Source: Cupriavidus malaysiensis (GTDB taxonomy: Bacteria > Pseudomonadota > Gammaproteobacteria > Burkholderiales > Burkholderiaceae). From it: a DNA stretch of 64,000 nt. Where the stretch lies: NCBI RefSeq assembly GCF_001854325.1, contig NZ_CP017754.1, positions 434,001 through 498,000 on the forward strand. The letters are read 5' to 3'. Shown piece after piece: positions 1-64,000 of the stretch. Each line of letters opens with the position of its first letter. Position 1 is the first letter of the stretch. Made by a program: the position numbers and the translations under genes. The notes beneath the pieces are model-generated. The model worked only from the letters and a program-made list of their open reading frames with translations, did no database searches and was not told where the DNA came from.

Positions 1-66
1 CTGCGCAACGCGCACGACCTGGAGCGCGCCAAGCCTTTGCTGGAGCGAAGCTACACAGAGAACTGA
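1..66 (+). CDS. C-terminal fragment of an upstream gene
   Basis: An open frame enters from the left edge and ends at TGA 64-66, giving 21 residues that close with LERSYTEN. It lies 60 bp upstream of hsdR on the same strand, so it is probably the previous gene of the type I restriction operon (HsdS, HsdM or an accessory protein). The visible tail is too short to identify. The call rests only on the open frame and its position. Confidence 0.5.
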   Translation: MRNAHDLERAKPLLERSYTEN

Positions 67-126
67 CGCTGCCATCGGCAAGCAGGCCGCACCGAACAAT
101 TCGAAGAACACGCATCAGGGAAGACC

Positions 127-3100
127 ATGAGCCAGAAGAACCTGCACCAGGAGCATCACTTCGAGGAGGAGATCTGCCAGCACCTGGCCAAGCATGGCTG
201 GCTGTACGCCGAAGGCGATGCCGCCCAGTTCGACCGCGCCAACGGTCTGTTCCGCCCAGACCTGCTGGCCTGGGTAGAAGCCACTCAGCCTGAGAGCTAC
301 CAGCGCCTGGCCAAGACTCACGGCGCTGCGCTGCCCCAGGTGCTGGCCGAGCGCGTGCGCAAGAACCTCAACGAGCGCGGCACGCTGGACGTGCTGCGGC
401 GCGGCGTGGAGATGCTGGGCCTGAAAGAGCCGCTGATGCTGGCGCAGTTCAAGCCGGCGCTGGCCATCAACCCAGCCATCCAGGCGCACTACGCGGCCAA
501 CCGGCTGCGCGTGGTGCGGCAAGTCTGCCACTCGCCGAACCAGCCTAAGGACGAGCTGGACTTGGTGCTGTTCCTCAACGGCATTCCAGTGGCTACCGCC
601 GAGCTGAAATCCGACTTCACGCAGAGCGTGCACGATGCGGTGGACCAGTACCGCTTCGACCGCCCGCCGCAGCCCAAGGGCGGTGTGCTGGAGCCCTTGC
701 TTGCCTTCCCGGGCGGCGCGCTGGTGCACTTCGCCGTCAGCCAGTCGGAAGTGATGATGGCCACCAAGCTGGCGGGGCCGGCCACCACCTTCCTGCCCTT
801 CAACCGAGGCAATGCCGGCGGCGCCGGCAATGCGCCGAACCCCGATGGCTTCCGCACGGCCTACTTGTGGGAGGAAGTCTGGTCGCGCGAGAGCTGGCTG
901 GACATCCTGCATCGCTATCTGATCGGCAAGCGCGACGACAAGAAGCAGCTCAAGGCCGTCATCTTCCCGCGCTATCACCAGCTCGACGCCACGCGCAAGC
1001 TGGTGGCAGACGTCCTTGTCAACGGCCCCGGCAACCGCTACCTGATCCAGCATTCCGCCGGCTCCGGCAAGACCAACTCCATTGCCTGGACGGCGCATTT
1101 CCTGGCCGACCTGCACGACGCCCAGCACAACAAGCTGTTCGACAGCGTACTGGTGGTGAGCGACCGCACCGTGCTCGATGCACAGTTACAGGAAGCGATC
1201 TTCGATTTCGAGCGCACCACCGGTGTGGTGGCTAGCGTCACCAACGAGCACGGCAGCAAGAGCGCCCAACTCTCGCAGGCGCTGAAGGACGGCAAGAAGA
1301 TCATCGTCTGCACCATCCAGACCTTCCCCTTCGCGCTGAAAGCCGTGCAGAGCCTGGCTGCCACGGAGGGCAAACGTTTTGCGGTGATTGCTGACGAAGC
1401 CCATAGCTCCCAGACAGGCGAGGCCGCCTCCAAGCTCAAGGAGTTGTTGTCGGCGGAGGAGTGGGCGGAGCTCCAGGACGGAGGAGAGGTGGATACGGAA
1501 GCGCTGCTGGCCGCCCAGATGGAAGCCCGCACCGGCGCGAAGGGCTTGACCTACGTCGCCTTTACCGCCACCCCCAAAGGCAAGACGCTGGAACTGTTCG
1601 GGCGCAAGGGGGCGGATGGCATGCCGCAGCCCTTCCATGTCTATTCCATGCGCCAAGCCATCGAGGAAGGCTTCATCCTCGACGTGCTGAAGAACTACAC
1701 CAGCTACAAACTGGCCTTCAAGCTCGCCCACGACGGCCAGGAGTTCGACGACAAGCAGGTCGAACGCAGCGCCGCCATGAAAGGCGTGATGCAGTGGGTG
1801 CGGCTGCATCCCTACAACATCGCCAGCAAAGTGCAGATCATTGTCGAGCACTACCGCGAGAACGTGCAGCCGCTGCTCGAGGGCAGGGCCAAGGCCATGG
1901 TCGTGGTCGGCAGCCGCAAAGAGGCCGTGCGCTGGCAGAAGGCCATCCGAGCCTACATCGCCAAGCAGAACTACCCGCTGGGCGTGCTGGTCGCCTTCTC
2001 CGGCGAAGTGGATGACCCCGAAAGCTACCCGGAGCCCGTCACCGAGGCTAGCCGAGACCTGAACCCCGGCCTCAAGGGCCGCGACATCCGCGATGCCTTT
2101 GCCGAGCCGGACTACCACTTGCTGCTGGTGGCCAACAAGTTCCAAACCGGCTTCGACCAGCCGCTGCTGTGCGGCATGTACGTCGACAAGATGCTCGGCG
2201 GCATCCAGGCCGTGCAGACCCTGTCGCGCCTGAACCGCGCCCATCCCGGCAAAGACACCACCTACATCCTCGACTTCGTCAACGAACCGGCCGAGATCCT
2301 CAAGGCCTTCAAGACCTACTACGAGACGGCCGAACTGGAGGCTCAGACCGACCCCCACCTCGTCTACGACCTGCGCGCCAAGCTGGATGCCGCGGGCTAC
2401 TACGACGAATTCGAGGTAGACCGCGTCGCCAAGGTAGACCTGGACCCCAACGGCACGCAAAAAGCCCTCGACGCCGCCATCGCGCCGGTGGCCGACCGCC
2501 TGCTCAAGCGCTACAAGGCCGCGCAGCAGGAACAGTCCGCCGCCACAGAGGCCGGCGACGACAAAGCCGCGAAGGCCGCAAAAGACCAGCTCGATGCGCT
2601 GGTGCTGTTCAAGAACGACATGGGCGCCTTCGTGCGCCTGTATGCCTTCCTGAGCCAGATCTTCGACTACGGCAACACCGACATCGAAAAGCGCTTCCTC
2701 TTCTACAAGCGCCTCATCCCCCTGCTGGACTTCGGCCGCGAGCGCGACACCGTAGACCTGAGCAAGGTCGTGCTCACGCACCACACGCTGAAGCACCGCG
2801 GCAAGCAACCCATGGGCCTGAACCACGACGGCAGCTACAAGCTGACGCCGATGGACGCCGTCGGCAGCGGCTCGGTGCAGGAGAAGCAGCAAGCCTACCT
2901 CGACGAGATTATCGACAAGGTCAACGGTCTCTTCGAAGGCGAACTGACCGACGATGACCAGCTCGTTTATGTGAATGGTGTGCTCAAGGGCAAGCTGCTG
3001 GAGAACGAGACGCTAGTGCAGCAAGCGGCCAGCAACAGCAAGGAGCAGTTCGCCAATTCGCCGGACCTGAAGGATGCACTGATGCACGCGATCATGGATG

Positions 3101-3222
3101 CGCTGGAGGCGCACACGAGTATGAGTACGCAGGCGTTGGGGTCGGAGAGGGTGCGGCAGGGGTTGAGGGAGATTTTGCTTGGGCCGGCGCAGTTGTATGA
3201 GGCGCTGCGAGCGCGCGCTTGA
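127..3222 (+). CDS. hsdR: Type I restriction endonuclease, R subunit (HsdR)
   Basis: Motor and nuclease subunit of a type I restriction-modification complex: it translocates unmodified DNA with ATP and cuts it away from the recognition site. The 1031 residues have the family's normal length and order. The N-terminal nuclease-like region contains a DLVLFLNG strand and an ELKSD motif near residues 143-163, fitting the PD-(D/E)xK pattern with its E-x-K. Walker A GSGKTNS lies near 313, DEAHSS near 423, FTATPKGK near 480 and helicase motif VI (SRLNRAH) near 700. A helical C-terminal region, used to bind the methylase core, follows. The ATG at 127 is preceded by GGGAAG. The modification and specificity subunits are not in this window and presumably lie to the left. 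Codon use is high-GC and the frame is intact. Confidence 0.93.
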   Translation: MSQKNLHQEHHFEEEICQHLAKHGWLYAEGDAAQFDRANGLFRPDLLAWVEATQPESYQRLAKTHGAALPQVLAERVRKNLNERGTLDVLRRGVEMLGLKEPLMLAQFKPALAINPAIQAHYAANRLRVVRQVCHSPNQPKDELDLVLFLNGIPVATAELKSDFTQSVHDAVDQYRFDRPPQPKGGVLEPLLAFPGGALVHFAVSQSEVMMATKLAGPATTFLPFNRGNAGGAGNAPNPDGFRTAYLWEEVWSRESWLDILHRYLIGKRDDKKQLKAVIFPRYHQLDATRKLVADVLVNGPGNRYLIQHSAGSGKTNSIAWTAHFLADLHDAQHNKLFDSVLVVSDRTVLDAQLQEAIFDFERTTGVVASVTNEHGSKSAQLSQALKDGKKIIVCTIQTFPFALKAVQSLAATEGKRFAVIADEAHSSQTGEAASKLKELLSAEEWAELQDGGEVDTEALLAAQMEARTGAKGLTYVAFTATPKGKTLELFGRKGADGMPQPFHVYSMRQAIEEGFILDVLKNYTSYKLAFKLAHDGQEFDDKQVERSAAMKGVMQWVRLHPYNIASKVQIIVEHYRENVQPLLEGRAKAMVVVGSRKEAVRWQKAIRAYIAKQNYPLGVLVAFSGEVDDPESYPEPVTEASRDLNPGLKGRDIRDAFAEPDYHLLLVANKFQTGFDQPLLCGMYVDKMLGGIQAVQTLSRLNRAHPGKDTTYILDFVNEPAEILKAFKTYYETAELEAQTDPHLVYDLRAKLDAAGYYDEFEVDRVAKVDLDPNGTQKALDAAIAPVADRLLKRYKAAQQEQSAATEAGDDKAAKAAKDQLDALVLFKNDMGAFVRLYAFLSQIFDYGNTDIEKRFLFYKRLIPLLDFGRERDTVDLSKVVLTHHTLKHRGKQPMGLNHDGSYKLTPMDAVGSGSVQEKQQAYLDEIIDKVNGLFEGELTDDDQLVYVNGVLKGKLLENETLVQQAASNSKEQFANSPDLKDALMHAIMDALEAHTSMSTQALGSERVRQGLREILLGPAQLYEALRARA

Positions 3223-3602
3223 CTGTGCTGGCCTCAGCAAATCGTTCTGCCAACAGGTGCCACATATCGTCGCGTCGGTGCGGCCACGAACCATAGGCTT
3301 TCTCAGGAGTGATTGCCCCCCTCGTCCTTCATGAGTGCAATCAGCTCTAGATTCCTCTTGCGGACGCCGGCGCCAGATGGCAAACAGCACGCACATCTTT
3401 GAGCTACAGCTTCTTAAACGAATCGTGACCGTATCCTTGGACGCGGTCACCTCCTTGGGTTGATAGTTCCTTGGCGCGCCTGAACCTTCGTGGCAAGCGG
3501 TAGTTTAGCGCATTGAACGGGAGTTATTCGTTGTGAAACTTATTAGGCATCCTTGCTAGATTCCTTCTGGCTTGTGGAGTCTATATTTCCAGCGTGTTGT
3601 TC
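3223..3602. other. Intergenic region between convergent genes
   Basis: No gene is supported in these 380 bases between the ends of hsdR and the minus-strand 413-residue gene. One stem-loop is visible at 3425-3450 (GTGACCG paired with CGGTCAC, 12-nt loop) without a T tract; it could act as a weak bidirectional terminator. Base composition drops towards the right, marking the entry into the lower-GC cassette. Confidence 0.5.
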
Positions 3603-4844
3603 TTAGAAGGCCTCGGTTAGCTCGTCGGTTGTGCCTCGTGCAAAGCCAGCAAGTTTACTCTTCTGATTGACAAAATAATCATGGACGAAGGAAATGACCT
3701 CAAGGCGATCTTCGTAAATGATGTGGAGCTGATTGCTGTAGTGCTCTGATCTGGGGAATACCCGCCAGTGAACCGGCTCCCCTAGAAACTCATCGACCTC
3801 ATTGTCACTTCGAATTACGATTATCCTGTCGTTCAATTCAATGATCGCGCCGAACGGTGCGGTTCCCGTTGCGACTACTTGGTTAGCGCCAATTTTTGTG
3901 TTAATGGTGCCGCGACGATCAAATGTCTCATCATCGATCAACTTGATCTGCGCATTTGGTGACTTTTTTGGTGTCGAGTGTTGGTAATCTGCAACCTCAA
4001 TTCCATTTTCGGTGATTCGATATATCTTTTCTCGTGCTCCCCAAGAAAATCCATCGCTGCTGGGCGCCTGGCTGCTTGTGACGTTAAAATAATCACCTAC
4101 ACTAACGACTCGGTCAAAAGTGCGAACAGTCTTCGAGGTATTTTTTTCTTTTTCTTCTTTGAATTTGGCCAGGAATGCTCCCTTAGCCGTCCAGCCCATC
4201 ACGCTCTGAAAGGCCCATTCACATGCGTTGCACGGCTGTTTGGATAGCCTAGTTTCGCTGCTGAGAACGTCATCTGTCTCTTTTCGGTTAAACGAAAATT
4301 CAAAGAGCCCGTCATCGCCGGCTGCAGCGGCGATCGCAGTATATCTATCGGAGGCCTTGACTTGAAAAATTCTAGCATCATGATGCTTGATGCCAGAACT
4401 CTTGGGTCCCTTCGAAGATGCGCTACCCCGCGGGGTGGAGTAGAGACCTTCGTCGCCACATGCAAAAAATTGGTTATAGTATATTTCTGTGTCTATCGGC
4501 AGAAAATTGAATGGGCTTCGCTCTTTTTGCCAAAATCCGGCCCAGTCTCTGAAATTCGAACTGAGGGCGGTTGAGGCGAGTTTTGATAGCTGTGCCTTTA
4601 TGGGGGTTGCTATCTGAGGGTCCAGAAGGATTTTTCGAACCTTTGGGTTGTAAAAGAGATCGCTGTCGGAGAATGCAACGCGAACGGCTGTCTGAATGTC
4701 ATTGCTTTTGTCAGCAATCGCATTAACTGCTTGGCGCCAATCAATCTTGTTGATTGCGCCGTTATCCTCGAGAAGCAGCAGCTCGCCGGAATATATCTGC
4801 GAATCCCAGAATTCACCGGGAATGGTTAGCTTCACAGGGCGCAT
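3603..4844 (-). CDS. Unrecognised protein, second gene of a two-gene cassette
   Basis: The 413-residue product is not recognised. It has no signal peptide or membrane segment. It begins MRPVKLTIPGEFWDSQ and alternates short hydrophobic strands with loops (IYSGELLLLED, RIFQVKASDRYTAI, DRIIVIRSDN, HIIYEDRLEVISF). This pattern suggests an all-beta, possibly propeller-like fold, which is inference only. A CNAC pair lies near residue 210. Its ATG overlaps the end of the upstream 128-residue gene by 13 nt, so the two are very probably co-transcribed. GC is clearly lower than in the metabolic genes to the right, and the neighbours are restriction enzymes, so a defence role is possible but unproven. 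Confidence 0.75.
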   Translation of the reverse strand: MRPVKLTIPGEFWDSQIYSGELLLLEDNGAINKIDWRQAVNAIADKSNDIQTAVRVAFSDSDLFYNPKVRKILLDPQIATPIKAQLSKLASTALSSNFRDWAGFWQKERSPFNFLPIDTEIYYNQFFACGDEGLYSTPRGSASSKGPKSSGIKHHDARIFQVKASDRYTAIAAAAGDDGLFEFSFNRKETDDVLSSETRLSKQPCNACEWAFQSVMGWTAKGAFLAKFKEEKEKNTSKTVRTFDRVVSVGDYFNVTSSQAPSSDGFSWGAREKIYRITENGIEVADYQHSTPKKSPNAQIKLIDDETFDRRGTINTKIGANQVVATGTAPFGAIIELNDRIIVIRSDNEVDEFLGEPVHWRVFPRSEHYSNQLHIIYEDRLEVISFVHDYFVNQKSKLAGFARGTTDELTEAF

Positions 4845-5218
4845 CTCTTGCCTCGATGGAGTTTAGATTTCTGCGCAACCGTGATATAGCCGATCTCGCA
4901 CCATGCGGCCAAGACGTCATGGCTCGGCTTGTCAAATGGAGATAGCCAGGGCGCTACCGGATAGCCATGCCAGTTGTCCTGTTGGTCGCCAACAAATTTG
5001 GCCACGAACAAATCCTCACAATCCGGGTGAGGCGAGACCCCTAACTTTGCCGCACGACTGCCAACCGCGTGTACCCCCCAATAGAAGCGCCCACATGTCC
5101 AAGTTTCGGCCAGCGATTGTTGGTAGCATGCCTGCTCTTCCGGGAGACCAATGTGCCATTGCGATTTCTGAGCGGCGAATTGCTGATTTCTGTGCTGGGA
5201 GTTGGGTGTATAGGGCAA
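4832..5218 (-). CDS. Unrecognised small protein, first gene of a two-gene cassette
   Basis: This 128-residue protein starts at TTG 5218 behind AAGGTG; no in-frame ATG lies further upstream. It is rich in Trp, His and Cys and contains distinctive blocks: WGVHAVGSRAAKLG near residue 48, LFVAKFVGD near 70, and NWHGYPVAPW followed by DKPSHDVLAAWCEIGYIT near 82-113. The fused YITVAQKSKLHRGKRC end is basic. No domain is recognised with certainty. The 13-nt overlap with the next gene implies translational coupling. The low GC content and position between hsdR and an McrA-like nuclease point to horizontally acquired accessory function. The TTG start is the least certain point. Confidence 0.65.
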   Translation of the reverse strand: MPYTPNSQHRNQQFAAQKSQWHIGLPEEQACYQQSLAETWTCGRFYWGVHAVGSRAAKLGVSPHPDCEDLFVAKFVGDQQDNWHGYPVAPWLSPFDKPSHDVLAAWCEIGYITVAQKSKLHRGKRCAL

Positions 5219-5965
5219 GGCTTCACCTTCTCTTTCGTTCGTCCCTCGTGTGGAAGCCTAGCTTCCAAGGTGCCACGACCTTAGCACACACCGCTACTGG
5301 GCCCAATCCGTCTGACGAAGGGGGGAGGTGGCAAGGGGGCCTTAAGAGCTGTCGGACGCACCTTTTGTGCCTCGAATTTGTGACAGCGTGTGCGAGTTGC
5401 GGGGAGGGAGGATAGGGGAGACAGCAATCAATAAGCTAGAGAGCATTCAATCCGTTGGTCGCGTGTTGGAGTCATGCCCGCATGACCCACCAGTATTGAC
5501 GCACGTTTGACTGAACGCGAACAACGGGCTATACGCGGTGTTCGATCTGAAAGGCAAAGATGCGGGCTTGCAATATTCAGAAATCATTGCCGATCACTCC
5601 AGATGTGCTGTTTTCAGCGTGAGTAGCGATTCAGCAGGCCGGCCGCCGCTTCAATCCCTAGAGCCGAGTCTGGGGCCACACTACTCGACCCTGAGGCGAA
5701 AGCCTCGACGGCTGCGCTCGTGCGTAAGGCCCGCGAGGGACAAGCGCCGACGAAGTCTTACTTGCGGCAGACTTCCGCCACTAGGGTACCGGGCTCCGCT
5801 TACTTCGGCGCGTAGGCAAACCGCTCCTCGGTGTACTTGCTCTTCGTCATGGCACGACTTCCTTGTCTCCAAGGTGAACATTACGCTGAAATCTTCCAGC
5901 TTCACATGGCACGGATTCCCGGGAGAGCAGCAGATGCTCGCTCGTCTTGGGTGCGGGTTCGACGC
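5219..5965. other. Gene-poor, decayed stretch with remnants
   Basis: These 747 bases contain no intact gene. On the plus strand 5430-5640 reads as two protein-like stretches (QSVGRVLESC, then LYAVFDLKGKDAG and YSEIIADHSRCAVF) separated by a TGA near 5509, looking like a broken unrecognised gene. On the minus strand 5756-5850 is an IS3-type transposase OrfA remnant, listed separately. The rest shows no coding signal I trust. Confidence 0.4.
5756..5850 (-). pseudogene. IS3-family transposase OrfA remnant
   Basis: Read on the minus strand from ATG 5850, the sequence gives MTKSKYTEERFAYA, a stop in place of the usual Gln, then AEPGTLVAEVCRK and another stop. This matches the start of IS3/IS407-type OrfA proteins, which typically read YTEEQIAFALKQAE...VAEVCRK. 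Only about 30 codons survive, with at least one nonsense change, and no OrfB or terminal inverted repeats were found. It is a fossil of an insertion beside the restriction gene. Confidence 0.6.
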
Positions 5966-7117
5966 TTACTGCCCGACTTCTTTAGCCGCAATCGCTTCCA
6001 TCAGCTCCAAATTCTTCTGGTACCCCCGAAGCCCATGATGAATGTGCCGATGGCACGTTGGACAGATTGCCGCCACGTGACGCGGATGATCGAGACCGCC
6101 GTCTGAAACGCGTGTCGTGTGATGGGGTTCCAAGTAGGGAGTTCCATCCTTCCGCTGGAAGTTCGCCGGTTGGAGGCATGACTCGCAGATTCCTGCCGCA
6201 CGCAGCAATACATAGTCCTTCACCCGCTTACTGCGATGGTAGAGCCGCCTGAGCGCAGTCTTCCCCGTTGCGCTTTGCGCATCGTGAAACGCCTCCATAG
6301 CTCGCTGACGAGCCTCTTCCAAGTTGACAGGCATCGGATCATCTGTTTCTTCGTCGAAACCAGCGCTGCTCTCATCATCCAGCAGTGCTACAGGGACAAG
6401 TTGGAACACAATCACATCGCGCTGCGCTCCATTCTTGTCGGGGCCACGTCGAATTGAGTGACCAGCATAGGCGTGCTCGCCGAGGTATTCCTGGCCTTTG
6501 CCCTTGCCGAGCGATTTGAACAAGTGCAGCGCTTTTCCATGTATTGCATGGTCGCGGATGGCCAAGTTGCCACGAGTGAACGTCATGTTGCCGGCTTGGC
6601 CCTCGCCGGTGTATGAGAACACGCCGAGTTCATCGCGGCCATCAACATAGCCATACTGCTCGCCGCTTTCCCCTGTGAAAACGAATATGGCTCGTGCAGT
6701 ACTCGATGGTGCAATGCCACTCTGGTAGCTGCCGCCGAAGGGTTCGTGGATGTCGGTCCGTCTGTCGTAAATCTTCCCGAGCGAAAAGAATGGCGCTTCA
6801 GCGTGCTCCCGCGTTTGGCGTTCGTTTGGAAGCCGCACGATCTTGAAGCCCCGTTCCTCAAGATAGGAATTTGTGGGGTTGCCACCGTAAAAGCCGCTGA
6901 CCGAGAGACCGGTAGCCATGGAAACAATCTGTTTCGGTGGATACAGCAAGCCTTCCTCCGAGATCGCGTACAACTGCGACCTCTTGCGTTCCCATCCCTC
7001 CCACTCCTTGGTTGCGCGGAGTTCTCGATCGAACTCCTTCATCGCCAAGGTGATAGCAGACCTGTCGACCCTTGGAATACTCAACGTCTTGCCCCCAATT
7101 GCCCGAGATTTCGGCAT
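5966..7117 (-). CDS. ScoMcrA-like modification-dependent HNH restriction endonuclease
   Basis: Type IV-like restriction enzyme expected to bind modified DNA (methylated or phosphorothioated) and cut with an HNH nuclease. The 383 residues divide into three parts. An N-terminal head domain (about 15-100) contains LYPPKQIVSMATG and FYGGNPTNSYLEERGF, as in Streptomyces coelicolor McrA. An SRA-like domain (about 108-245) contains EPFGGSYQSGI, VFSYTGEGQ and GNLAIRDH. A C-terminal HNH domain has CxxC at 311-314, HH at 332-333 and CPTCH at 352-356. No separate phosphorothioate-binding domain is obvious. The gene stands alone on the minus strand with its own promoter-like sequence. Lower GC than the genome core suggests acquisition. 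The exact modification recognised cannot be read from the sequence. Confidence 0.85.
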   Translation of the reverse strand: MPKSRAIGGKTLSIPRVDRSAITLAMKEFDRELRATKEWEGWERKRSQLYAISEEGLLYPPKQIVSMATGLSVSGFYGGNPTNSYLEERGFKIVRLPNERQTREHAEAPFFSLGKIYDRRTDIHEPFGGSYQSGIAPSSTARAIFVFTGESGEQYGYVDGRDELGVFSYTGEGQAGNMTFTRGNLAIRDHAIHGKALHLFKSLGKGKGQEYLGEHAYAGHSIRRGPDKNGAQRDVIVFQLVPVALLDDESSAGFDEETDDPMPVNLEEARQRAMEAFHDAQSATGKTALRRLYHRSKRVKDYVLLRAAGICESCLQPANFQRKDGTPYLEPHHTTRVSDGGLDHPRHVAAICPTCHRHIHHGLRGYQKNLELMEAIAAKEVGQ

Positions 7118-7444
7118 GCACAGGCATGCTCGTTTTCTTGCGTATCAGTATGTCGCTAAGAATTTTCCTATGCAACATTTGGGGAGCGTACTGATAGGGG
7201 CGGAATGATTTCCCTATGCGATTTTTTCGATGTCGGAATGTGGGGGGCTTCGTCGCGCCAAGCGCCTAGCACCGCCCCCAAGCCGTCAAGCGGTCGATAT
7301 CGAGATGAAGGGGCGGTTTCCGCGGCGAGGCGCTGAAGGGCTTGAGGCTATTGAGTTGTGGGGCTGGCTAGGGTGCGACGCGGCGCCGTGAGGATGCTAC
7401 GAGTACTGGAGACGTGTGCCGCTGGAGACGTGACTTTCTCGCAA
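7118..7444. other. Intergenic region upstream of the McrA-like gene
   Basis: The left part holds the promoter described separately. The remaining sequence (about 7180-7444) lies downstream of the 97-residue regulator and shows no convincing frame. A hyphenated GC-rich stretch at 7250-7320 was noted but no clear stem-loop was resolved. Confidence 0.4.
7147..7175 (-). promoter_or_regulatory. Sigma70-like promoter of the McrA-like gene
   Basis: On the minus strand TTGCAT (7170-7175) and CATACT (7147-7152) are separated by exactly 17 bp, about 30 bp upstream of the ATG at 7117. The surrounding DNA is A/T-rich for this genome. Initiation would fall near 7139, giving a short leader. Confidence 0.45.
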
Positions 7445-7738
7445 CTACTTCTCGGCTTCTTTCACTTTTTCCAAGTCCCTGGCAATCCGTTCCCGAACTG
7501 GCGACGTATGCCCATGCTCCTCGTCCGTCTTTCCAGTGACAAGCCAGTACGCATACTGCGGCCAGACTCGGCCGATCGCCTCGACCATGCCTTGAACAAC
7601 CCGCTGATCATCGTGATAGGTGTTCTTCCAACTGGCAGCCTTGATACCAGTCAGATCCTCCATGTGCTTGAACCGACGATGACTATCCGTCACGAAATCT
7701 ATCAACTCAACAACCCGATGGCGCATATCTATTAGCAT
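7445..7738 (-). CDS. Small DNA-binding-like regulator of a mobile-element type
   Basis: This 97-residue basic protein resembles small accessory regulators common on genomic islands of Ralstonia, Cupriavidus and Pseudomonas. It contains MEDLTGIKAASWKNTYH, reading like a helix-turn-helix recognition region, followed by MVEAIGRVWPQYAYWLVTGKTDEEHGH. The last block occurs in many short phage- or island-encoded regulators. A charged helix (RERIARDLEKVKEAEK) ends the protein. The first ATG is at 7738; a second in-frame ATG at 7726 is equally possible because no clear Shine-Dalgarno precedes either. Two AGCACAAATT repeats lie immediately upstream, suggesting autoregulation. Confidence 0.7.
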   Translation of the reverse strand: MLIDMRHRVVELIDFVTDSHRRFKHMEDLTGIKAASWKNTYHDDQRVVQGMVEAIGRVWPQYAYWLVTGKTDEEHGHTSPVRERIARDLEKVKEAEK

Positions 7739-7772
7739 AATTTGTGCTCATCGTCTAAATTTGTGCTAATCA
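7734..7772 (-). promoter_or_regulatory. Repeated operator-like sites before the small regulator
   Basis: On the minus strand the sequence AGCACAAATT occurs twice, 17 bp apart, abutting the ATG at 7738. The pair is framed by TTAGCA on the left and TGCTAA on the right, so it also forms a longer inverted repeat. Such an A/T-rich repeat in GC-rich DNA directly over the start of a regulator fits an autoregulatory operator. Confidence 0.4.
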
Positions 7773-8127
7773 GGCGGGGCTGCCGACGAGCCTTCGCGTA
7801 GCACTGATCAGTCCCGGGAGGGCGGTCAGAAGCCTCGTGCAGCATGGCGGTCACAGCCGAGAGCCTGTTCACTCATCGAATTCCGGTTCTTGCGAGCATG
7901 GCTCGCGAAGCCAAACAGACAGTCCGATGACGAAGCATCGGACTGAGGGCTATCTGCATCCGCGCGATACGCTTAAGCGCGAGCACGGCCACGCATATCG
8001 CGCATGTCGAAGGCATAGCCGCCGCATTATCGCCCATGCCAGCAGGCCGGGCGGGTGGCATCGCTATGGATGCGCGACGTAGTGCAAATGGATTGGCGGA
8101 GGGATTGGGCGGGGATCGTATTGAGGG
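7773..8127. other. Intergenic region, no gene seen
   Basis: No frame here shows family features or a convincing ribosome site. A repeated CGAAGCATCGGACTG-type motif and GCGAGCATGGCTCGC (an imperfect palindrome near 7895-7910) were noted without a clear role. Confidence 0.35.
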
Positions 8128-8373
8128 CTACAGCGCCGCAGCTGTGGCAATTTCCACCACCGAAACCCCCAACGCCTCCGCAATCGCAACCAAGTGCATC
8201 ACCCCGATGTTCTGCTCGCCCCGTTCCACCGAGCCCATATAAGACCGGTCAATCCCGGCACGCAGTGCAAGTTCTTCCTGTGACATTCCGTGTTCCTTGC
8301 GGATCTGTCTGATGGCTTGTCCTAACTGGACGAGAGGTGCGGCACCGCCGTGCCGAGGGGATGCGATTGGCAT
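8128..8373 (-). CDS. XRE-family transcriptional regulator
   Basis: A compact 81-residue lambda-repressor-like helix-turn-helix protein. LGQAIRQIRKEHGMSQEELALRAGI forms helices 1 and 2, DRSYMGSVERGEQN forms the recognition helix with the usual SxxERG, and IAEALGVSVVEIA closes the fold. It is almost entirely DNA-binding domain, as in island regulators of restriction or conjugation genes. The ATG at 8373 is preceded by AGGAT. It is divergent from the DUF1484-like gene at 8449 with 75 bp between starts, so it may control both. Target genes are unknown. Confidence 0.85.
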   Translation of the reverse strand: MPIASPRHGGAAPLVQLGQAIRQIRKEHGMSQEELALRAGIDRSYMGSVERGEQNIGVMHLVAIAEALGVSVVEIATAAAL

Positions 8374-8448
8374 CCCGTGATCCTGTCGCTATGATGACGA
8401 TCTAACCACGGACGATCTTACCCAAAACCTTGCTCAAAGGAGTTGCCC

Positions 8449-8751
8449 ATGACCGCTCGTCAACGCCGCCTACGTGTTGCCACCGCTCCCGCAGATGCCT
8501 CCTTGCTGGCCGACCGTCTTGAGACGCTCGACGAGCCCGTACTGGAGCATGAGGAAGACGAACCCCACCGCGACATCATCCTCCAATCCTGCGACGAACT
8601 CCTGCGCGTCAGCGCCGGCCTGGATGCCTTGCTGACCTTGCTGGAACTGCAGGCAGGCGAGAGCTTTGACAGCAATGGCCTTCACGCCTTGCTCCTGCCG
8701 CTGAAGTTGCAGATGGATGAGGCGGTAGACCGCGTCCAGGCCCTGTACTGA
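8449..8751 (+). CDS. DUF1484-like small protein
   Basis: A 100-residue acidic, helical protein of unknown function. The block CDELLRVSAGLDALLTLLELQAGESF followed by GLHALLLPLKLQMDEAVDRVQ resembles the DUF1484 family, which I recall mainly from Ralstonia and relatives. The ATG at 8449 is preceded by AAAGGAG with ideal spacing; an in-frame TTG six bases upstream overlaps that site and is not favoured. There is no signal peptide or membrane segment. Association with an XRE regulator and toxin-antitoxin debris suggests an island gene. Confidence 0.65.
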   Translation: MTARQRRLRVATAPADASLLADRLETLDEPVLEHEEDEPHRDIILQSCDELLRVSAGLDALLTLLELQAGESFDSNGLHALLLPLKLQMDEAVDRVQALY

Positions 8752-8864
8752 ACCATCGAGGAGACAACCGCGCGGGCCCTGGCTTACCCCAAAGCCACCG
8801 CCCGTGCGCACCTGCCGCCCTCGTTGACTTCCCCATCCCGGCGTTCCGCCATCCCCACCGCCCA

Positions 8865-9123
8865 TCACTCCAGCTTGTTCAGGGCCGCGTCCAACGGTGT
8901 CGTCTCGCCCACTTCCAGCACCGTCAGCAGTTCGAGGCCGACAGCCTGTGCCTCAAGACCCATGTCTCATACAGGGCAGCCCTGGCCCGGCGCAGGCCGG
9001 GCAACACCGCAGGCAGAACAGGCTGGAGAGCGGCAATAGAGGGCTTCCACCTCTTCAGGATTGAGTTCGAAGTTGGCAGTGAGCTTGATGGTGTGTTTCG
9101 CGATCAGGATACGAAGCCATTGG
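8865..9123 (-). pseudogene. Broken toxin gene and unrecognised fragment downstream of an antitoxin
   Basis: Directly after the antitoxin stop, one minus frame reads WLRILIAKHTIKLTANFELN followed by PEEVEA, resembling the start of RelE/ParE-type toxins. Homology-like sequence stops near 9050 and no start codon is in frame. Two other frames then carry fragments (LRRARAALYETWVLRHRL; GLEAQAVGLELLTVLEVGE ending at 8865). The toxin therefore seems destroyed by deletion and frameshift. The assignment rests on remembered family resemblance. Confidence 0.4.
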
Positions 9124-9426
9124 TCACCCTGCGACTTTGGCGGCGCGGCGGCGCTTGATGGCCGCAAGGGCGCTATGCGCGTCTTTGACCTTGCCGGCAG
9201 CGACATCGGCAAGGCCACTGCTGGCGTCGTTGATCAGCGCCCGGTGGATGCGTTCGCGTTCCAATTGATGGTAGTAGTCCAACCGCTGGGCGTCGATGAT
9301 GGCCACGTAGCTTTCACCGTGCTTGGTGATGATCTTCTCGGCGCCGGCCTTCACCTGGTCAGCCAGTTCGGACAGATTCGCTCTGGCTTGCGACAGCGGA
9401 ATCAGGTCTCCGGCAGAAATCGCCAT
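9124..9426 (-). CDS. Phd/YefM-type antitoxin
   Basis: A 100-residue antitoxin-like protein. The N-terminal fold begins AISAGDLIPLSQARANLSELADQV, typical of Phd/YefM DNA-binding domains, followed by EKIITKHGESYVAIIDAQRLDYY. A long charged C-terminal helix (RERIHRALINDASS) would normally wrap the toxin. The ATG at 9426 is preceded by AAGGAG with 7-nt spacing; the longer frame upstream is not needed. The downstream RelE/ParE-like toxin frame is broken, so this antitoxin is probably an orphan that may only autorepress. Confidence 0.8.
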   Translation of the reverse strand: MAISAGDLIPLSQARANLSELADQVKAGAEKIITKHGESYVAIIDAQRLDYYHQLERERIHRALINDASSGLADVAAGKVKDAHSALAAIKRRRAAKVAG

Positions 9427-9616
9427 GGCTGGCTCCTTGATGATGTCTGAATAAGAACTTGCACAGCATGCGCGCGCTGGGATCCTCTTGAGGGATCGAA
9501 GCCGACCCGCGGTCACCTATGACGGGCCGGTCGCGATGCCCGCCGGGTCGTGTCGCGCTGGCTCTTGGCTTGATGCGGCCAAAGTGCCTTGACCACCGTC
9601 ACCTCTTTTCCGTCGG

Positions 9617-10030
9617 CTAAGGACCGGGACAACAAGGGTTCGGGCAGTCCGGCTCGAAGCCAATGCCTGCGATGTCGGCTCGCTCAGGCTTCGAGCCTTT
9701 GAATGCAAAGGTTCGGATTTCAAGGCGATCTGGCTTGACGCCAAGCTGACCGAGCAGAAGTCTGAGATGGCCTTCGCGTTGCTGTGTGAGGTGTACTGAT
9801 ACCCCGAGAGATGGCGCGATCTTCAGTTCACCCAGATAGGCCCCCTTGCCATGGAAGTTCTCCTCGATGGCGGCATGCCAATGCGCGAGCTTGCGGACGT
9901 TGGATGCCGTGAGCGTGGAGGCTCCGCGCTCGAACTGCACCTCGGTATCGAGTCCCAGGGGCTTGCAGGCGAGCGCGTTCAGCGAGACGGCCAGGCATGC
10001 CGTTGCCATCAGCGGCTTAGGTACGATCAT
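9617..10030 (-). CDS. Exported protein, OmpA-like core, function unknown
   Basis: This 137-residue protein starts MIVPKPLMATACLAVSLNALAC, a plausible Sec signal peptide ending near the cysteine; the cysteine is not in a good lipobox. The mature part contains TEVQFERGASTLTASNVRKLAHW and a later QREGHLRLLLGQLGVKPDRLEI, spacing that resembles OmpA/MotB peptidoglycan-binding domains. It ends with a Cys/Pro-rich tail (DCPNPCCPGP). The Shine-Dalgarno is weak (GGGG). It stands alone on the minus strand at the boundary between the accessory block and the high-GC core. Confidence 0.55.
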   Translation of the reverse strand: MIVPKPLMATACLAVSLNALACKPLGLDTEVQFERGASTLTASNVRKLAHWHAAIEENFHGKGAYLGELKIAPSLGVSVHLTQQREGHLRLLLGQLGVKPDRLEIRTFAFKGSKPERADIAGIGFEPDCPNPCCPGP

Positions 10031-10273
10031 CCCGGAACCCCACGATGTAGGTGGCCACGTTCTCTGCGCTCTCGATACGGAAACGATTCGAGTCCCAATA
10101 AAGCAGGAGCAGAAAAGACAGACAATCAGGCGCTTCCGAATCTGCGGCGACGTTTGCGGAACGTTGCAGACAGGGCTGTGCGCTGTTGGAGAGTGCCGCC
10201 CAAGCTGTATTGGGACTAGCCAGTAGACCGAGTCCTGGCCCAATGCCAAGCAAACAACCGCGCGGACCCTAGC

Positions 10274-10822
10274 CTACGTCGAGCCCCCACCCCCCTGCCG
10301 CCCACGCCGACTCCCCCCAGCCCGCCGATCCGCCAACGGCAACCCACCCCGCTCCGCCATCCCAGCCGCCCGCTGCTCCAGCTTCCCCAGGATCGCTTCC
10401 AGCTGCGCCACTTCCCCCGCTTCCAGCGCCCCCAGCAGTTCAAGATTGACCGCCTGCGTCACCGGAAAGACTTCCCGATACAGCGCCAGCCCTTCGGCCG
10501 TCAGCGCCAGCGAGACATGGCGCGCGTCGCCCGCGCGGGTAGTGCGGCTGACCAGTTTTTTCTGCACCAGCTCGGACACGGTGCGCGAGGCGCGCGGGCG
10601 GTCCAGGTGGGCCAGCGTGGCCAGGGCGGATAGCGTGGGGGCGGGGCCGCTGGCGTGGGCGCCTAGCAGGGCCAGCAGCCGCCATTCGCGGCGCGTGATG
10701 CCGAAGCGGCCTTCGCATTGGCGGATGACGATGCCGCCGGCGCCGGCCAGCACGGCGCTGAGGCGGTAGAGGAGCAGGTCTTCGATCGACTGGGGCTGGG
10801 TCAGGCGCGTGCGGTCCGGCAT
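10274..10822 (-). CDS. MarR-family transcriptional regulator
   Basis: A 182-residue winged-helix regulator. IEDLLLYRLSAVLAGAG forms the dimer helix, ITRREWRLLALLGAH and LSALATLAHLDRPRASRTVSELV form the winged helix-turn-helix, and DARHVSLALTAEGLALY forms the wing and next helix, all in standard MarR order. The C-terminal tail is Arg/Gly-rich. It is divergent from the Bug-protein gene at 11156. The shared 333-bp gap carries two GTTGT/ACAAC palindromes, so it probably represses itself and the transporter/sulfatase genes in response to an aromatic or similar ligand. Confidence 0.88.
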   Translation of the reverse strand: MPDRTRLTQPQSIEDLLLYRLSAVLAGAGGIVIRQCEGRFGITRREWRLLALLGAHASGPAPTLSALATLAHLDRPRASRTVSELVQKKLVSRTTRAGDARHVSLALTAEGLALYREVFPVTQAVNLELLGALEAGEVAQLEAILGKLEQRAAGMAERGGLPLADRRAGGSRRGRQGGGGST

Positions 10823-11155
10823 GGTGGGGTGGGGCGGGTGGCCATGGGTTACTGGCCACTGGTTTACACGGGGGATGGTTGTTTTGAACAACTGATTGTG
10901 CGCAACGTACATTGCCCTGACAACCCGGGTTGTCGGCAGGCCGGCGCGGTGGCGCCGGCGGCCTGGCCCAGGGTGCCCACCAGCCGGTGGAGGAGGGATG
11001 TCGTGGCGGCGCGCGGGTTCCGCTGGCCGTCCGTACGCGGTCGGTGGCCTCGTGTGTGGCGATGGGGGCTGTGCATCGCGGATGCGTGGGCCCTGCGCGG
11101 GGCGCGCATCGTCATCGCCATCGCTTTCCAACCGGCGCTTAGAGGAGTTGGAGAC
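10823..11155. other. Divergent regulatory region
   Basis: Apart from the two palindromes and the promoter-like pair listed separately, this 333-bp region has no supported gene. The sequence from about 10940 to 11140 is very GC-rich and probably forms the untranslated leader of the Bug-protein gene. Confidence 0.4.
10878..10934 (+). promoter_or_regulatory. Two palindromic operator candidates for MarR
   Basis: GTTGTT-N3-AACAAC at 10878-10892 and the perfect 16-bp palindrome GACAACCCGGGTTGTC at 10919-10934 share GTTGT/ACAAC half-sites. Their centres are about 41 bp apart, close to four helical turns. A plus-strand promoter-like pair TTGAAC (10884-10889) and TACATT (10908-10913) with 18-bp spacing lies between and over them, so bound MarR would block transcription. 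Confidence 0.55.
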
Positions 11156-12277
11156 ATGTCTGTTTGCCGTTCCCTGCCCCCTGGCCCGCAGGACGGGCCG
11201 CGTTCCTGCTGGCGGTCCCGATGGCCTGCCGCGTCGCTGCGCCGGCCGTTGTCGCTTGCGCCGTCCGCGGGCCGTCCGCGTCGCGCGGTGCTGCGCCGCT
11301 TGCTGGGCGCGCTGTCTTGGTTGCCGGCGCTGCCCTTGCTGTCGATGGGCCTGCCTGGTGCTGCTGGCGTGGCGCACGCGCAGGACCTGTATCCCAGCAA
11401 GCCGGTCCGCTTCGTCAACAACTTCCCGCCGGGCGGGCCGTCGGACATCCTGGCGCGTTCGGTGGCGCAGGTGCTGCAGGGCGAGCTGAAGCAGCCGTTC
11501 GTGGTGGAGAACAAGCCCGGCGCGGCTGGCAACCTGGGGGCGGGCGCGGTGGCGCGCAGTCCGGCGGATGGTTATACGGTGCTGTTCGGCATCGATACCA
11601 CTTTCACGGTGAATCCGCACCTCTACGCCAGCATGCCGTTCCAGCCTGGGGAGATGAAGCCGTTGATGATCCTGGCTACCTCGGGCCTGCTGGTGGGGGT
11701 GAATCCGGCCACGGGCATCGGCAGCATGGCCGACCTGCTGGCGCGCGCCAAGGCGAAGACGTTGAACTTCAGTTCGGCGGGCAGCGGCAGCCCGGGGCAT
11801 ATCGCGGTGGAGTCGTTCCGCCGCGCCACGGGGGCCACTTTGAACAACGTGCCGTACAAGGGCAGTTCGCCGGCGGCCACGGCGGTGGTGGCGGGCGAGG
11901 TGGATGGCGGCATGCTGGCCACGCCGGCGCTGCTGCCTTTCGTGAAGGCGGGGCGGGTGAAGGCGCTGGCGGTGACGGGCGCGCAGCGCTCGACCTTGCT
12001 GCCGGAGGTGCCGACGGTGACGGAGCTGGGCTTCAAGGCGCTGGAGCATGAGGTGCTGTACGTGGCGATGGTGCCGGCGGCCACGCCGGAGCCGGTGCAG
12101 CGCGTGCTGGAGCGCGCCATGGCGGATGCGCTGGCGCGGCCGGAGGTGCGCGCGCGGCTGGCGGCGCTGGATATGCGTCCGGATGGCGCGGTCGGCGCGG
12201 CGGCGGCGCAGCGCATGGCGGCGCTGTCGGAGCGCTACCGGCAGTTGATTGCCGCCGCCGGTATTCGTGCGGATTGA
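11156..12277 (+). CDS. Bug-family (tripartite tricarboxylate transporter) binding protein
   Basis: Periplasmic solute-binding protein of the TctC/Bug family, which captures carboxylates for TctAB permeases. The 373 residues begin at ATG 11156 after GAGGAG. A long, Arg-rich N-terminus precedes a hydrophobic stretch (LLGALSWLPALPLLSMGLPG) and an AHAQ cleavage site near residue 78. Family landmarks follow: YPSKPVRFVNNFPPGGPSDILAR, VVENKPGAAGNLG, LNNVPYKGSSPA and EVPTVTELGF. No TctA or TctB permease is nearby, as is usual for the expanded Bug set in beta-proteobacteria. It precedes a sulfatase by 129 bp on the same strand, so the ligand may be a sulfated or aromatic acid. Confidence 0.88.
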   Translation: MSVCRSLPPGPQDGPRSCWRSRWPAASLRRPLSLAPSAGRPRRAVLRRLLGALSWLPALPLLSMGLPGAAGVAHAQDLYPSKPVRFVNNFPPGGPSDILARSVAQVLQGELKQPFVVENKPGAAGNLGAGAVARSPADGYTVLFGIDTTFTVNPHLYASMPFQPGEMKPLMILATSGLLVGVNPATGIGSMADLLARAKAKTLNFSSAGSGSPGHIAVESFRRATGATLNNVPYKGSSPAATAVVAGEVDGGMLATPALLPFVKAGRVKALAVTGAQRSTLLPEVPTVTELGFKALEHEVLYVAMVPAATPEPVQRVLERAMADALARPEVRARLAALDMRPDGAVGAAAAQRMAALSERYRQLIAAAGIRAD

Positions 12278-12406
12278 GGGGCGCGGATTGAGCGGCGCGG
12301 ATTGAGTATCGAGGACTGAGCGTCGCCCGGCCGCGGCCGCCACGCGCATGACTTTCTGAACGCCGGCGCGCGTGTCCGTCGCGCCGCGCCGGTTATCGAG
12401 TGAACG

Positions 12407-13705
12407 ATGAAACCCAACCTGATCTACATCGTGGCCGACGATCTCGGCTATGCCGACCTCGGCTGCTACGGCGGCCGCGTGCCCGTCTCGCCAGTCCTCG
12501 ACAGCCTGGCCGCCAACGGCTTGCTGCTGACGCAGGGCTATGCCAATTCGCCGGTGTGCTCGCCCACCCGCTTCGCGCTGATGACGGCGCGCTACCAGTA
12601 CCGCCTGCGCGGCGCGGCGGAGGAGCCCATCAGCAGCAAGCGTATCGGCAGGCCGCAGGGTTTGCCGCCCTCGCATCCGACGCTGCCGTCGCTGCTGCGC
12701 GATGCGGGCTACCGCACCGCGCTGATCGGCAAGTGGCACCTGGGCTTCGCGCCGGACTTCGGCCCGCTCTTGTCCGGCTACGACGAGTTCTTCGGGCCGA
12801 TGGCCGGCGGCGTGGACTACTTCACCCATTGCGATTCCACCGGCCGCCATGACCTGTGGCACAACGAGGAACCGCACCAGGAGCCCGGCTACCTGACCGA
12901 CCTGCTGTCGCGCCGCGCGGTGGACTTCGTGGAGCGCATGGCGGCGCAGGACGCGCCCTTCTTCCTCAGCCTGCACTACACCGCGCCGCACTGGCCGTGG
13001 GAGACGCGCGACGACGCCGCGCTGGCGCCGCAGGTGAAGGACAACCTGTTCCACCTGGACGGCGGCAATATCCACACCTACCGCCGCATGATCCACCACA
13101 TGGACGAAGGCATCGGCTGGCTGGTGGAGGCGCTGCGCCGGCTCGGCCGGCTCGACAACACGCTGATCGTCTTCACCAGCGACAACGGCGGCGAGCGCTT
13201 CTCCGACAACTGGCCGCTGGTGGGCGGCAAGATGGACCTGACCGAAGGCGGCATCCGCGTGCCCTGGATCGCCCACTGGCCGGCGGTGATCGCGCCGGGC
13301 GGCAGCAGCGCCCAGCCCTGCATGACCATGGACTGGTCCGCGACGATGCTGGACGCCGCCGGCGTGGCGCCGCATCCCGACTACCCGCTCGACGGCATCT
13401 CGCTGCTGCCGCTGCTGCGCGACGCCGGCCACCGCTTCCCGCGCCCGCTCTACTGGCGCATGAAGCACCGCGACCAGCGCGCCCTGCGCGACGGCGACTG
13501 GAAGTACCTGCAGGTGGACGGCCACGACTACCTGTTCGACCTCAGCCAGGACGAGCGCGAACGCGCTAACCGCGCCGCGCGCGAGCCCGGGCGGCTGGCG
13601 GCGATGCGTGAGGCGTGGCTGGCGTGGAACGCGCAGATGCCGGCGATTCCGGAGGAGGCGCTGGTGAGCCTGGGGTATTCGGCGAAGGATATGCCGCAGC
13701 GCTGA
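12407..13705 (+). CDS. Type I sulfatase (arylsulfatase family)
   Basis: Hydrolyses sulfate esters using a formylglycine made from a motif cysteine. The 432 residues begin with metal-binding NLIYIVADDLGYADLG, carry the sulfatase signature CSPTR at 51-55 (Cys51 to be converted to formylglycine), then GYRTALIGKWHLG near 105, LHYTAPHWPW and FTSDNGGE with its Asp-Asn metal ligands. The C-terminal subdomain ends with DGDWKYLQVDG and the YLFDLSQD motif. No signal peptide is seen, so the enzyme should be cytoplasmic. It follows the Bug protein gene and may share its regulation by MarR. The substrate is unknown. Confidence 0.92.
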   Translation: MKPNLIYIVADDLGYADLGCYGGRVPVSPVLDSLAANGLLLTQGYANSPVCSPTRFALMTARYQYRLRGAAEEPISSKRIGRPQGLPPSHPTLPSLLRDAGYRTALIGKWHLGFAPDFGPLLSGYDEFFGPMAGGVDYFTHCDSTGRHDLWHNEEPHQEPGYLTDLLSRRAVDFVERMAAQDAPFFLSLHYTAPHWPWETRDDAALAPQVKDNLFHLDGGNIHTYRRMIHHMDEGIGWLVEALRRLGRLDNTLIVFTSDNGGERFSDNWPLVGGKMDLTEGGIRVPWIAHWPAVIAPGGSSAQPCMTMDWSATMLDAAGVAPHPDYPLDGISLLPLLRDAGHRFPRPLYWRMKHRDQRALRDGDWKYLQVDGHDYLFDLSQDERERANRAAREPGRLAAMREAWLAWNAQMPAIPEEALVSLGYSAKDMPQR

Positions 13706-13743
13706 GGGGAAGCGGCTGCAGGAACCTGCCGCGCGGATGCCGT

Positions 13744-14640
13744 ATGCTCTGCTTCATCACCGTCACGCAGGCAATGCAGAGCAAGATGCCGTTTGCAGGA
13801 AATCCGCAGCACGTAGGGACCGCCCGGGGGCGGTGTATCGAGCGTCTCGAACGCATCGGCCGCATCGGCCTGGTCCTGCTGGGCGCGTTGTTGCTGGGCG
13901 ACGCCGTCGGCCTGATGTCGCTGGGCCTGTTCAACTTCGGCGTGATCCTGCCCACCGCGATCGGCGCGGCCTTCCTGTTGCTGGGCTGGCGCTGGCCCGC
14001 CGTGGCGCGCTGGCGCGCGGCGCGGCGGTGGCGGCAGCGCTTGTGGCGGGCGGGGTGGACGGCCTTCGGGCTGTGGCTGGTGTCGGTGGCGGTGTTCTTC
14101 CACACGCTGCACGGCGAGATCGTCGCGGCGGCGCCGGAGGCTGCGGCGGCGCGCGCGACGGCGGCGAAGTCCATCGTGATCCTGGGCGCCGGCACGCCCA
14201 ACTGCGCGGCCTCGCCCACGCTGGCGGCGCGCCTGGACGCGGGCCTGATGCTGGCGCGCCAGCTGCCGGCCGCCTGGGTGGTGGTGAGCGGCGGCGAGGA
14301 TTTCCTGCGCGGCTGCCGCGAGGCGGACGTGATGGCCGACTACCTGCTCGCGCGCGGCCTGGCGCCCATCCGCCTGATCCGCGAGGGCCGCGCCACCAGC
14401 ACCGACGAGAACCTGCGCTTCAGCCGCGAGCTGCTGGCGCAACAGGGCGTGCCGGCCACCGAGCCGGTCATCGTGGTGACCAGCGATTTCCACCTGATGC
14501 GTGCCGAGCGCATCGCGCGCAAGGCGGGCTTCACGCAGGTGGCGGGCGCGGCCGCGCCGACGCCGCTGTACCTGCGCTATAACGCCTGGCTGCGGGAGTA
14601 TTTCGCGCTGATCAGCGGGCGGGTGCTGGGGGAGTATTGA
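13744..14640 (+). CDS. YdcF-like DUF218 membrane protein
   Basis: A 298-residue protein. Three hydrophobic segments near the N-terminus (RIGLVLLGALLLGDAVG, LGLFNFGVILPTAIGAAFLLL, AFGLWLVSVAVFFH) anchor a C-terminal DUF218 domain. That domain shows SIVILGAG, WVVVSGGED, ADVMADYLLARG, REGRATSTDENL and VIVVTSDFHLMRAERIA, the conserved order of YdcF/SanA/ElyC proteins linked to envelope integrity and exopolysaccharide. Starts at 13744, 13774 and 13789 are all possible and none has a strong ribosome site. It lies 38 bp after the sulfatase but probably acts independently. Confidence 0.8.
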   Translation: MLCFITVTQAMQSKMPFAGNPQHVGTARGRCIERLERIGRIGLVLLGALLLGDAVGLMSLGLFNFGVILPTAIGAAFLLLGWRWPAVARWRAARRWRQRLWRAGWTAFGLWLVSVAVFFHTLHGEIVAAAPEAAAARATAAKSIVILGAGTPNCAASPTLAARLDAGLMLARQLPAAWVVVSGGEDFLRGCREADVMADYLLARGLAPIRLIREGRATSTDENLRFSRELLAQQGVPATEPVIVVTSDFHLMRAERIARKAGFTQVAGAAAPTPLYLRYNAWLREYFALISGRVLGEY

Positions 14641-14720
14641 AGCAGCCGCCGGGCGCCTCCGGCGTACCCCATCAGGATGCGGATCGATGGCGCTCAGCGC
14701 CCCATCCTGCAGCCCCAGCC

Positions 14721-14945
14721 ATGGCCAAACCGTCACTCCGGCGGTCAGCCTTGCGCCCGGCCTCAACGGACCTGCCCTGTCGCGGGCGCAGAAGACCTTC
14801 CAATCCCTGATCCGCCAGATCGACAAGCGGCGCCAGCGCCTGCGCGGCTGGGAGGCGACGCTGCCGGTGTTCCAGCAGCGCTATGTCAATGAGCGAGCTG
14901 TTCGAGGCGCGTTTCGTGCGCAAGGACGGGACGGACGGGGAGTAA
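14721..14945 (+). pseudogene. Frameshifted, truncated DnaJ-like/hypothetical gene
   Basis: From ATG 14721 the frame reads MAKPSLRRSALRPASTDLP. After one missing base near 14780 the continuing sense frame reads SRAQKTFQSLIRQIDKRR and GWEATLPVFQQRYVNE. This is the start of a protein family common in Cupriavidus/Burkholderia and usually several hundred residues long. Soon after YVNE a different frame gives MSELFEARFVRKDGTDGE and a stop at 14943, probably the far C-terminus of the same gene joined by deletion. The gene is therefore dead. The family name is from memory and uncertain. Confidence 0.5.
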
Positions 14946-15019
14946 GGCCACACCTGTGGCCGACGGGCGCACCGCGATTCCGCTGGGCATTGCGGAACGC
15001 GGTGCGTGGCCACTTGCGC

Positions 15020-16393
15020 TTAGCGTTCGGCGTACAACAAGCGCACCAGCATCGTCGCCAGATTGGTCTGGGTGGTGGCGTTGTGCACGGCGGTGCTGGT
15101 CGGCTGCAGGCCGTCGGTGTCGATGACGCTCTTGTCGGCTTCGATGTTCCACAAGTGGCCGTTTGCCGGGTAGCGCTTGCGTCCGGTGAATGGCGACTCG
15201 CTGCCCACCAGGTCCTTGCACACGCCGGGACGCTCCATGGCGTCGACGGCCTTCTGGTTGTACGGGTACTCACGCACTAGTCCGCACATGTCGAGCGTAT
15301 CGGCACCGGTCTCCACCGCGTAGCGCAACACGAAGAAGTGGAAGGGAGCTGGGGACCAGTAGTCGACGTTGAGCAACCCGGACAAGGTCGCCGGATCTCC
15401 GCAGCCGACGGCGTTGCAGTTCGCGAATCCGAGCTGATGCGTCTTGTATGGGCCGAAGTGGCCGATCGTCCTTCCGCTCGAGTCGTCCTCCGGGTGGTCG
15501 GGTTGCAGGTTGCCGACGTAGCGGGCGATCGGGTAGGTCCACTTGGTCGCCCAGTCGTCCAGGCTTGTGATGTTCACCCAGGTCGGCTTTCCAGCCGAGG
15601 GGGAGAGACGGGCCGGATCCTGGTAGAGGTCGTAGTAGGCATCGGCGCCGATGGCCGCGTTCAAGGTGACGATCAATGCCTTGTCTCCCAGCGGCTGATA
15701 GTTCTCGCGGAATTTGGGTAGCAGGGCGCGCGACACCAGCCGGCCGCCGAACGAATGCCCGGTCACCAGCATGCGGCTCGAAGCCGGCCCCGCCTGCACA
15801 GCGGCGGCGATGGTGGCGAGGTCCGCGGCAACGGTGCCTTGCGCGATCCGATCTGCGGCGCGGCCACGATCTGCCACCGTGAACACGCTGGGAATCGACG
15901 CCTCGATCAGTTCGCCGCGCCAGCCGACATAGATGCCGAGTACGCGGATGTCAGTGCGCCCCGCCCGGGCGAGTGCATCGGCATAGCGCGCAAGCATGTG
16001 ATCGAAATATTTGACGTTGCCGTCTTCGGTGCTGGCGTTGTGGTGCCAGCCATGCACGTAGACAGCGACCAGCGTGGCCTGGCCGGCGGCGTTCGCGCTC
16101 TCGATGCGCTGCCGGATGGCCTGCAGTTGCCCGGGAGCGAACAACTGGCCCGGGGCTTTGCAGGCGGCGCTTTCCAGCTCGCAATATTCGAGGAAGGCCA
16201 CGCTGAACTTCCGCTCGATGCGCTGGCCTTCTTCACCACGGCTGCTGTCCGGCGGGCAGGTGGCCTCTCGCCCCGAACCGTTCAACGAGCACGACTTGTC
16301 GCGGAAGCCGGCAGTCTGGTATTGCTGGTCCGGCACCGTGCTGCATCCCGTAAGCAGCGCGGCAGCGAACAATATGGCGAGAATGGCGCGCAT
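15020..16393 (-). CDS. Lipoprotein alpha/beta hydrolase
   Basis: A 457-residue secreted lipoprotein. MRAILAILFAAALLTGC gives a signal peptide with lipobox LTGC, so the protein should be lipidated at Cys17. The mature part holds TLVAVYVHGWHHNAS (oxyanion region), VLGIYVGWRGE and the nucleophile elbow GHSFGG with Ser214, followed by VTLNAAIGADAYYD. This resembles the DUF900/esterase-like lipoproteins. ATG 16393 is preceded by GGGAGA; the longer frame upstream is rejected. Six or more cysteines suggest disulfides. It stands alone between the pseudogene and the IclR gene. The substrate is unknown. Confidence 0.8.
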   Translation of the reverse strand: MRAILAILFAAALLTGCSTVPDQQYQTAGFRDKSCSLNGSGREATCPPDSSRGEEGQRIERKFSVAFLEYCELESAACKAPGQLFAPGQLQAIRQRIESANAAGQATLVAVYVHGWHHNASTEDGNVKYFDHMLARYADALARAGRTDIRVLGIYVGWRGELIEASIPSVFTVADRGRAADRIAQGTVAADLATIAAAVQAGPASSRMLVTGHSFGGRLVSRALLPKFRENYQPLGDKALIVTLNAAIGADAYYDLYQDPARLSPSAGKPTWVNITSLDDWATKWTYPIARYVGNLQPDHPEDDSSGRTIGHFGPYKTHQLGFANCNAVGCGDPATLSGLLNVDYWSPAPFHFFVLRYAVETGADTLDMCGLVREYPYNQKAVDAMERPGVCKDLVGSESPFTGRKRYPANGHLWNIEADKSVIDTDGLQPTSTAVHNATTQTNLATMLVRLLYAER

Positions 16394-16662
16394 GATCTCT
16401 CCCTGTTTCTTATGATCGTTGTCGGATCGGCGCATTCTGTGCCCGCCAATGGGGCAGGCGAATAGCTCGAATGAGGGGCAGTCGTGCTGTCCGGTTTCGA
16501 GCATGCTGTCGGGCTTGACTCGCCTGGTTTCGTCGCGGGTGGCGAGGGGCAGGAAATGGCCGTGTTCACTGCTGGCCATGATCTGTGCCGGTTCTCAACG
16601 GCGAACGCGCGTCGCCTCGACAAGGGGGGCGCAAGCTTCAGGACGCCCGCCCGCCGCCCCCC

Positions 16663-17505
16663 TCACGGATGCCACGTCGCCGGCCGCCCGATTTGCATCG
16701 GCTCGCGCTGGCTGCCCGCCATCGCGTACGAGAGCCGGTTGGCGGCGTCCATCACGGTCTGCGCCAGTTCCGTCAGCCGCGTTTCGTCCAGGCGCGCGGT
16801 CGGGCCGGAGATGCACATCGAGCCCAGCAGCCGCCAGTGCAGCCCGAACACGGGGGCGGAGACGCTGGAGACTTCGGGCTCGCGTTCGCCCAGCGAGAGG
16901 TGGAAGCCGCGCCGGCGGATCATTTCGTAGGGTTCGCCGGATTCGCCGGAGAAGGCCAGGATGACGCGTCCCGGGGAGCCGCTGTCGAGCGGCAGGGCGG
17001 CGCCGATGCGCACGTGGTGGCGGATCGCCTGCGGGCCTTCCACACGTACCAGGCAGATGCGCTGGCCGCCTTCGCGCACGTAGAAGGAGGCGCTTTCGCC
17101 GGTCTGGATGGCGAGTTCGCGCAGCACCGGCTCGACCACTTCCTGCACGTTGAAGGTGGCCTGGTAGCAGGCGCCCAGCCAGCCGGCGGCGCGGCCGAGG
17201 CGCCAGCCGCCGTCTTCGGTCTGCACCAGGTAGTGGTCGGCGGCCAGGGTGCGGGCCAGGCGCAGCACGGTGGTCTTGTGGATGCCGGTGCGCCGGCTCA
17301 GCTCGGCCAGCGAGAGTTGCGGGTCGTTCACGCCGAAGGCTTCCAGCACGCGCAGCGCGCGCGTGACGGCGCCGACGCCGCCGGTGCTGTCTTCCTGTGC
17401 GGCGGGCCCGGCGGGCGGGGGCGCGGCGGCGGTCTCGGGCGTGCTGCGTGGCGCCCGGGCAGGCCGGGATGGCGGGGCGGGCGGAGCGGCCGTCTTGGAT
17501 TTCAT
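16663..17505 (-). CDS. IclR-family transcriptional regulator
   Basis: A 280-residue regulator with a Pro/Ala-rich N-terminal tail (1-40). The winged helix-turn-helix follows (VTRALRVLEAFGVNDPQLSLAELSRRTGIHKTTVLRLARTL, about 45-88), then the IclR effector domain (ESASFYVREGGQRICLVRVEG, LPLDSGSPGRVILAF, SAPVFG). It is divergent from a Bug binding-protein gene with only 98 bp between starts, so it most likely controls that gene in response to its transported acid. The start at 17505 is the ATG of MKSKTA; the longer frame has no support. Confidence 0.88.
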   Translation of the reverse strand: MKSKTAAPPAPPSRPARAPRSTPETAAAPPPAGPAAQEDSTGGVGAVTRALRVLEAFGVNDPQLSLAELSRRTGIHKTTVLRLARTLAADHYLVQTEDGGWRLGRAAGWLGACYQATFNVQEVVEPVLRELAIQTGESASFYVREGGQRICLVRVEGPQAIRHHVRIGAALPLDSGSPGRVILAFSGESGEPYEMIRRRGFHLSLGEREPEVSSVSAPVFGLHWRLLGSMCISGPTARLDETRLTELAQTVMDAANRLSYAMAGSQREPMQIGRPATWHP

Positions 17506-17517
17506 CGCGCAGAACGT

Positions 17518-17534
17518 GTTTCGCTGTGGGAAAC
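17518..17534. promoter_or_regulatory. Inverted repeat in the IclR/Bug divergent promoter
   Basis: GTTTC-N7-GAAAC lies 13 bp upstream of the iclR-type ATG and about 70 bp before the Bug gene. IclR proteins bind short inverted repeats of this size. It is the only clear symmetric element in the 98-bp gap. Confidence 0.4.
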
Positions 17535-17603
17535 GGCATTGTAGGAGATGAAACGCACGGCAACAATCCGGGGCATAACCACCCATAAGATCCGGAGACA
17601 TCC

Positions 17604-18644
17604 ATGCGCGCATCCCGCCGTAGCCTGTTCGCCCGCGCCTTCGGCGCCACCCTGGGCGTTCCCCTTCCTGTGGTCCTGAGTGCGGCCTTGAGTGCAGCCC
17701 TGACCGTCTTTCCTGCAGCCGCCTCTGCCAGCGCCGGCGGCACCGCTTATCCGTCCCGCCCCATCCGCGTGATCGTGCCGTTCCCGCCGGGCGGCGGCAC
17801 CGACATCATCGCGCGCGAGATCACCAATACCGTGGCGATGTCGACCGGCTGGACCTTCGTGGTGGACAACAAGCCGGGCTCGGGCGGCAACCTGGGCGTG
17901 GATGCCGCCGCCAAGTCGCGCGCCGACGGCTACACCATCGCGCTGGGGCAGACCAGCAACCTCGCCATCAATCCCACGCTGTATCCGCGCCTGCCCTATG
18001 ACCCGCTCAAGGACCTGACGCCGATCGGCCTGGTGGCCAGCGCGCCGCTGGTGCTGGTGACGCCGGCCGGCTCGCCCTACAAGACGCTGGCCGACGTGGT
18101 GCGCGCCAGCAAGGCGAAGCCGGGCGCGCTCAATTTCGCCTCGCCGGGCAACGGCACGGTGGCGCACCTGACCGGCGAGCTGCTGCAGAAGGCCGCCGGC
18201 ATCCACCTGACCCACGTGCCGTACAAGGGGGTCTCGCAGGCGCTCAATGACCTGCTGGGCGGGCAGGTGCAGCTCTATATGTCGTCGGTGCCGACGCTGC
18301 TGGCCCATATCCAGGGCGGCAAGCTGCGCGCGCTGGCGGTCAGCTCGGCCAGGCGCATCGACGACCTGCCGCAGGTGCCGACCATTGCCGAATCCGGCTA
18401 TCCCGGCTTCGACGCCACCACCTGGTTCGGCTTCGTCGCGCCCGGCGACACACCCAAGGAGGTGGTGGCGCGCCTGAACGCCGCCTTCAACAAGGCACTG
18501 CAGTCGCCCGAGCTGGTGCGCAAGCTGGGCGAGCAGGGCGCCGCGGTGCTGGGCGGCACGCCGGAGCAGTTCGGCGCGCGCGTGCGGCAGGACATCGGGC
18601 GCTGGGCCACGGTGATCAAGGAGTCCGGCACCAAGCTGGACTAG
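17604..18644 (+). CDS. Bug-family (tripartite tricarboxylate transporter) binding protein
   Basis: Periplasmic TctC/Bug-type binding protein of 346 residues. A classic signal peptide with an RRSLFARAF start, hydrophobic core and ASA-type cleavage precedes YPSRPIRVIVPFPPGGGTDIIAR. Further family landmarks are VVDNKPGSGGNLGVDAAAKS, GYTIALGQTSNLAINPTLY, HVPYKGVSQALNDLLGG and PQVPTIAESGYPGF. ATG 17604 is preceded by CCGGAGACATCC. It is divergently paired with IclR. As with the first Bug gene, no permease subunits are adjacent; the ligand is probably a small carboxylate. Confidence 0.9.
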   Translation: MRASRRSLFARAFGATLGVPLPVVLSAALSAALTVFPAAASASAGGTAYPSRPIRVIVPFPPGGGTDIIAREITNTVAMSTGWTFVVDNKPGSGGNLGVDAAAKSRADGYTIALGQTSNLAINPTLYPRLPYDPLKDLTPIGLVASAPLVLVTPAGSPYKTLADVVRASKAKPGALNFASPGNGTVAHLTGELLQKAAGIHLTHVPYKGVSQALNDLLGGQVQLYMSSVPTLLAHIQGGKLRALAVSSARRIDDLPQVPTIAESGYPGFDATTWFGFVAPGDTPKEVVARLNAAFNKALQSPELVRKLGEQGAAVLGGTPEQFGARVRQDIGRWATVIKESGTKLD

Positions 18645-18763
18645 GTGGAGCTGCGCAGGCGCCGGTCTACCAGGTGCCTTGGTGCAATCTGGGGCTCACG
18701 CGATCCTGCCCGCGATGGATACCATCTGGTCTCTCCGGCCGGCATGGCAGCGTGAGGCACCCG

Positions 18764-18976
18764 ATGCAGACCACGATCACGATCGACGACGAGTTGACCC
18801 AGCAGGCGCTGGAGGCGCTGGCCTCGGCCGATCCGCCGATGGACGAGGCCGAACTCTTTCGCGAGGCGCTGCGCACCTTCGTGCGGATCCAGGCAGCCAA
18901 GCGGCTCGCTGCCTTGGGCGCGCCGGTGCGGGGCCTGCCTGAGGTACCGCTGCGGGCGACGTCCGCGAAGCGCTGA
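18764..18976 (+). CDS. VapB/DUF2191-type antitoxin, orphan
   Basis: A 70-residue protein beginning MQTTITIDDELTQQALEALA, the ribbon-helix-helix start of VapB/DUF2191 antitoxins. MDEAELFREALRTFVRIQAAKRLAALG follows. The C-terminal RGLPEVPLR segment is short, as in toxin-binding tails. No PIN-domain (VapC) gene follows within 1 kb, so either the toxin has been lost or the protein serves only as a regulator. ATG 18764 follows GTGAGGCACCCG, a weak ribosome site. Confidence 0.7.
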   Translation: MQTTITIDDELTQQALEALASADPPMDEAELFREALRTFVRIQAAKRLAALGAPVRGLPEVPLRATSAKR

Positions 18977-20024
18977 GCGCCCCCCCTTCGTGTGCGGCGC
19001 GGGGCGCTCGGCTATCTCTCCCTTCACCTGATCCTCCGGCCCTGAACCCCGGGCGCCGGACCGGCAAGCGCGGCCGCGCTTCGCCCCTTCGCCCTACCTA
19101 CCTCTGCAGCGGGCCCGCCAGCTGCCCGATATTCGCCCGCCACATGCCTGCCATACCCCGGACATTCCCTTGGTTGTCAGATTTCGTCAGCTTTGCACTC
19201 ACGCGAGCGGATAGCATGAAGATCGCTAAGAGGATCGGGGCAGGGTACGGAGGGGTCCCAGAGGAGGCGGCGTTGTCAGCCTCCCGCATGCCACCCTGTG
19301 CCGGGTCCCGGGCGTTTCCCGCTGCCCCTCGTTACGCCGCCGCGCGGCCGCGTAACGGGGCGGGCCGGTGGAAACGGCCCGCCGCTTTGCCGGAAGTCCG
19401 TCCGCGGCTTGTCCCTTACCTTGCCCGAGAAGAGAGCGAGGGCGGGCGCGCCCCCCCACGGTCGGGCTTCCACAAGCGGCCGCCGGCAGGCGGCGAGTAC
19501 CGGCGGTGCCGAGGCACCGGCCGGTGGCGCCTGCCGGCGGCGGCTGGTCGCCGGATGGCAGCGGTGCTGCCGGCGGCATCCCCGTCGCGGTGACGCGTCG
19601 GCGGGGTCATCCAGCGTGCCTGGCGCGCTGTCGTCGGGCGGCGGTCCCGGCCGTGGTGATATACGGCCGGGGCCGCCTGCTTGCCGGCATGCGGTCCGCG
19701 GGTCCGCATGCGGGTCTGCATGCGGGCCGGATGGCGGCTGGCCTGGCCGCATCGGGCCGCTCGCTCTCCCGCGACCCGTTTTCCGGCTTCCGGCCCTTCG
19801 GCGACGATGTGGTGAAGTCCGCGCTCTTCATGCTCGGCATGACTTCGGCGGCGATGCTGCTGGTGGACCTGCTGTGGCTGAAGGCGTACCGGCGCGCGGC
19901 GGATGCCGGGGCGGCGGGCGTGCACGCCTGAGCTGCGGCTGAGCGGTGAGCCCTGGCGGGCCCCGCCGGGCCGGGGCCTGCCCGCGTCCGCGTGACGGTG
20001 TCATGGCGCTGCGGCGTCACGGCG
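18977..20024. other. Long GC-rich gene-poor stretch
   Basis: About 1 kb with many overlapping open frames on both strands, the usual artefact of very high GC, and no family signature in most. A palindrome at about 19331-19356 (GTTACGC ... GCGTAAC) was noted. The only frame with believable character is the small membrane protein listed at 19731. Confidence 0.4.
19731..19931 (+). CDS. Possible small membrane protein
   Basis: A 66-residue frame whose second half looks protein-like: DPFSGFRPFGDDVVKSALFMLG followed by MTSAAMLLVDLLWLKAYRRAA. This gives one hydrophobic segment of about 18 residues with a basic flank on the cytoplasmic side. There is no good ribosome site and several alternative starts exist. 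It may be a short single-pass protein or an accident of GC-rich sequence. Confidence 0.3.
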   Translation: MAAGLAASGRSLSRDPFSGFRPFGDDVVKSALFMLGMTSAAMLLVDLLWLKAYRRAADAGAAGVHA

Positions 20025-21578
20025 TCACGGCGCCGTGGCAGCGCCGGCCGCATCCGGCGCGCTGCGCTCCCGGCCGCTGAGGAAGACGAACACGGCGATC
20101 GCGCACAGGGCGGTCACCACCGCCAGCCCGCGCAACAGCAGGCCGAAGGCGTCGGCATAGCCTTGCCGCAGCGTGGCGCCCGCCACCGACGGCAGCCATG
20201 CCGCGGCATGGGCGAAGTCCCCGGCGGCAAGTTGCGCTGCGGCTTGTGCGGCGTCATATGCCGTCCGGCCCGCGTCGGCCGCCGGCATGCCCGCCAGCAG
20301 GCGCTGCTGCGTCAACGCGGCCAGCACGGCGCTGACCACCGCCAGCGCGATGCCCTCGCCGGCCACCCGCGTGGTGCTGAAGATGCCGGTGGCCATGCCG
20401 GCGCGCTCCTTGGGTACCACGCTGACCGAGAGTCCATCCATCAGGCCCCAGGGCAGGGCGGTGCCGAGGCCGATCAGCAGCAGCGGCGCCAGCGCGGCCG
20501 GGCCGGCGCCCGCGCGCAGCGCGAGGCTGAGCCACCAGAGGCCGCCCGCCGCGAGCAGCAGGCCGAGGCCGCAGAGGATGCCGGGCGCGAGCCAGCGCGT
20601 GAGCGCGGCGGCCGCCAGCGGTACCACCAGCATCGGGCCCGACAGCGCCAGCATCATCCAGCCGGCATCGATCTCATCGAAGCCCTCGACGCCGATCAGG
20701 CGCAGCGGCAGCAGCACCAGCAGCACGATGTAGCCGTAGCAGGTGGCGATCGGCAGCACCTGCACGCCGACGAAGCGCGCATAGCGGAACAGGGAGAGAT
20801 CCAGCATCGGCCGCGGTGCGCGCCGCTCCACCGCGACGAAGGCGGCCGCCAGCAGCGCGGCGGCGCCGAGCAGCCCGATCACCAGCGGGCTGGACCAGCC
20901 GCTCTCGGGCGCCTGGATCAGGCCGAAGGTGAAGCAGGACAGCGCACCGGTGAAGGTGGCCGTGCCGGCGCGGTCCAGCCCGCCGGCGTGCGGGTCGCGC
21001 GATTCGCGCAGGCGCGGCACGCCGACGGCCAGCGCCAGCGCGCCGGCTGCCGCGCTGCTGAGGAAGATGGCGCGCCAGCCGACCGTGTGGATCAGCCAGC
21101 CGGCCAGCACCGGGCCGAAGGCCAGGCCGATGCCGAAGGTGGTGCCCAGCAGGCTGAAGGCACGTGTGCGCGCCGGGCCGTCGAATTCCTGCGCCAGCGC
21201 GGCGGTGCCGCCCGCCAGTGCCGCCGCCGCGGCCACGCCTTGCGCCGCGCGCAGCAGGTCGACCGCCCATAGCGATGGCGCCAGCCCGAGGGCGAGCGAG
21301 CACAGGGCGAAAGCGGCCGTGCCCAGCGCGAACAGCCGCTTGCGGCCGTAGCGGTCGGCCAGCGTGCCGGCCGCCATCAGCAGGCTGCCGAAGGTCAGCA
21401 TGAAGGCATTGGTGATCCAGCGCAGCGCCACCGCGCTGCCGCCCAGATCGCGGCCGATGGCCGGCGTGGCGACGGCGCCGCCGGAAAAGCTGAGGGGCAG
21501 GGCGAGCGCCGCGAGGCAGACCGCCGCAAGAATGGCGAGCCGGCGCCGCGCGGGGCCGGCCGGGTGGGGGTGATCCAT
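20025..21578 (-). CDS. MFS drug transporter, DHA2/EmrB-QacA type
   Basis: A 517-residue proton-driven exporter with about 14 hydrophobic segments. Landmarks are a first helix LAILAAVCLAALALPLSFSGGAV, motif A LADRYGRKRLFALG near residue 75, motif C-like GIGLAFGPVLAGWLI near 150 and a central loop with RRAPRPMLDLSLFRY near 255. ATG 21578 is preceded by AGGAG. It is divergent from a LysR gene, and a cluster of inverted repeats lies between them, so it is probably induced by the compound that LysR senses. Substrates cannot be told from sequence. Confidence 0.88.
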   Translation of the reverse strand: MDHPHPAGPARRRLAILAAVCLAALALPLSFSGGAVATPAIGRDLGGSAVALRWITNAFMLTFGSLLMAAGTLADRYGRKRLFALGTAAFALCSLALGLAPSLWAVDLLRAAQGVAAAAALAGGTAALAQEFDGPARTRAFSLLGTTFGIGLAFGPVLAGWLIHTVGWRAIFLSSAAAGALALAVGVPRLRESRDPHAGGLDRAGTATFTGALSCFTFGLIQAPESGWSSPLVIGLLGAAALLAAAFVAVERRAPRPMLDLSLFRYARFVGVQVLPIATCYGYIVLLVLLPLRLIGVEGFDEIDAGWMMLALSGPMLVVPLAAAALTRWLAPGILCGLGLLLAAGGLWWLSLALRAGAGPAALAPLLLIGLGTALPWGLMDGLSVSVVPKERAGMATGIFSTTRVAGEGIALAVVSAVLAALTQQRLLAGMPAADAGRTAYDAAQAAAQLAAGDFAHAAAWLPSVAGATLRQGYADAFGLLLRGLAVVTALCAIAVFVFLSGRERSAPDAAGAATAP

Positions 21579-21628
21579 GGTCGCTCCTGGATGGGTTGGA
21601 AGGGCCTGGGGAAGGTGGCCGGCGCGCT

Positions 21629-21672
21629 GTCGTGCCCGCTGTCGTGCCTGCCGTCGTGCCTGCCGTCGTGCC
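21629..21672. repeat. 12-bp tandem repeat
   Basis: Nearly four copies of a unit reading GTCGTGCCTGCC, with the first copy slightly different, lie in the leader region of the MFS gene, 50-95 bp upstream of its ATG. Copy number could vary by slippage and change promoter spacing. Confidence 0.7.
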
Positions 21673-21743
21673 ATATGGCCGGGGCCGCGCCGGGCGAGCG
21701 ATGAACGATAGAGGGGAATGAATCAGGGAAAAACCACGCCAGC

Positions 21744-21771
21744 TTCCGCTGACTGCGGAATAGAATTCCGC
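21744..21771. promoter_or_regulatory. Overlapping inverted repeats in the MFS/LysR divergent region
   Basis: TTCCGC-N5-GCGGAA (21744-21760) overlaps GCGGAAT-AGA-ATTCCGC (21755-21771), giving three alternating half-sites. The position, about 96 bp before the lysR-type start and 166 bp before the MFS start, and the symmetry fit a LysR binding region. Confidence 0.5.
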
Positions 21772-21866
21772 AATGCATGCGCGGACCGAAGCCGGACCGG
21801 CCGCGCGCGGGACGGCCGGGCATTGCCGGCCGGCCTGCCGATGTGCCGGCAATCATCGGAGCGACC

Positions 21867-22775
21867 ATGAATGATCAGGCAGGCGCGGACCCGCTCGGCG
21901 GCATCGCCGCCTTCGTCCGCGCGGCCGAGGCGCTCAGCTTCGTGGCCGCGGGCCGCGCGCTGGGCATTTCCGCCTCGGCGGTGGGCAAGACCGTTGCCCG
22001 GCTGGAGCGCTCGCTGGGCGTGCGCCTGTTCCATCGCACCACGCGCCGCGTCACGCTGACCGAGGAGGGGCGCCACTTCTACGCCAGCTGCCGGCGCGCG
22101 CTCGACGAACTCGACGAGGCGCGCGCCACGCTGTCCGCCGCCGCCGAGCGCCCGCGCGGGCGCCTGCGCGTCAGCCTGCCGGCGATCGGCTACCGCTTCC
22201 TGCTGCCGGTGCTGCCGGAATTCGCGCAGCGCTATCCCGAGGTCGAGCTGGACCTCGATTTCAACGATCGGCTGGTGGATGTCATCGAAGGCGGTTTCGA
22301 CGCGGTGATCCGCAGCGGCACGCTCAGCGACTCCAGCCTGCTGGCGCGCCGCCTCGGCCCCTTCCGCTTCAAGCTGTGCGCCACGCCCGGCTATCTCGCC
22401 GCCGCCGGCACGCCGCGCACGCTGCGCGAGCTGGTGGCGCATGCCTGCGTGCGCTACCGCTTCCCGACCACCGGCAAGCTGCAGCCCTGGGCGCTGGCGG
22501 ACGACGGCGGCGAGCCGCCGGACCTGCGCACGGCGATGACCTGCAACAACATGGAAGCCCTGCGCGGCGCGGTGATGGCCGGCTTCGGCATCGGCTACAT
22601 GCCCGACTTCCTGGTGCGCGACGCGATCGAAGCGGGGCAGCTCGTGCCGGTGCTGGATGCGCACTGCAAGGCGCCGGGGCAGTTCTCCATCCTGTGGCCA
22701 TCGAGCCGGCAGCTGTCACCCAAGCTCAGGGTGTTCGTCGATTTCGCTTGTGCGAGGTTGTTTCAGGAGGTTTGA
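21867..22775 (+). CDS. LysR-family transcriptional regulator
   Basis: A 302-residue regulator. The N-terminal helix-turn-helix reads IAAFVRAAEALSFVAAGRALGISASAVGKTVARLERSLGVRLFHRTTR (about 12-60), and the substrate-binding domain follows (RGRLRVSLPAIGYRFLLPVL, FDAVIRSGTLSDSSLLARRLG). It resembles the CrgA/DsdC-like group that often sits opposite MFS or NAD(P)H genes. ATG 21867 is preceded by CGGAGCGACC. It is followed by a convergent chemoreceptor gene with a palindromic repeat between. Confidence 0.9.
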   Translation: MNDQAGADPLGGIAAFVRAAEALSFVAAGRALGISASAVGKTVARLERSLGVRLFHRTTRRVTLTEEGRHFYASCRRALDELDEARATLSAAAERPRGRLRVSLPAIGYRFLLPVLPEFAQRYPEVELDLDFNDRLVDVIEGGFDAVIRSGTLSDSSLLARRLGPFRFKLCATPGYLAAAGTPRTLRELVAHACVRYRFPTTGKLQPWALADDGGEPPDLRTAMTCNNMEALRGAVMAGFGIGYMPDFLVRDAIEAGQLVPVLDAHCKAPGQFSILWPSSRQLSPKLRVFVDFACARLFQEV

Positions 22776-22828
22776 GTGGAGGCGGGTTGGGAGCGCGTTG
22801 GCGGCTTCGTCTGTGCGCTCGCGTGCTG

Positions 22829-22932
22829 GACCACACCGAGGGCTTCGCTGGATGTGGCGCCTTGCTAAACCACCCCTCACCCCCACCCTCTCCCCATGCG
22901 GGGAGAGGGAGCCAAGACCTCGTGCTTGGCGC
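22829..22932. repeat. Dispersed repeat A, copy 1
   Basis: About 104 bp running from GACCACACCGAGG to GTGCTTGGCGC. It contains the stem-loop CCCTCTCCCC-ATGC-GGGGAGAGGG at 22886-22909. A second, inverted copy at 31881-31984 is nearly identical, including the non-palindromic flanks. The element lies between convergent genes and its hairpin could terminate transcription from both sides. Confidence 0.85.
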
Positions 22933-22996
22933 GCGGTGTTGGCGTATCTCGTCGGCTTCGTCCAGCGCGACCTGGTTCGCACCGCGCTGTTTCGCT

Positions 22997-23022
22997 CCCC
23001 TCTCCCGCTTGCGGGAGAGGGG
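22997..23022. terminator. Palindromic repeat B, copy 1
   Basis: A perfect 12-bp stem CCCCTCTCCCGC / GCGGGAGAGGGG with a 2-nt spacer, flanked by conserved GGTTCGCACCGCGC on the left and GGGGGTGAGGG on the right. Copies occur at 32025-32050 and 40230-40255. It lies between the convergent LysR and chemoreceptor genes and probably stops both transcripts. Confidence 0.7.
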
Positions 23023-23103
23023 CGGGGGTGAGGGCCGGCGCCCGCACCAAGCGACAACGCGCCGCCGCGCCGCATCGCCGCAGCGCCGCCGCTGTCTCCA
23101 GCC

Positions 23104-24903
23104 TCAGTGCAGCCGGAACCCCCCCACCACGCCCGCCAGGCTGGCGGCCTGCGTCTGCAGTGCTTCGGCGGCGGCGGACGATTGCTCCACCAGCGCGGCG
23201 TTCTGCTGCACCATCTGGTCGAGCTGGCTGACGGCCTGGTTCACTTCCTGGATGCCGCGCGTCTGTTCGCCGGCGGCCTGCGAGATCTCGGAGATGATGC
23301 GGCTGACCTTGCCGACGTCGCCGACGATGCGCTGCATGGTGTCGCCGGCACGGCGTACCTGGCCGGAGCCGGTGCTGACGCTGCCCACGGTGCTTTCGAT
23401 CAGGGTCTTGATCTCCTTGGCGGCCTGGGCGCTGCGCTGGGCCAGCGCGCGCACTTCGCCGGCCACCACGGCGAAGCCGCGGCCCTGTTCGCCGGCGCGG
23501 GCGGCTTCCACCGCGGCGTTGAGCGCCAGGATATTGGTCTGGAAGGCGATGCCCTCGATCACGCCGATGATGTCCGAGACCTTGACCGCGGCCTGTTCGA
23601 TGGCGCCCATGGTGACGATGGCGTCCTGGATGGCGCTGCCGCCGTTGCCGGCGCCTTGCGCGGCGGCAACGGCGAGATGGTCGGCCTGCTGGGCGGAGCT
23701 GGCGGACTGGCCGACGGTGGCGGTGATCTGCTCCATCGAGGCGGCGGTCTGCTGCAGGCTGGCGGCGGCGGATTCGGTGCGGCGCGACAGGTCGTTGTTG
23801 CCGGCGGCGATCTCGTCGGCGGCGGCATGCACGGAGGCGCTGGCGTCGCGGATCTGGCGCATCACGCCGGCGAGCTGGTCGGCGAAGGCGTTGAAGGCCT
23901 GGGCGATCTGCGCGGTCTCGTCGCGGCCGTCGGCGGGCAGGCGGCGCGTGAGGTCGGCTTCGCCGCGGCCGATGTCGCGCATGGCATCGCGGATCTGCGT
24001 CAGGCGGCGGAAGGAGACCCCGGTGGCGCCGGCCACGATGATGGCGGCCAGTACCGCGATCACCACCAGCGCCAGCAGCGAGGTCCACAGCACCGAGCGC
24101 ATTCCGGCGCCGGCCTCGGCCTGGTCCATCGCCAGCACGGCGAGCCAGTCGGTGCCCGGCACCGGGCGCGCGAACAGCAGCTTGGCCACGCCGCCCGCCT
24201 GCACCGGCAGCGGCGCCTCGGCGCCGGCCAGCGCGGCGAGCTTGCCGGTGTCCAGCGCGGGCACGAGGTCGGTCACGGGCTTGAGCGTGAGCTTGTCGTC
24301 CGGGTGCGCGACGATCTCGCCGCTGCGCGCCACCAGCATGCCGAAGCTGGCCGGGGTGGGGCGGATGGACTTGACGTTGGCCACCACGCTGTCCATGTTG
24401 ACGTCGCCCGAGACCACGCCCTTGAGCTCGCCGTCCTTCAGCACCGGCACGGCGAAGGCCACCACCAGCTTGCCGGTGCCGGCGTCCACGTAGGGCGGCG
24501 TCACCACCGGCTTGCCGGCCTTGGCGGCCTGCTGGTACCAGGGGCGCACGGTGGGGTCGTAGCCGGGCGGGATGCCGGTCGGGTTGGAGAAGCGGGCGGT
24601 GTGGTCGGCATAGCCGACGTAGACGTTGGTGAAGCCGCCGGCGGCCGCCACCAGCTTGAGCGCGGCCTCGGGCTCGGGCTGCAGCACGGCGTCCTGCAGC
24701 GACACGATCATCTGCACGTGGCCGGCCACCCATTCGCCCATGGCTTCCACGTGGCCGCCTTCGATGGCGGACAGCGTTTCGCTGATGGAGGCGTCGTTGT
24801 AGCGGTCGGCGACGACGTAGTTGAGGATGGCATTGATGGTCAGCGCTGCCACCACGATGGCCACGGATAGGGCCACGATGCGGGCGCGTAGGGATGCGAA
24901 CAT
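23104..24903 (-). CDS. Methyl-accepting chemotaxis protein with dCache sensor
   Basis: A 599-residue transmembrane chemoreceptor. Helix 1 ([23 protein letters not shown]) and helix 2 near residue 280 ([20 protein letters not shown]) bracket a periplasmic dCache domain with the amine/amino-acid-type signature VRPWYQQA near 122. HAMP follows ([24 protein letters not shown]), then the signalling domain with the conserved hairpin [48 protein letters not shown]. No C-terminal NWETF pentapeptide is present. It lies opposite an MlrC-like peptidase gene, suggesting the sensed compound may be a peptide or amino acid, which is inference. Confidence 0.92.
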
Positions 24904-25236
24904 GGATGAGTGCTCCTGTGCTGTTGCCCGGGTAGGGCGGGGGGCGCGGCAAATCGGAGGGATTTACGGCCCGCCCGGCGCGGACTTGAGGGGCGACGGC
25001 GTAATGTCTGGACATTTTTGCGGCTTCGCCTGGATTCGTGCCATATGCGCCACTTGTGGTGTCTGGTGCGGTGCACTTGTGGTGCCGGCTCCGGCACGAG
25101 GCGGCAGTCCTGCGGGGCCAGCGTGCAAGTGGCAATTCCGCCATTTCCAGCCGGCGCGGCTGTCGCTAGACTGAGGCTCATCGCAGCGCATCCCGACCGT
25201 CGTCGCCACAGCCATCCCCAGGAGCCATCCCCCGCC
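24904..25236. promoter_or_regulatory. Divergent region between chemoreceptor and M81 peptidase
   Basis: Two direct copies of CACTTGTGGTG at 25051-25061 and 25074-25084 lie 23 bp apart (about two turns), each with internal dyad symmetry. They could be a binding site shared by the two divergent genes. No gene is supported in the 333-bp gap. Confidence 0.35.
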
Positions 25237-26790
25237 ATGAGAATCCTGATCGCCCGCCTCAACCACGAGACCAACACCTTCTCGCCCATCGCCACGCCGC
25301 TGGCATCCTTCCATCCGCGCTACGGCGAAGATGCCTGCCGCGCCAGCCGGGGCACGCGCACGGCCATCGCCGCCTTCATCGACCTGGTCGAGGCGGCCGG
25401 CCATACGCCGGTGGTGGCGCTGGCGGCCGGCGCCAACCCGAGCGGCACGGTCGCGGCCGCGGCCTATACCGCGCTGTGCGACGCCATCGTCGCCGCCGCG
25501 CCCGGCTGCGACGCGGTGATGCTGGACCTGCACGGCGCCATGGTGGCGGAGAACAGCGACGACGGCGAAGGCGATCTGCTGGAGCGGCTGCGCGCGGTGC
25601 TGCCGCAGGCGCCCATCGCGGTCTCGCTGGACCTGCACGGCAACGTCACGCAGAAGATGGTCGACCACGCCGACGTGATGGTCAGCTTCAAGACCTATCC
25701 GCACGTCGACATGTACGAGAGCGGTGCGCACGCCGGCCGCCTGCTGCTGGCCGGGCTGCGCGGCGAGGCGCGTCCCGCGCTGGCGTGGCGGCGCCTGCCG
25801 CTGCTCAGCCACACCCTGCGCAGCGCCACCGCCGAAGGCGCGATGCGGCGCGCGGTGGAGGCCGCGCAGCGCATGGAGGCGCAGGGCATGCTGGCGGTGT
25901 CGGTGCTGGCCGGCTTCAGCCTGGCCGATATCGCCGCGCCCTGCCTCAGCGTGCTGGCGGTGGCCGATGGCGATGCCGCCGCCGCGCAGGCGGCCGCCGA
26001 CCGCCTGGCCGCGCAGATCTGGCAGGAGCGCGCCGGCTTCGTCTACGAGAGCGAGCCGCTGGCGCAGTCGATCGCGCGCGCGGCGGCGCTGGCCGCGGGC
26101 GGCGGCAGCGGCCCGGTGCTGCTGCTCGACCATGGCGACAACTGCATGTCAGGCGGCACCTGCGACGACATGGCGGTGCTGCGCGAAGCCTTGCGCCAGG
26201 GCCTGCACGGCATCGCCGTGGGGCCGCTCAACGATGCGCAGGCGGTGGCCGCGCTGGCCGCGGCCGGCGTCGGCGCCAGCGTCACGCTGCCGGTTGGCAA
26301 CAAGGTGCCGCTGGCGCAGCTCGGCCTGTTCCCTGAGCCGCTCGTGCTGAGCGGCCGCGTCGCCGCCCTCAGCGACGGCGAGTACACCATCAGCGGCCCC
26401 ACCTATACCGGCGAGCGCATCCGCATGGGCCGCAGCGCGCTGCTCGACACCGGGGCCGCGCTGGTGATCGTCACCGAGACGCCGCAGGAGCACTGGGACC
26501 TGGGCATCTTCACCCATATCGGCGTGGACCCGCGCGCGCAGCGCTTCCTGCTGCTGAAGTCGCGCATGTACTGCCGCCCGGTGTTCGTGCCGATCGCGCG
26601 CGCGGTGGTGGAGTGCGACGGCGGCGGCGTGACCAGTTCGCGCTATGCGCAGTTTCCGTTCCGCAAGCTGGCGCGGCCGGTGTATCCGCTGGAGGCGGAG
26701 GTGGCCGCCGATGCGGCAATCGCTGCGGCAACCGATGCCGCAACCGATGCTGCAACCGATGCGGAACCCGGCGCGGCGGCCGGCCGCTGA
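25237..26790 (+). CDS. M81-family metallopeptidase (MlrC/microcystinase-like)
   Basis: A 517-residue zinc enzyme of the MlrC family, which hydrolyses small peptides or cyclic amides; the prototype finishes microcystin breakdown. The N-terminal MlrC domain shows ILIARLNHETNTFSP, AVMLDLHGAMVAE, PIAVSLDLHGNVTQKMVDHAD and SFKTYPHVDMYE, the Asp/His ligands of the family. The C-terminal domain contains VLLLDHGDNCMSGGTCD and IGVDPRAQRFLLLKS. CAGGAG precedes ATG 25237. The tail carries a ATDAATDAATDA repeat encoded by 12-bp tandem units. It is divergent from the chemoreceptor. The natural substrate is unknown. Confidence 0.88.
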   Translation: MRILIARLNHETNTFSPIATPLASFHPRYGEDACRASRGTRTAIAAFIDLVEAAGHTPVVALAAGANPSGTVAAAAYTALCDAIVAAAPGCDAVMLDLHGAMVAENSDDGEGDLLERLRAVLPQAPIAVSLDLHGNVTQKMVDHADVMVSFKTYPHVDMYESGAHAGRLLLAGLRGEARPALAWRRLPLLSHTLRSATAEGAMRRAVEAAQRMEAQGMLAVSVLAGFSLADIAAPCLSVLAVADGDAAAAQAAADRLAAQIWQERAGFVYESEPLAQSIARAAALAAGGGSGPVLLLDHGDNCMSGGTCDDMAVLREALRQGLHGIAVGPLNDAQAVAALAAAGVGASVTLPVGNKVPLAQLGLFPEPLVLSGRVAALSDGEYTISGPTYTGERIRMGRSALLDTGAALVIVTETPQEHWDLGIFTHIGVDPRAQRFLLLKSRMYCRPVFVPIARAVVECDGGGVTSSRYAQFPFRKLARPVYPLEAEVAADAAIAAATDAATDAATDAEPGAAAGR

Positions 26791-26828
26791 AGCGCGCCGC
26801 GCGTGGCCTTGACGTTGCGCGAAGCGCC

Positions 26829-27365
26829 ATGCTCCAATCGGAAGCCCTGATTCCATGGGGACGGTGGCAACGGCGTTCCGCCCGCGCAGCCGCCCCGGCC
26901 GATGCGAGTCCTGCCGTGTCCCCCAACACCACCACCGCTATCGATGCCGCCACGCTCCAGGCCTACCTGGAGACTCACTACCGCGTGCGCGGCGGCATGC
27001 CGTTCACGATGCGCATCGGCGAGCGCTGCGAGGCGCTGGCCGTGCTGCACGCCTCGGCGGGCGTGCGCTGCAGCGCCTTCATCACGGCCTGGAACCCCTA
27101 TAGCCAGCCCGATCCCGACGCCGCCGCCAATGCCGCCGCCAATGCCGTGCGCCAGCAGGCGCTGGCACAGGGACTGATGCGCACGGGCCTGCGCTATATC
27201 GATGGCATCGGCCAGCACCCCAGCAATGGCTGGGCCGGCGAGGAAAGCCTGCTGGTGCTGGGCCTGGCGCGCGAGGCGGCCGAGGCGCTGGGCCGGCACT
27301 ATGGGCAGAACGCCATCGTCTGGAGCGGCGCCGACGCGGTGCCGCAACTGGTGCTGCTGCGGTAG
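26829..27365 (+). CDS. DUF3293 protein
   Basis: A protein of unknown function, 178 residues from ATG 26829 or 149 from an in-frame GTG at 26916. The conserved core runs LQAYLETHYRVRG, VRCSAFITAWNPYSQP, GLRYIDGIGQHPSNGWAGEESLLVLGL and HYGQNAIVWSG, the signature of DUF3293. There is no signal peptide or membrane helix. It follows the M81 gene by 38 bp and could be co-transcribed. The GTG start leaves exactly the family domain, so the longer N-terminus is doubtful. Confidence 0.75.
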   Translation: MLQSEALIPWGRWQRRSARAAAPADASPAVSPNTTTAIDAATLQAYLETHYRVRGGMPFTMRIGERCEALAVLHASAGVRCSAFITAWNPYSQPDPDAAANAAANAVRQQALAQGLMRTGLRYIDGIGQHPSNGWAGEESLLVLGLAREAAEALGRHYGQNAIVWSGADAVPQLVLLR

Positions 27366-27433
27366 CGCTGCTGCGCTGGCAAGGCGGCACGGGCCGGCCG
27401 CCGATGCCTGCCGCGGCCAGCCACCGTTCACCC

Positions 27434-27510
27434 GCACCACCATCGCACCACCACCGCACCACCACCGCACCACCACCGCACCACCACCGCACCACCACCG
27501 CACCACCGCG
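27434..27510. repeat. 11-bp tandem repeat
   Basis: About seven units of GCACCACCACC, with the first and last slightly degenerate, between the DUF3293 and DUF445 genes. The array sits 58 bp upstream of the DUF445 start. It is not a multiple of three and is non-coding; length may vary by slippage. Confidence 0.85.
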
Positions 27511-27567
27511 CCGCCCGGTGCGACAATGCCCGCCTGACTTCCCGCTGGACTTCCCGCCGCGTCGCCG

Positions 27568-28845
27568 ATGGACAAGGAAACCGAACTCAAGCGCAGCAAG
27601 GCGCGCGCCCTGGCCCTGCTGGGGCTGTCGGCGCTGGTCTTCGCCATCACCGCCTGGCTGCCGCCGGGCTTCGCCGTCGGCTGGATCAAGGCCGTCGCCG
27701 AGGCCGCCATGGTGGGCGCCCTGGCCGACTGGTTCGCCGTGGTGGCGCTGTTCCGGCGCGTGCCGATTCCGCTGGTGTCGCGCCACACCGCCATCATTCC
27801 CGCCCACAAGGATGAGATCGCCGACAACCTGGCGGCCTTCGTCAAGGACCGCTTTCTCGACGATGCCTCGCTGGTGGGGCTGATCCGCAAGCACGATCCC
27901 GCGCAGCGGGCGACCGACTGGCTGCAGTCGCCCGACCATGCCGCGCGCCTGGGCACCTATGCCACGCGGCTGCTGGGCGGCGCGCTCGCGGTGATGGACG
28001 ACGAGCGCATCCGGGGCTTCGTGCGTGCGGCGGTGCGTACCGCCATCGGCAAGGTGGACTGGTCGCGCACCGCCGGCATCGCGCTGGAGAGCCTGACGCG
28101 CGGCGGCCGCCACCAGGAGCTGCTGGACGCCGGCATCGAGCAGTTGCTGGCGCTGCTGCGGCAGCCGCAGACCCAGGCCTTCATCGCCGCGCGCATCGTC
28201 GAGTGGCTCAAGCGCGAGCATCCGCTCAAGGAGAAGGTGCTGCCGTCGGAGTGGATCGGCGCCAATGGCTCGGAGCTGATCGCCGACGCGCTGCGCAGCG
28301 TGCTCGACCAGGTCGGCAACGATCGCGGCCATGTGCTGCGCCAGCGCTTCGACGAAGCGGCGGCGCGGCTGGTCGAGCGTCTCAAGCATGACCCTGCCTT
28401 CCTCGAGCGGGCCGAGGCCATCCAGCGCTACGTGCAGGACGATGCCGCCTTCAATGCCTATGTCGGCCAGCTGTGGGACGAACTGCGCGGCTGGCTGCGG
28501 CAGGACCTGGAGCGCGACGACTCGCTGCTGCGCGCGCGCGTGCGGGAGGCCGCCGGCTGGCTGGGCGGCGCGCTGGCGCAGGATCCGGCCCTGCGTGCCT
28601 CGCTCAACGGCCGGCTGGAGGAGGCGGCGCGCGCCATGGCGCCCGAGTTCGCGCAATTCCTCACGCGCCATATCCGCGATACGGTGCGCAACTGGGACGC
28701 GGCCGAGATGTCGCGGCTGATCGAGCTGCACATCGGCAAGGACCTGCAGCGTATCCGCGTCAACGGCACGGTGGTGGGCGCGATGGTCGGCTGCGTGCTG
28801 TATCTGCTGTCGCACGCTGCCGAGCTGTGGCGCATGGCGGGGTAG
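27568..28845 (+). CDS. DUF445 inner-membrane protein
   Basis: A 425-residue YjiN-like protein. An N-terminal hydrophobic segment (ALALLGLSALVFAITAWLPPGF) leads into the family block AEAAMVGALADWFAVVALFRRVPIPLVSRHTAIIP. A long helical, charged region (about 85-390) follows, with DEIADNLAAFVKDRFLD and repeated WL motifs. A C-terminal hydrophobic helix (VVGAMVGCVLYLLSHAAELW) completes the usual DUF445 plan. The role is unknown; membrane organisation is assumed for the family. ATG 27568 lies beyond the 11-bp repeat array. Confidence 0.88.
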   Translation: MDKETELKRSKARALALLGLSALVFAITAWLPPGFAVGWIKAVAEAAMVGALADWFAVVALFRRVPIPLVSRHTAIIPAHKDEIADNLAAFVKDRFLDDASLVGLIRKHDPAQRATDWLQSPDHAARLGTYATRLLGGALAVMDDERIRGFVRAAVRTAIGKVDWSRTAGIALESLTRGGRHQELLDAGIEQLLALLRQPQTQAFIAARIVEWLKREHPLKEKVLPSEWIGANGSELIADALRSVLDQVGNDRGHVLRQRFDEAAARLVERLKHDPAFLERAEAIQRYVQDDAAFNAYVGQLWDELRGWLRQDLERDDSLLRARVREAAGWLGGALAQDPALRASLNGRLEEAARAMAPEFAQFLTRHIRDTVRNWDAAEMSRLIELHIGKDLQRIRVNGTVVGAMVGCVLYLLSHAAELWRMAG

Positions 28846-28870
28846 CTACGCGCGGGAGCGACCCGCCGGG

Positions 28871-29890
28871 CTACTCCACGCCCTGCACCACCACCTTGCC
28901 GAAATGCCGCCCGGCCTCCAGGTGGGCATAGGCTTCGGCGGCGGCGTCGAAGGCGAACACGCGGTCCACCACCGGGCGGATGCGGTTCACTTCGACGAAG
29001 CGGGCCAGCGCCTCGAGCATGGCGCGGCTGCCGACCAGGATGCCGGCGATGCGCTTGGCGCCGCCGATCAGCGCCAGCGGCGCGAGGGTGGTCTCACCGA
29101 AGCCGCTGACGCCGCCGATCAGCGCCACTGTGCCGCCCAGGCGCGTGGCCGCCAGCGAACGCGCGAAGGTGCCTTCGCCGCCGACTTCGAGTGTCAGGTC
29201 GACGCCGCGGCCGCCGGTCAGGCGCAGCACCTCGTGCTGCCAGTCGGGCGTGGTGCGGTAGTTGATGGTGGCGTCGGCGCCGAGCGCGCGGGCGCGCGCC
29301 AGCTTGTCGTCGCTGGAGGAGGTCAGCACGGCGCGCAGTCCGGCCGCCTTGGCGATCTGCAGGGCCAGGATGGAAACCCCGCCGGTGCCCAGCAGCAGCA
29401 CGCTGGCGCCGGGCTGCAGCCCGCCGGCGGCGAACAGGGCGTTCCAGGCCGTGGTGCCGGCACAGGACAGCGTGGCGGCCTCGGCATAGTCCAGGTGCGC
29501 GGGCATGGCCACCAGCGCCTGTTCGGGCACGACGAAGGCCTCGGCCAGCGTGCCATGGAAGTGCGTGCCGAAGGAGCCCGCGGTCTTGGCCGGGTCGGGC
29601 TCGCCGTCGATCCAGCCGGGGAAATAGCTGTGGATGACGCGGTCGCCGGGACGGAAGCGGGTCACGGCCGCACCCGTGGCGACCACCTCGCCGGCACCGT
29701 CGCCCAGCGGGACCAGCGGCTCCCACCCCCGGTTCAGGTAGTTGCCGCGCGCGAACATCAGGTCGCGGTAGTTGAGGGCGGCGGCACGCATGCGCACCAC
29801 GACCTCGTGCGGGCCGGGCTGCGGGGTGGGCAGGTCGATGCGTTCCAGGCCGGACAGGCCGGCGCCGGGGGTGAGTCGATAGGCCTTCAT
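28871..29890 (-). CDS. Zinc-free quinone-oxidoreductase-like alcohol dehydrogenase (MDR)
   Basis: A 339-residue medium-chain dehydrogenase/reductase. The GroES-like domain contains VVRMRAAALNYRDLMFARG and LGDGAGEVVATGAAV. The nucleotide-binding domain contains SCAGTTAWNALFA and VLLLGTGGVSILALQIAKAAG (GTGGVS in place of the common AAGGVG), then TLEVGGEGTFARSL. No catalytic Cys-His-Cys zinc set is seen, so it fits the quinone reductase/zeta-crystallin side of the family and probably uses NADPH. ATG 29890 is divergent from a LysR gene, which likely regulates it. Confidence 0.88.
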   Translation of the reverse strand: MKAYRLTPGAGLSGLERIDLPTPQPGPHEVVVRMRAAALNYRDLMFARGNYLNRGWEPLVPLGDGAGEVVATGAAVTRFRPGDRVIHSYFPGWIDGEPDPAKTAGSFGTHFHGTLAEAFVVPEQALVAMPAHLDYAEAATLSCAGTTAWNALFAAGGLQPGASVLLLGTGGVSILALQIAKAAGLRAVLTSSSDDKLARARALGADATINYRTTPDWQHEVLRLTGGRGVDLTLEVGGEGTFARSLAATRLGGTVALIGGVSGFGETTLAPLALIGGAKRIAGILVGSRAMLEALARFVEVNRIRPVVDRVFAFDAAAEAYAHLEAGRHFGKVVVQGVE

Positions 29891-29927
29891 GGGGCGCTCC
29901 AGGGTGGGTTTGCGGCCGGGCGGGACG

Positions 29928-29957
29928 TCATCGGGATGCCATCGGGATGCCATCGGG
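29928..29957. repeat. Short tandem repeat
   Basis: Three copies of a unit reading CATCGGGATGC (last copy ending in ACG) in the leader of the MDR gene, next to its divergent LysR partner. Confidence 0.7.
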
Positions 29958-30009
29958 ACGTGCGCCTGCCGTCGATCTGTTGCTACGATATCGGAGCGCT
30001 GTACGATGC

Positions 30010-30033
30010 ATTGGATAGATTTTGTCTGCCAAT
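30010..30033. promoter_or_regulatory. Inverted repeat before the LysR gene
   Basis: ATTGG-N14-CCAAT, 15 bp upstream of the lysR-type start and in the only A/T-rich part of the divergent gap. This is a candidate LysR site or part of the promoter. Confidence 0.3.
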
Positions 30034-30047
30034 CGGTTCCATAGAAG

Positions 30048-30965
30048 ATGCAATCCATGAATGACAAGCTGGATGGGGTGGGAGTCTTCGTCGCGGTGGC
30101 GGAGGCCGGCAGCTTCGCCGTGGCGGCGCAGCGCCTGGGCGTGACGCGCTCGGCGGTGGGCAAGCAGGTCGCCCGCCTCGAGCAGCGCCTGGGCGTGCGC
30201 CTGTTCCACCGCACCACGCGGCGCCAGAGCCTGACCGACGACGGCCAGTCCTACTACGAGCACTGCGTGCGCGCGCTGGCCGAACTGGCGGCGGCCGAGG
30301 CCGGCTTCGAGAGCGGGCGCTGCGAGCCGTCCGGCCGGCTGCGCGTCGCCGTGCCGGTCCTGTTCGGGCGGCACTGCGTGGCGCCGGTGCTGCAGGCGCT
30401 GGCGCAGCGCCATCCCGCGCTGGAGGTGGAGGTCTGCTTCTCGGACCGCATCGTCGACCTGGTGGAGGATGGCTTCGACCTGGCGGTGCGGGTCGGGCCG
30501 CTGCCCGATACCACTGCGCTGGCGGCGCGGCGCCTGGGGGTGCAGCACATGAGCATCTGCGCCGCGCCGGCCTACCTGGCCCGCCACGGGCACCCGCGCA
30601 GCGTGGCAGACCTGGACGGCCACGCCGGCATTGCCTACGTGCGGGCCGGGCGGCCGATGCCGTGGCTGCTGCGCGGGGAGGATGGCGCGCCGGTCGAGTC
30701 GCGCATCGCCAGCCGGCTGCGCTTCGACGACCTGCAGGCCATCGCCGACGCGGCGATCGCCGGCGCCGGGCTGGCCTGGCTGCCCTGCTGGCTGGTCGCG
30801 CCCGCCTTGCGCGACGGCCGGCTGGCGCTGGTGAGCGGCGACGATGCCGTGGTGCCGGCCGATATCCACGCGCTGTGGCCGCATTCGCGCCGCCTGCCGC
30901 TGCGCGTGCGCGTGGCCATCGACGCCCTGGTCGAGGAACTGCCGCGGCGCCTGGCCCATGCCTGA
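30048..30965 (+). CDS. LysR-family transcriptional regulator
   Basis: A 305-residue regulator (302 if the second ATG at 30057, MNDKLDG, is used, which matches the usual family start better). The helix-turn-helix reads VAVAEAGSFAVAAQRLGVTRSAVGKQVARLEQRLGVRLFHRTTR. The effector domain contains GRLRVAVPVLFGRHCVAPVL, FDLAVRVGPLPDTTALAARRLG and LPCWLVAPAL. It is divergent from the quinone-oxidoreductase-like gene, an arrangement typical for LysR control of a reductase responding to quinones or aldehydes. Confidence 0.9.
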   Translation: MQSMNDKLDGVGVFVAVAEAGSFAVAAQRLGVTRSAVGKQVARLEQRLGVRLFHRTTRRQSLTDDGQSYYEHCVRALAELAAAEAGFESGRCEPSGRLRVAVPVLFGRHCVAPVLQALAQRHPALEVEVCFSDRIVDLVEDGFDLAVRVGPLPDTTALAARRLGVQHMSICAAPAYLARHGHPRSVADLDGHAGIAYVRAGRPMPWLLRGEDGAPVESRIASRLRFDDLQAIADAAIAGAGLAWLPCWLVAPALRDGRLALVSGDDAVVPADIHALWPHSRRLPLRVRVAIDALVEELPRRLAHA

Positions 30966-31090
30966 ACGGGCGGTAACCGCCACCGCGAGGTAGCGTTGCG
31001 CCGGATCCGGGTGCTATGGTGGAAGCCGGGCAGGCGGAAGGCCGCTGTGCGCTGCGGACCGGCCTGCGACGGACCACAGGAGAGCCGGCC

Positions 31091-31852
31091 ATGGCATACA
31101 ACGACCTCATCCTTGCCGCCGCCCGGCACGGACATGCCGAGCCGGCGCCGCACGAGCCGTCGCGGCCCGCGCGCATGGCGGTCCAGCGCTGGGGCTTCTC
31201 GGAAGCGGAGACGCTGGGCGTGCTGGCCGATTGGCCGGCGCTCGACGGCGCGCTGGAGTGGCAGCTGGCCGAGCGGGCACGCACGCGCTCCGACGCGATG
31301 GTGCACCTGGTCGATGCCGCGCGCCTGGCGGGCGCGGCGGGCGCGGCATGGAGCGCGATGGGGCCGGTCGATGCCATGCGCCGCGCACGCACGGCAGGAC
31401 GCCTCGAGCTGGCGCTGGTGCTGGGGCAGGCCTCGCACCTGCCCATGGTGCGGGCCGGCTGCTGGGTACTGGCCGGCGCGCGCAGCCTGGCCGACGCCAT
31501 GATGATCCTGGTGCGCGCCACCCTCGGCGAGGCCGCGCCCGCAGGCGCCGCGCGCCAGCGGCTGCATCTGCTGCGCGAACTGGCCGCGCTCGACGCCAGT
31601 TGCATCCTGCTGCAGCGCGAGGCGGAAGATGCCGCGCAACTGGCCGATCGCATCCGTACCGATGCCGGCGCCCTGCTGGACGGCTATGCCAAGCCGGCGT
31701 GGCTGTGCGCGGCCGGGCCCGACAGCGCGCTGGACGTGTTGCGCAACCATCCGGGCCTGTCGCCGCGCCGGCTGCGCCTGACGCCAGCGCCGCCGGCCAC
31801 CTGCCGCGTGGACCTGGTGGTGGCGTTTCCCTGGCCGGACCTGGTGCGCTGA
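31091..31852 (+). CDS. Unrecognised Ala-rich helical protein
   Basis: A 253-residue cytoplasmic protein without recognised domain. It is about a quarter alanine and appears all-helical, with blocks such as RMAVQRWGFSEAETLGVLADWP, WQLAERARTRSDAMVHLVDAARLAG and AMMILVRATLGEAA. The C-terminus contains a possible strand (CRVDLVVAFPWPDLV). ATG 31091 is preceded by CAGGAGAGCCGGCC. The codon use and ribosome site support a real gene. It lies 125 bp after LysR on the same strand and is followed by repeats A and B. Confidence 0.65.
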   Translation: MAYNDLILAAARHGHAEPAPHEPSRPARMAVQRWGFSEAETLGVLADWPALDGALEWQLAERARTRSDAMVHLVDAARLAGAAGAAWSAMGPVDAMRRARTAGRLELALVLGQASHLPMVRAGCWVLAGARSLADAMMILVRATLGEAAPAGAARQRLHLLRELAALDASCILLQREAEDAAQLADRIRTDAGALLDGYAKPAWLCAAGPDSALDVLRNHPGLSPRRLRLTPAPPATCRVDLVVAFPWPDLVR

Positions 31853-31880
31853 GCGGAGCCACCAGAGCCACCAACACCGA

Positions 31881-31984
31881 GCGCCAAGCACGAGGTCTTG
31901 GCTCCCTCTCCCCGCATGCGGAGACGGCGGGGGTGAGGGGTGGTTTAGCAAGGTGGCACATCCAGCGAAGCCCTTGGTGTGATC
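31881..31984. repeat. Dispersed repeat A, copy 2 (inverted)
   Basis: The reverse complement of this stretch matches repeat A copy 1 almost base for base (GGGCTTCGCTGGATGTG, GCTAAACCACCCCTCACCCCC, GAGCCAAGACCTCGTGCTTGG). The central hairpin is degenerate here because of a few substitutions. The two copies stand as inverted repeats about 9 kb apart, able to support inversion of the segment between them. Confidence 0.85.
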
Positions 31985-32024
31985 CCACCCGCCACGGCCT
32001 GCCAGCGCCTGCCCTCACCCCCGG

Positions 32025-32050
32025 CCCCTCTCCCGCAGGCGGGAGAGGGG
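32025..32050. terminator. Palindromic repeat B, copy 2
   Basis: A perfect 12-bp stem CCCCTCTCCCGC / GCGGGAGAGGGG, in the opposite orientation to copies 1 and 3 as judged from its flanks. It lies between the convergent 253-residue gene and the RND permease, 40 bp from the RND stop. Confidence 0.7.
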
Positions 32051-32089
32051 AGAAAACCAGCGCGGTGCGCGGGCCGCCGCGCGGCACGT

Positions 32090-35000
32090 TCACGGCACGG
32101 CCGGCGTCTGCGGCTGCGCTGCCTCCGTGGCGTCTTCGCCGATGGCGCCGGCGCGGCGGGCTTCGTGGTGGTGGTCGGCGGCCAGGAACATATACATCGC
32201 CGGCACCACGAACAGCGTGAACAGCGTGCCGATCGACAGCCCGGTGAAGATCACCAGCCCCATCGCGTGGCGGCCGGCGGCGCCGGCGCCGGAGGCGAAC
32301 ACCAGCGGGGCCACGCCGAGCACCATGGCGAAGGTGGTCATCAGGATCGGGCGCAGGCGTACCGAGGCGGCGTGTTCGAGCGCTTCGCGCTTGCTCTGGC
32401 CGGCGCGCTGCAGTTCGTTGGCGAACTGCACGATGAGGATGCCGTGCTTGCTGATCAGTCCCATCAGCGTGACCAGCCCGACCTGGGTGTAGATGTTCAG
32501 CGTGGCCAGTCCCAGGTTGATGAAGATCAGCGCGCCGAACAGCGCCATCGGCACCGAGACCAGGATCACCACCGGGTCGCGGAAGCTTTCGAACTGCGCG
32601 GCCAGCACCAGGAACACGATGATGGTGGCGAACAGCAGCGTGATGACGAAGCCGCCGGACTCCTGCGCGAACTGGCGCGACGGCCCGGCATAGTCGATCG
32701 AGTAGCCGCCCGGCGCCGCTTCCACCGTCATCTGGCGCAGCGCGGCCAGCACCTCGCCCTCGGTGGCGCCGGGCACCGGCACGCCGGAGATGGTGGCGGA
32801 ATTGAGCTGCTGGAAGTGGTTGATCGACTCCGGCACCACCTTGTGCTCGAGCCGGGCCACGGTGCTGGCCGGCACCACGCCGGCGCCGGGCGTGTTGATG
32901 TAGTAGTCGAGGATCTGCGACGGGTTCAGGCGGTCGACCTGCAGCACCTGCGGGATCACCTTGTACGAGCGGCCGGCGATGGAAAAGTAGTTGACGTAGC
33001 CGCCGCCGAGCGCGGCGGTCAGCGTGGCGCCGACATCGGCCTGGGTCAGGCCCAGCGAGCCGACCTTGTCGCGGTCGACCACCACCGTGCTCTGCGGCTT
33101 GTCCAGCTTGAGGTCGCTGTCGACGAAGAAGAACATGCCGCTGGCGCGCGCCTTGGCCAGCACCGCCTGCGAGACCTCGTTCAGGTTCTGGAAGGGCTCG
33201 GTGGTGTTGATGACGAACTGGATCGGCAGGCCCTGCGAGCCGGGCAGCGGCGGGAACTGGAAGGCCGCCACGCGCGCGCCGGCGATGCTGTTCCACTTCT
33301 GCTGCAGCACCTGCTGCAGTTCGAGCGCGCCGCGGCTGCGCTTGTCCCAGGGTGTCAGCAGCACGCCGCCGATGCCCTGGTTGAGCGTGGGCGTGCCGGT
33401 GAGCTGGAACATCTGCGCATACTCGGGAAGATCCTTGGACAGCGCGAAGACCTGGTCGGCATAGGTCTGCATCTGCTGGATGGTGGCGTTCGGCGGGCCT
33501 TGTATCTGCGACAGCACCAGGCCCTGGTCTTCCTGCGGCGCCAGTTCCGTCTTGGAGGTCATGAACAGGTAGACCGTGCCCGCCAGCAGCAGCGCGCCCA
33601 TCACCACCAGCACCACCCAGGTGTCGAGCAGGCTGGAGAGCATGCGCCGGTAGCCGTGGTGCACGCGGTCGAACTGGCGGTCGATGAACTGCACGAAGGT
33701 GCCGGACTCCTGCTCGGCGCTGAAGAAGCGCGCGCACATCATCGGCGACAGCGTCAGCGCCACCACGCCGGAGACCGCCACCGCGCCGGCCAGCGTGAAG
33801 GCGAACTCGGTGAACAGCGCGCCGGTCAGCCCGCCCTGGAAGCCGATCGGCACGTACACCGCCACCAGCACCACCGTCATCGCCAGGATGGGGCCGCCCA
33901 GCTCGCGCGCCGCGATCAGCGCGGCCTCCAGCGGCGGGCGGCCTTCCACCTTCATGTGGCGGTCGACGTTCTCCACCACGATGATGGCGTCGTCCACCAC
34001 CAGGCCGATGGCCAGCACCAGCGCCAGCAGCGTCAGCAGGTTGATCGAGTAGCCCAGCGCCAGCATCACGAAGAAGGTGCCGATCAGCGACAGCGGCATG
34101 GCGATCACCGGGATGGCCACCGCGCGCAGGCTGCCCAGGAACAGGAAGATCACCAGCGTGACGATCAGCAGCGCTTCCACCAGCGTCTTGATCACTTCGT
34201 GGATCGAGGTGGTGACGAACTCGGTGGCGTCGTAGACGATCTTGCCGGTCAGGCCGGTGGGCAGCTGCGCCTGGATCGAGGGGAAGATCCTGCGCACGCG
34301 CGCGGCCACGTCGAGCACATTGGCCTGCGGCGCGGTCTTGATGCCGATGAAGACCGAGCGCTTGCCGCTGAAGGCCACGCTGAAGTTGTAGTTGTCGGCG
34401 CCCAGCACCACGGTGGCCACGTCCTGCAGCCGCACCAGCGCGCCGTTCTTCGACTTCACCACCAGCTGCTTGAATTCGTCGACGCTGTGCAGGTCGGTGT
34501 TGCTGGTGATGTCCACGCTGACCATCTGGCCCTTGGTGTTGCCCAGCGCGGCCAGGTAGTTGTTGTTGCTCAGCGCGGTGTAGACGTCGGCCGCAGTGAC
34601 GCCGTAGGCGGCCAGCCGTTGCGGGTCGAGCCAGGCGCGCAACGCGAACTGGCGCGCGCCGAGGATCTCGGCGGTCTGCACGCCTTCGACCGAATCCAGG
34701 CGCGGCTTGACCACGCGCAGCAGGTAGTCGGTGACGCTGTTGCCGGGCAGCACGTCGCTGTAGAAGCCCATGTACATGGTGTCGGTGGTCTGCCCCACCT
34801 GCACCGTGATGACGGGCTGCTGCGCCTGCGGCGGCAGCTGGTTGCGCACCGAGCTGATCTGCGTGCTGATCTCGGTCAGCGCGCGGTTGGCGTCGTAGTT
34901 CAGGCGCAGCGTGCAGGTGATGGTGGAGATGCCGGTGGTGCTGGCCGACGACATGTAGTCGATGCCCTGCGCCTGCGCGATGGCGGCCTCCAGCGGCTGC

Positions 35001-35191
35001 GTGATGAAGCCGGCCACCGTCTCGGCGTTGGCGCCGTAGTAGGCGGTGGTGATGGTGACCACCGCGTTCTCGGTGTGCGGATACTGGCTGACCGGCAGGC
35101 TCGCCAGCGAGCGCAGGCCCAGCACGAGGATCAGCAGGCTGACCACCGAGGCCAGCACGGGGCGCTTGATGAAGAGGTCGGTGAGGTTCAT
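32090..35191 (-). CDS. RND multidrug efflux permease (HAE1 family)
   Basis: A 1033-residue inner-membrane proton/drug antiporter. The first helix region begins [25 protein letters not shown], and the porter loop contains [13 protein letters not shown]. The transmembrane core holds [33 protein letters not shown] with the paired Asp residues for proton relay. The second half repeats the fold ([50 protein letters not shown]). The length is standard. It is the last gene of an OMF-MFP-RND operon, 65 bp after the adaptor. Likely role: tripartite export of drugs or toxic compounds. No regulator gene is adjacent. Confidence 0.93.
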   Translation of the reverse strand: [1033 protein letters not shown]

Positions 35192-35256
35192 CGCGGCACG
35201 CTCGCTATGACGATGTAATGGTGTGGCGGTATGGCGGTCGGCGCGCGCGGCCGCGC

Positions 35257-36423
35257 CTACTGTTCCTGCGGCGCCGGGTTGGGCGCGTCCGCCGGCCGCA
35301 CCGAGTTGTCGATCACCAGGCGCGTGCCGTTCTTCAGCTTGAGCTGGCCGCTGGTGACCACCTGGGTGCCCTCGGCCACGCCTTTCTCGATGGCGACCTG
35401 GTCGCCACGCGTGGGACCGACGGTGACGAACACCTGCTGCGCCACCGGCATTGGCGCGGCGGGCTTGCCGCCGGGCGCGGGCGGCGGCGCTTCGCCGGGC
35501 CTGGGCGCGGGCGCCGGCTGCACGACGAAGATGGTGGCGCCGTAGGGGTTGTAGGTGATGGCGGTCTGCGGCAGTGTCAGGCGGCGCTGCGGCGTGCCCA
35601 CGTCGATGCGCACGGTGGCGTACATGCCGGGCAGCAGGCGGCCATCGTGGTTGTCGAGCAGCGCCTCCACCTGCACGTTGCGGGTGGCGGTGTCGACCTT
35701 GGGATTGATCGATGTGATCCTGCCGGGGAAGGGCAGGCCCGGCCAGGCATTGCTTTCGGCGCGCACGGCCTGTCCCACGGCGAGCTGGCCGATGTCCTGC
35801 TGCGGCAGCGTGAAGTCGGCGTAGATGGGGTCGATGGCCTGCAGCGTGACGATGGCGTCGCCGGGGTTCAGGTACTGGCCGGGGTTCAGGGTGGTGATGC
35901 CCAGCTTGCCGTCGAAGGGCGCGCGGATGGTCTTCTTGGCCACCGTGGCGGTCTGCTGCGCGACCTGGGCGCGCTTGCTCTTGAGATCGGCGGCGTCGGC
36001 GTCCAGCGTGGCCTTGGCGATCACCTTGATGTCGTACTGGGCCTTGTCGCGGTCGTAGACCGTCTGCGCCAGCTCGGCGGCGGCCTGCAGCGCCTGCAGC
36101 TGCGCCACGTCGGCATCGGCGTTGAGCTGCACCAGCACCTGGCCGGCGCGTGCCTGCGCGCCCGAGGTGAAGTGGACCTGGCGCACCAGGCCGGCGATCT
36201 CGGTGGTGACGTCGACGCCGCGCACCGCGCGCAGGCTGCCCACCGCCGACAACTGCGGCTGCCACACCTGGTAGCTCGCGCGCGTGGCGCTGACGGTGGC
36301 CGGCGGCGCCGCGTTGCCCGCCATGAACTTCTTGAACATATACGCCTTGAACAGGTTGAAGCCGACCAGCGCCGCCAGCAGCAGGCCGACGCCGAGCAGC
36401 ATGATCGCCATCCGTTTCTTCAT
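35257..36423 (-). CDS. RND efflux adaptor (membrane fusion protein)
   Basis: A 388-residue periplasmic adaptor linking the RND pump to the outer-membrane channel. An N-terminal membrane anchor (MAIMLLGVGLLLAALVGFNLF) is followed by the lipoyl-like region (VGSLRAVRGVDVTTEIAGLV, SGAQARAGQVLVQLNAD). The alpha-hairpin with VYDRDKAQYDIKVIAKATLD, the KTIRAPFDGKLGI strand and a beta-barrel (PIYADFTLPQQDI) complete the domain order. A Pro-rich insert lies near 318-338. The ATG overlaps the outer-membrane gene's stop by 4 nt. Confidence 0.92.
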   Translation of the reverse strand: MKKRMAIMLLGVGLLLAALVGFNLFKAYMFKKFMAGNAAPPATVSATRASYQVWQPQLSAVGSLRAVRGVDVTTEIAGLVRQVHFTSGAQARAGQVLVQLNADADVAQLQALQAAAELAQTVYDRDKAQYDIKVIAKATLDADAADLKSKRAQVAQQTATVAKKTIRAPFDGKLGITTLNPGQYLNPGDAIVTLQAIDPIYADFTLPQQDIGQLAVGQAVRAESNAWPGLPFPGRITSINPKVDTATRNVQVEALLDNHDGRLLPGMYATVRIDVGTPQRRLTLPQTAITYNPYGATIFVVQPAPAPRPGEAPPPAPGGKPAAPMPVAQQVFVTVGPTRGDQVAIEKGVAEGTQVVTSGQLKLKNGTRLVIDNSVRPADAPNPAPQEQ

Positions 36424-38099
36424 TGCCTGGTCTCCACGGCCGGGCCGGCCGATCTGGCGGATATGGCCGCTGCCGTCGCGGGGGCGCTGCCGGCGGCCGT
36501 CGCCCGCGGTGTTGCCAGCTGGGCGGCCTCCGGTGCGACCTCCGGTGCGGCCTCCGGCGCCGGCACGGTGGCGGGCGGCCGTACGTCCGGGTCCTGGCGG
36601 GCATTCCACCAGCCGCCGCCCACGGCCTGGTAGAGCGCGGCGGTATCGGCGTAGCGGGCCGCCTGCGCCTGCACCAGGCTCAGCACCGTCTGCTGGTACT
36701 GGCGCTGCGCGTCGAGCAGGGTCAGGTAGCTGACCGCGCCCAGCCGGTACTGCTGCCGGCTCAGTTCCAGCGAGGCCTGCGCGGCGGCGGCGGCGTCCGC
36801 CTGGGCCGCCAGCGCGTGCGCGTCGTTGTCGAGCGCGCGCAGCGTGTCGGCCACGTTCTGGAAGGCCAGCAGCACGGTCTGGCGGTACTGGGCGTCGGCC
36901 TGCTCGAAGGCGGCCTGGGCCGCGCGCCGCTGCGCGCTGAGCTGGCCGCCGTGGAAGAGCGGCTGCAGCACGCCGGCGCCCAGGCTCCACACGGTGTTGG
37001 CCGAGCGGAACAGGCCGGCCGGCGTCAGGGCCTCGGCGCCGTAGCTGCCGGTCAGCGTGAGCTTGGGATAGAGCGCGGCGGTGGCCACCCCCACATTGGC
37101 GCTGGCCTGGTGCAGCAGCGCGTCGGCGGCGAGGATGTCGGGCCGCTGCCGCACCAGCTCGGACGGCAGGCTGGCCGGCAGGTCGCGCGGCAGCGAGAAG
37201 TCGGCCAGCGCGAAGCGCGGCAGCGTGTCGTCGCTGGGCGGCCTGCCGGCCAGCACGGCGAGCTGGTGGCGAGTCTGCTCCAGCGCCTGGCGCAGCGGCG
37301 GCAGGGTCGCCCGCGTCTGCGCCAGCGTGGTGCGCTGCGCCAGCACCGCGGCCTGGTTGACGCCGCCCAGCGCGAACTGCCGTTCCAGCAGGTCGAGCTG
37401 CTGCTGCTGGTCGGCGGCGATCTGCAGCGTGGCGTCGATCTGCGCGCGCAGCGAGGCCTCCCTGACGGCGGCGGTGACGAGGTTGGCGGTCAGCGCCAGG
37501 TAGGCGGCCTGCCACTGGTACTGCTGGTAGTCGATCCGCGCGCGCAGTCCCTCCAGCTCGCGCCGCGTGCCGCCGAACAGGTCGAGCGTGTAGGAGACGT
37601 TGACCGAGGCGTTGTAGAGCGTGAACTCCTCGCTGGCGCCGGGCACGCCGAAGCTCAGCCCGGACACGCGCGAGCGCTGCGCGCCGAGCTGGCCGTCCAC
37701 GCCCGGCAGCAGCTTGCCGCCGGCGGTGGCGCGGTAGTTCTCGCGCGCCTGGCGCAGCGCGGCGCGCGCGGCATCTAGGTTGGGGCTGTTGGCGAGGGCG
37801 TCGCGGATCAGGGCGTCGAGCGGGGCGCTGCGGAACAGCGACCACCAGTCGCCGGGGATGGCCTCGGCGGCGACGAAGCGCTGCGCGGCACCGGCATCGC
37901 CCGCCATGCCGGGCGTGGCCACGGTGCGGGCGGGCAGGGGTTGCGGGGTGACGCGGTCGCCCGCGGGCGGCGCCGGCGAATGGTAGTCGGGCCCCACGGC
38001 GCAGGCTGCCAGCAAGATGCCCGCCGCACCGATCACCGCTGCCTTCCCTGTGCGCTGCCCGAACCGCCGGCAGACGACAACACCCGGCACGTCGTCCAT
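36420..38099 (-). CDS. Outer-membrane efflux lipoprotein (OprM/NodT family)
   Basis: A 559-residue TolC-type channel. The signal region ends with LLAACAVGPDYHSP, an OprM-like lipobox with acylated Cys, followed by the conserved DWWSLFRSAPLDALIRDALANSP. Two OEP repeats contain long helices and strands (LFGGTRRELEGLRARIDYQQYQWQAAYL; LFHGGQLSAQRRAAQAAFEQADAQY). The C-terminus is extended by a Pro/Ala-rich tail of about 55 residues (APEAAPEVAPEAAQ). ATG 38099 is chosen; a GTG at 38117 is possible. It is first in the operon, whereas this component more often comes last. Confidence 0.92.
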   Translation of the reverse strand: MDDVPGVVVCRRFGQRTGKAAVIGAAGILLAACAVGPDYHSPAPPAGDRVTPQPLPARTVATPGMAGDAGAAQRFVAAEAIPGDWWSLFRSAPLDALIRDALANSPNLDAARAALRQARENYRATAGGKLLPGVDGQLGAQRSRVSGLSFGVPGASEEFTLYNASVNVSYTLDLFGGTRRELEGLRARIDYQQYQWQAAYLALTANLVTAAVREASLRAQIDATLQIAADQQQQLDLLERQFALGGVNQAAVLAQRTTLAQTRATLPPLRQALEQTRHQLAVLAGRPPSDDTLPRFALADFSLPRDLPASLPSELVRQRPDILAADALLHQASANVGVATAALYPKLTLTGSYGAEALTPAGLFRSANTVWSLGAGVLQPLFHGGQLSAQRRAAQAAFEQADAQYRQTVLLAFQNVADTLRALDNDAHALAAQADAAAAAQASLELSRQQYRLGAVSYLTLLDAQRQYQQTVLSLVQAQAARYADTAALYQAVGGGWWNARQDPDVRPPATVPAPEAAPEVAPEAAQLATPRATAAGSAPATAAAISARSAGPAVETRQ

Positions 38100-38324
38100 C
38101 CGCTTGCCCCCCGCCACGGCATGCCGCGAAGCGGGCCGTGAAAGACACTGCGTTCGGCAAGCCTAGCGCAATTTGGCGGCCCGGGTTAGCTCAAGTCACT
38201 CATCGGACGGATTGCGCCGCATCCGGCACGCTGCCCGGCGCAGCGGAGCGTTGCCAGCGGCACACGGCATCGGTCCAGTGTCTCCGTGTGGCGCATGCGG
38301 TTCCCCGTGCGCGGTGCGCTGCCT

Positions 38325-39203
38325 TCAAGCGCCGGCATCGGTGCGCGCCTCGATGGCGCGCACCACGGCCACCATGTCGGCCTGCGCCAGGCCCAGCGCC
38401 AGCGTCTCGCCGTAGAGTGCATGGCACACGTCCAGCAGCGGCGAGGCGATGCCGGCGGCGCGCGCGGCCTCGGCCACCAGCCGGTTGTTCTTCAGCACGT
38501 CGGGGATCGCGGCCTGCACCTCGAAGTCCTCGGCCACCAGCTTGGCGGCCTTGATGCGCGACACGGCGCTGGCCATCGGGCCGGCATCCAGCACGGCCTG
38601 CCAGCGCGCCATGTCGAGGCCGTGGCGGCGGGCGAAATGCGAGGCCTCGGCCAGGCCGGTGACCATGGTGATCAGGAACAGGTTGACGGCCAGCTTCATC
38701 AGCAGCGCCGCGGGCACCGCGCCGCATTCCACCACCTGGTGGCACATCGGGCGCAGCAGCGGCAGCACCTCGGCCACGTCGCCGGCCTCGCCCGCCACCA
38801 TCGCGACCAGCTGGCCGGCCTCGGCCGGCTTGCGCGAGCCGGACACCGGTGCCTCCACGTAGCGGCCGCCGGCGGCGCGGATGTCGTCGCCGAGCGCGCG
38901 CGAGTACTGCGCCGAGGTGGTGCCCATATTGACCACCAGGCGGCCGGCCACGCGCGCGGCGAAGGCGGGCGTGGCGCGGCCCAGCGCCGCATCCATCGCC
39001 GCGTCGTTGGCGAGCATCAGGATCACGATGGGTGCCTGGCGGAACACTGCCGCGCAGTCCTCCGCCACCGTGGCGCCGGCCTCGCGCAGCGGCGCGCACT
39101 TGTCGGCGCTGCGGTTCCACACCACCAGCGGCGTGCCCGCGCGTGCCAGGTTGAGCGCCATGGGCTGCCCCATCACGCCCAGGCCGATGAATCCGATTGC
39201 CAT
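38325..39203 (-). CDS. NAD-binding beta-hydroxyacid dehydrogenase (HIBADH/GarR family)
   Basis: A 292-residue oxidoreductase of the 3-hydroxyisobutyrate/tartronate semialdehyde reductase family. The Rossmann motif [20 protein letters not shown] is at the N-terminus and [13 protein letters not shown] follows. The substrate motif [23 protein letters not shown] is near residue 125 and the catalytic Lys lies in [15 protein letters not shown] near 172. The C-terminal domain contains KDNRL-like [10 protein letters not shown] 39203 is divergent from an AraC gene that probably regulates it. Substrate preference is not evident. Confidence 0.9.
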
Positions 39204-39337
39204 GTCTGTCGTCTCCTTGGATGGGCCGGGCCCGGCGCCGCCTGCCCGCATGCTTGCGCCGTGGATTGGCGCTATGCTGGGCAGCCGCGGCGGGCAGACC
39301 GTCGAGGACCACTTTAGGCCGGCTTGGAGGAGGTGTC

Positions 39338-40168
39338 TTGAACGATTGTGCACGGCCGCCCGGCGCGGGCGGCAACCGCATCCGCATGGGCCGCGGCGGC
39401 GCCGGCATCGAGCGCGCCGAAGCCTTCTTCCACGGGCAGGCCTTCGCGCCGCACCGCCACGACACCTATGCCATCGGCGTCACCACGGCCGGCGTGCAGA
39501 CCTTCCGCTACCGCGGCGAGCGCCGCGTCTGCCTGCCGGGGCAATGCCACATCCTGCACCCCGATGAACTGCACGACGGCGGCGCCGGCACCGAGGCGGG
39601 CTTCGGCTACCGCATCGTCTACGTCGATCCGGGCCTGGTCCAGCAGGCGCTGGGCGGCCGCCCGCTGCCCTTCGTGCGCGCGCCGGTGGTGGGCGGCGCG
39701 CTGCTGCCGGAAGGCTTCTCCAGCGGGGTCTGGGATCTCGACGGCGAGATCGACGCGCTGGCGCGCGTGGAGATCGCGGTGGCGGTGGCCAACCTGCTGG
39801 TGGCCGCCTCCGGCGGCACGCCCCTGCGGCCGGGCGCGCGCGCGCTCGATGCCGTCCAGCGCGTGCGCGAACTGATCGCCGCGACCCCGGCCGAACGCCA
39901 TGCGATGGAGACGCTGGAGCGCGCCAGCGGGCTCGACCGCTGGACCCTCGCGCGCCAGTTCCGCGCCCTGTTCGGCACCAGCCCCGGCCGCTTCCGCACC
40001 CAGCGCCAGCTCGACCTGGTGCGGCGCCTGCTGGCCGCCGGCACCCCCGCCGGGGCTGCCGCGCTGGAAGCGGGATTTGCCGACCAGAGTCATATGACGC
40101 GGCACTTCAAGCGCGCCTATGGGCTGACGCCGGCGGCGTGGGCGGCGGCGCTGTCGGGGCGGGGGTAG
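39338..40168 (+). CDS. AraC-family transcriptional regulator
   Basis: A 276-residue regulator that most likely starts at TTG 39338, 3 nt after the very strong GGAGGAGGTG; no ATG is placed better. An N-terminal cupin ([46 protein letters not shown]) precedes the double helix-turn-helix at the C-terminus ([70 protein letters not shown]). The divergent dehydrogenase gene is the probable target. Confidence 0.88.
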
Positions 40169-40229
40169 GGTGATGGTGGCTCTGTTGGCTTCGATCAGCA
40201 CGACAGGATTCGCACCGCGCCGGTCCGCT

Positions 40230-40255
40230 CCCCTCTCCCGCCTGCGGGAGAGGGG
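40230..40255. terminator. Palindromic repeat B, copy 3
   Basis: A perfect 12-bp stem CCCCTCTCCCGC / GCGGGAGAGGGG, same orientation as copy 1 and with the shared flanks GATTCGCACCGCGC and GGGCAGGCGCCCGCC. It follows the AraC gene by 62 bp and precedes the MazG-like gene. Confidence 0.7.
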
Positions 40256-40387
40256 CCGGGGGAGAGGGCAGGCGCCCGCCAGCCGCGCAGACCATCGCGC
40301 CACCACCGCCTTGCCCCGTCCACCGCAAACCATGCTTCAATACGCCCCGAACCGTTGTCTTGCGCGCCCGCCGGGGCGCTTGTCGCC

Positions 40388-40729
40388 ATGTCCCTGATCG
40401 ATCTCCGCAACCTCCAGCAAGCCGCCGCCGCTTTCGGCGAGGCGCGTGGCTGGGGCAAGTATCACAGTCCCAAGAACCTGGCCATGGCCTTGTCCGTCGA
40501 GGTGGCCGAGCTGGTCGAGATCTTCCAGTGGCAGACCGAGGACGAATCGCGCGAGGTGATGGCCGGCGCCGAGCGCGAGCATGTGGAGCAGGAGCTGGCC
40601 GACATCACGATCTACCTGGCGCAGCTGGTGACCGCGCTGGGGGTGGACCTGGACGCGGCGGTGCGGGCCAAGATGGAGCGCAACGCGCGCAAATATCCCG
40701 CCCCCGCCCCCGCCCCCGGCGGCGAGTAG
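40388..40729 (+). CDS. MazG-like nucleotide pyrophosphohydrolase
   Basis: A 113-residue all-alpha NTP pyrophosphohydrolase of the RS21-C6/DCTPP1-like branch, which cleans non-canonical nucleotides from the pool. Motifs are LQQAAAAFGEARGWGKYHSPKNLAMALSVEVAELVEIFQW with the ExxE pair, and EQELADITIYLAQLVTALGVDLDAAV with the ExxD pair for magnesium. The tail is Pro/Ala-rich. ATG 40388 is used. It stands alone between the AraC gene and the convergent long operon. Confidence 0.88.
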   Translation: MSLIDLRNLQQAAAAFGEARGWGKYHSPKNLAMALSVEVAELVEIFQWQTEDESREVMAGAEREHVEQELADITIYLAQLVTALGVDLDAAVRAKMERNARKYPAPAPAPGGE

Positions 40730-40759
40730 GCCGGGAGGCGCCGGCCGCGCTCGTGCCTT

Positions 40760-42190
40760 TCAAGCCTCCAGCGCGGCCGCCAGCGCTTCCACCAGCAGGT
40801 CGGCGTGCGCTTCGCCGAACACCAGCGGCGGCCGGATCTTCAGCACGTTGCCGTGCTCGCCGGCGCTGCTGACCAGCACGCCGCGCCGGCGCATGGCATT
40901 GACCACGCGCGCGGCGGCCGCGCCATCCGGCGCGCGCGCGGCATCGGTGCCGAGCAGTTCGACGCCGGTGAACAGGCCCGCTCCGCGCACGTCGCCGATG
41001 GCCGGGTGCAGGCGCGCCAGGTCGTCCAGCCGTGCGCGCAAGTAGGCGCCGACGCGCAGGGCGTTGGCCATCAGTCCTTCTCCTTCGATCACATCCAGCA
41101 CCGCCATGCCGGCCGCCACCGCCACCGGGTTGCCGCCGAAGGTGTTGAAGTAGCGGCACTGGCTGCCGAAGGCGGCCATCACTTCGGGCCGCACCGCCAC
41201 GCCGGCGAGCGGGTGGCCGTTGCCCATCGGCTTGCCCATGGTCACCAGGTCGGGCACCACGCCGTGGCGCAGGAAGCCCCACATCGCTTCGCCGGTACGG
41301 CCCAGGCCGGGCTGCACCTCGTCGGCGATGAAGAGGCCGCCGGCCGCGCGCATGGCGTCGACGGCTTCGGCCAGGAAGCCGGGCGGGTCGGTCAGGATGC
41401 CGTCGCTGGAGAAGACCGTGTCGACCAGCAGGGCGGCGGGACGCAGGCCGCTCGCCTGCAGCTCGGCGATGGCGGCGCGCACGCGGCGCGCGAAGGCCGG
41501 GCCGACCTGCTCCGGCGGCAGGCGCGGATCGGGCGCGGGCACGGTGCGCACATGGCTGCCCAGCCGCACCTGCGTGCCCAGCGAGGGCGAGGCCTCGGCC
41601 AGCGCGGCGGTGACGCCGTGATAGGCGAAGCGGGTGATGACCAGGCCGTTGCCGCCGGTGTGGGCGGCGGCGATGCGCAGCGCCAGGTCGTTGGCTTCGC
41701 TGCCGGTGCAGGTCAGCATCAGGTGGCCGAGCGCGGCCGGCATGGTGCCGAGCAGGCGCTCGGCGTAGTCGAGGATGCCGTCGTGCAGGTAGCGCGTGTG
41801 CGTGTTGAGCGTGGCGGCCTGGCGCGCGATGGCTGCGACCACGTGCGGATGGCAGTGGCCGACCGCGGCGACGTTGTTGTAGGCGTCGAGATAGCGCCGC
41901 CCGTGCGCGTCGACCAGCCACACGCCTTCGCCGCGCACCAGGTGCAGCGGCTCCTGGTAGAACAGCCGGTAGGCGGGGCCGAGCAGGCGCGCGCGGCGCG
42001 CCAGCATGGCCTGCGTCCCGGCCGCTTCGTTGGCTTCGTCGGCTTCGCTGGCTTCGCTGGCTTCGTTGGCTTGGCTTGCTGCGCTTGCGTGGAGAGTTGG
42101 CATGGCTTGCATGGTTTCCGTGGCTCGCTTCGTTTCACCGGACGGTTGCGTCCGCTGTATCCGGACCGGCGCCGCTGGGGCGCCGCTCAT
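40760..42190 (-). CDS. Class III PLP enzyme, phospho-lyase-like (ETNPPL/PHYKPL type)
   Basis: A 476-residue fold-type I PLP enzyme. It resembles the human phospho-lyases for phosphoethanolamine (ETNPPL) and 5-phosphohydroxylysine (PHYKPL) more than ordinary transaminases. Shared blocks are YLDAYNNVAAVGHCHP at 100-115, LNTHTRYLHDGILDYAERL near 128, GSEANDLALR near 163 and the PLP lysine motif TMGKPMGNGHP with Lys320. Such enzymes remove phosphate and ammonia to give an aldehyde. The ATG at 42190 overlaps the kinase stop by 4 nt. The N-terminus has a repeat-rich extension (EASEASEADEANEAAG). Last gene of the operon. Confidence 0.85.
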   Translation of the reverse strand: MSGAPAAPVRIQRTQPSGETKRATETMQAMPTLHASAASQANEASEASEADEANEAAGTQAMLARRARLLGPAYRLFYQEPLHLVRGEGVWLVDAHGRRYLDAYNNVAAVGHCHPHVVAAIARQAATLNTHTRYLHDGILDYAERLLGTMPAALGHLMLTCTGSEANDLALRIAAAHTGGNGLVITRFAYHGVTAALAEASPSLGTQVRLGSHVRTVPAPDPRLPPEQVGPAFARRVRAAIAELQASGLRPAALLVDTVFSSDGILTDPPGFLAEAVDAMRAAGGLFIADEVQPGLGRTGEAMWGFLRHGVVPDLVTMGKPMGNGHPLAGVAVRPEVMAAFGSQCRYFNTFGGNPVAVAAGMAVLDVIEGEGLMANALRVGAYLRARLDDLARLHPAIGDVRGAGLFTGVELLGTDAARAPDGAAAARVVNAMRRRGVLVSSAGEHGNVLKIRPPLVFGEAHADLLVEALAAALEA

Positions 42191-43323
42191 GCCAGCTCGC
42201 AGCGGCGCGCCAGCACGCTGGCCGCCTGGCCCGGGGCGATCGCCGTGCAGGCCTCCAGCCGCTGCCAGGAGATGGCGTTGTTGCGCATCAGGTAGGCCGC
42301 GTTGGCCGGCTCGCGCGCGGCGCGCCAGCCGCTGATGGCCACCACCATCACCAGGCGCGCCTGCAGCAGGTCGAACAGCACCGCGACCTCGTCGGCGGCG
42401 AGCGGCAGCACCTCGTGGTAGGCGCCGACGAAATCGGCCAGCGCGCCCAGCGTGTCGCCCGCGGGGTCGACCTGGTAGGCCGCCGCCACCGCCAGGTCGT
42501 TGACCAGGGGCGCGTGCACCATGTCGCCGAAATCGAGGATGCCGGCGATGCGCGCGTGGTCGGCGGGGTCCACCAGCACGTTGTACAGGTTGAGGTCGTT
42601 GTGGATGGGCTGGCGCCGCAGTGTCGGCAGCAGCGGCTTGACGCGCATGCTGAAGCGGTCGAGCACGCGCAGCGCCATGGCGCGCCGCTGCGGATCCGCC
42701 ACGTGTTCGAGCAGCGCGCGCACTTCGTCGGCGCGCTGGATGTCCCACGGCAGCGCGAGTTCGCCGGCGGGGTGGCGCAGCTCGCGCAGCGCCAGGTCCA
42801 GCCGCGCCAGCGTGCGCGCCAGCGCGCGCGCCTGGGCGGGGCTGCGTGCGGCCTTGGGCAGCGGCTCGCCGTCCAGGTAGCTGAACAGCCGCACCACGCG
42901 CGCGGTGCCGTCGGGCGCGGTGGCCTGCAGCGAGGCGCGCCCGTCGACGGTGGGCTCGATGCGCTGCACCGGCAGCAGCGGGTCGGTGGCGGCGACATGC
43001 AGCAGCGCCTGGGTCTGGAAGTCGGCCACCAGCGCGGACTCCGCCGGGTGCGAGATCTTCAGCATGAAGCGGCGCGCGCGCGTGCCGCCGTGGCCGGCAT
43101 CGGCCTCGAGCAGGAAGTTGCTGTCGCGCTCGCCGCTCAGCACGCTCAGGCGTCCGGTCAGCCCGTAGTGCCAGGCGGCCAGCGTCTGCGCCCATTCGAG
43201 CGGCACCTTGCGCACGGTGTCGCTCAGCACCGCGGTACCGGCCGCCGTGCTTGCCATGCCTGCCGCGCCAGGTGGCCGCGCCGCCGGTCCCGCCGCCTCT
43301 GCCACCTCTGCCCGCGCACTCAT
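42187..43323 (-). CDS. Hydroxylysine-kinase-like phosphotransferase (APH fold)
   Basis: A 378-residue protein-kinase-like small-molecule kinase. The region after residue 40 (AWHYGLTGRLSVLSGERDSNFLLE) resembles human HYKK, the 5-hydroxylysine kinase. The catalytic loop is HNDLNLYN (His241, Asp243, Asn248) and the metal-binding DFG is at 264-266 (ILDFGDM). Directly followed, with a 4-nt overlap, by a phospho-lyase-like enzyme: kinase plus lyase is the known route by which hydroxylysine or ethanolamine is activated and cleaved. It overlaps the upstream deacetylase gene in the same way. The actual substrate is inferred, not proven. Confidence 0.82.
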   Translation of the reverse strand: MSARAEVAEAAGPAARPPGAAGMASTAAGTAVLSDTVRKVPLEWAQTLAAWHYGLTGRLSVLSGERDSNFLLEADAGHGGTRARRFMLKISHPAESALVADFQTQALLHVAATDPLLPVQRIEPTVDGRASLQATAPDGTARVVRLFSYLDGEPLPKAARSPAQARALARTLARLDLALRELRHPAGELALPWDIQRADEVRALLEHVADPQRRAMALRVLDRFSMRVKPLLPTLRRQPIHNDLNLYNVLVDPADHARIAGILDFGDMVHAPLVNDLAVAAAYQVDPAGDTLGALADFVGAYHEVLPLAADEVAVLFDLLQARLVMVVAISGWRAAREPANAAYLMRNNAISWQRLEACTAIAPGQAASVLARRCELA

Positions 43324-44348
43324 GCCGCCCCCTCGAAGCCGCGCAGCGCGCTCGACAGGTTGGGGCCGAGATCGTCGGACAGGTAGCCGCCTTCCTGCAC
43401 CAGCACCGTGGGCAGGCCGAGCCGGGCGATCTCCGCCGTGATGCGGGCGAAGCCCGGCGTGGTCACCGCCAGGGCCTGGTAGGGGTCGCGTTCGTGGGCG
43501 TCGAGCCCGAGCGCCACCACCAGCGCGCCCGGCGCGAAGGCGCGCAGCGTGTCGCAGGCGCCGCGCAGCGCGGCCAGGTAGGCCTCGTCGCCGGTGCCGC
43601 GCGCCAGCGGCAGGTTGAGGTTGTAGCCCAGGCCGTCGCCCTCGCCCTTCTCGTGGGCGTGTCCGGTGAAGAAGGGCGTGAACAGGCGCGGATCGCCGTG
43701 CAGCGAGATGGTCAGCACGTCGGCGCGGCGGTAGAAGATGCCCTGGGTGCCGTTGCCGTGGTGCATGTCGATGTCGAGGATGGCCACGCGGGCGTGCCAC
43801 TGGCGCAGGTGCTGCGCGGCGATGGCGACGTTGTTCAGGTAGCAGAAGCCGTTGGCGCGGTCGACGTAAGCGTGGTGGCCGGGCGGGCGGCACAGCGCGT
43901 AGACGGCGCGCTCGCCGTCGGCGACCAGTTGCGCGGCATGGGTGGCGACCTCGGCCGAGGCGGTGGCCGCGCGCCAGGTGGCGGGCCCGATCGAGCAGGC
44001 CGCGTCGCCCATGTGGTAGCCGGCCTGGCCGACGATGCTGTCGGGGTAGGTGAAGGGCTGGCCGGGGAAGGGGTGGATGTTGGGCAGCACCTCTTCGGAG
44101 GCATCGCCCAGTTCCTGCCAGCGCGCGTACGCCGTTTCCAGGAAGCGCAGGTACTCGGGCGTGTGCACCGCGGCGCGCGGTGCGGCGCCGTAGGCCGCCG
44201 GCGCCACCACGGCGTGGCCGCCGGCCTTCACCGCGGCGAGCAGCCGCTGCGCGCGCTCGGGCTGTTCGTTGCTGCGCTTAAAGCGGCCGCGCACCAGGAA
44301 CTGGCGCGGATCGTGGTCGAGATGCTGGTCGCTGTAGACGACTTTCAT
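43320..44348 (-). CDS. Histone-deacetylase-family amidohydrolase (acetylpolyamine amidohydrolase-like)
   Basis: A 342-residue zinc deacetylase. Catalytic features are RPPGHHA (His158/His159), FCYLNNVAIAAQ, LDIDMHHGNGTQG with zinc ligands at 192-196, and GLDAHERDP with the second Asp ligand. The segment around YPDSIVGQAGYHMGDAACSIG matches bacterial acetylpolyamine amidohydrolases rather than AcuC. It likely removes an acetyl or similar group from an amine substrate before the kinase/lyase steps. Its start overlaps the GntR stop and its stop overlaps the kinase start, each by 4 nt. Confidence 0.85.
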   Translation of the reverse strand: MKVVYSDQHLDHDPRQFLVRGRFKRSNEQPERAQRLLAAVKAGGHAVVAPAAYGAAPRAAVHTPEYLRFLETAYARWQELGDASEEVLPNIHPFPGQPFTYPDSIVGQAGYHMGDAACSIGPATWRAATASAEVATHAAQLVADGERAVYALCRPPGHHAYVDRANGFCYLNNVAIAAQHLRQWHARVAILDIDMHHGNGTQGIFYRRADVLTISLHGDPRLFTPFFTGHAHEKGEGDGLGYNLNLPLARGTGDEAYLAALRGACDTLRAFAPGALVVALGLDAHERDPYQALAVTTPGFARITAEIARLGLPTVLVQEGGYLSDDLGPNLSSALRGFEGAA

Positions 44349-45070
44349 GGGGCGGGCTCCTTGGGGGGGATCGGTGCCGTGCCCTGCTTCTGCATGAACA
44401 CAGCGCGCAAATGGGTGTGTGCATCCTCGATATGGAAGCGCAGGGCGGCGGCCGCGGCCTGCTCGTCGCGCTGCCCGACCGCGCGCGCGATCGGGCGGTG
44501 GGTCTCGGCCACCACGCGCGGATCGGCGTAGACGCGGTCGATCAGCGCCACCACCATGCGGATCTCGGTCTGCATGTTGACGAACACGCGGTGCAGGTAG
44601 GCGTTGCCGGACAGCTCGCACAGGTAGGTGTGGAAGCCCAGGTCGCGCGCCACGCGCTCGGACTGGGGCAGCGAGTCGGCGTCGCGCACCATCTCGTCGA
44701 CCATCTGCATCAGGCGCGCCAGGCCGGCGTCGGAGGCCTGGCGGCAGGCCAGCGACACCGCCATCAGCTCCAGGTTCAGGCGCAGCTGGAACAGGTCGTC
44801 GATCTCGCGCGTGGTGATGGTGCGCACCGCGAAGCCGTGGCGCGGGCGCGCCACCAGCACGCCCTGGCGCTCCAGCCGGCGCGCGGCCTCGCGCACCGGC
44901 GCGCGGCTGACGTTCATGCGGCGCGCGATCTCGGCCTCGACGATGCGGCTGCCGGGCGGCAGGCGGCCCTCCACGATGGCCTGGGTGAGCTGGGCCTCGA
45001 CGGCGGCCACCAGGTCGGACACCTCGATCGAGGAGAAGGCGGGCAGGTCGTCAAGCGTTGCGGTAGACAT
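44345..45070 (-). CDS. GntR-family regulator, FCD (FadR) type
   Basis: A 241-residue regulator. The winged helix-turn-helix reads LTQAIVEGRLPPGSRIVEAEIARRMNVSRAPVREAARRLERQGVL (about 28-72). The helical FCD effector domain follows (EIDDLFQLRLNLELMAVSLACR; GFHTYLCELSGNAYLHRVF; HRPIARAVGQRDEQAAAAALRFHIEDAHTHL), retaining Asp/His metal-site residues. It is embedded in the operon it probably controls. The paired ACTGTCGACAG sites upstream of the first gene are candidate operators. Confidence 0.9.
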   Translation of the reverse strand: MSTATLDDLPAFSSIEVSDLVAAVEAQLTQAIVEGRLPPGSRIVEAEIARRMNVSRAPVREAARRLERQGVLVARPRHGFAVRTITTREIDDLFQLRLNLELMAVSLACRQASDAGLARLMQMVDEMVRDADSLPQSERVARDLGFHTYLCELSGNAYLHRVFVNMQTEIRMVVALIDRVYADPRVVAETHRPIARAVGQRDEQAAAAALRFHIEDAHTHLRAVFMQKQGTAPIPPKEPAP

Positions 45071-45072
45071 CG

Positions 45073-46083
45073 TCAATCCTCTCGGCGCGGTGCCAGCGTG
45101 CTGCGCCAAGCCAGGAAGCCGCCGGATAGCATGATCAGGGCGATGCCCGCGAGCGCGATGGCATCGGGCGGGCGCTGGAAGACGAAGCTGCTGAGGAGCA
45201 CCGCGAGCAGCAGTTGAAAGTAGTTCAGCGGCGCCAGCGTGGCGGCCGCGACGCGGCGGAAGGCCGCCAGCAGCAGCAATTGTGCCGCGCCGCTGCACAG
45301 GCCGCCGGCGAACATCAGCGCCAGCTCGGGCCAGGGCGGCAGCGGCTCGGGCAGCAGCGCCAGCGCCGGCACGCCGGTCAGCACCAGGCAGGCCAGCGCG
45401 GTGGAAGCGTACAGCACCGGCGCCTCCACCTGCGCGGCCAGGCGCCGCGTGAGCAGCTGGAAGACGGCGTAGCAGACCGCCGACACCGCCATCAGCAGCG
45501 TGCCCAGCGCCGGCAGGTCGCTGCCGGGGCGCACGATCAGCAGCATGCCGACGAAGCCGGCCAGCACCGCCACCCACTGCGCCGGCCGCACGCGCTCGCC
45601 GAGCAGCCAGGGCGACAGCGCCACCATGATCAGCGGCGCGGTGAAGTAGATCGCGGTGGCCTCGGCCAGCGGCATCCACAGCAGCGCCGCCATGAAGCAG
45701 GTGGCGACGATGGCCAGCGCGGTGCCGCGCGCCAGCAGCAGCCCCTTGCAGGGAATCGCGCGCAGCGGCGGCATGCCGCTGCGCAGCAGCCAGGCCAGGG
45801 CGATGGCGCTGACGGCCAGGTAGCGCGTCAGGTTCATCAGGGTGGCGGCGTGCGTGCGCAGCATCCATTTGCAGAAGGCGTCGTAGCTGGCGAAGGCCAG
45901 CAGCGCGCAGAAGAACAGCGCGATGCCCCGGCGGCGCCGCGCCGCGGCCTGCGCCGCCGTCAGCGCGGGCGCTGGCGCGGCGGCACCTGCCACGGCACCT
46001 GCCACAGCGCCCGCCACAGCGCCCGCCACAGCGCCCGCCGCCAGCGGGACCGCGCCGCCGTGCAGGCTCGCGTCCGGCTTCAC
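45073..46083 (-). CDS. EamA/DMT-family transporter
   Basis: A 336-residue, ten-helix drug/metabolite transporter with two EamA repeats: IALFFCALLAFASYDAFCKWML, TALAIVATCFMAALLWMPLAEATAIYFTAPLIMVALSPWLLGERV, then AVCYAVFQLLTRRLA and PLNYFQLLLAVLLSSFVFQRPPDAIALAGIALIMLSGG. The start is GTG 46083, forming a GTGA overlap with the aminotransferase stop. The N-terminus carries repeated GAVA units encoded by 12-bp tandem repeats. It may export an amino acid or pathway intermediate. Confidence 0.88.
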   Translation of the reverse strand: MKPDASLHGGAVPLAAGAVAGAVAGAVAGAVAGAAAPAPALTAAQAAARRRRGIALFFCALLAFASYDAFCKWMLRTHAATLMNLTRYLAVSAIALAWLLRSGMPPLRAIPCKGLLLARGTALAIVATCFMAALLWMPLAEATAIYFTAPLIMVALSPWLLGERVRPAQWVAVLAGFVGMLLIVRPGSDLPALGTLLMAVSAVCYAVFQLLTRRLAAQVEAPVLYASTALACLVLTGVPALALLPEPLPPWPELALMFAGGLCSGAAQLLLLAAFRRVAAATLAPLNYFQLLLAVLLSSFVFQRPPDAIALAGIALIMLSGGFLAWRSTLAPRRED

Positions 46084-47498
46084 GCCGTGGCTCCGCTGGC
46101 CGCTGCCTCCCCGGCGAGGGTGGCCTCGAGCCGGTCCAGCGCGCGCCCGAAGCGCGCCAGCATGTCGTCGATCTGCGCGGCAGTGATGATCAGCGGCGGG
46201 CAGAAGGCGATGGCGTCGCCCATGGCGCGCACGATCAGGCCCTCTTCCTGCGCGAGCCGGGCCAGGCGCGCGCCGACCTTGGCGGCCGGCGGGAAGGGCC
46301 GTCCGCTGGCGCGGTCCGCCACCAGCTCCACCGCGCCGATCAGGCCGATGCCGCGCACCTCGCCCACCCAGGGCCGCTGCGCCAGCGCGCGCAGGCCCTG
46401 CTGGAAGCGCGGCGCCACCTCGGCCACGTGCGCCAGGATGTTCTCGTCGGCATAGACGCGCAGCGTCTCCAGCGCCACCGCGGTGGCCACCGGATGGCCC
46501 GAATAGGTGAAGCCGTGGCCGAAGGTGCCGAGGCGCCCGCTGTTGGCGGCGATGGCTTCGTGCACGCGCGCGCTGACCATCACCGCCGAGATCGGCTGGT
46601 AGCCGGAGGACAGTGCCTTGGCGCAGGTGAGGATGTCGGGGCGCAGGCCGAAGGTGGTCGAGCCGAACATGGCGCCGGTGCGGCCGAAGCCGCAGATCAC
46701 CTCGTCGGCGATCAGCAGCACGTCGTGACGGCGCAGCACGGCCTGGATCCTGTCGAAGTAGGTGGCGGGCGGCACGATCACGCCGCCCGCGCCCATCACC
46801 GGCTCGGCGATGAAGGCGCCGACGGTGTCGGGGCCTTCGGCGAGGATGCGCGCCTCCAGCTCCTCGGCCAGGCGCGTGGCGAAGGCTTCCTCGCTCTCGC
46901 CGGGCAGCGCCTCCCGGTAGTGGTGCGGGCAGCCCACGTGCAGGATGCGCGCGATCGGCAGGTCGAAGTCCTGGTGGTTGGCGGGCAGGCCGCTCAGGCT
47001 GGCGGCCGCCACCGTCACGCCGTGGTAGGCGCGCCGGCGCGCGATGATCTTCTTCTTGGCCGGGCGGCCGCTCGCGTTGTGGTAGTACCAGACCAGCTTG
47101 ACGGCGCTGTCGTTGGCCTCCGAGCCGGAGTTGGCGAAGAACACCTTGGACATCGGCACCGGCGCCAGCGCCAGCAGCGCCTGCGCCAGTTCGATGGCGG
47201 CGGGGTTCGAGCGGTGGTTGAAGGTGTGGTAGTAGGGCAGCGTGCGCAGCGCGCGCACGCCGGCCTCGATCACGCGCGCGTGGCTGAAGCCGAGCGCGCT
47301 GCACCACAGCCCGGACATGCCCTCCAGGTAGCGCCGGCCCTGGTCGTCTTCGACGAAGATGCCGTCGCCGCGCGTGATCACCAGCGGGCCCACCTCGGGA
47401 TGCGCCGCCAGGTTGGTGAAGGGATGCAGGTGGGCGGCGATGTCGCCGGCGGCGAGGCTGGCATGCCGGTCGGCAAGTCGGTCGGGGGCGGTGTCCAT
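46080..47498 (-). CDS. Class III aminotransferase, omega-amino acid:pyruvate type
   Basis: A 472-residue PLP transaminase. Landmarks are YLEGMSGLWCSALGFSHARVIEAG, LPYYHTFNHRSNP, VFFANSGSEANDSAVKLVWYY, the YHGVTVAAASLSGLP motif, DEVICGFGRTG and the PLP lysine in TCAKALSSGYQPISAVMV. These fit omega-amino acid/putrescine-type transaminases acting with pyruvate. ATG 47498 is preceded by AAGGAG; the longer frame to 47525 overlaps that site. It probably deaminates a terminal amine of the imported compound or passes amino groups onward. Confidence 0.9.
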   Translation of the reverse strand: MDTAPDRLADRHASLAAGDIAAHLHPFTNLAAHPEVGPLVITRGDGIFVEDDQGRRYLEGMSGLWCSALGFSHARVIEAGVRALRTLPYYHTFNHRSNPAAIELAQALLALAPVPMSKVFFANSGSEANDSAVKLVWYYHNASGRPAKKKIIARRRAYHGVTVAAASLSGLPANHQDFDLPIARILHVGCPHHYREALPGESEEAFATRLAEELEARILAEGPDTVGAFIAEPVMGAGGVIVPPATYFDRIQAVLRRHDVLLIADEVICGFGRTGAMFGSTTFGLRPDILTCAKALSSGYQPISAVMVSARVHEAIAANSGRLGTFGHGFTYSGHPVATAVALETLRVYADENILAHVAEVAPRFQQGLRALAQRPWVGEVRGIGLIGAVELVADRASGRPFPPAAKVGARLARLAQEEGLIVRAMGDAIAFCPPLIITAAQIDDMLARFGRALDRLEATLAGEAAASGATA

Positions 47499-47588
47499 GC
47501 TGGCGGGTCTCCTTGTGGTTGGCATCGCGGATCGTGATCGGTGGTCGTCAGGCGTTACTCGTCAGGACTCAGTCGTCGCAGGCCGCCA

Positions 47589-48617
47589 TCAATAGCCTTG
47601 CGCCGGGTCGACCGCGGCCGGCGGGCGCAGGCCGCGGCGCGCCAGCGCGAGGTTGTCCAGCGTCTGGCGCGCGATGACGGCGGCATCGGTGCGCGTGGCC
47701 ACGTGCGGCGTGACGACGATGCGCGGGTGATGCCAGAACGGATGGCCGGCCGGCAGCGGTTCCTGCACGAAGGCGTCCAGCGTGGCGGCGCCGAGCTGGC
47801 CCGTGGCGAGCGCGGCCAGCAGGGCGTCCTCGTCCAGGTGGGCGCCGCGCCCGACATTGACCACGTGCGCGCCGCGCGGCAGCCGTGCGAACACCTCGGC
47901 GCAGAGGAAGCCGCGCGTCTGCTCGGTCAGCGGCAGCAGGCACACCAGGGTGTCGCAGCCGGACAGGAAGGCGTCCAGGCCGGCGGCGCCGTGGAAGCAC
48001 TCGACCTGCGCCGGCGCTGCCGGCCGCGGCGTGCGGCTCCAGCCGCGCACCGCATAGCCCAGCGCCAGCAGCGCGCGCGCGCAGGCTTCGCCGAGCGTGC
48101 CGAGGCCGGCGATGCCGACGCGATGGCGCGCCGGCGGCACGATGGGCTCTTCCTGCCAGCGGCCGGCGGCGGCGCTGGCGAGGTAGGCGTCCATGGCGCG
48201 CTGGCGGTGGATCACCGCCCAGGCCACATAGGCGGCCATGCCGCCGGCCATGGTGGGGTCGACGATGCGGCACAGCAGCGGCGCGCGCCGCGCCTCCCCG
48301 GCGGGCAGGTGGTCGATGCCGGCGGCCAGGGACTGCACCAGGCGCAGGCGCGGCAGCGTGGCCAGCAGGCCCGGCGGCGGATACCAGCACACCGCCGCGT
48401 CGATGCGCTCGGGCGCGCCGAGCGCGTCGGCGTAGCGCAGTTCGGTGCCGGGGCAGGCCGCTTCGAAGGCGGGCGCCAGGTAGCGCATGTCGAGCACGCT
48501 GCTGAGCAGGGCGATGACCGGCGGCGCGGCGTCGCGCGGCGCGTCGGGCGCCTCGGGCGCCTCGGGCGCGGCGGCGAGGTTCGCGGAGGCCAGCGGGGAT
48601 GCGATGGCGCCGTTCAT
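47589..48617 (-). CDS. D-2-hydroxyacid dehydrogenase (GhrA-like)
   Basis: A 342-residue NAD(P)-dependent 2-hydroxyacid dehydrogenase. An N-terminal Ala/Pro repeat (APEAPEAPDAP) precedes the catalytic domain. The Rossmann motif is VGIAGLGTLGEACARALLALG near 165; LLPLTEQTRGFL, NVGRGAHLDEDALLAAL and DAFVQEPLPAGHPFWHHPRIVVTPH supply the Arg/Glu/His active-site pattern of glyoxylate/hydroxypyruvate reductase A. ATG 48617 overlaps the ATPase stop by 4 nt. It may reduce a 2-oxo acid made by the pathway. Confidence 0.88.
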   Translation of the reverse strand: MNGAIASPLASANLAAAPEAPEAPDAPRDAAPPVIALLSSVLDMRYLAPAFEAACPGTELRYADALGAPERIDAAVCWYPPPGLLATLPRLRLVQSLAAGIDHLPAGEARRAPLLCRIVDPTMAGGMAAYVAWAVIHRQRAMDAYLASAAAGRWQEEPIVPPARHRVGIAGLGTLGEACARALLALGYAVRGWSRTPRPAAPAQVECFHGAAGLDAFLSGCDTLVCLLPLTEQTRGFLCAEVFARLPRGAHVVNVGRGAHLDEDALLAALATGQLGAATLDAFVQEPLPAGHPFWHHPRIVVTPHVATRTDAAVIARQTLDNLALARRGLRPPAAVDPAQGY

Positions 48618-50284
48618 GCCGCGGCCCTCTCGCGGTACGGCGCGCCGTCCGCCCGCCCGGACGGCGGCGGCTCGGGCGCCGGGCGCGCCAGGCGCGGGAT
48701 GGCCTCGATCAGGCGGCGCGTATAGGCATGCTGCGGATCGCCCAGCACGCGCGCGGTCTCGCCATACTCGACCATCTCGCCGCGCTGCATGACCGCGATG
48801 TGGTCGCACATCTGCGCCGCCACGCGCAGGTCGTGGGTGATGAAGACCATGGCGAGCTGGAACTGCTCGCGCACCTGGGCGAACAGTTCCAGCACCTGCG
48901 CCTGCACCGAGACGTCGAGCGCGGACACCGGCTCGTCGGCGATCAGCAGCGCCGGGCGCATGGCCAGCGCGCGCGCGATGCCGATGCGCTGGCGCTGCCC
49001 GCCGGAGAATTCGTGCGGATAGCGTTCGGCGGCCTCGGGGCCGAGGCCGACCAGGCCCAGCAGTTCGACCGCGCGCGCGAGTGCCTGCTCGCGCGGCACG
49101 CCCTGGGCGATCGGGCCGGCGGCGATGGCGGCGCCGATGCGATGGCGCGGATTGAGCGAGGCGTAGGGATCCTGGAACACCATCTGGATCTGCCCGGCGG
49201 CATGCCGCGGCACGCTGCCGCCGGCCGCCAGGGTGCGGCCGTTGACCACCACGCGTCCGCCGTTGAAGGGGGCCAGCCCGGCGATGCAGCGGCCCACGGT
49301 GGACTTGCCCGAGCCCGATTCGCCGACCAGGCCGAGGGTCTGGCCGCGCCACAGCTCGAAGCTGATGTCGCGCGCGGCCTGCACCTCGCGGCCGCGCTGC
49401 AGCAACCCGCCGCCGGAGCGGTAGGTCTTGCACAGGTCCTGCACCTGCAGCACGCGGTTGGCGTCGTCGGCGCGCGGCGCCGGCGCGCGTGCCTCGCCGC
49501 CGGGGATGGCGGCGATCAGGCGGCGCGTGTACTCGTGCTGCGGGGCGCGCAGCACGCGCGCGGCGGGGCCGCGCTCGACGATGCTGCCGGTCTGCATCAC
49601 CACCACCTCGTCGGCGATCTCGGAGACCACGCCGAAGTCGTGGGTGATGAACAGCACCGCGGTGCCGCGCCGCTGCTGCAGCTCGCGCACCAGCTTGAGG
49701 ATCTGCGCCTGGGTGGTGACGTCGAGCGCGGTGGTCGGCTCGTCGGCGATCAGCAGGCGCGGCTCCAGCACCATCGCGCTGGCGATCATCACGCGCTGGC
49801 GCTGGCCGCCCGACAGGCGGAAGGGATAGCTGTCGCAGAGCGCCGCCGGATCGGGCAGGCCGACGTCGGCGAGCGCGGCGAGGATGCGCCGGCGCTTCTC
49901 GGCGGCGGGCAGGCGCTGGTGCGCGTCGAACACCTCGGCGATCTGGTCGCCGATGCGCATGACAGGGTTGAGGGCGGTCATCGGCTCCTGGAACACCATG
50001 CCGAGGCGCTGGCCGCGCAGCGCGCGCAGCGCGGGCTCGGGCAGCGCCAGCAGGTCCTGGCCTTCGAACAGGATGCGCCCGGCCACCGGTTCCACGTGCG
50101 GGCGCGGCAGCAGGCCCATCACCGCGTTGGCGATCATCGACTTGCCGGAGCCGGATTCGCCCACCACGCACAGGGTCTGGCCGGCCTGCAGCGTCAGCGA
50201 GGCCTCGCGCACCGCCAGCGCGCGGTCGCCGCCGGCGGGCAGGCGGATGCTCAGGCCCTGGATATCGAGCACGGGTGCGTTCAT
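48614..50284 (-). CDS. Fused double ATPase of a peptide-type ABC importer (DppDF-like)
   Basis: A 556-residue protein with two complete ATPase domains. Domain 1: Walker A GESGSGKS near 42, Q-loop [11 protein letters not shown], signature LSGGQRQRV, Walker [13 protein letters not shown]. Domain 2: GESGSGKST near 320, [31 protein letters not shown]. Each ends with the oligopeptide-specific tail pattern ([16 protein letters not shown]). Fusion of the DppD and DppF homologues is common in proteobacteria (YejF/GsiA style). It powers the adjacent permeases. Confidence 0.93.
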
Positions 50285-51123
50285 CGTCCTCTCCCGCCCA
50301 GGCGCGTGTTGAGCGCGTCGTTGAGTCCTTCGCCGACCATGTTCAGCGCCAGCACCGTCAGCACGATGGCGGTGCCGGGGAACACTGCCATCCACCAGGC
50401 CTGGCGCAGCACCGTGCGCGCCTGGCCGACCATATAGCCCCAGCTCATGTGGTTGGGATCGCCCAGGCCCATGAAGCTCAGGCTGGATTCCAGCAGGATG
50501 GCGGTCGCCACCATCAGCGAGGCCATCACCACGATGGGCGAAGTGGCGTTGGGCAGGATCTGCGTGAGGATGATGCGCGGCGTCGATTCGCCGGCCAGGC
50601 GCGCGGCGGCGACGAAGTCGCGCTGGCGCAGGGTCAGGAACTCGCTGCGCACCAGGCGCGCCACCGGCGGCCAGGAGACCACCGCGATGGCCGTCACGAT
50701 GGAGGCGATGGAGGGCTCGAAGATGGCCACCAGCACCAGCGCCAGCGCGAAGCTGGGCACGGCCTGGAACAGCTCGGTGAAGCGCATCAGCGCGGCATCG
50801 ACCCAGCCGCCGAAGTAGCCCGACAGCGCCCCCAGCGTGACGCCGATGGCCAGCGAGACCACGGTGGAGACCAGCCCGATCAGCAGCGAGATGCGCGCGC
50901 CGTGGATCACGCCGGACAGGATGTCGCGCCCCATGGTGTCGGTGCCGAGCGCGAAGCCCGGCTGCTGCAGCGGATGCAGGAAGGGCTGCTGCGCCATCTC
51001 CCACGGATCGTTGCCGGCCAGCCAGGGACCGAACAGCGCCAGCACGGCCACCGCCGCCAGCACGGCGAGGCCCAGCAGCGCGGCCTTGTTGCGGCAGAAG
51101 CGCCGCCAGAATGTGTGGTTCAT
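50281..51123 (-). CDS. Peptide-type ABC importer permease (DppC-like)
   Basis: A 280-residue inner-membrane subunit. The N-terminal helix reads KAALLGLAVLAAVAVLALFGPWLAG, the conserved loop HPLQQPGFALGTDTMGRDILSGVIHGARISL, and the EAA motif region FVAAARLAGESTPRIILTQILPN. The helix VMASLMVATAILLESSLSFMGLGDPNHMSWG is diagnostic of DppC/OppC. The ATG overlaps the stop of the downstream-lying partner by 4 nt on both sides, so stoichiometric production is expected. Confidence 0.93.
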   Translation of the reverse strand: MNHTFWRRFCRNKAALLGLAVLAAVAVLALFGPWLAGNDPWEMAQQPFLHPLQQPGFALGTDTMGRDILSGVIHGARISLLIGLVSTVVSLAIGVTLGALSGYFGGWVDAALMRFTELFQAVPSFALALVLVAIFEPSIASIVTAIAVVSWPPVARLVRSEFLTLRQRDFVAAARLAGESTPRIILTQILPNATSPIVVMASLMVATAILLESSLSFMGLGDPNHMSWGYMVGQARTVLRQAWWMAVFPGTAIVLTVLALNMVGEGLNDALNTRLGGRGR

Positions 51124-52094
51124 TTCAGTTCAATCCTCGGGTCGACCAGGGTGTAGACGAAGTCGGTGACGAAGTTGAAGGCCACGGCCATGGCGGCGGT
51201 CACCAGGAAGCAGCCCAGCAGCAGGTTGTAGTCGCGCTGCAGCAGCGCATCGAACATCAGGCGGCCGATGCCGGGCCAGGCGAACACGGTCTCGGTCAGC
51301 ACCGCGCCGCCGATCATGCCGCCGGCCTGGATGCCGGCCAGCGTGACCACCGGCAGCAGCGCGTTGCGCAGGATGTGGGCGCGCTGGATGCGGCCCGGAT
51401 GCAGGCCCTTGGCACGCGCCGTCTTGACGAAGTCCATCTGCGCCACCTCCAGCATCGAGGCGCGCGTCATGCGGGCGTAGACCGCCATGTAGAACAGCGC
51501 CAGCGTCAGCGCCGGCAGCACCAGGTGCTGGCCGATGTCGAGCGCGCGCGCCACGCCGTGCAGGTCGGCGCCGACGGTGGCGTAGCCGAAGCCCGGCAGC
51601 CAGTCGAAGCGCACCGAGCACAGCAGCACCGCCATCATCGCCAGCCAGTACAGCGGCGTGGCGTAGAACAGCAGCGACAGCACCGTGATGGCGCTGTCGA
51701 CCCAGGTGCCGGCGCGACGGCTGGCCAGCGCGCCCAGCACCACGCCGAACAGCAGCGACAGCGCGAAGGCGGTGCCGGTCAGCAGCAGGGTGGCGGGCAG
51801 GCGCTCGACGATCAGGTCCAGCACCGGCCGCTGCTGCCGGTAGGAGAAGCCCAGGTCGAGCTGCGCCACGTGCACCAGGTACTTGCCGAGCTGCTGCGGC
51901 AGCGGCTGGTCGAGGCCGAACTGCGTGCGCAGCTGGGCCACGAACTGGGCGTCGGAGGCGCCCGATTCGCCGGCCATCACCGAGACCGGGTCGCCTGGCG
52001 CGGCACGGATCAGCAGGAAGTTGACGGTGGCGATGATGAGGATGGCGAGCACGCCCTGGATCAGGCGGCCCACGAGGCGTTGCGTGCGTTGCAT
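51120..52094 (-). CDS. Peptide-type ABC importer permease (DppB-like)
   Basis: A 324-residue inner-membrane subunit. It begins with the DppB/OppB first helix (LIQGVLAILIIATVNFLLIRAAPGDP), followed by the periplasmic loop with QLRTQFGLDQPLPQQLGKYL and LDLGFSYRQQRPV. It then has LLFYATPLYWLAMMAVLL, the EAA-like MDFVKTARAKGLHPGRIQRAHILRNALLP, and a closing VLTETVFAWPGIGRLMFDALLQRDYNLLLG. Pairs with the DppC-like permease and binding protein. Confidence 0.93.
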   Translation of the reverse strand: MQRTQRLVGRLIQGVLAILIIATVNFLLIRAAPGDPVSVMAGESGASDAQFVAQLRTQFGLDQPLPQQLGKYLVHVAQLDLGFSYRQQRPVLDLIVERLPATLLLTGTAFALSLLFGVVLGALASRRAGTWVDSAITVLSLLFYATPLYWLAMMAVLLCSVRFDWLPGFGYATVGADLHGVARALDIGQHLVLPALTLALFYMAVYARMTRASMLEVAQMDFVKTARAKGLHPGRIQRAHILRNALLPVVTLAGIQAGGMIGGAVLTETVFAWPGIGRLMFDALLQRDYNLLLGCFLVTAAMAVAFNFVTDFVYTLVDPRIELK

Positions 52095-52122
52095 GGCGTC
52101 GCTCCCGCGTACGGTGCCGGCC

Positions 52123-53688
52123 TCAGGCCAGCCAGGCCCGGCCCAGGCTGTCGTTGAGGCCGATGCCGGAGCTGATCAGGTTGTTGACGCGGCTGCGGTA
52201 CAGGGTGGGGAAGTTGAGCTCGTGCATCCACACCACCGGCATCTCGTCGAGCAGGATCTTCTGCACCTGCTGGTAGATGGCGCCGCGCCTGGCGGGGTCC
52301 ATCTCGCGCGCGCCGGCATGGAACAGCTCGTCGACCTTGGCGTTGCGGTAGCCCTCCACGTTGTTGAAGGGCGAGCCCTGGGCGATGTTGTCCGAGGTGT
52401 AGTTGCGCGCCACGCCCAGCGCCGGATCGCCGTACTGGTAGACGTAGGTGAAGGCGAGGTCGTAGTCCCACTTGTTGAGGCGCTCGCCCCAGCCGGCCAC
52501 GTCGGTGGGCGTCATCTCGATCTTGATGCCGGCCTGCTGCAGGTTCTGCCGCACCATCTCGGCCGAGCGCTGCCAGGTCTCGCCGTAGGGCAGCGGCAGC
52601 AGGCGCAGGGTCTCGCCCTTGTAGCCGGACTCGGCCAGCAGCTGCTTGGCGCGCGCGAGGTCGCGCGGGTACTTGGCCACGTCGGTGCTGTAGAACTTGA
52701 TGTGGCTGTTGAAGGGGCCGGTGGCGGTCTTGGCGAAGCCCTGCCAGGCCACGCGCGCGATGGCGTCGCGGTCGATGGCGAAGGCCAGCGCCTGGCGGAA
52801 CTTGATGTTGTCCATCGGCGCCTTGCGGTGGTTGACCCACAGCCACGAGTGCGGCGCGAAGAATTCCCAGCCCTTGGTGCTGACCTGCACGCCCGGCAGC
52901 TTGGCCAGCCGCGCCACGTCGAAGTACTCGACCGCGCCGCCCGGCACCACGTCGACCTTGCCCGACTCGAAGGCGGCGGCGCGCGCGGCGGCGTCGGGGA
53001 TCACGTGGAAGTAGACGCTGTCGACCAGCGGCACGTCGGCCTGGTGGTACTGCTCATTGCGCACCAGCTGGATGTAGGAGCCGCGCACCCACTCCTTGAA
53101 CTTGAACGGGCCGGTGCCGATCGGCCTGGCGTTGGCCGGGTTGTTGAGGAAATCGGTGCCCTCGTAGAGGTGCTTGGGCACCATCGGCATCGAGCCCACT
53201 TCGAAGATGCCGAGGAAGGGGCTGAAGGGGTACTTCAGCTTGAACTCGACGGTGAGCGGGTCGAGCGCGCGGATGCTCTCCACCGCCGCCAGGTTGGCGC
53301 GCAGGCGCGCATGGGTCTTGCGCAGGAACACGTCGGCGGAGAACACCACGTCGGCGGCGGTGAAGGGCTTGCCGTCGTGCCAGGTGACGTTGGGCTTGAG
53401 CTTGAAGGTGTAGACCGTGCCGTTGCCGCCCACGGTCCAGGAGGTGGCCAGCGCCGGCAGCGGCTCGAGCTTGTCGTCGTAGCGCAGCAGGCCCTCGTAG
53501 ATGTTGCCGGAGATGAGCTGGGTGGGGCCGTTCTGCGTGATGCCGATCATCAGCCCGGAAGGCTCCGGCTGCACCAGCGCGTTGATGATGCCGCCTTTCT
53601 TGCCGGCGGCCAGGACGTGGAGGGGAATGCCTGCGATCGACAGGCCGCTGGTGGCGGCGCCCAGCTTGAGCAGTTGGCGGCGGTTCAT
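52123..53688 (-). CDS. Peptide-type ABC importer binding protein
   Basis: A 521-residue periplasmic SBP_bac_5 protein. The N-terminus MNRRQLLKLGAATSGLSIAG has a twin-arginine-like RRQLLK motif, suggesting Tat export, and cleavage near HVLAAG. Family features are LVQPEPSGLMIGI, YEGLLRYDDKLEPLPALATSWTV, VTWHDGKPFTAADVVFS, the PIGTGPFKFKEW loop and FRQALAFAIDRDAIA near residue 300. Such proteins bind peptides, opines or other amino compounds; the surrounding amine/amino acid enzymes suggest a modified amino acid or small peptide. Confidence 0.92.
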   Translation of the reverse strand: MNRRQLLKLGAATSGLSIAGIPLHVLAAGKKGGIINALVQPEPSGLMIGITQNGPTQLISGNIYEGLLRYDDKLEPLPALATSWTVGGNGTVYTFKLKPNVTWHDGKPFTAADVVFSADVFLRKTHARLRANLAAVESIRALDPLTVEFKLKYPFSPFLGIFEVGSMPMVPKHLYEGTDFLNNPANARPIGTGPFKFKEWVRGSYIQLVRNEQYHQADVPLVDSVYFHVIPDAAARAAAFESGKVDVVPGGAVEYFDVARLAKLPGVQVSTKGWEFFAPHSWLWVNHRKAPMDNIKFRQALAFAIDRDAIARVAWQGFAKTATGPFNSHIKFYSTDVAKYPRDLARAKQLLAESGYKGETLRLLPLPYGETWQRSAEMVRQNLQQAGIKIEMTPTDVAGWGERLNKWDYDLAFTYVYQYGDPALGVARNYTSDNIAQGSPFNNVEGYRNAKVDELFHAGAREMDPARRGAIYQQVQKILLDEMPVVWMHELNFPTLYRSRVNNLISSGIGLNDSLGRAWLA

Positions 53689-53777
53689 GGCGTGACTCTC
53701 CTAGGGGGCTGAGGATGGGGACGATGCGGAACAAGCGCCGCGGCGCGCCCGGATGCTGGCGGGCGCCGCGCGGGGTC

Positions 53778-53816
53778 AGGCGTGATCAAGCGTGATCAAG
53801 CGTGATCAAGCGTGGT
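53778..53816. repeat. 10-bp tandem repeat spanning a stop codon
   Basis: Four units of GTGATCAAGC (last unit GTGGT) lie at the 3' end of the aldolase-like gene. The last copy carries its TGA, so copy changes would leave the protein intact or extend spacing to the binding-protein gene. Confidence 0.75.
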
Positions 53817-54603
53817 AGGGCACCGGGGCGGCCGGCTCCAGGCGTTGCAGCAGCGCGCGCCATTCGCGCGCGTACGGGTCGGCGCTGCCGGCCAGGCGGT
53901 TGCTGTCGCCGCTCTCGTACTGCCGCGCGGTCTTCTCGCGGATCGCTTCCGGCACCGCGTAGACCGCTTCGCCGCTGGACTGGACGGCGAGCTGCACGCG
54001 GCAGGCGCGCTCCAGGTTGTGCATCAGGATGAAGGCCTCGGCGACGCTGCGGCCCAGCGTCAGCAGGCCGTGGTTGCGCAGGATCATGGCGCGCGCGGAG
54101 GGGCCGAGGTCGGCCACCAGGCGCTCGCGCTCGTCGTGGTCCAGCGCGATGCCTTCGAAGTCGTGGTAGACCACGCGGTCGTGGAACTGCAGCGCCCACT
54201 GGTTGCACGGCTGCAGGCCGCAGGCCAGCGAGGACACCGCCACGCCGGCCACCGTGTGGGTGTGCAGCACGCACAGGGCGTCGGGGCGTGCCGCGTGCAC
54301 CGCGCTGTGGATGGTGAAGCCGGCCGGGTTGACGTCCTGCCCGGGCGCGCCGTCGACGATGTTGCCGTCGAGGTCGATGCACACCAGCGAGGAGGCGGTG
54401 ATGTCGCGGAACAGGGTGCCGAAGGGGTTGATCAGGAAGCGGTCGTGCGTGCCGGGCACGCGCGCGGAGATATGCGTGTAGATGCTGTCGTCCATGCCGT
54501 AGTGCGCGACCAGCCGGTAGGCGGCGGCGAGGTCGGCGCGGACCTGCTGCTCGGCGTCGGAGCGGGGGGAGCGCGGGGTGGCGGTGGCGAGTTGGATGCC
54601 CAT
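53806..54603 (-). CDS. Class II aldolase/adducin-family protein
   Basis: A 265-residue member of the family that includes fuculose-phosphate aldolase and epimerases. Motifs: DLAAAYRLVAHYGMDDSIYTHISARVPG with the substrate-loop Ser/His, LINPFGTLFRDITASSLVCIDLDG, VLHTHTVAGVAVSS with two zinc-site His residues, and MILRNHGLLTLG with the third His. It is the first gene of the twelve-gene operon. It may cleave or decarboxylate an intermediate; the exact reaction is not evident. The ATG is 54603; the longer frame crosses the promoter. Confidence 0.88.
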   Translation of the reverse strand: MGIQLATATPRSPRSDAEQQVRADLAAAYRLVAHYGMDDSIYTHISARVPGTHDRFLINPFGTLFRDITASSLVCIDLDGNIVDGAPGQDVNPAGFTIHSAVHAARPDALCVLHTHTVAGVAVSSLACGLQPCNQWALQFHDRVVYHDFEGIALDHDERERLVADLGPSARAMILRNHGLLTLGRSVAEAFILMHNLERACRVQLAVQSSGEAVYAVPEAIREKTARQYESGDSNRLAGSADPYAREWRALLQRLEPAAPVPYHA

Positions 54604-54673
54604 GTCTCGATTCCTTTCTGGTGCCTTGGTGGTGCCTTGGCGGCAGGTCTTCTGGCTCGGTTTTACGTCGATG

Positions 54674-54731
54674 GTCAACTGTCGACAGGATGATTCAAGA
54701 CGCTCTGAGCCGAATCGTCAACTGTCGACAG
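54674..54731 (-). promoter_or_regulatory. Paired 15-bp operator sites upstream of the twelve-gene operon
   Basis: The 15-mer GTCAACTGTCGACAG occurs at 54674-54688 and again identically at 54717-54731, 43 bp apart (about four helical turns). Each contains the perfect 10-bp palindrome CTGTCGACAG. They begin 71 bp upstream of the first gene. Symmetry, spacing and a FadR-type GntR gene inside the operon make them strong operator candidates. Confidence 0.65.
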
Positions 54732-54739
54732 CGTCGCGA

Positions 54740-55121
54740 AGCAATGCAGCAAGGTTCGGGCCAAGCGTTGCCGGGGTGGCCGCCGGCCCGTTGGAGATTT
54801 CCCTTAATCCTTTGATTTGCATGAAGATTCGCGCCAGCAGGCCGACGCCGCCCGGCACGGCCGGCGGGGTGGCGTGCCGGGCGGCGCTGCCTTGCGATGG
54901 TGCGATGCACCAGCTCCAGGTTCCGTCATGGGGCGGTCCGCAGGGGGCTGGCGGGAGGTGAAGGGGGACCGCCGGGGGGGCGGCGAAGGGAGCAGCGAAG
55001 GGGCAGCGAAGGGGCAGCGAAGGGGGGCGCCGGGAGGGGCTGCGGCGCGGCTACGGCGCCGCGCAGCGGAGGGGGCTGCGCCGGCGGTGGACGGGGCGGG
55101 CGGGAGGCTTCCCGCCGGCGC
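54740..55121. other. Intergenic region between two transport operons
   Basis: No gene is supported. A G-rich stretch at 54960-55075 contains three tandem copies of an 11-bp unit AGCGAAGGGGC (54983-55027). The region lies between the upstream side of the aldolase-like gene and the 3' end of the amino acid ABC operon. Confidence 0.4.
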
Positions 55122-55934
<813 letters not shown>

Positions 55935-56004
55935 GGGGAAACCTGTCTGCGGATGCGCGGTTGAAGATGGGGGCGAGGGGAGCGTGGGAGGAAGGGGGCG
56001 CCGC

Positions 56005-56655
56005 CTAGCGCTGCGGCCGCAGCCGCCGTTCGAGCTGGCGGCTCCACAGCGACAGCGGGAAGCACAGCGCGAAGTACAGCAGCGCCACGCAGCCGTAGGC
56101 GAGGAAGGGCTGGAAGGTGGCGTTCGAGATGATCTGGCCGGCCTTGGTCACCTCGACGAAGCCGATCACCGAGGCCAGCGCGGTGCCCTTGATCACCTGC
56201 ACCAGGAAGCCCACGGTGGGCGCCACCGCCAGGCGCGCCGCCTGCGGCAGGATGACGTGGCGCAGCTGCTCGCCCAGGCTCATGGCCAGGCTGGCCGATG
56301 CCTCCCACTGCCCCTTCGGCACCGCGTTGACGCAGCCGCGCCAGATGTCGGTCAGGTAGGCGCCGGTATAGAGCGACAGGCACAGCGCGGCCGAGAACAG
56401 CGGCGAGGCGTCGACGCCGACCAGCGCCAGGCCGAAGTAGGCGAGGAAGAGCTGCATCAGCAGCGGGATGCCCTGGAACAGCTGCACATAGAGGGCCACG
56501 CCGCGTTCTGCGCCGGGCAGCCGGGCGATGCGCGCCACCAGCAGCGCCAGCCCCAGCACGCCGCCACCGACGAAGGCGATCAGCGACAGCCCGACGGTCC
56601 AGCGCAGCGCCAGCAGCAGGTTGCGCAGGATGTCCCAGAGAGAGAATTCGATCAT
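56005..56655 (-). CDS. Polar amino acid ABC importer permease
   Basis: A 216-residue HisM/GlnP-type permease with about five helices. It contains LRWTVGLSLIAFVGGGVLGLALL, YVQLFQGIPLLMQLFLAYFGLA (the RGTPLLVQ-type motif with QGIPLLMQ), GAYLTDIWRGCVNAVPKGQWEASASLAMSLGEQLRHVILPQA (EAA loop) and SVIGFVEVTKAGQIIS. It pairs with the following permease gene, 12 bp apart. Confidence 0.92.
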   Translation of the reverse strand: MIEFSLWDILRNLLLALRWTVGLSLIAFVGGGVLGLALLVARIARLPGAERGVALYVQLFQGIPLLMQLFLAYFGLALVGVDASPLFSAALCLSLYTGAYLTDIWRGCVNAVPKGQWEASASLAMSLGEQLRHVILPQAARLAVAPTVGFLVQVIKGTALASVIGFVEVTKAGQIISNATFQPFLAYGCVALLYFALCFPLSLWSRQLERRLRPQR

Positions 56656-56667
56656 GCCGGCACTCCT

Positions 56668-57336
56668 TCAGCGGCGGAAAACGAAGCGCGGCCCGATCCA
56701 GTTCAGCAGCTGGCGCAGCGCCGCGGCCAGCGCCAGGTAGGCGAGCGTGGCGACGATGTAGGACTCGAAATTGCGGAAGGTGCGGCTGGCGATCAGGTTG
56801 GCGGCGTACGACAGTTCCTCGGCCGAGATCTGGCTGCACACGGAAGAGCCGAGCATCACGATGATGATCTGGCCTACCAGCGCCGGCCACACGCGCGCCA
56901 GCGAGGGCGGCAGCACCACCCGCGTGAAGATCTGCCAGCGGTTCAGCGCCAGGCTCTGCGCGGCCTCGATCTGGCCGCGCGGCGTGGCGTCCAGCCCGGC
57001 GCGCACGATCTCGCAGGCATAGGCACCCAGGTTCAGCGTCATCGACAGCACGCAGGCCACTTCCGGCGACAGCCGCACGCCCAGCGAAGGCAGGCCGAAG
57101 AAGATGAAGAAGAGCTGGATGATGTAGGGCGTGTTGCGGATCAGCTCGACGTAGGCGCCGGCCAGGAAGCGCGCCCAGCCGGTGCCATGCAGGCGCAGCC
57201 AGGCGCAGCCGATGCCGGCGAGCGTGCCCAGCAGCGCCGACAGCGCGGTCAGCAGCACGGTCTGCAGCAGGCCGCGCAGCAGCATCGGCCACTGCGCGAA
57301 GACGGGGGTGAAGTCGAAAGAGATCATGCCTGGCAT
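56668..57336 (-). CDS. Polar amino acid ABC importer permease
   Basis: A 222-residue permease of the same family (219 if the second ATG at 57327 is used). Features are MLLRGLLQTVLLTALSALLGTLAGIG, AYVELIRNTPYIIQLFFIFFGLP with the RNTPYIIQ motif, GAYACEIVRAGLDATPRGQIEAAQSLALNRWQIFTRVVLPPSLA (EAA loop) and IIIVMLGSSVCSQISAEEL. It heads the two-permease pair. Ribosome sites for both possible starts are weak. Confidence 0.9.
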   Translation of the reverse strand: MPGMISFDFTPVFAQWPMLLRGLLQTVLLTALSALLGTLAGIGCAWLRLHGTGWARFLAGAYVELIRNTPYIIQLFFIFFGLPSLGVRLSPEVACVLSMTLNLGAYACEIVRAGLDATPRGQIEAAQSLALNRWQIFTRVVLPPSLARVWPALVGQIIIVMLGSSVCSQISAEELSYAANLIASRTFRNFESYIVATLAYLALAAALRQLLNWIGPRFVFRR

Positions 57337-57474
57337 CGATAAGGCGGGGCGGCGCGCGGGGCGCGCCGCCGGGGAAGCGGGCGGGGAAGCGCGCTGGCAC
57401 GCGGGCGCCGCGCCGTGGCCGCGCACCGCTGGCGGCGGTCCGCGCGGCACGGCGCCGCCCGGCGGCGGCCGTGC

Positions 57475-58269
57475 TTACTCGGGCAGTTCACCGGTACCAC
57501 GGCCCAGCCACTTCTGCGCGTAGGTGTTGAGGGTGCCGTCGGTCTTGGCCTGGCGCAGGATGTCGTTGACCTTGGCCAGCAGCGTGGCGTCGCCCTTGCG
57601 CACGCCGACGAAGTTGGGCGAGTCCTTCAGCAGCAGCTTGTACTCGGCCTGCACCTGCGGGTGCTTCTGGATCGCCATCGCCGCCACCGCCGCGCCGGTG
57701 GCGATCAGCTGCGTCTGCTGCGAGACGAAGGCGGCCACGGTGGAGTTGTCGTCCTCGAAGCGCTGGATCTTCAGCGTGGGCGGCGCCACCTGCTGCAGCG
57801 CATCGTCCTGGATGGTGCCGCGCGTCACCGCGATGGTCTTGCCGCCCAGGTCGGCGAAGCTCTTGATGGAGAGCGACTTCGGCCCGAACACGGCCTGGTA
57901 GAACGGCGCGTAGGCCACGGAGAAGTCGATCACCTTGGCGCGCTCGGCGTTCTTGCCCAGCGCCGACACGATCAGGTCGATCTTCCGGGTCTGCAGGTAG
58001 GGGATGCGGTTGGGCGTGCTGACCGGCACCAGCTCGGCCTTGACGCCCATGCGGTCGGCGATCAGCTGGGCCACTGCCACGTCCAGGCCCTGCGGCTTCA
58101 GGTCCGGGCCCATGAAGCCGTAGGGCGCGAAGTCGACGGGGATGCCGATCGCGATCGACTTCTTGGCCATCACGGCCTGGAGCGAATCGTCGGCGCGTGC
58201 CGGTGCCATGGCGGTCAGCGCGGCACAGGCGAGCAGGCTGGCGGCGACGGTGAACTCTCTGCGTTTCAT
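57475..58269 (-). CDS. Amino acid ABC importer binding protein
   Basis: A 264-residue periplasmic SBP_bac_3 protein. The signal peptide MKRREFTVAASLLACAALTAMAPARA ends at ARADD. The mature protein reads KKSIAIGIPVDFAPYGFMGPDLKPQGLDVAVAQLIADRMG and LVPVSTPNRIPYLQTRKIDLIVSALG (usual RIPxLxxxKxD motif), then VTRGTIQDDALQ. It is the first gene of the importer cluster and divergent from the RpiR gene. With diaminopropionate lyase on the other side, the ligand may be a diamino or ureido amino acid. Confidence 0.92.
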   Translation of the reverse strand: MKRREFTVAASLLACAALTAMAPARADDSLQAVMAKKSIAIGIPVDFAPYGFMGPDLKPQGLDVAVAQLIADRMGVKAELVPVSTPNRIPYLQTRKIDLIVSALGKNAERAKVIDFSVAYAPFYQAVFGPKSLSIKSFADLGGKTIAVTRGTIQDDALQQVAPPTLKIQRFEDDNSTVAAFVSQQTQLIATGAAVAAMAIQKHPQVQAEYKLLLKDSPNFVGVRKGDATLLAKVNDILRQAKTDGTLNTYAQKWLGRGTGELPE

Positions 58270-58757
58270 GAAAGACCTCTTGCGTTGGAATCGGAAGCAA
58301 CGAAACCGCTGAGGCAAGTTGTGTGCCACTGCCGCAATGCCACCGCTGCGGCGCTTTCCCGCGAGCCTGCGCCTGCCAGGCGGGGCAAGGCCCGGCGGGG
58401 AGATGGCGCGCTGCGGCGAGGACTTGGCATCGAGATTGCTTGTACCGCGGCCAGGCGCTGGAACCGGTGTTTCATGCGGAAGAAACAGCGGGAATTCCCG
58501 TTTCAGTGCCGCACCGGCGCGTTCCGCCATGGTGCGCGCGCACAGAAATGAGGCGGCGCGCACCAAGGTATGCAGGCGCGGCCGCAGCGCATGCAAGGGT
58601 GCCGACGCTGACGCCTTGCGCGCGGCGGCGTGCAGCGGGGGATGCACCAAGGCACGCACCAAGGCACGCACCAAGGCACGCACCAAGGCACGCACCAAGG
58701 CGCGCACCAAGGCGCGTACCAAGGCCTGGCATGCGGCAACGCCTGCCAGGCCATCCG
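58270..58757. promoter_or_regulatory. Divergent regulatory region with operator-like repeats
   Basis: No gene is supported in this stretch. GTTTC (58469-58473), GAAAC (58482-58486) and GTTTC (58500-58504) form alternating half-sites; the last two flank a perfect palindrome CGGGAATTCCCG (58489-58500). This is a candidate binding region for the adjacent RpiR regulator. The tandem-repeat array at 58644-58727 is listed separately. Confidence 0.45.
58644..58727. repeat. 12-bp tandem repeat array
   Basis: Seven contiguous copies of GCACCAAGGCAC, with the last three diverged by one to three bases. The array lies in the leader of the RpiR gene. On the plus strand it would encode KART repeats but no supported gene covers it. 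Confidence 0.85.
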
Positions 58758-58790
58758 ATGTCCAACCCAAGAGCCACCAATGAGCCACCC

Positions 58791-59678
58791 ATGAGTACAC
58801 ATGAAGTGCTGGAAGCGCTGGAAGCACGCATCCGGCAACGCTATGGCGACCTCTCCGCGGCCGACCGCAAGCTCGCCGACGTGCTGCTGGCGCGCCAGCG
58901 GGAGCTGCTCAGCTACTCCGCCACCGAGCTGGCCGGACTGGCAGGCGTGTCCAAGGCCAGCGCGGCGCGTTTCTTCCGCCGCCTCGGCTACGCCGACTTC
59001 AGCGCCTTCCGCCAGAACCTGCGCGACCAGGTCTCGGCGCGCTCGCCGCTGCGCCAGCTGGAGCGTGGCGGGCCGCCGTCGGCGGCGCGCGGCGCGCCGT
59101 CGGCTCGGAGCGGGCTGGCGGCGCACGTGGAGCGCGATGCGCTGCGCCTGGCGGCGCTGCCCGAGCAGGTCGGCGAGCGCGCGCTGGGCGCGGCGCTCGA
59201 CGCCCTGGCCGAGGCGCGCCGCGTCTGGGTGGTGGGCTACCGCAACAGCTACCTGGTGGCGATGCACGCGTGCGCGCTGCTGTCGCAAGGACGGCCCGAC
59301 GTGGCCATGCTCAACGATGCGGCCGGCCAGGACGCCGAGCGCATCGCCGAGATCGAGCCGCGCGATGTGCTGCTGGCGGTGGACTTCCGCCGCCGCGCGC
59401 AGCGGCTGCCGGCGGTGGTCGGGCTGGCGCGCGAGGCCGGCGCCGGCTGCATCCTGCTGACCGACACACCGGTCTCCACGCTGGCGGCCGAGGCCGACGC
59501 CGTGCTCGGCTGCGCGCACCAGGGCGAACAGGTCTTCGATTCCTACGTGGCCGCGGTGAGCCTGGTCAATTACCTGGCCACGGCGGTGGTGACGCGCACG
59601 CGCAAGCGTGCGCGGGCGCGCATGCAGCGCATCGAACGCGCCCACGCCGTGCTGGCCGACCTGGAGGGACTCGCCTAG
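58791..59678 (+). CDS. RpiR/MurR-family transcriptional regulator
   Basis: A 295-residue regulator (306 if ATG 58758 is used). The N-terminal helix-turn-helix contains LSAADRKLADVLLARQRELLSYSATELAGLAGVSKASAARFFRRLGYADFSAFRQNLRDQV. A linker and a SIS sugar/phosphate-type sensor domain follow (RRVWVVGYRNSYLVAMHACALLSQ; DVLLAVDFRRRAQRLPAVVGLAREAGAGCILLTD). This RpiR group, lacking the typical sugar SIS residues in VGYRNS, often sits beside amino acid importers and lyases. It probably controls both the divergent importer and the downstream genes. Confidence 0.9.
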   Translation: MSTHEVLEALEARIRQRYGDLSAADRKLADVLLARQRELLSYSATELAGLAGVSKASAARFFRRLGYADFSAFRQNLRDQVSARSPLRQLERGGPPSAARGAPSARSGLAAHVERDALRLAALPEQVGERALGAALDALAEARRVWVVGYRNSYLVAMHACALLSQGRPDVAMLNDAAGQDAERIAEIEPRDVLLAVDFRRRAQRLPAVVGLAREAGAGCILLTDTPVSTLAAEADAVLGCAHQGEQVFDSYVAAVSLVNYLATAVVTRTRKRARARMQRIERAHAVLADLEGLA

Positions 59679-59775
59679 CGCGGCGTTACCCGTTCTCCCG
59701 TTTTCCCGTTCTCCCCGCTCGACCCGGTTCTCCGTCTTCTCGTTCCTGTCTCTGCCCTAGCCGCAAGCGATACCG

Positions 59776-61065
59776 ATGCCTTCCCTGACTTCCTCGCCGA
59801 ATCTCTCGCCGAATCTCTCACCGACTTCCTCGCTGCCCCCGCTGCCGTCGCTGTCCCTGGACTGCTTCCCCAACCCGGCGCTGCGCCGCGACCTGCCCTA
59901 CGGCGCCGCGCGCAGTGCCATCCTGGGCGAGGCGGCACTGGCCGCCGCGCGCGCCGAGATCACGCGCTGGCCCGGCTACCAGCCCACGCCGCTGGTGGCG
60001 CTGCCGGCCCTGGCCGCGCGCCTGGGCGTGGCCGCCATCCACTACAAGGACGAAGGCTCGCGCTTCGGTCTCGGCAGCTTCAAGGCGCTTGGCGGTGCCT
60101 ATGCGGTGGCGCGCCTGCTGGCGCGCGAGGTGGGCCGCCGCGCCGGCCGCGAGATCGCGCCCGCCGATCTCGCCGAGCCCGCGCTGCGCGCGCTGTGCGC
60201 CGACCTCACCGTGACCTGCGCCACCGACGGCAACCACGGCCGCTCGGTGGCCTGGGGGGCGCGCATGTTCGGCTGCCGCTGCGTGATCTACATCCACGCC
60301 ACCGTCAGCGACGGCCGGCGCGACGCCATCGCGGCCTACGGCGCCGAGGTGGTGCGCACCGCCGGCAACTACGACGAGGCCGTGCAGCAGGCCGACCGCG
60401 ACGCGCGCGCCCAGGGCTGGCACGTGATCTCCGACACCTCCTACCCCGGCTACATGGACGTGCCGCGCGACGTCATGCAGGGCTACCAGCTGATGGTGGA
60501 GGAGGCCGCCCGCGCGCTGCCCGAGGCGCCCACCCATGTCTTCGTGCAGGCCGGCGTGGGCGGCTTCGCCGCCGCGGTGTGCGGCTACTTCTGGGAGCGC
60601 GCGGGCGGCGCGCGGCCGGTCTTCGTGGTGGTCGAGCCGGAGCGCGCCGACTGCCTGTACCAGAGCGCGCGCGCCGGCCGGCCGGTGGCCGTCGGCGGCG
60701 AGCTCGACACGCTGATGGCCGGGCTGGCCTGCGGCGAGGTCTCGCTGCTGGCCTGGGAAGTGCTGGCGCAGGGCGCCGACGCTTTCTGCCGCATCGGCGA
60801 CGATGCCGCGGTGGCGGTGATGCGCCTGCTGGCGCGGCCGGGCGGCGCCGACACGCCCATCGTCGCCGGCGAGTCCGCCGTGGCCGGCCTGGCCGCCGCC
60901 ATCGCCGCCATGCAGGACGAGCAGGCGCGGGCCGCGCTGGGCCTGGGGCCGCACAGCCGCCTGCTGTTCATCGGCAGCGAGGGCGATACCGACCCCGCAT
61001 GCTATGCGGAACTGGTCGGGCAGAGCGGCGCGGCGGTCCGTGCCGCGGCGCGGGGGGCGGCATGA
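59776..61065 (+). CDS. Diaminopropionate ammonia-lyase
   Basis: A PLP fold-type II enzyme that converts 2,3-diaminopropionate to pyruvate and two ammonia. The 429 residues start with a repeat-rich tail (SSPNLSPNLSPTSS). LDCFPNPALRRDLPYG follows, then the PLP lysine motif GLGSFKALGG with Lys103, the phosphate/cofactor loop TDGNHGRSVAWGA at 150-162, and HVISDTSYPGYMDVPRDVMQGY, whose Asp corresponds to the catalytic aspartate known in the E. coli enzyme YgeX. The GVGGFAAAV glycine loop follows. The stop overlaps the next start by 4 nt. Length and motifs are complete. Confidence 0.92.
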   Translation: MPSLTSSPNLSPNLSPTSSLPPLPSLSLDCFPNPALRRDLPYGAARSAILGEAALAAARAEITRWPGYQPTPLVALPALAARLGVAAIHYKDEGSRFGLGSFKALGGAYAVARLLAREVGRRAGREIAPADLAEPALRALCADLTVTCATDGNHGRSVAWGARMFGCRCVIYIHATVSDGRRDAIAAYGAEVVRTAGNYDEAVQQADRDARAQGWHVISDTSYPGYMDVPRDVMQGYQLMVEEAARALPEAPTHVFVQAGVGGFAAAVCGYFWERAGGARPVFVVVEPERADCLYQSARAGRPVAVGGELDTLMAGLACGEVSLLAWEVLAQGADAFCRIGDDAAVAVMRLLARPGGADTPIVAGESAVAGLAAAIAAMQDEQARAALGLGPHSRLLFIGSEGDTDPACYAELVGQSGAAVRAAARGAA

Positions 61066-62351
61066 TGGAGCGGCTTCCCGAGATCGACGGCGCGCGCCTG
61101 CTGCGCAGCCTCGACGAACTGGCGCAGGTCGGCGCCATCGAGGGCGGCGGCGTGTGCCGGCTGGCGCTCAGCGATGCCGACCGCGCCGGGCGCGATTGGA
61201 CCGTGGCACGCATGCGCGCGCTGGACATGGCGGTCAGCATCGATGCCATCGGCAACATCACCGGGATTTATGCCGGTAGCGATAGCGGCACCGATAGCGG
61301 TACCAATGGCCGCACCGGCGCCACGCCGGCCCCCGTGATGACCGGCTCGCACATCGACACGGTGCGCACCGGCGGCCGCTACGACGGCAACTACGGCGTG
61401 CTGGCCGGCCTGGAGGTGGTGGCCGCGCTGCGCCAGGCGGGCGTGCGCACGCGCCGGCCGCTGGCGGTGACGGTCTTCACCAACGAGGAAGGCGCGCGCT
61501 TCCAGCCCGACATGATGGGCTCCCTGGTCTATGTCGGCGGCCTGCCGCTGGCCGAGGCGCTGGCCACGCGCGGCATCGACGGCGCCACCGTGGGCGAGGA
61601 GCTGGCGCGCATCGGCTACCAGGGAACGGCGGCGGTCGGCGCGCCGCGCGTGGACAGCTTCGTCGAGCTGCATATCGAACAGGGGCCGGTGCTGGAGCAG
61701 CAGGGCCTGCGCCTCGGCGTGGTGGAGGGCGTGCAGGGCATCTCCTGGAACGAGTACACCATCGAGGGGGTGTCCAACCACGCCGGCACCACGCCGATGG
61801 CGCTGCGCCGCGACGCCGGCCACGCCGCCGCGCGCGTGGCCACCTTCGTGCACGACCTGGCGCTGCGCTACGGCGGGCGGCAGATCGGCACGGTCGGCGC
61901 CATGCAGTTCGCGCCCAACCTGATCAATGTGATCCCGCACCGCGCCGTCTTCACCGTCGACCTGCGCAATACCGACAACGCCGCGCTGCGTGCCGCCGAG
62001 GAAGAGGTGCAGGCCTTCGTCGCGCAGTGCTGCGAGGAGGCCGGCCTGGCATGGTCGCGCCGCGCGCTGGCGCGCTTCGCCCCGGTGGCCTTCGACTGCG
62101 CGCTGGTGGACGAGGTGGCGCGGCACGCGCAGGCGCTCGGGCTGCCCGCCATGCGCCTGCCCAGCGGCGCCGGCCACGACGCGCAGATGCTGGCGCGCGC
62201 CTGCCCGGCGGCGATGATCTTCGTGCCCAGCGTGGGCGGCCTGAGCCACAACGTGCGCGAATTCACCCGCCCCGAGGACCTGGTCGACGGCGCCCGCGTG
62301 CTGATGCGCGTGCTGCTGGCGCGCGCCGACCGGCCGCTCGGCGCGCCTTGA
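61062..62351 (+). CDS. M20-family amidohydrolase (allantoate amidohydrolase/L-carbamoylase-like)
   Basis: A 429-residue dinuclear metal hydrolase of the hydantoinase/carbamoylase branch. Metal ligands are in GSHIDTVRTGGRYDGNYGVLAGLEV (His, Asp), FTNEEGARF (Glu-Glu) and SFVELHIEQGPVLE (His). The dimerisation domain carries SNHAGTTPMALRRDAG and the C-terminal PSGAGHDAQMLA and SHNVREFTRPEDL supply the last ligand and substrate site. An insert with GSDSGTDSGTNG near residue 70 is repeat-derived. Coupled to the lyase by an ATGA overlap, it probably hydrolyses an N-carbamoyl or ureido amino acid. Confidence 0.9.
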   Translation: MMERLPEIDGARLLRSLDELAQVGAIEGGGVCRLALSDADRAGRDWTVARMRALDMAVSIDAIGNITGIYAGSDSGTDSGTNGRTGATPAPVMTGSHIDTVRTGGRYDGNYGVLAGLEVVAALRQAGVRTRRPLAVTVFTNEEGARFQPDMMGSLVYVGGLPLAEALATRGIDGATVGEELARIGYQGTAAVGAPRVDSFVELHIEQGPVLEQQGLRLGVVEGVQGISWNEYTIEGVSNHAGTTPMALRRDAGHAAARVATFVHDLALRYGGRQIGTVGAMQFAPNLINVIPHRAVFTVDLRNTDNAALRAAEEEVQAFVAQCCEEAGLAWSRRALARFAPVAFDCALVDEVARHAQALGLPAMRLPSGAGHDAQMLARACPAAMIFVPSVGGLSHNVREFTRPEDLVDGARVLMRVLLARADRPLGAP

Positions 62352-62425
62352 GAGCGCCATCGCCATCGCCTTCACCAGCGCCCTCACCAGCGCAGATCCC
62401 TTTACCGCATCACCGGAGATTCCCT

Positions 62426-63379
62426 TTGACCCGAATCGTCAACCTGGCCCTGGGCCAGCTCGGTCCCATCGCCCGCGCCGACAGCCGCGCCCAGGTCGTC
62501 AAGCGCCTGTGCGCGCTGATGCGCGAGGCGCACGCCAGCGGCGCCCACCTGATCGTCTACCCCGAACTGGCGCTGACCACCTTCTTTCCCCGCTGGTACA
62601 TCGAGGACGAAGCCGAGCTCGACAGCTTCTTCGAGCGCGAGATGCCGGGCCCCGACACCCTGCCGCTGTTCGAGCTGTCGCGCGAACTCGGCGTGGGCTT
62701 CTATCTCGGCTATGCCGAACTGGCCGAGGAGGGGGGGCGCAGGCAACGCTACAACACCTCGATCCTGGTCGACCGCGGCGGCCGCATCGTCGGCAGATAC
62801 CGCAAGGTCCACCTGCCCGGCCATCGCGAGCACGAGCCGTGGCGCCGCTTCCAGCACCTGGAGAAGCGCTATTTCACCGCCGGCGACGGGTTCGGCGTCA
62901 ACGAGGCCTTCGGCGGCAAGGTCGGCATGGCCCTGTGCAACGACCGCCGCTGGCCCGAGACCTACCGCGTGATGGGCCTGCAGGGCGTGGAGATGGTGCT
63001 GATCGGCTACAACACGCCCGTGCACAACGCCCCCGCACCCGCGCACGATGACCTCTCGCTGTTCCACAACCAGCTCTCGCTGCAGGCCGGCGCCTACCAG
63101 AACGGCACCTGGGTCGCGGGCGTGGCCAAGGCCGGGATGGAGGAGGGCGTGGACAGCATCGGCGGCAGCTGCGTGGTGGCGCCATCGGGCGAGGTGGTGG
63201 CGCGCTGCGTCACCAAGGACGACGAACTCGCCCTGGCGCGCTGCGACCTGGACTTCTGCGCGGTCTACAAGCGCACCACCTTCAACTTCGACCTGCACCG
63301 CCAGCCGCACGCCTACGGCATGATCGTGGCGCGCAAGGGCGAGACGCTGATGGCGGACGGCAGCGCGGTGGCGGGCTGA
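62426..63379 (+). CDS. Nitrilase-superfamily hydrolase, D-carbamoylase-like
   Basis: A 317-residue C-N hydrolase closest in motifs to N-carbamoyl-D-amino acid hydrolase. The triad residues are Glu47 (YPELALTTFF), Lys127 (RYRKVHLPG) and Cys171 (ALCNDRRWPETYR); positions and motifs match those known for Agrobacterium D-carbamoylase (Glu47, Lys127, Cys172). It starts at TTG 62426, 7 nt after GGAG, with no ATG in place. It lies 74 bp after the M20 gene. Two carbamoylase-like enzymes beside diaminopropionate lyase suggest catabolism of both enantiomers or different nitrogens of a carbamoylated diamino acid. Confidence 0.9.
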   Translation: MTRIVNLALGQLGPIARADSRAQVVKRLCALMREAHASGAHLIVYPELALTTFFPRWYIEDEAELDSFFEREMPGPDTLPLFELSRELGVGFYLGYAELAEEGGRRQRYNTSILVDRGGRIVGRYRKVHLPGHREHEPWRRFQHLEKRYFTAGDGFGVNEAFGGKVGMALCNDRRWPETYRVMGLQGVEMVLIGYNTPVHNAPAPAHDDLSLFHNQLSLQAGAYQNGTWVAGVAKAGMEEGVDSIGGSCVVAPSGEVVARCVTKDDELALARCDLDFCAVYKRTTFNFDLHRQPHAYGMIVARKGETLMADGSAVAG

Positions 63380-63455
63380 GGCGCTCGCGCGGCCAGCGGC
63401 ACGCAGGGGCGCGCTTGCGGCTACACTGCCAGCCATCTCCCCGCAGGAGCAGGCG

Positions 63456-64000
63456 ATGGCAGGCAAGGCAGGCAGCGGCAGGGCGGCGGCGGTCACGGCA
63501 AGTTCGAAGGAGGCGGCGGCGGCCGCGCGCATCCGCGTCGGCATCGGTGGCTGGGCCTATGCGCCCTGGCGCGACAACTTCTATCCGGCCGGGCTGGCGC
63601 AGGCGCGCGAGCTGGAATTCGCCAGCCGGCACCTGAGCGCCATCGAGATCAACAGCACCTACCACGGCACGCAGAAGCGCGCGTCCTTCCTCAAGTGGCG
63701 CGAGCAGACGCCGGATGGCTTCGTCTTCTCGGTCAAGGCCTCGCGCTTCGCCACCAACCGCCGCGTGCTCGCGCAAGCGGGCGATTCGGTGGCGCGCTTC
63801 CTCGACAGCGGCATCGCCGCGCTGGGCGACAAGCTGGGGCCGGTGGTGTGGCAGTTCGCGCCGGCCAAGCGCTTCGAGGCCGAGGACTTCGAGACCTTCC
63901 TGAACCTGCTGCCGGCGCAGGTGGAGGGTGTGCGCCTGCGGCACGTGCTGGAGGTACGGCACGAGAGCTTCGCCTCGCCGGACTACCTCGCGTTGGCACG
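63456..64000 (+). CDS. DUF72 protein (5' part, cut by window end)
   Basis: The visible 181 residues begin after GCAGGAGCAGGCG at ATG 63456. A short Ala/Lys-rich tail precedes RIRVGIGGWAYAPWRDNFYPAG, FASRHLSAIEINSTYHGTQKRASFLKWREQTPDGFVFSVKASRFATN and LGDKLGPVVWQFAPAKRF, the conserved start, SFY-like and LGPVLWQ motifs of the DUF72 (YecE-like) TIM-barrel family. Function is unknown. The frame stays open to the window edge. Confidence 0.88.
   Translation, partial: MAGKAGSGRAAAVTASSKEAAAAARIRVGIGGWAYAPWRDNFYPAGLAQARELEFASRHLSAIEINSTYHGTQKRASFLKWREQTPDGFVFSVKASRFATNRRVLAQAGDSVARFLDSGIAALGDKLGPVVWQFAPAKRFEAEDFETFLNLLPAQVEGVRLRHVLEVRHESFASPDYLALA

Follow-up and report, generated by a model that had tools for sequence, protein, structure and literature searches.

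A conserved twelve-gene operon of Cupriavidus malaysiensis with a putative deacylase, kinase and phospholyase for a hydroxylated amine

The window analysed here is a stretch of 64,000 nucleotides (64 kb) of Cupriavidus malaysiensis DNA. It holds twelve consecutive genes, here g1 to g12, all on the minus strand, from the first start codon at 54603 to the last stop codon at 40760, and these are exactly the coordinates that a first-pass annotation had claimed for a twelve-gene operon. Families were assigned by Pfam and NCBIfam, and start codons were chosen by us among the in-frame starts. The series begins with a member of the class II aldolase/adducin family (g1, NCBIfam PRK07044, 53806..54603), followed by an SBP_bac_5 solute-binding protein (g2, 52123..53688), two BPD_transp_1 permeases, one of DppB type (g3, 51120..52094) and one of OppC/DppC type (g4, 50281..51123), and a fused double ABC ATPase of the oligopeptide type (g5, 48614..50284). 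Next come a GhrA-like 2-hydroxyacid dehydrogenase (g6, 47589..48617), a class III transaminase (g7, 46080..47525; PRK06105, 743 bits against a cut-off of 517), an EamA/DMT transporter (g8, 45073..46083) and a GntR-FCD regulator, the presumed operator binder (g9, 44345..45070). The last three genes encode an HDAC-fold deacylase (g10, Hist_deacetyl, 43320..44348), an APH-fold kinase (g11, 42187..43323) and a class III PLP enzyme assigned to the phospholyase lineage (g12, 40760..42190).

Eight 4-nt overlaps had been proposed between these genes. Seven are firm (g3/g4, g4/g5, g5/g6, g7/g8, g9/g10, g10/g11 and g11/g12), while the eighth, g8/g9, exists only if g9 starts at the TTG at 45076, the ATG at 45070 leaving a 2-nt gap instead; the other junctions are gaps of 117 nt (g1/g2), 28 nt (g2/g3) and 63 nt (g6/g7). 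The view that the genes form one unit is upheld, and the importer said to serve an amino compound proved to be of the Dpp/Opp type and complete, with a solute-binding protein, two permeases and two ATPase domains. The closest solved relative of g2 in the PDB, 5isu, scored only 163 bits and gave no lead to the ligand. No aldehyde dehydrogenase was recognised among the twelve genes by Pfam or NCBIfam, and a promoter and terminator scan gave no result.

The operon is real and widely conserved in soil bacteria: it is also present in Cupriavidus, Variovorax, other Comamonadaceae and Alcaligenaceae, and in a rearranged form in Salinicola. A contig scan of relatives kept 80 loci out of 98, most of them from Burkholderiales. 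The kinase gene has the lyase gene as its neighbour in 79 of 81 loci. A g10-type HDAC gene is found in 61 of the 81 kinase loci, always on the same strand as the kinase (61/61). These presence counts rest on identity thresholds set by us, and the rows behind them are not independent: several G-handle contigs appear equal to named contigs, parts of L141-L150 come back in L089-L097 and L108, and L087 is the gene of the window itself. In the same set g1 and g2 are under-counted, because the fetched flanks stop about 10 kb upstream. A g10-type HDAC was not seen in 20 of the 81 kinase loci, 12 of which have 10 kb of upstream sequence, and deacylation by this HDAC is therefore not a fixed partner of the pair; one betaproteobacterial locus lacks it with 10 kb upstream present, yet its kinase is 58% identical. 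We found no description of the operon in the literature searched, and the available portions of PMC10949508 (P. putida fitness) and PMC4784309 (P. aeruginosa APAH) do not mention it.

The pairing of a kinase with a PLP enzyme, already noticed in the first-pass annotation, is supported by a single NCBIfam fusion profile, PRK06148, whose N-terminal part is matched by g11 and whose C-terminal part by g12: g11 covers positions 7-342 with 293 bits, the cut-off of 1128 applying to the whole fusion and so being out of reach for a half, and g12 covers positions 573-1009. The kinase had been called "fused by overlap" to the PLP enzyme; the 4-nt overlap is there, while in this genome the two are not fused. 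In g11 the catalytic residues K89, H241-N-D243, N248 and D264-F-G-D are invariant in 10 of 10 aligned sequences. Kinase and lyase form one polypeptide in two loci (L082 and L085), and possibly in a third (L047), where both are read in a single frame; among 299 genomes of the phylum, 7 have PRK06148 proteins above the family cut-off. An apparent HDAC–kinase fusion in L033 was rejected, as the frame exits the HDAC before its end and looks like a frame error of the record. In the PRK06148/PRK06149 fusions a middle segment separates the kinase part from the lyase part; the operon differs in having no such segment and, instead, a separate HDAC-fold amidase upstream. That segment, read by eye, keeps an HxGxD...HxH pattern in L171, which we take to be like that of an M23 metallopeptidase; in L177 the pattern is absent.

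Judged by its sequence, g12 is of the phospholyase lineage and not an ordinary transaminase. In the PDB it matches two phospholyases best, with 414 and 344 bits, the next entry scoring 185, and lyase-half scores in 100 relatives fall into two groups, of at least 467 and at most 224 bits. The motifs NNV, GKP, FNTFGGNP and K.RPP are present in all 63 operon lyase rows, window included; K.RPP, NNV and GKP are common to 5g4i, and 6tor shows conservative letter changes only. Within the catalytic-Lys motif set, GKP is also found in 5g4i and 6tor, and the longer motif reads FNTF.GNP in 5g4i and FNTYGGNP in 6tor. A tree, built by a quick method from 23 of the 63 operon rows plus the complete set of 44 others, with a warning for the long branches of 6tor and the outgroup, groups g12 with 5g4i and 6tor and leaves the two outgroup rows, a racemase and a transaminase, outside a branch with starred support of 99. 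A grouping of the PLP enzyme with ordinary transaminases, set beforehand as the observation that would count against the proposal, was thus looked for in PDB scores, tree and motifs and did not occur. The operon clade has a support of 85 (not starred) and includes three rows in which no HDAC was seen; L031, with 5.9 kb upstream, seems truly to be without it, and in L019 and L065 the upstream DNA is too short to judge.

One of the two phospholyases closest to g12 is named ethanolamine-phosphate phospho-lyase, which would suit catabolism of N-acylethanolamine, ethanolamine or 1-amino-2-propanol through an O-phosphate. We regard this as quite unlikely, given that an oligopeptide-type importer, a transaminase, a reductase and an aldolase exceed the needs of so small a molecule. 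Moreover, Arg75 and Arg346, which may line the g12 pocket, are each kept in 63 of 63 operon lyases, whereas 5g4i has Pro/Met and 6tor Lys/Glu; the HDAC-free pairs mostly share both (35 and 41 of 44). Conversion of a class III enzyme to a lyase acting on a β-hydroxy-amine is also seen in PbfA, the (R)-1-hydroxy-2-aminoethylphosphonate ammonia-lyase, which, unlike the scheme considered for g12, works without a kinase and on a phosphonate, according to the sections of PMC8154272 available. The NCBIfam PbfA model has a cut-off of 525 bits and scores g12 at only 175.

An HDAC-like deacetylase had been placed beside the kinase and lyase, and g10 indeed has the HDAC fold with its catalytic residues kept. 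Among 67 g10-type rows, some of them duplicates and one the window's own, the equivalents of the Zn/catalytic residues H158, H159, D195, H197 and D284 are found in all and Y323 in 66. The nearest solved relatives carry the name acetylpolyamine amidohydrolases (Mycoplana 3q9b, 6phr, 9gkz) and share with g10 the fold, the Zn ligands and the catalytic His/Tyr. In the Mycoplana enzyme, as far as the excerpts of the two papers go, E106 (PMC11532494) and E117 (PMC5454378) take part in polyamine recognition. In contrast, position 106 is Val and position 117 Ala in 66 of 67 g10-type rows each (V106 and A117 in the window), the gatekeeper Ile is replaced by Tyr, and the L1 loop is basic (R20 in 67/67, K/R24 in 64/67, R25 in 66/67). 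With the acids absent and the loop basic, we rejected polyamine deacetylase as the default assignment of g10, and the same features suggest an anionic substrate, even if the role of the loop could lie in dimer contacts instead of substrate binding. Two structures named for polyamines, 3men and 9gkz, are also without the two acids (9gkz has His and Gly), and 9gkz we take to be the enzyme PsApaH. The PsApaH of PMC11532494 is, in the accessible part of that paper, a polyamine deacetylase.

These residues bear on a further possibility, namely that 2-hydroxyputrescine or its N-acyl derivatives pass through the same chemistry to 4-aminobutanal and then GABA. This compound is a typical betaproteobacterial polyamine, which agrees with the predominance of Burkholderiales among the kept loci, the polyamine names of the g10 relatives and the class III transaminase within the operon; nevertheless the loss of the polyamine-holding acids in 66-67 of 67 sequences, together with the basic loop, makes it very unlikely.

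Upstream of g1 lie two copies of a putative operator palindrome, CTGTCGACAG: a proximal one at 54679..54688 and a distal one at 54722..54731, the latter inside CTGTCGACAGTTGAC and conserved in relatives. There are no others in the 64 kb, and shuffled sequences gave a mean of 0.07. The whole genome has six exact copies, against two for a reversed control pattern; the remaining four sit within predicted ORFs, by mechanical calls, and were rejected as regulon members. One of the rejected copies lies about 1.4 kb upstream of another HDAC gene. With two mismatches allowed, the 14-mer matched the genome 21 times and its reversed control 13 times, so only exact sites were used. The palindrome or a close variant precedes g1 in 15 of the 16 tested loci where g1 was found, the sole exception being a cluster of Azospirillum that is without the GntR regulator. 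Of the 15 operator-positive loci, 11 belong to genomes in which we saw the GntR gene directly; its presence for the other four (L217, L218, L219, L221) is deduced from their apparent equality with named contigs. This co-occurrence suggests that g9 binds the palindromes, and it would control the operon through both of them, most likely as a repressor.

From gene order, families, conserved catalytic residues, the phospholyase lineage and the conservation of the operator we infer, with a probability of roughly 0.6, a substrate-inducible catabolic operon under g9 in which an N-acyl β-hydroxyamine would be deacylated, O-phosphorylated and eliminated to an aldehyde, ammonia and phosphate; the order of reactions foreseen by the first-pass annotation is plausible. 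The importer would take up an acylated (or peptidyl) amino compound, g10 would deacylate it in the cytoplasm to a free primary amine beside a hydroxyl-bearing carbon, g11 would phosphorylate the hydroxyl and g12 would eliminate phosphate and ammonia. Because the charge pattern of g10 suggests a negative substrate (a carboxylate), we favour an N-acyl hydroxy-amino acid over a polyamine or plain ethanolamine. Possibly, and we say so tentatively, this is an undescribed route of deacylation, phosphorylation and elimination, where a classical HDAC-family enzyme of reversed charge preference serves catabolism as a deacylase dedicated to an anionic N-acyl β-hydroxyamine and is controlled by an operator of its own, and where the M23-like metal amidase of PRK06148 fusions may do the same step. 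A hydroxyectoine route requires a ring-opening hydrolase, which the operon does not have, and was rejected.

The operon resembles the animal hydroxylysine kinase with PHYKPL/ETNPPL, and the bacterial 5g4i, in joining an APH-fold kinase to a class III phospholyase, the motif comparison being with 5g4i and 6tor; it differs in adding an importer, an HDAC-fold deacylase, a transaminase, a reductase, an aldolase and its own regulator. The animal enzyme pair, known at the level of families, speaks for catabolism of free or N-acylated 5-hydroxylysine, by deacylation, O-phosphorylation and lysis to 2-aminoadipate semialdehyde, as do the uncurated "hydroxylysine kinase" labels of some close g11 homologues in source databases and the charge pattern of g10, which would fit an amino acid and does not single out hydroxylysine. 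A 2012 study reportedly identified hydroxylysine kinase. On the other side, this genome has no full-length HglS (the 2-oxoadipate enzyme, >500 bits) but only a partial match of 87 bits, and the operon-bearing G163 and G165 are likewise without the full-length enzyme; it is present in the operon-bearing G107 and G157, but also in G002, G089, G155 and G164, which have no phospholyase-type match. HglS, one of several possible downstream routes, hence does not track the operon; in addition, paralogous kinase/lyase pairs have quite different neighbours. According to the portions of PMC12930750 available, Pseudomonas fluorescens converts 5-hydroxylysine with other enzymes, those of the lysine monooxygenase and racemase pathways. 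The earlier suggestion of hydroxylysine as substrate is unsupported, and we consider this one candidate among several unlikely; its origin from collagen found no support.

In the N-acyl β-hydroxyamine scheme, the transaminase g7, the reductase g6 and the aldolase g1 are not explained by the three steps, and may act on another part of the molecule or on carbonyl products. Considering also the Azospirillum cluster, which has aldolase, importer, HDAC and EamA and is without kinase or lyase, the operon may combine two separable pathways: the importer, aldolase and reductase (with a second HDAC and an M20 hydrolase) on one side, and HDAC, kinase and lyase (with an SDR) on the other, independent of each other and joined on one transcript since each would work on parts of the same plant or microbial compound. 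We hold this to be a possible reading, short of a probable one. The two gene blocks are divergent in Achromobacter/Schauerella and in four Salinicola loci, Azospirillum has the first block only, and three Salinicola loci (L063, L073, L080) have the second one with a different GntR, a different palindrome and no close importer homologue nearby (in L080 a distant one only, 26-38% identical). However, the window and many relatives have all genes in one string, and where the blocks are divergent they flank one shared operator.

With the dedicated regulator and operator, bacterial HYKK/ETNPPL-type pairs gain a concrete genetic context, and the orphan substrate should therefore be findable as the N-acyl hydroxyamine that induces the operon. 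For HDAC-family genes in such operons, acetylpolyamine amidohydrolase should not be the default annotation. A search for downstream partners among the loci returned mostly genus-level synteny, except for an SDR gene in 12 loci of the clustering used there.

The window, positions 434001-498000 of contig C1 (NZ_CP017754.1) in a three-contig genome of 7.95 Mb, carries on the minus strand a run of twelve genes from the ATG at 54603 to the stop at 40760. The first-pass annotation had described this operon correctly. By Pfam and NCBIfam the genes are, in order, a class II aldolase (g1), an SBP_bac_5 protein (g2), two permeases (g3, g4), a fused double ATPase (g5), a GhrA-like dehydrogenase (g6), a class III transaminase (g7), an EamA transporter (g8), a GntR-FCD regulator (g9), an HDAC-fold protein (g10), an APH kinase (g11) and a class III PLP enzyme (g12). 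Eight 4-nt overlaps had also been counted; seven junctions hold, and the eighth depends on a TTG start at 45076 for the GntR gene. About 0.5 kb upstream, on the same strand, ABC-ATPase and SBP_bac_3 frames apparently form a separate amino-acid importer.

In the pathway that we propose, an acylated amino compound would be imported, g10 would remove the acyl group, g11 would phosphorylate the deacylated compound and g12 would catalyze an elimination giving aldehyde, ammonia and phosphate. This chemistry is shared with the hydroxylysine and ethanolamine-phosphate pathways of animals and with the bacterial phospholyase 5g4i; the operon is set apart by its setting, with an HDAC, an importer and an operator. 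No account of such an operon was found in the literature searched, a collection with subscription papers mostly outside its coverage.

The best solved relatives of g12 are two phospholyases (414 and 344 bits), followed by a racemase (185), and lyase-half scores over 100 related genomes fall into two blocks, at least 467 and at most 224 bits. In the phylogenetic tree, which checked g12 against ordinary transaminases, the operon lyases group with the solved phospholyases 5g4i and 6tor, with racemase and transaminase outside (support 99). The outgroup of this tree has only two rows, and a program warning noted that 6tor and the outgroup join through their long branches. With moderate support (85), the operon lyases are gathered in one group of 26 rows: the 23 operon rows used and three where no HDAC was seen. 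The motifs NNV, GKP, FNTFGGNP and K.RPP occur in 63/63 operon rows; the letters are identical or almost identical in 5g4i and 6tor but not in the racemase or g7. At positions 75 and 346 every operon lyase has Arg; both solved enzymes have other residues there, and most HDAC-free pairs share the arginines (35/44 and 41/44); their role in the lyase is a matter of guesswork.

Kinase and lyase are also found as single chains: positions 7-342 of the NCBIfam model PRK06148 match g11 and positions 573-1009 match g12, and, of 299 genomes from the phylum, 7 encode PRK06148 proteins that score above the cut-off. Two further loci (L082, L085) have both in a single reading frame some 790 residues long. 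Between kinase and lyase, the fusion at L171 (8211-11285) keeps, as read by eye, HxGxD and HxH, presumably the zinc pattern of M23 peptidases, and the fusion at L177 (7032-9965) has lost this metal-ligand pattern. A putative metal amidase in the fusion and the HDAC-fold amidase of the window may carry out the same deacylation by different means, a lead and not a result. Paralogous kinase–lyase pairs in the same bacterial family lie beside MocR-type regulators, SBP_bac_8 binding proteins or other genes, and these differing neighbours suggest a module that is reused for several hydroxy-amines. Such a second pair, without HDAC, was observed in Burkholderiaceae at L132-L134 and L141-L150.

The deacylase g10 is nearest to proteins named acetylpolyamine amidohydrolases (best five, 325 to 267 bits), and its catalytic positions are conserved. 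Among 67 g10-type sequences, Val and Ala (66/67 each) stand where the Mycoplana enzyme has Glu106 and Glu117, basic residues occupy positions 20, 24 and 25 of the loop (67/67, 64/67 and 66/67) and gatekeeper Ile291 is replaced by Tyr (66/67); the single odd sequence at each of these sites carries the letters of the solved enzyme 3men. Both acids are likewise missing in 3men and in 9gkz, the latter of which we take to be the PsApaH of the publication cited next. Since PsApaH is described there as a more promiscuous acetylpolyamine deacetylase (PMC11532494), the missing acids alone prove little. The basic loop of g10 is the stronger argument; the 3men loop is also partly basic (Arg20, Arg22, Arg24). 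According to PMC5454378, gatekeepers are acidic for cationic and basic for anionic substrates; that of g10 is a neutral Tyr.

The sequence evidence singles out no particular molecule as substrate. For hydroxylysine, the candidate initially put forward, the product would be 2-aminoadipate semialdehyde. This reading is weakened because full-length HglS, the 2-oxoadipate enzyme, is absent from this genome (best 87 bits, versus more than 500 in others) and its distribution does not track the operon among congeners.

A profile search of genome contigs with the kinase alignment found 98 relatives, of which 80 were kept, giving 81 loci with the plasmid locus L005. The kinase is present in 81/81, and 79 have the lyase on its strand no more than 500 nt away; the exceptions are L068 and, at the end of its contig, L040. 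The distribution of the kinase across the window's family is patchy, with any match in 21 of 150 genomes and more than 100 bits in 11, the window's own genome included in both counts. A g10-type HDAC occurs in 61/81 loci, always on the kinase strand (61/61). None was seen in the other 20, 12 of which have 10 kb upstream and are mostly alphaproteobacterial, but include the betaproteobacterial L041. In 56 HDAC loci the upstream DNA covers 9 kb or more; the ABC ATPase, GhrA-like and GntR genes each accompany 53 of these, the transaminase and EamA genes 45, HDACb (a second HDAC) 34, an SDR 17 and an M20 hydrolase 3. Six loci showed no HDACb: L007-L011 and L051, of which five are Cupriavidus and one is a "Burkholderiaceae bacterium". 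The SDR, absent from the window operon, accompanies HDAC, kinase and lyase in 19 loci at 50% identity or more (e.g. L029:7454-8341, L063:12409-13125). It is linked to this trio, which it adjoins on one side or the other: in 13 comamonad loci it immediately precedes the HDAC, and in six Salinicola loci it immediately follows the lyase. An ArgE/DapE-type deacylase gene, possibly a third amidohydrolase, was noted no more than about 3 kb from the lyase, on either strand, in 13 loci (L017, L021, L033, L044, L045, L047-L049, L052-L054, L057, L058; downstream of the lyase), 46-49% identical to the copy in the Azospirillum cluster.

Schauerella and Achromobacter (L024, L027) and four Salinicola loci (L069, L075, L077, L079) have the operon genes in two blocks that diverge: one comprises aldolase, importer and reductase, the other GntR, HDAC, kinase and lyase. 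In three other Salinicola loci (L063, L073, L080), HDAC, kinase and lyase are retained; the GntR there is a different one, about 30% identical, and lies on the opposite strand.

The 5' region of the operon carries the palindrome CTGTCGACAG at 54679-54688 (proximal) and 54722-54731 (distal), and the window has no other copy; in 100 shuffles it occurred 0.07 times on average and never twice. Genome-wide there are six exact copies versus two for a reversed control pattern, and the four outside the operon all lie within predicted ORFs. Seventeen fetched loci were used for the operator test, and the element lies at most 100 nt upstream of the aldolase start in 15 of the 16 where this gene was found. 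It was not found upstream of the aldolase in L006, an Azospirillum locus with no GntR seen in its cluster, and the seventeenth locus, L220, has no aldolase in the fetched stretch. Within the 15 loci (205.8 kb) the extended element is confined to aldolase-upstream sites (18 overlapping pattern hits, 15 sites). A Salinicola variant, TGTCGACAGT, adjoins a second half-site; upstream of the HDAC, L063 and L073 have ATGATGCATCAT in place of CTGTCGACAG, and L080 has the 10-base core of ATGATGCATCAT. Regulator and element come and go together across loci, and we infer that g9 binds this putative operator.

Three tandem copies of CTTGATCACG were observed on the minus strand at 53781-53810, the first overlapping the aldolase stop codon. 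The EamA transporter begins with a repetitive Ala-Gly-Val tract, AGAVAGAVAGAVAGA (45980-46045), perhaps from a mis-set start. In the region 40384-40730, where a longer, different frame had no Pfam match, a MazG-like open frame, recognized by eye on the plus strand, converges on the operon 3' end.
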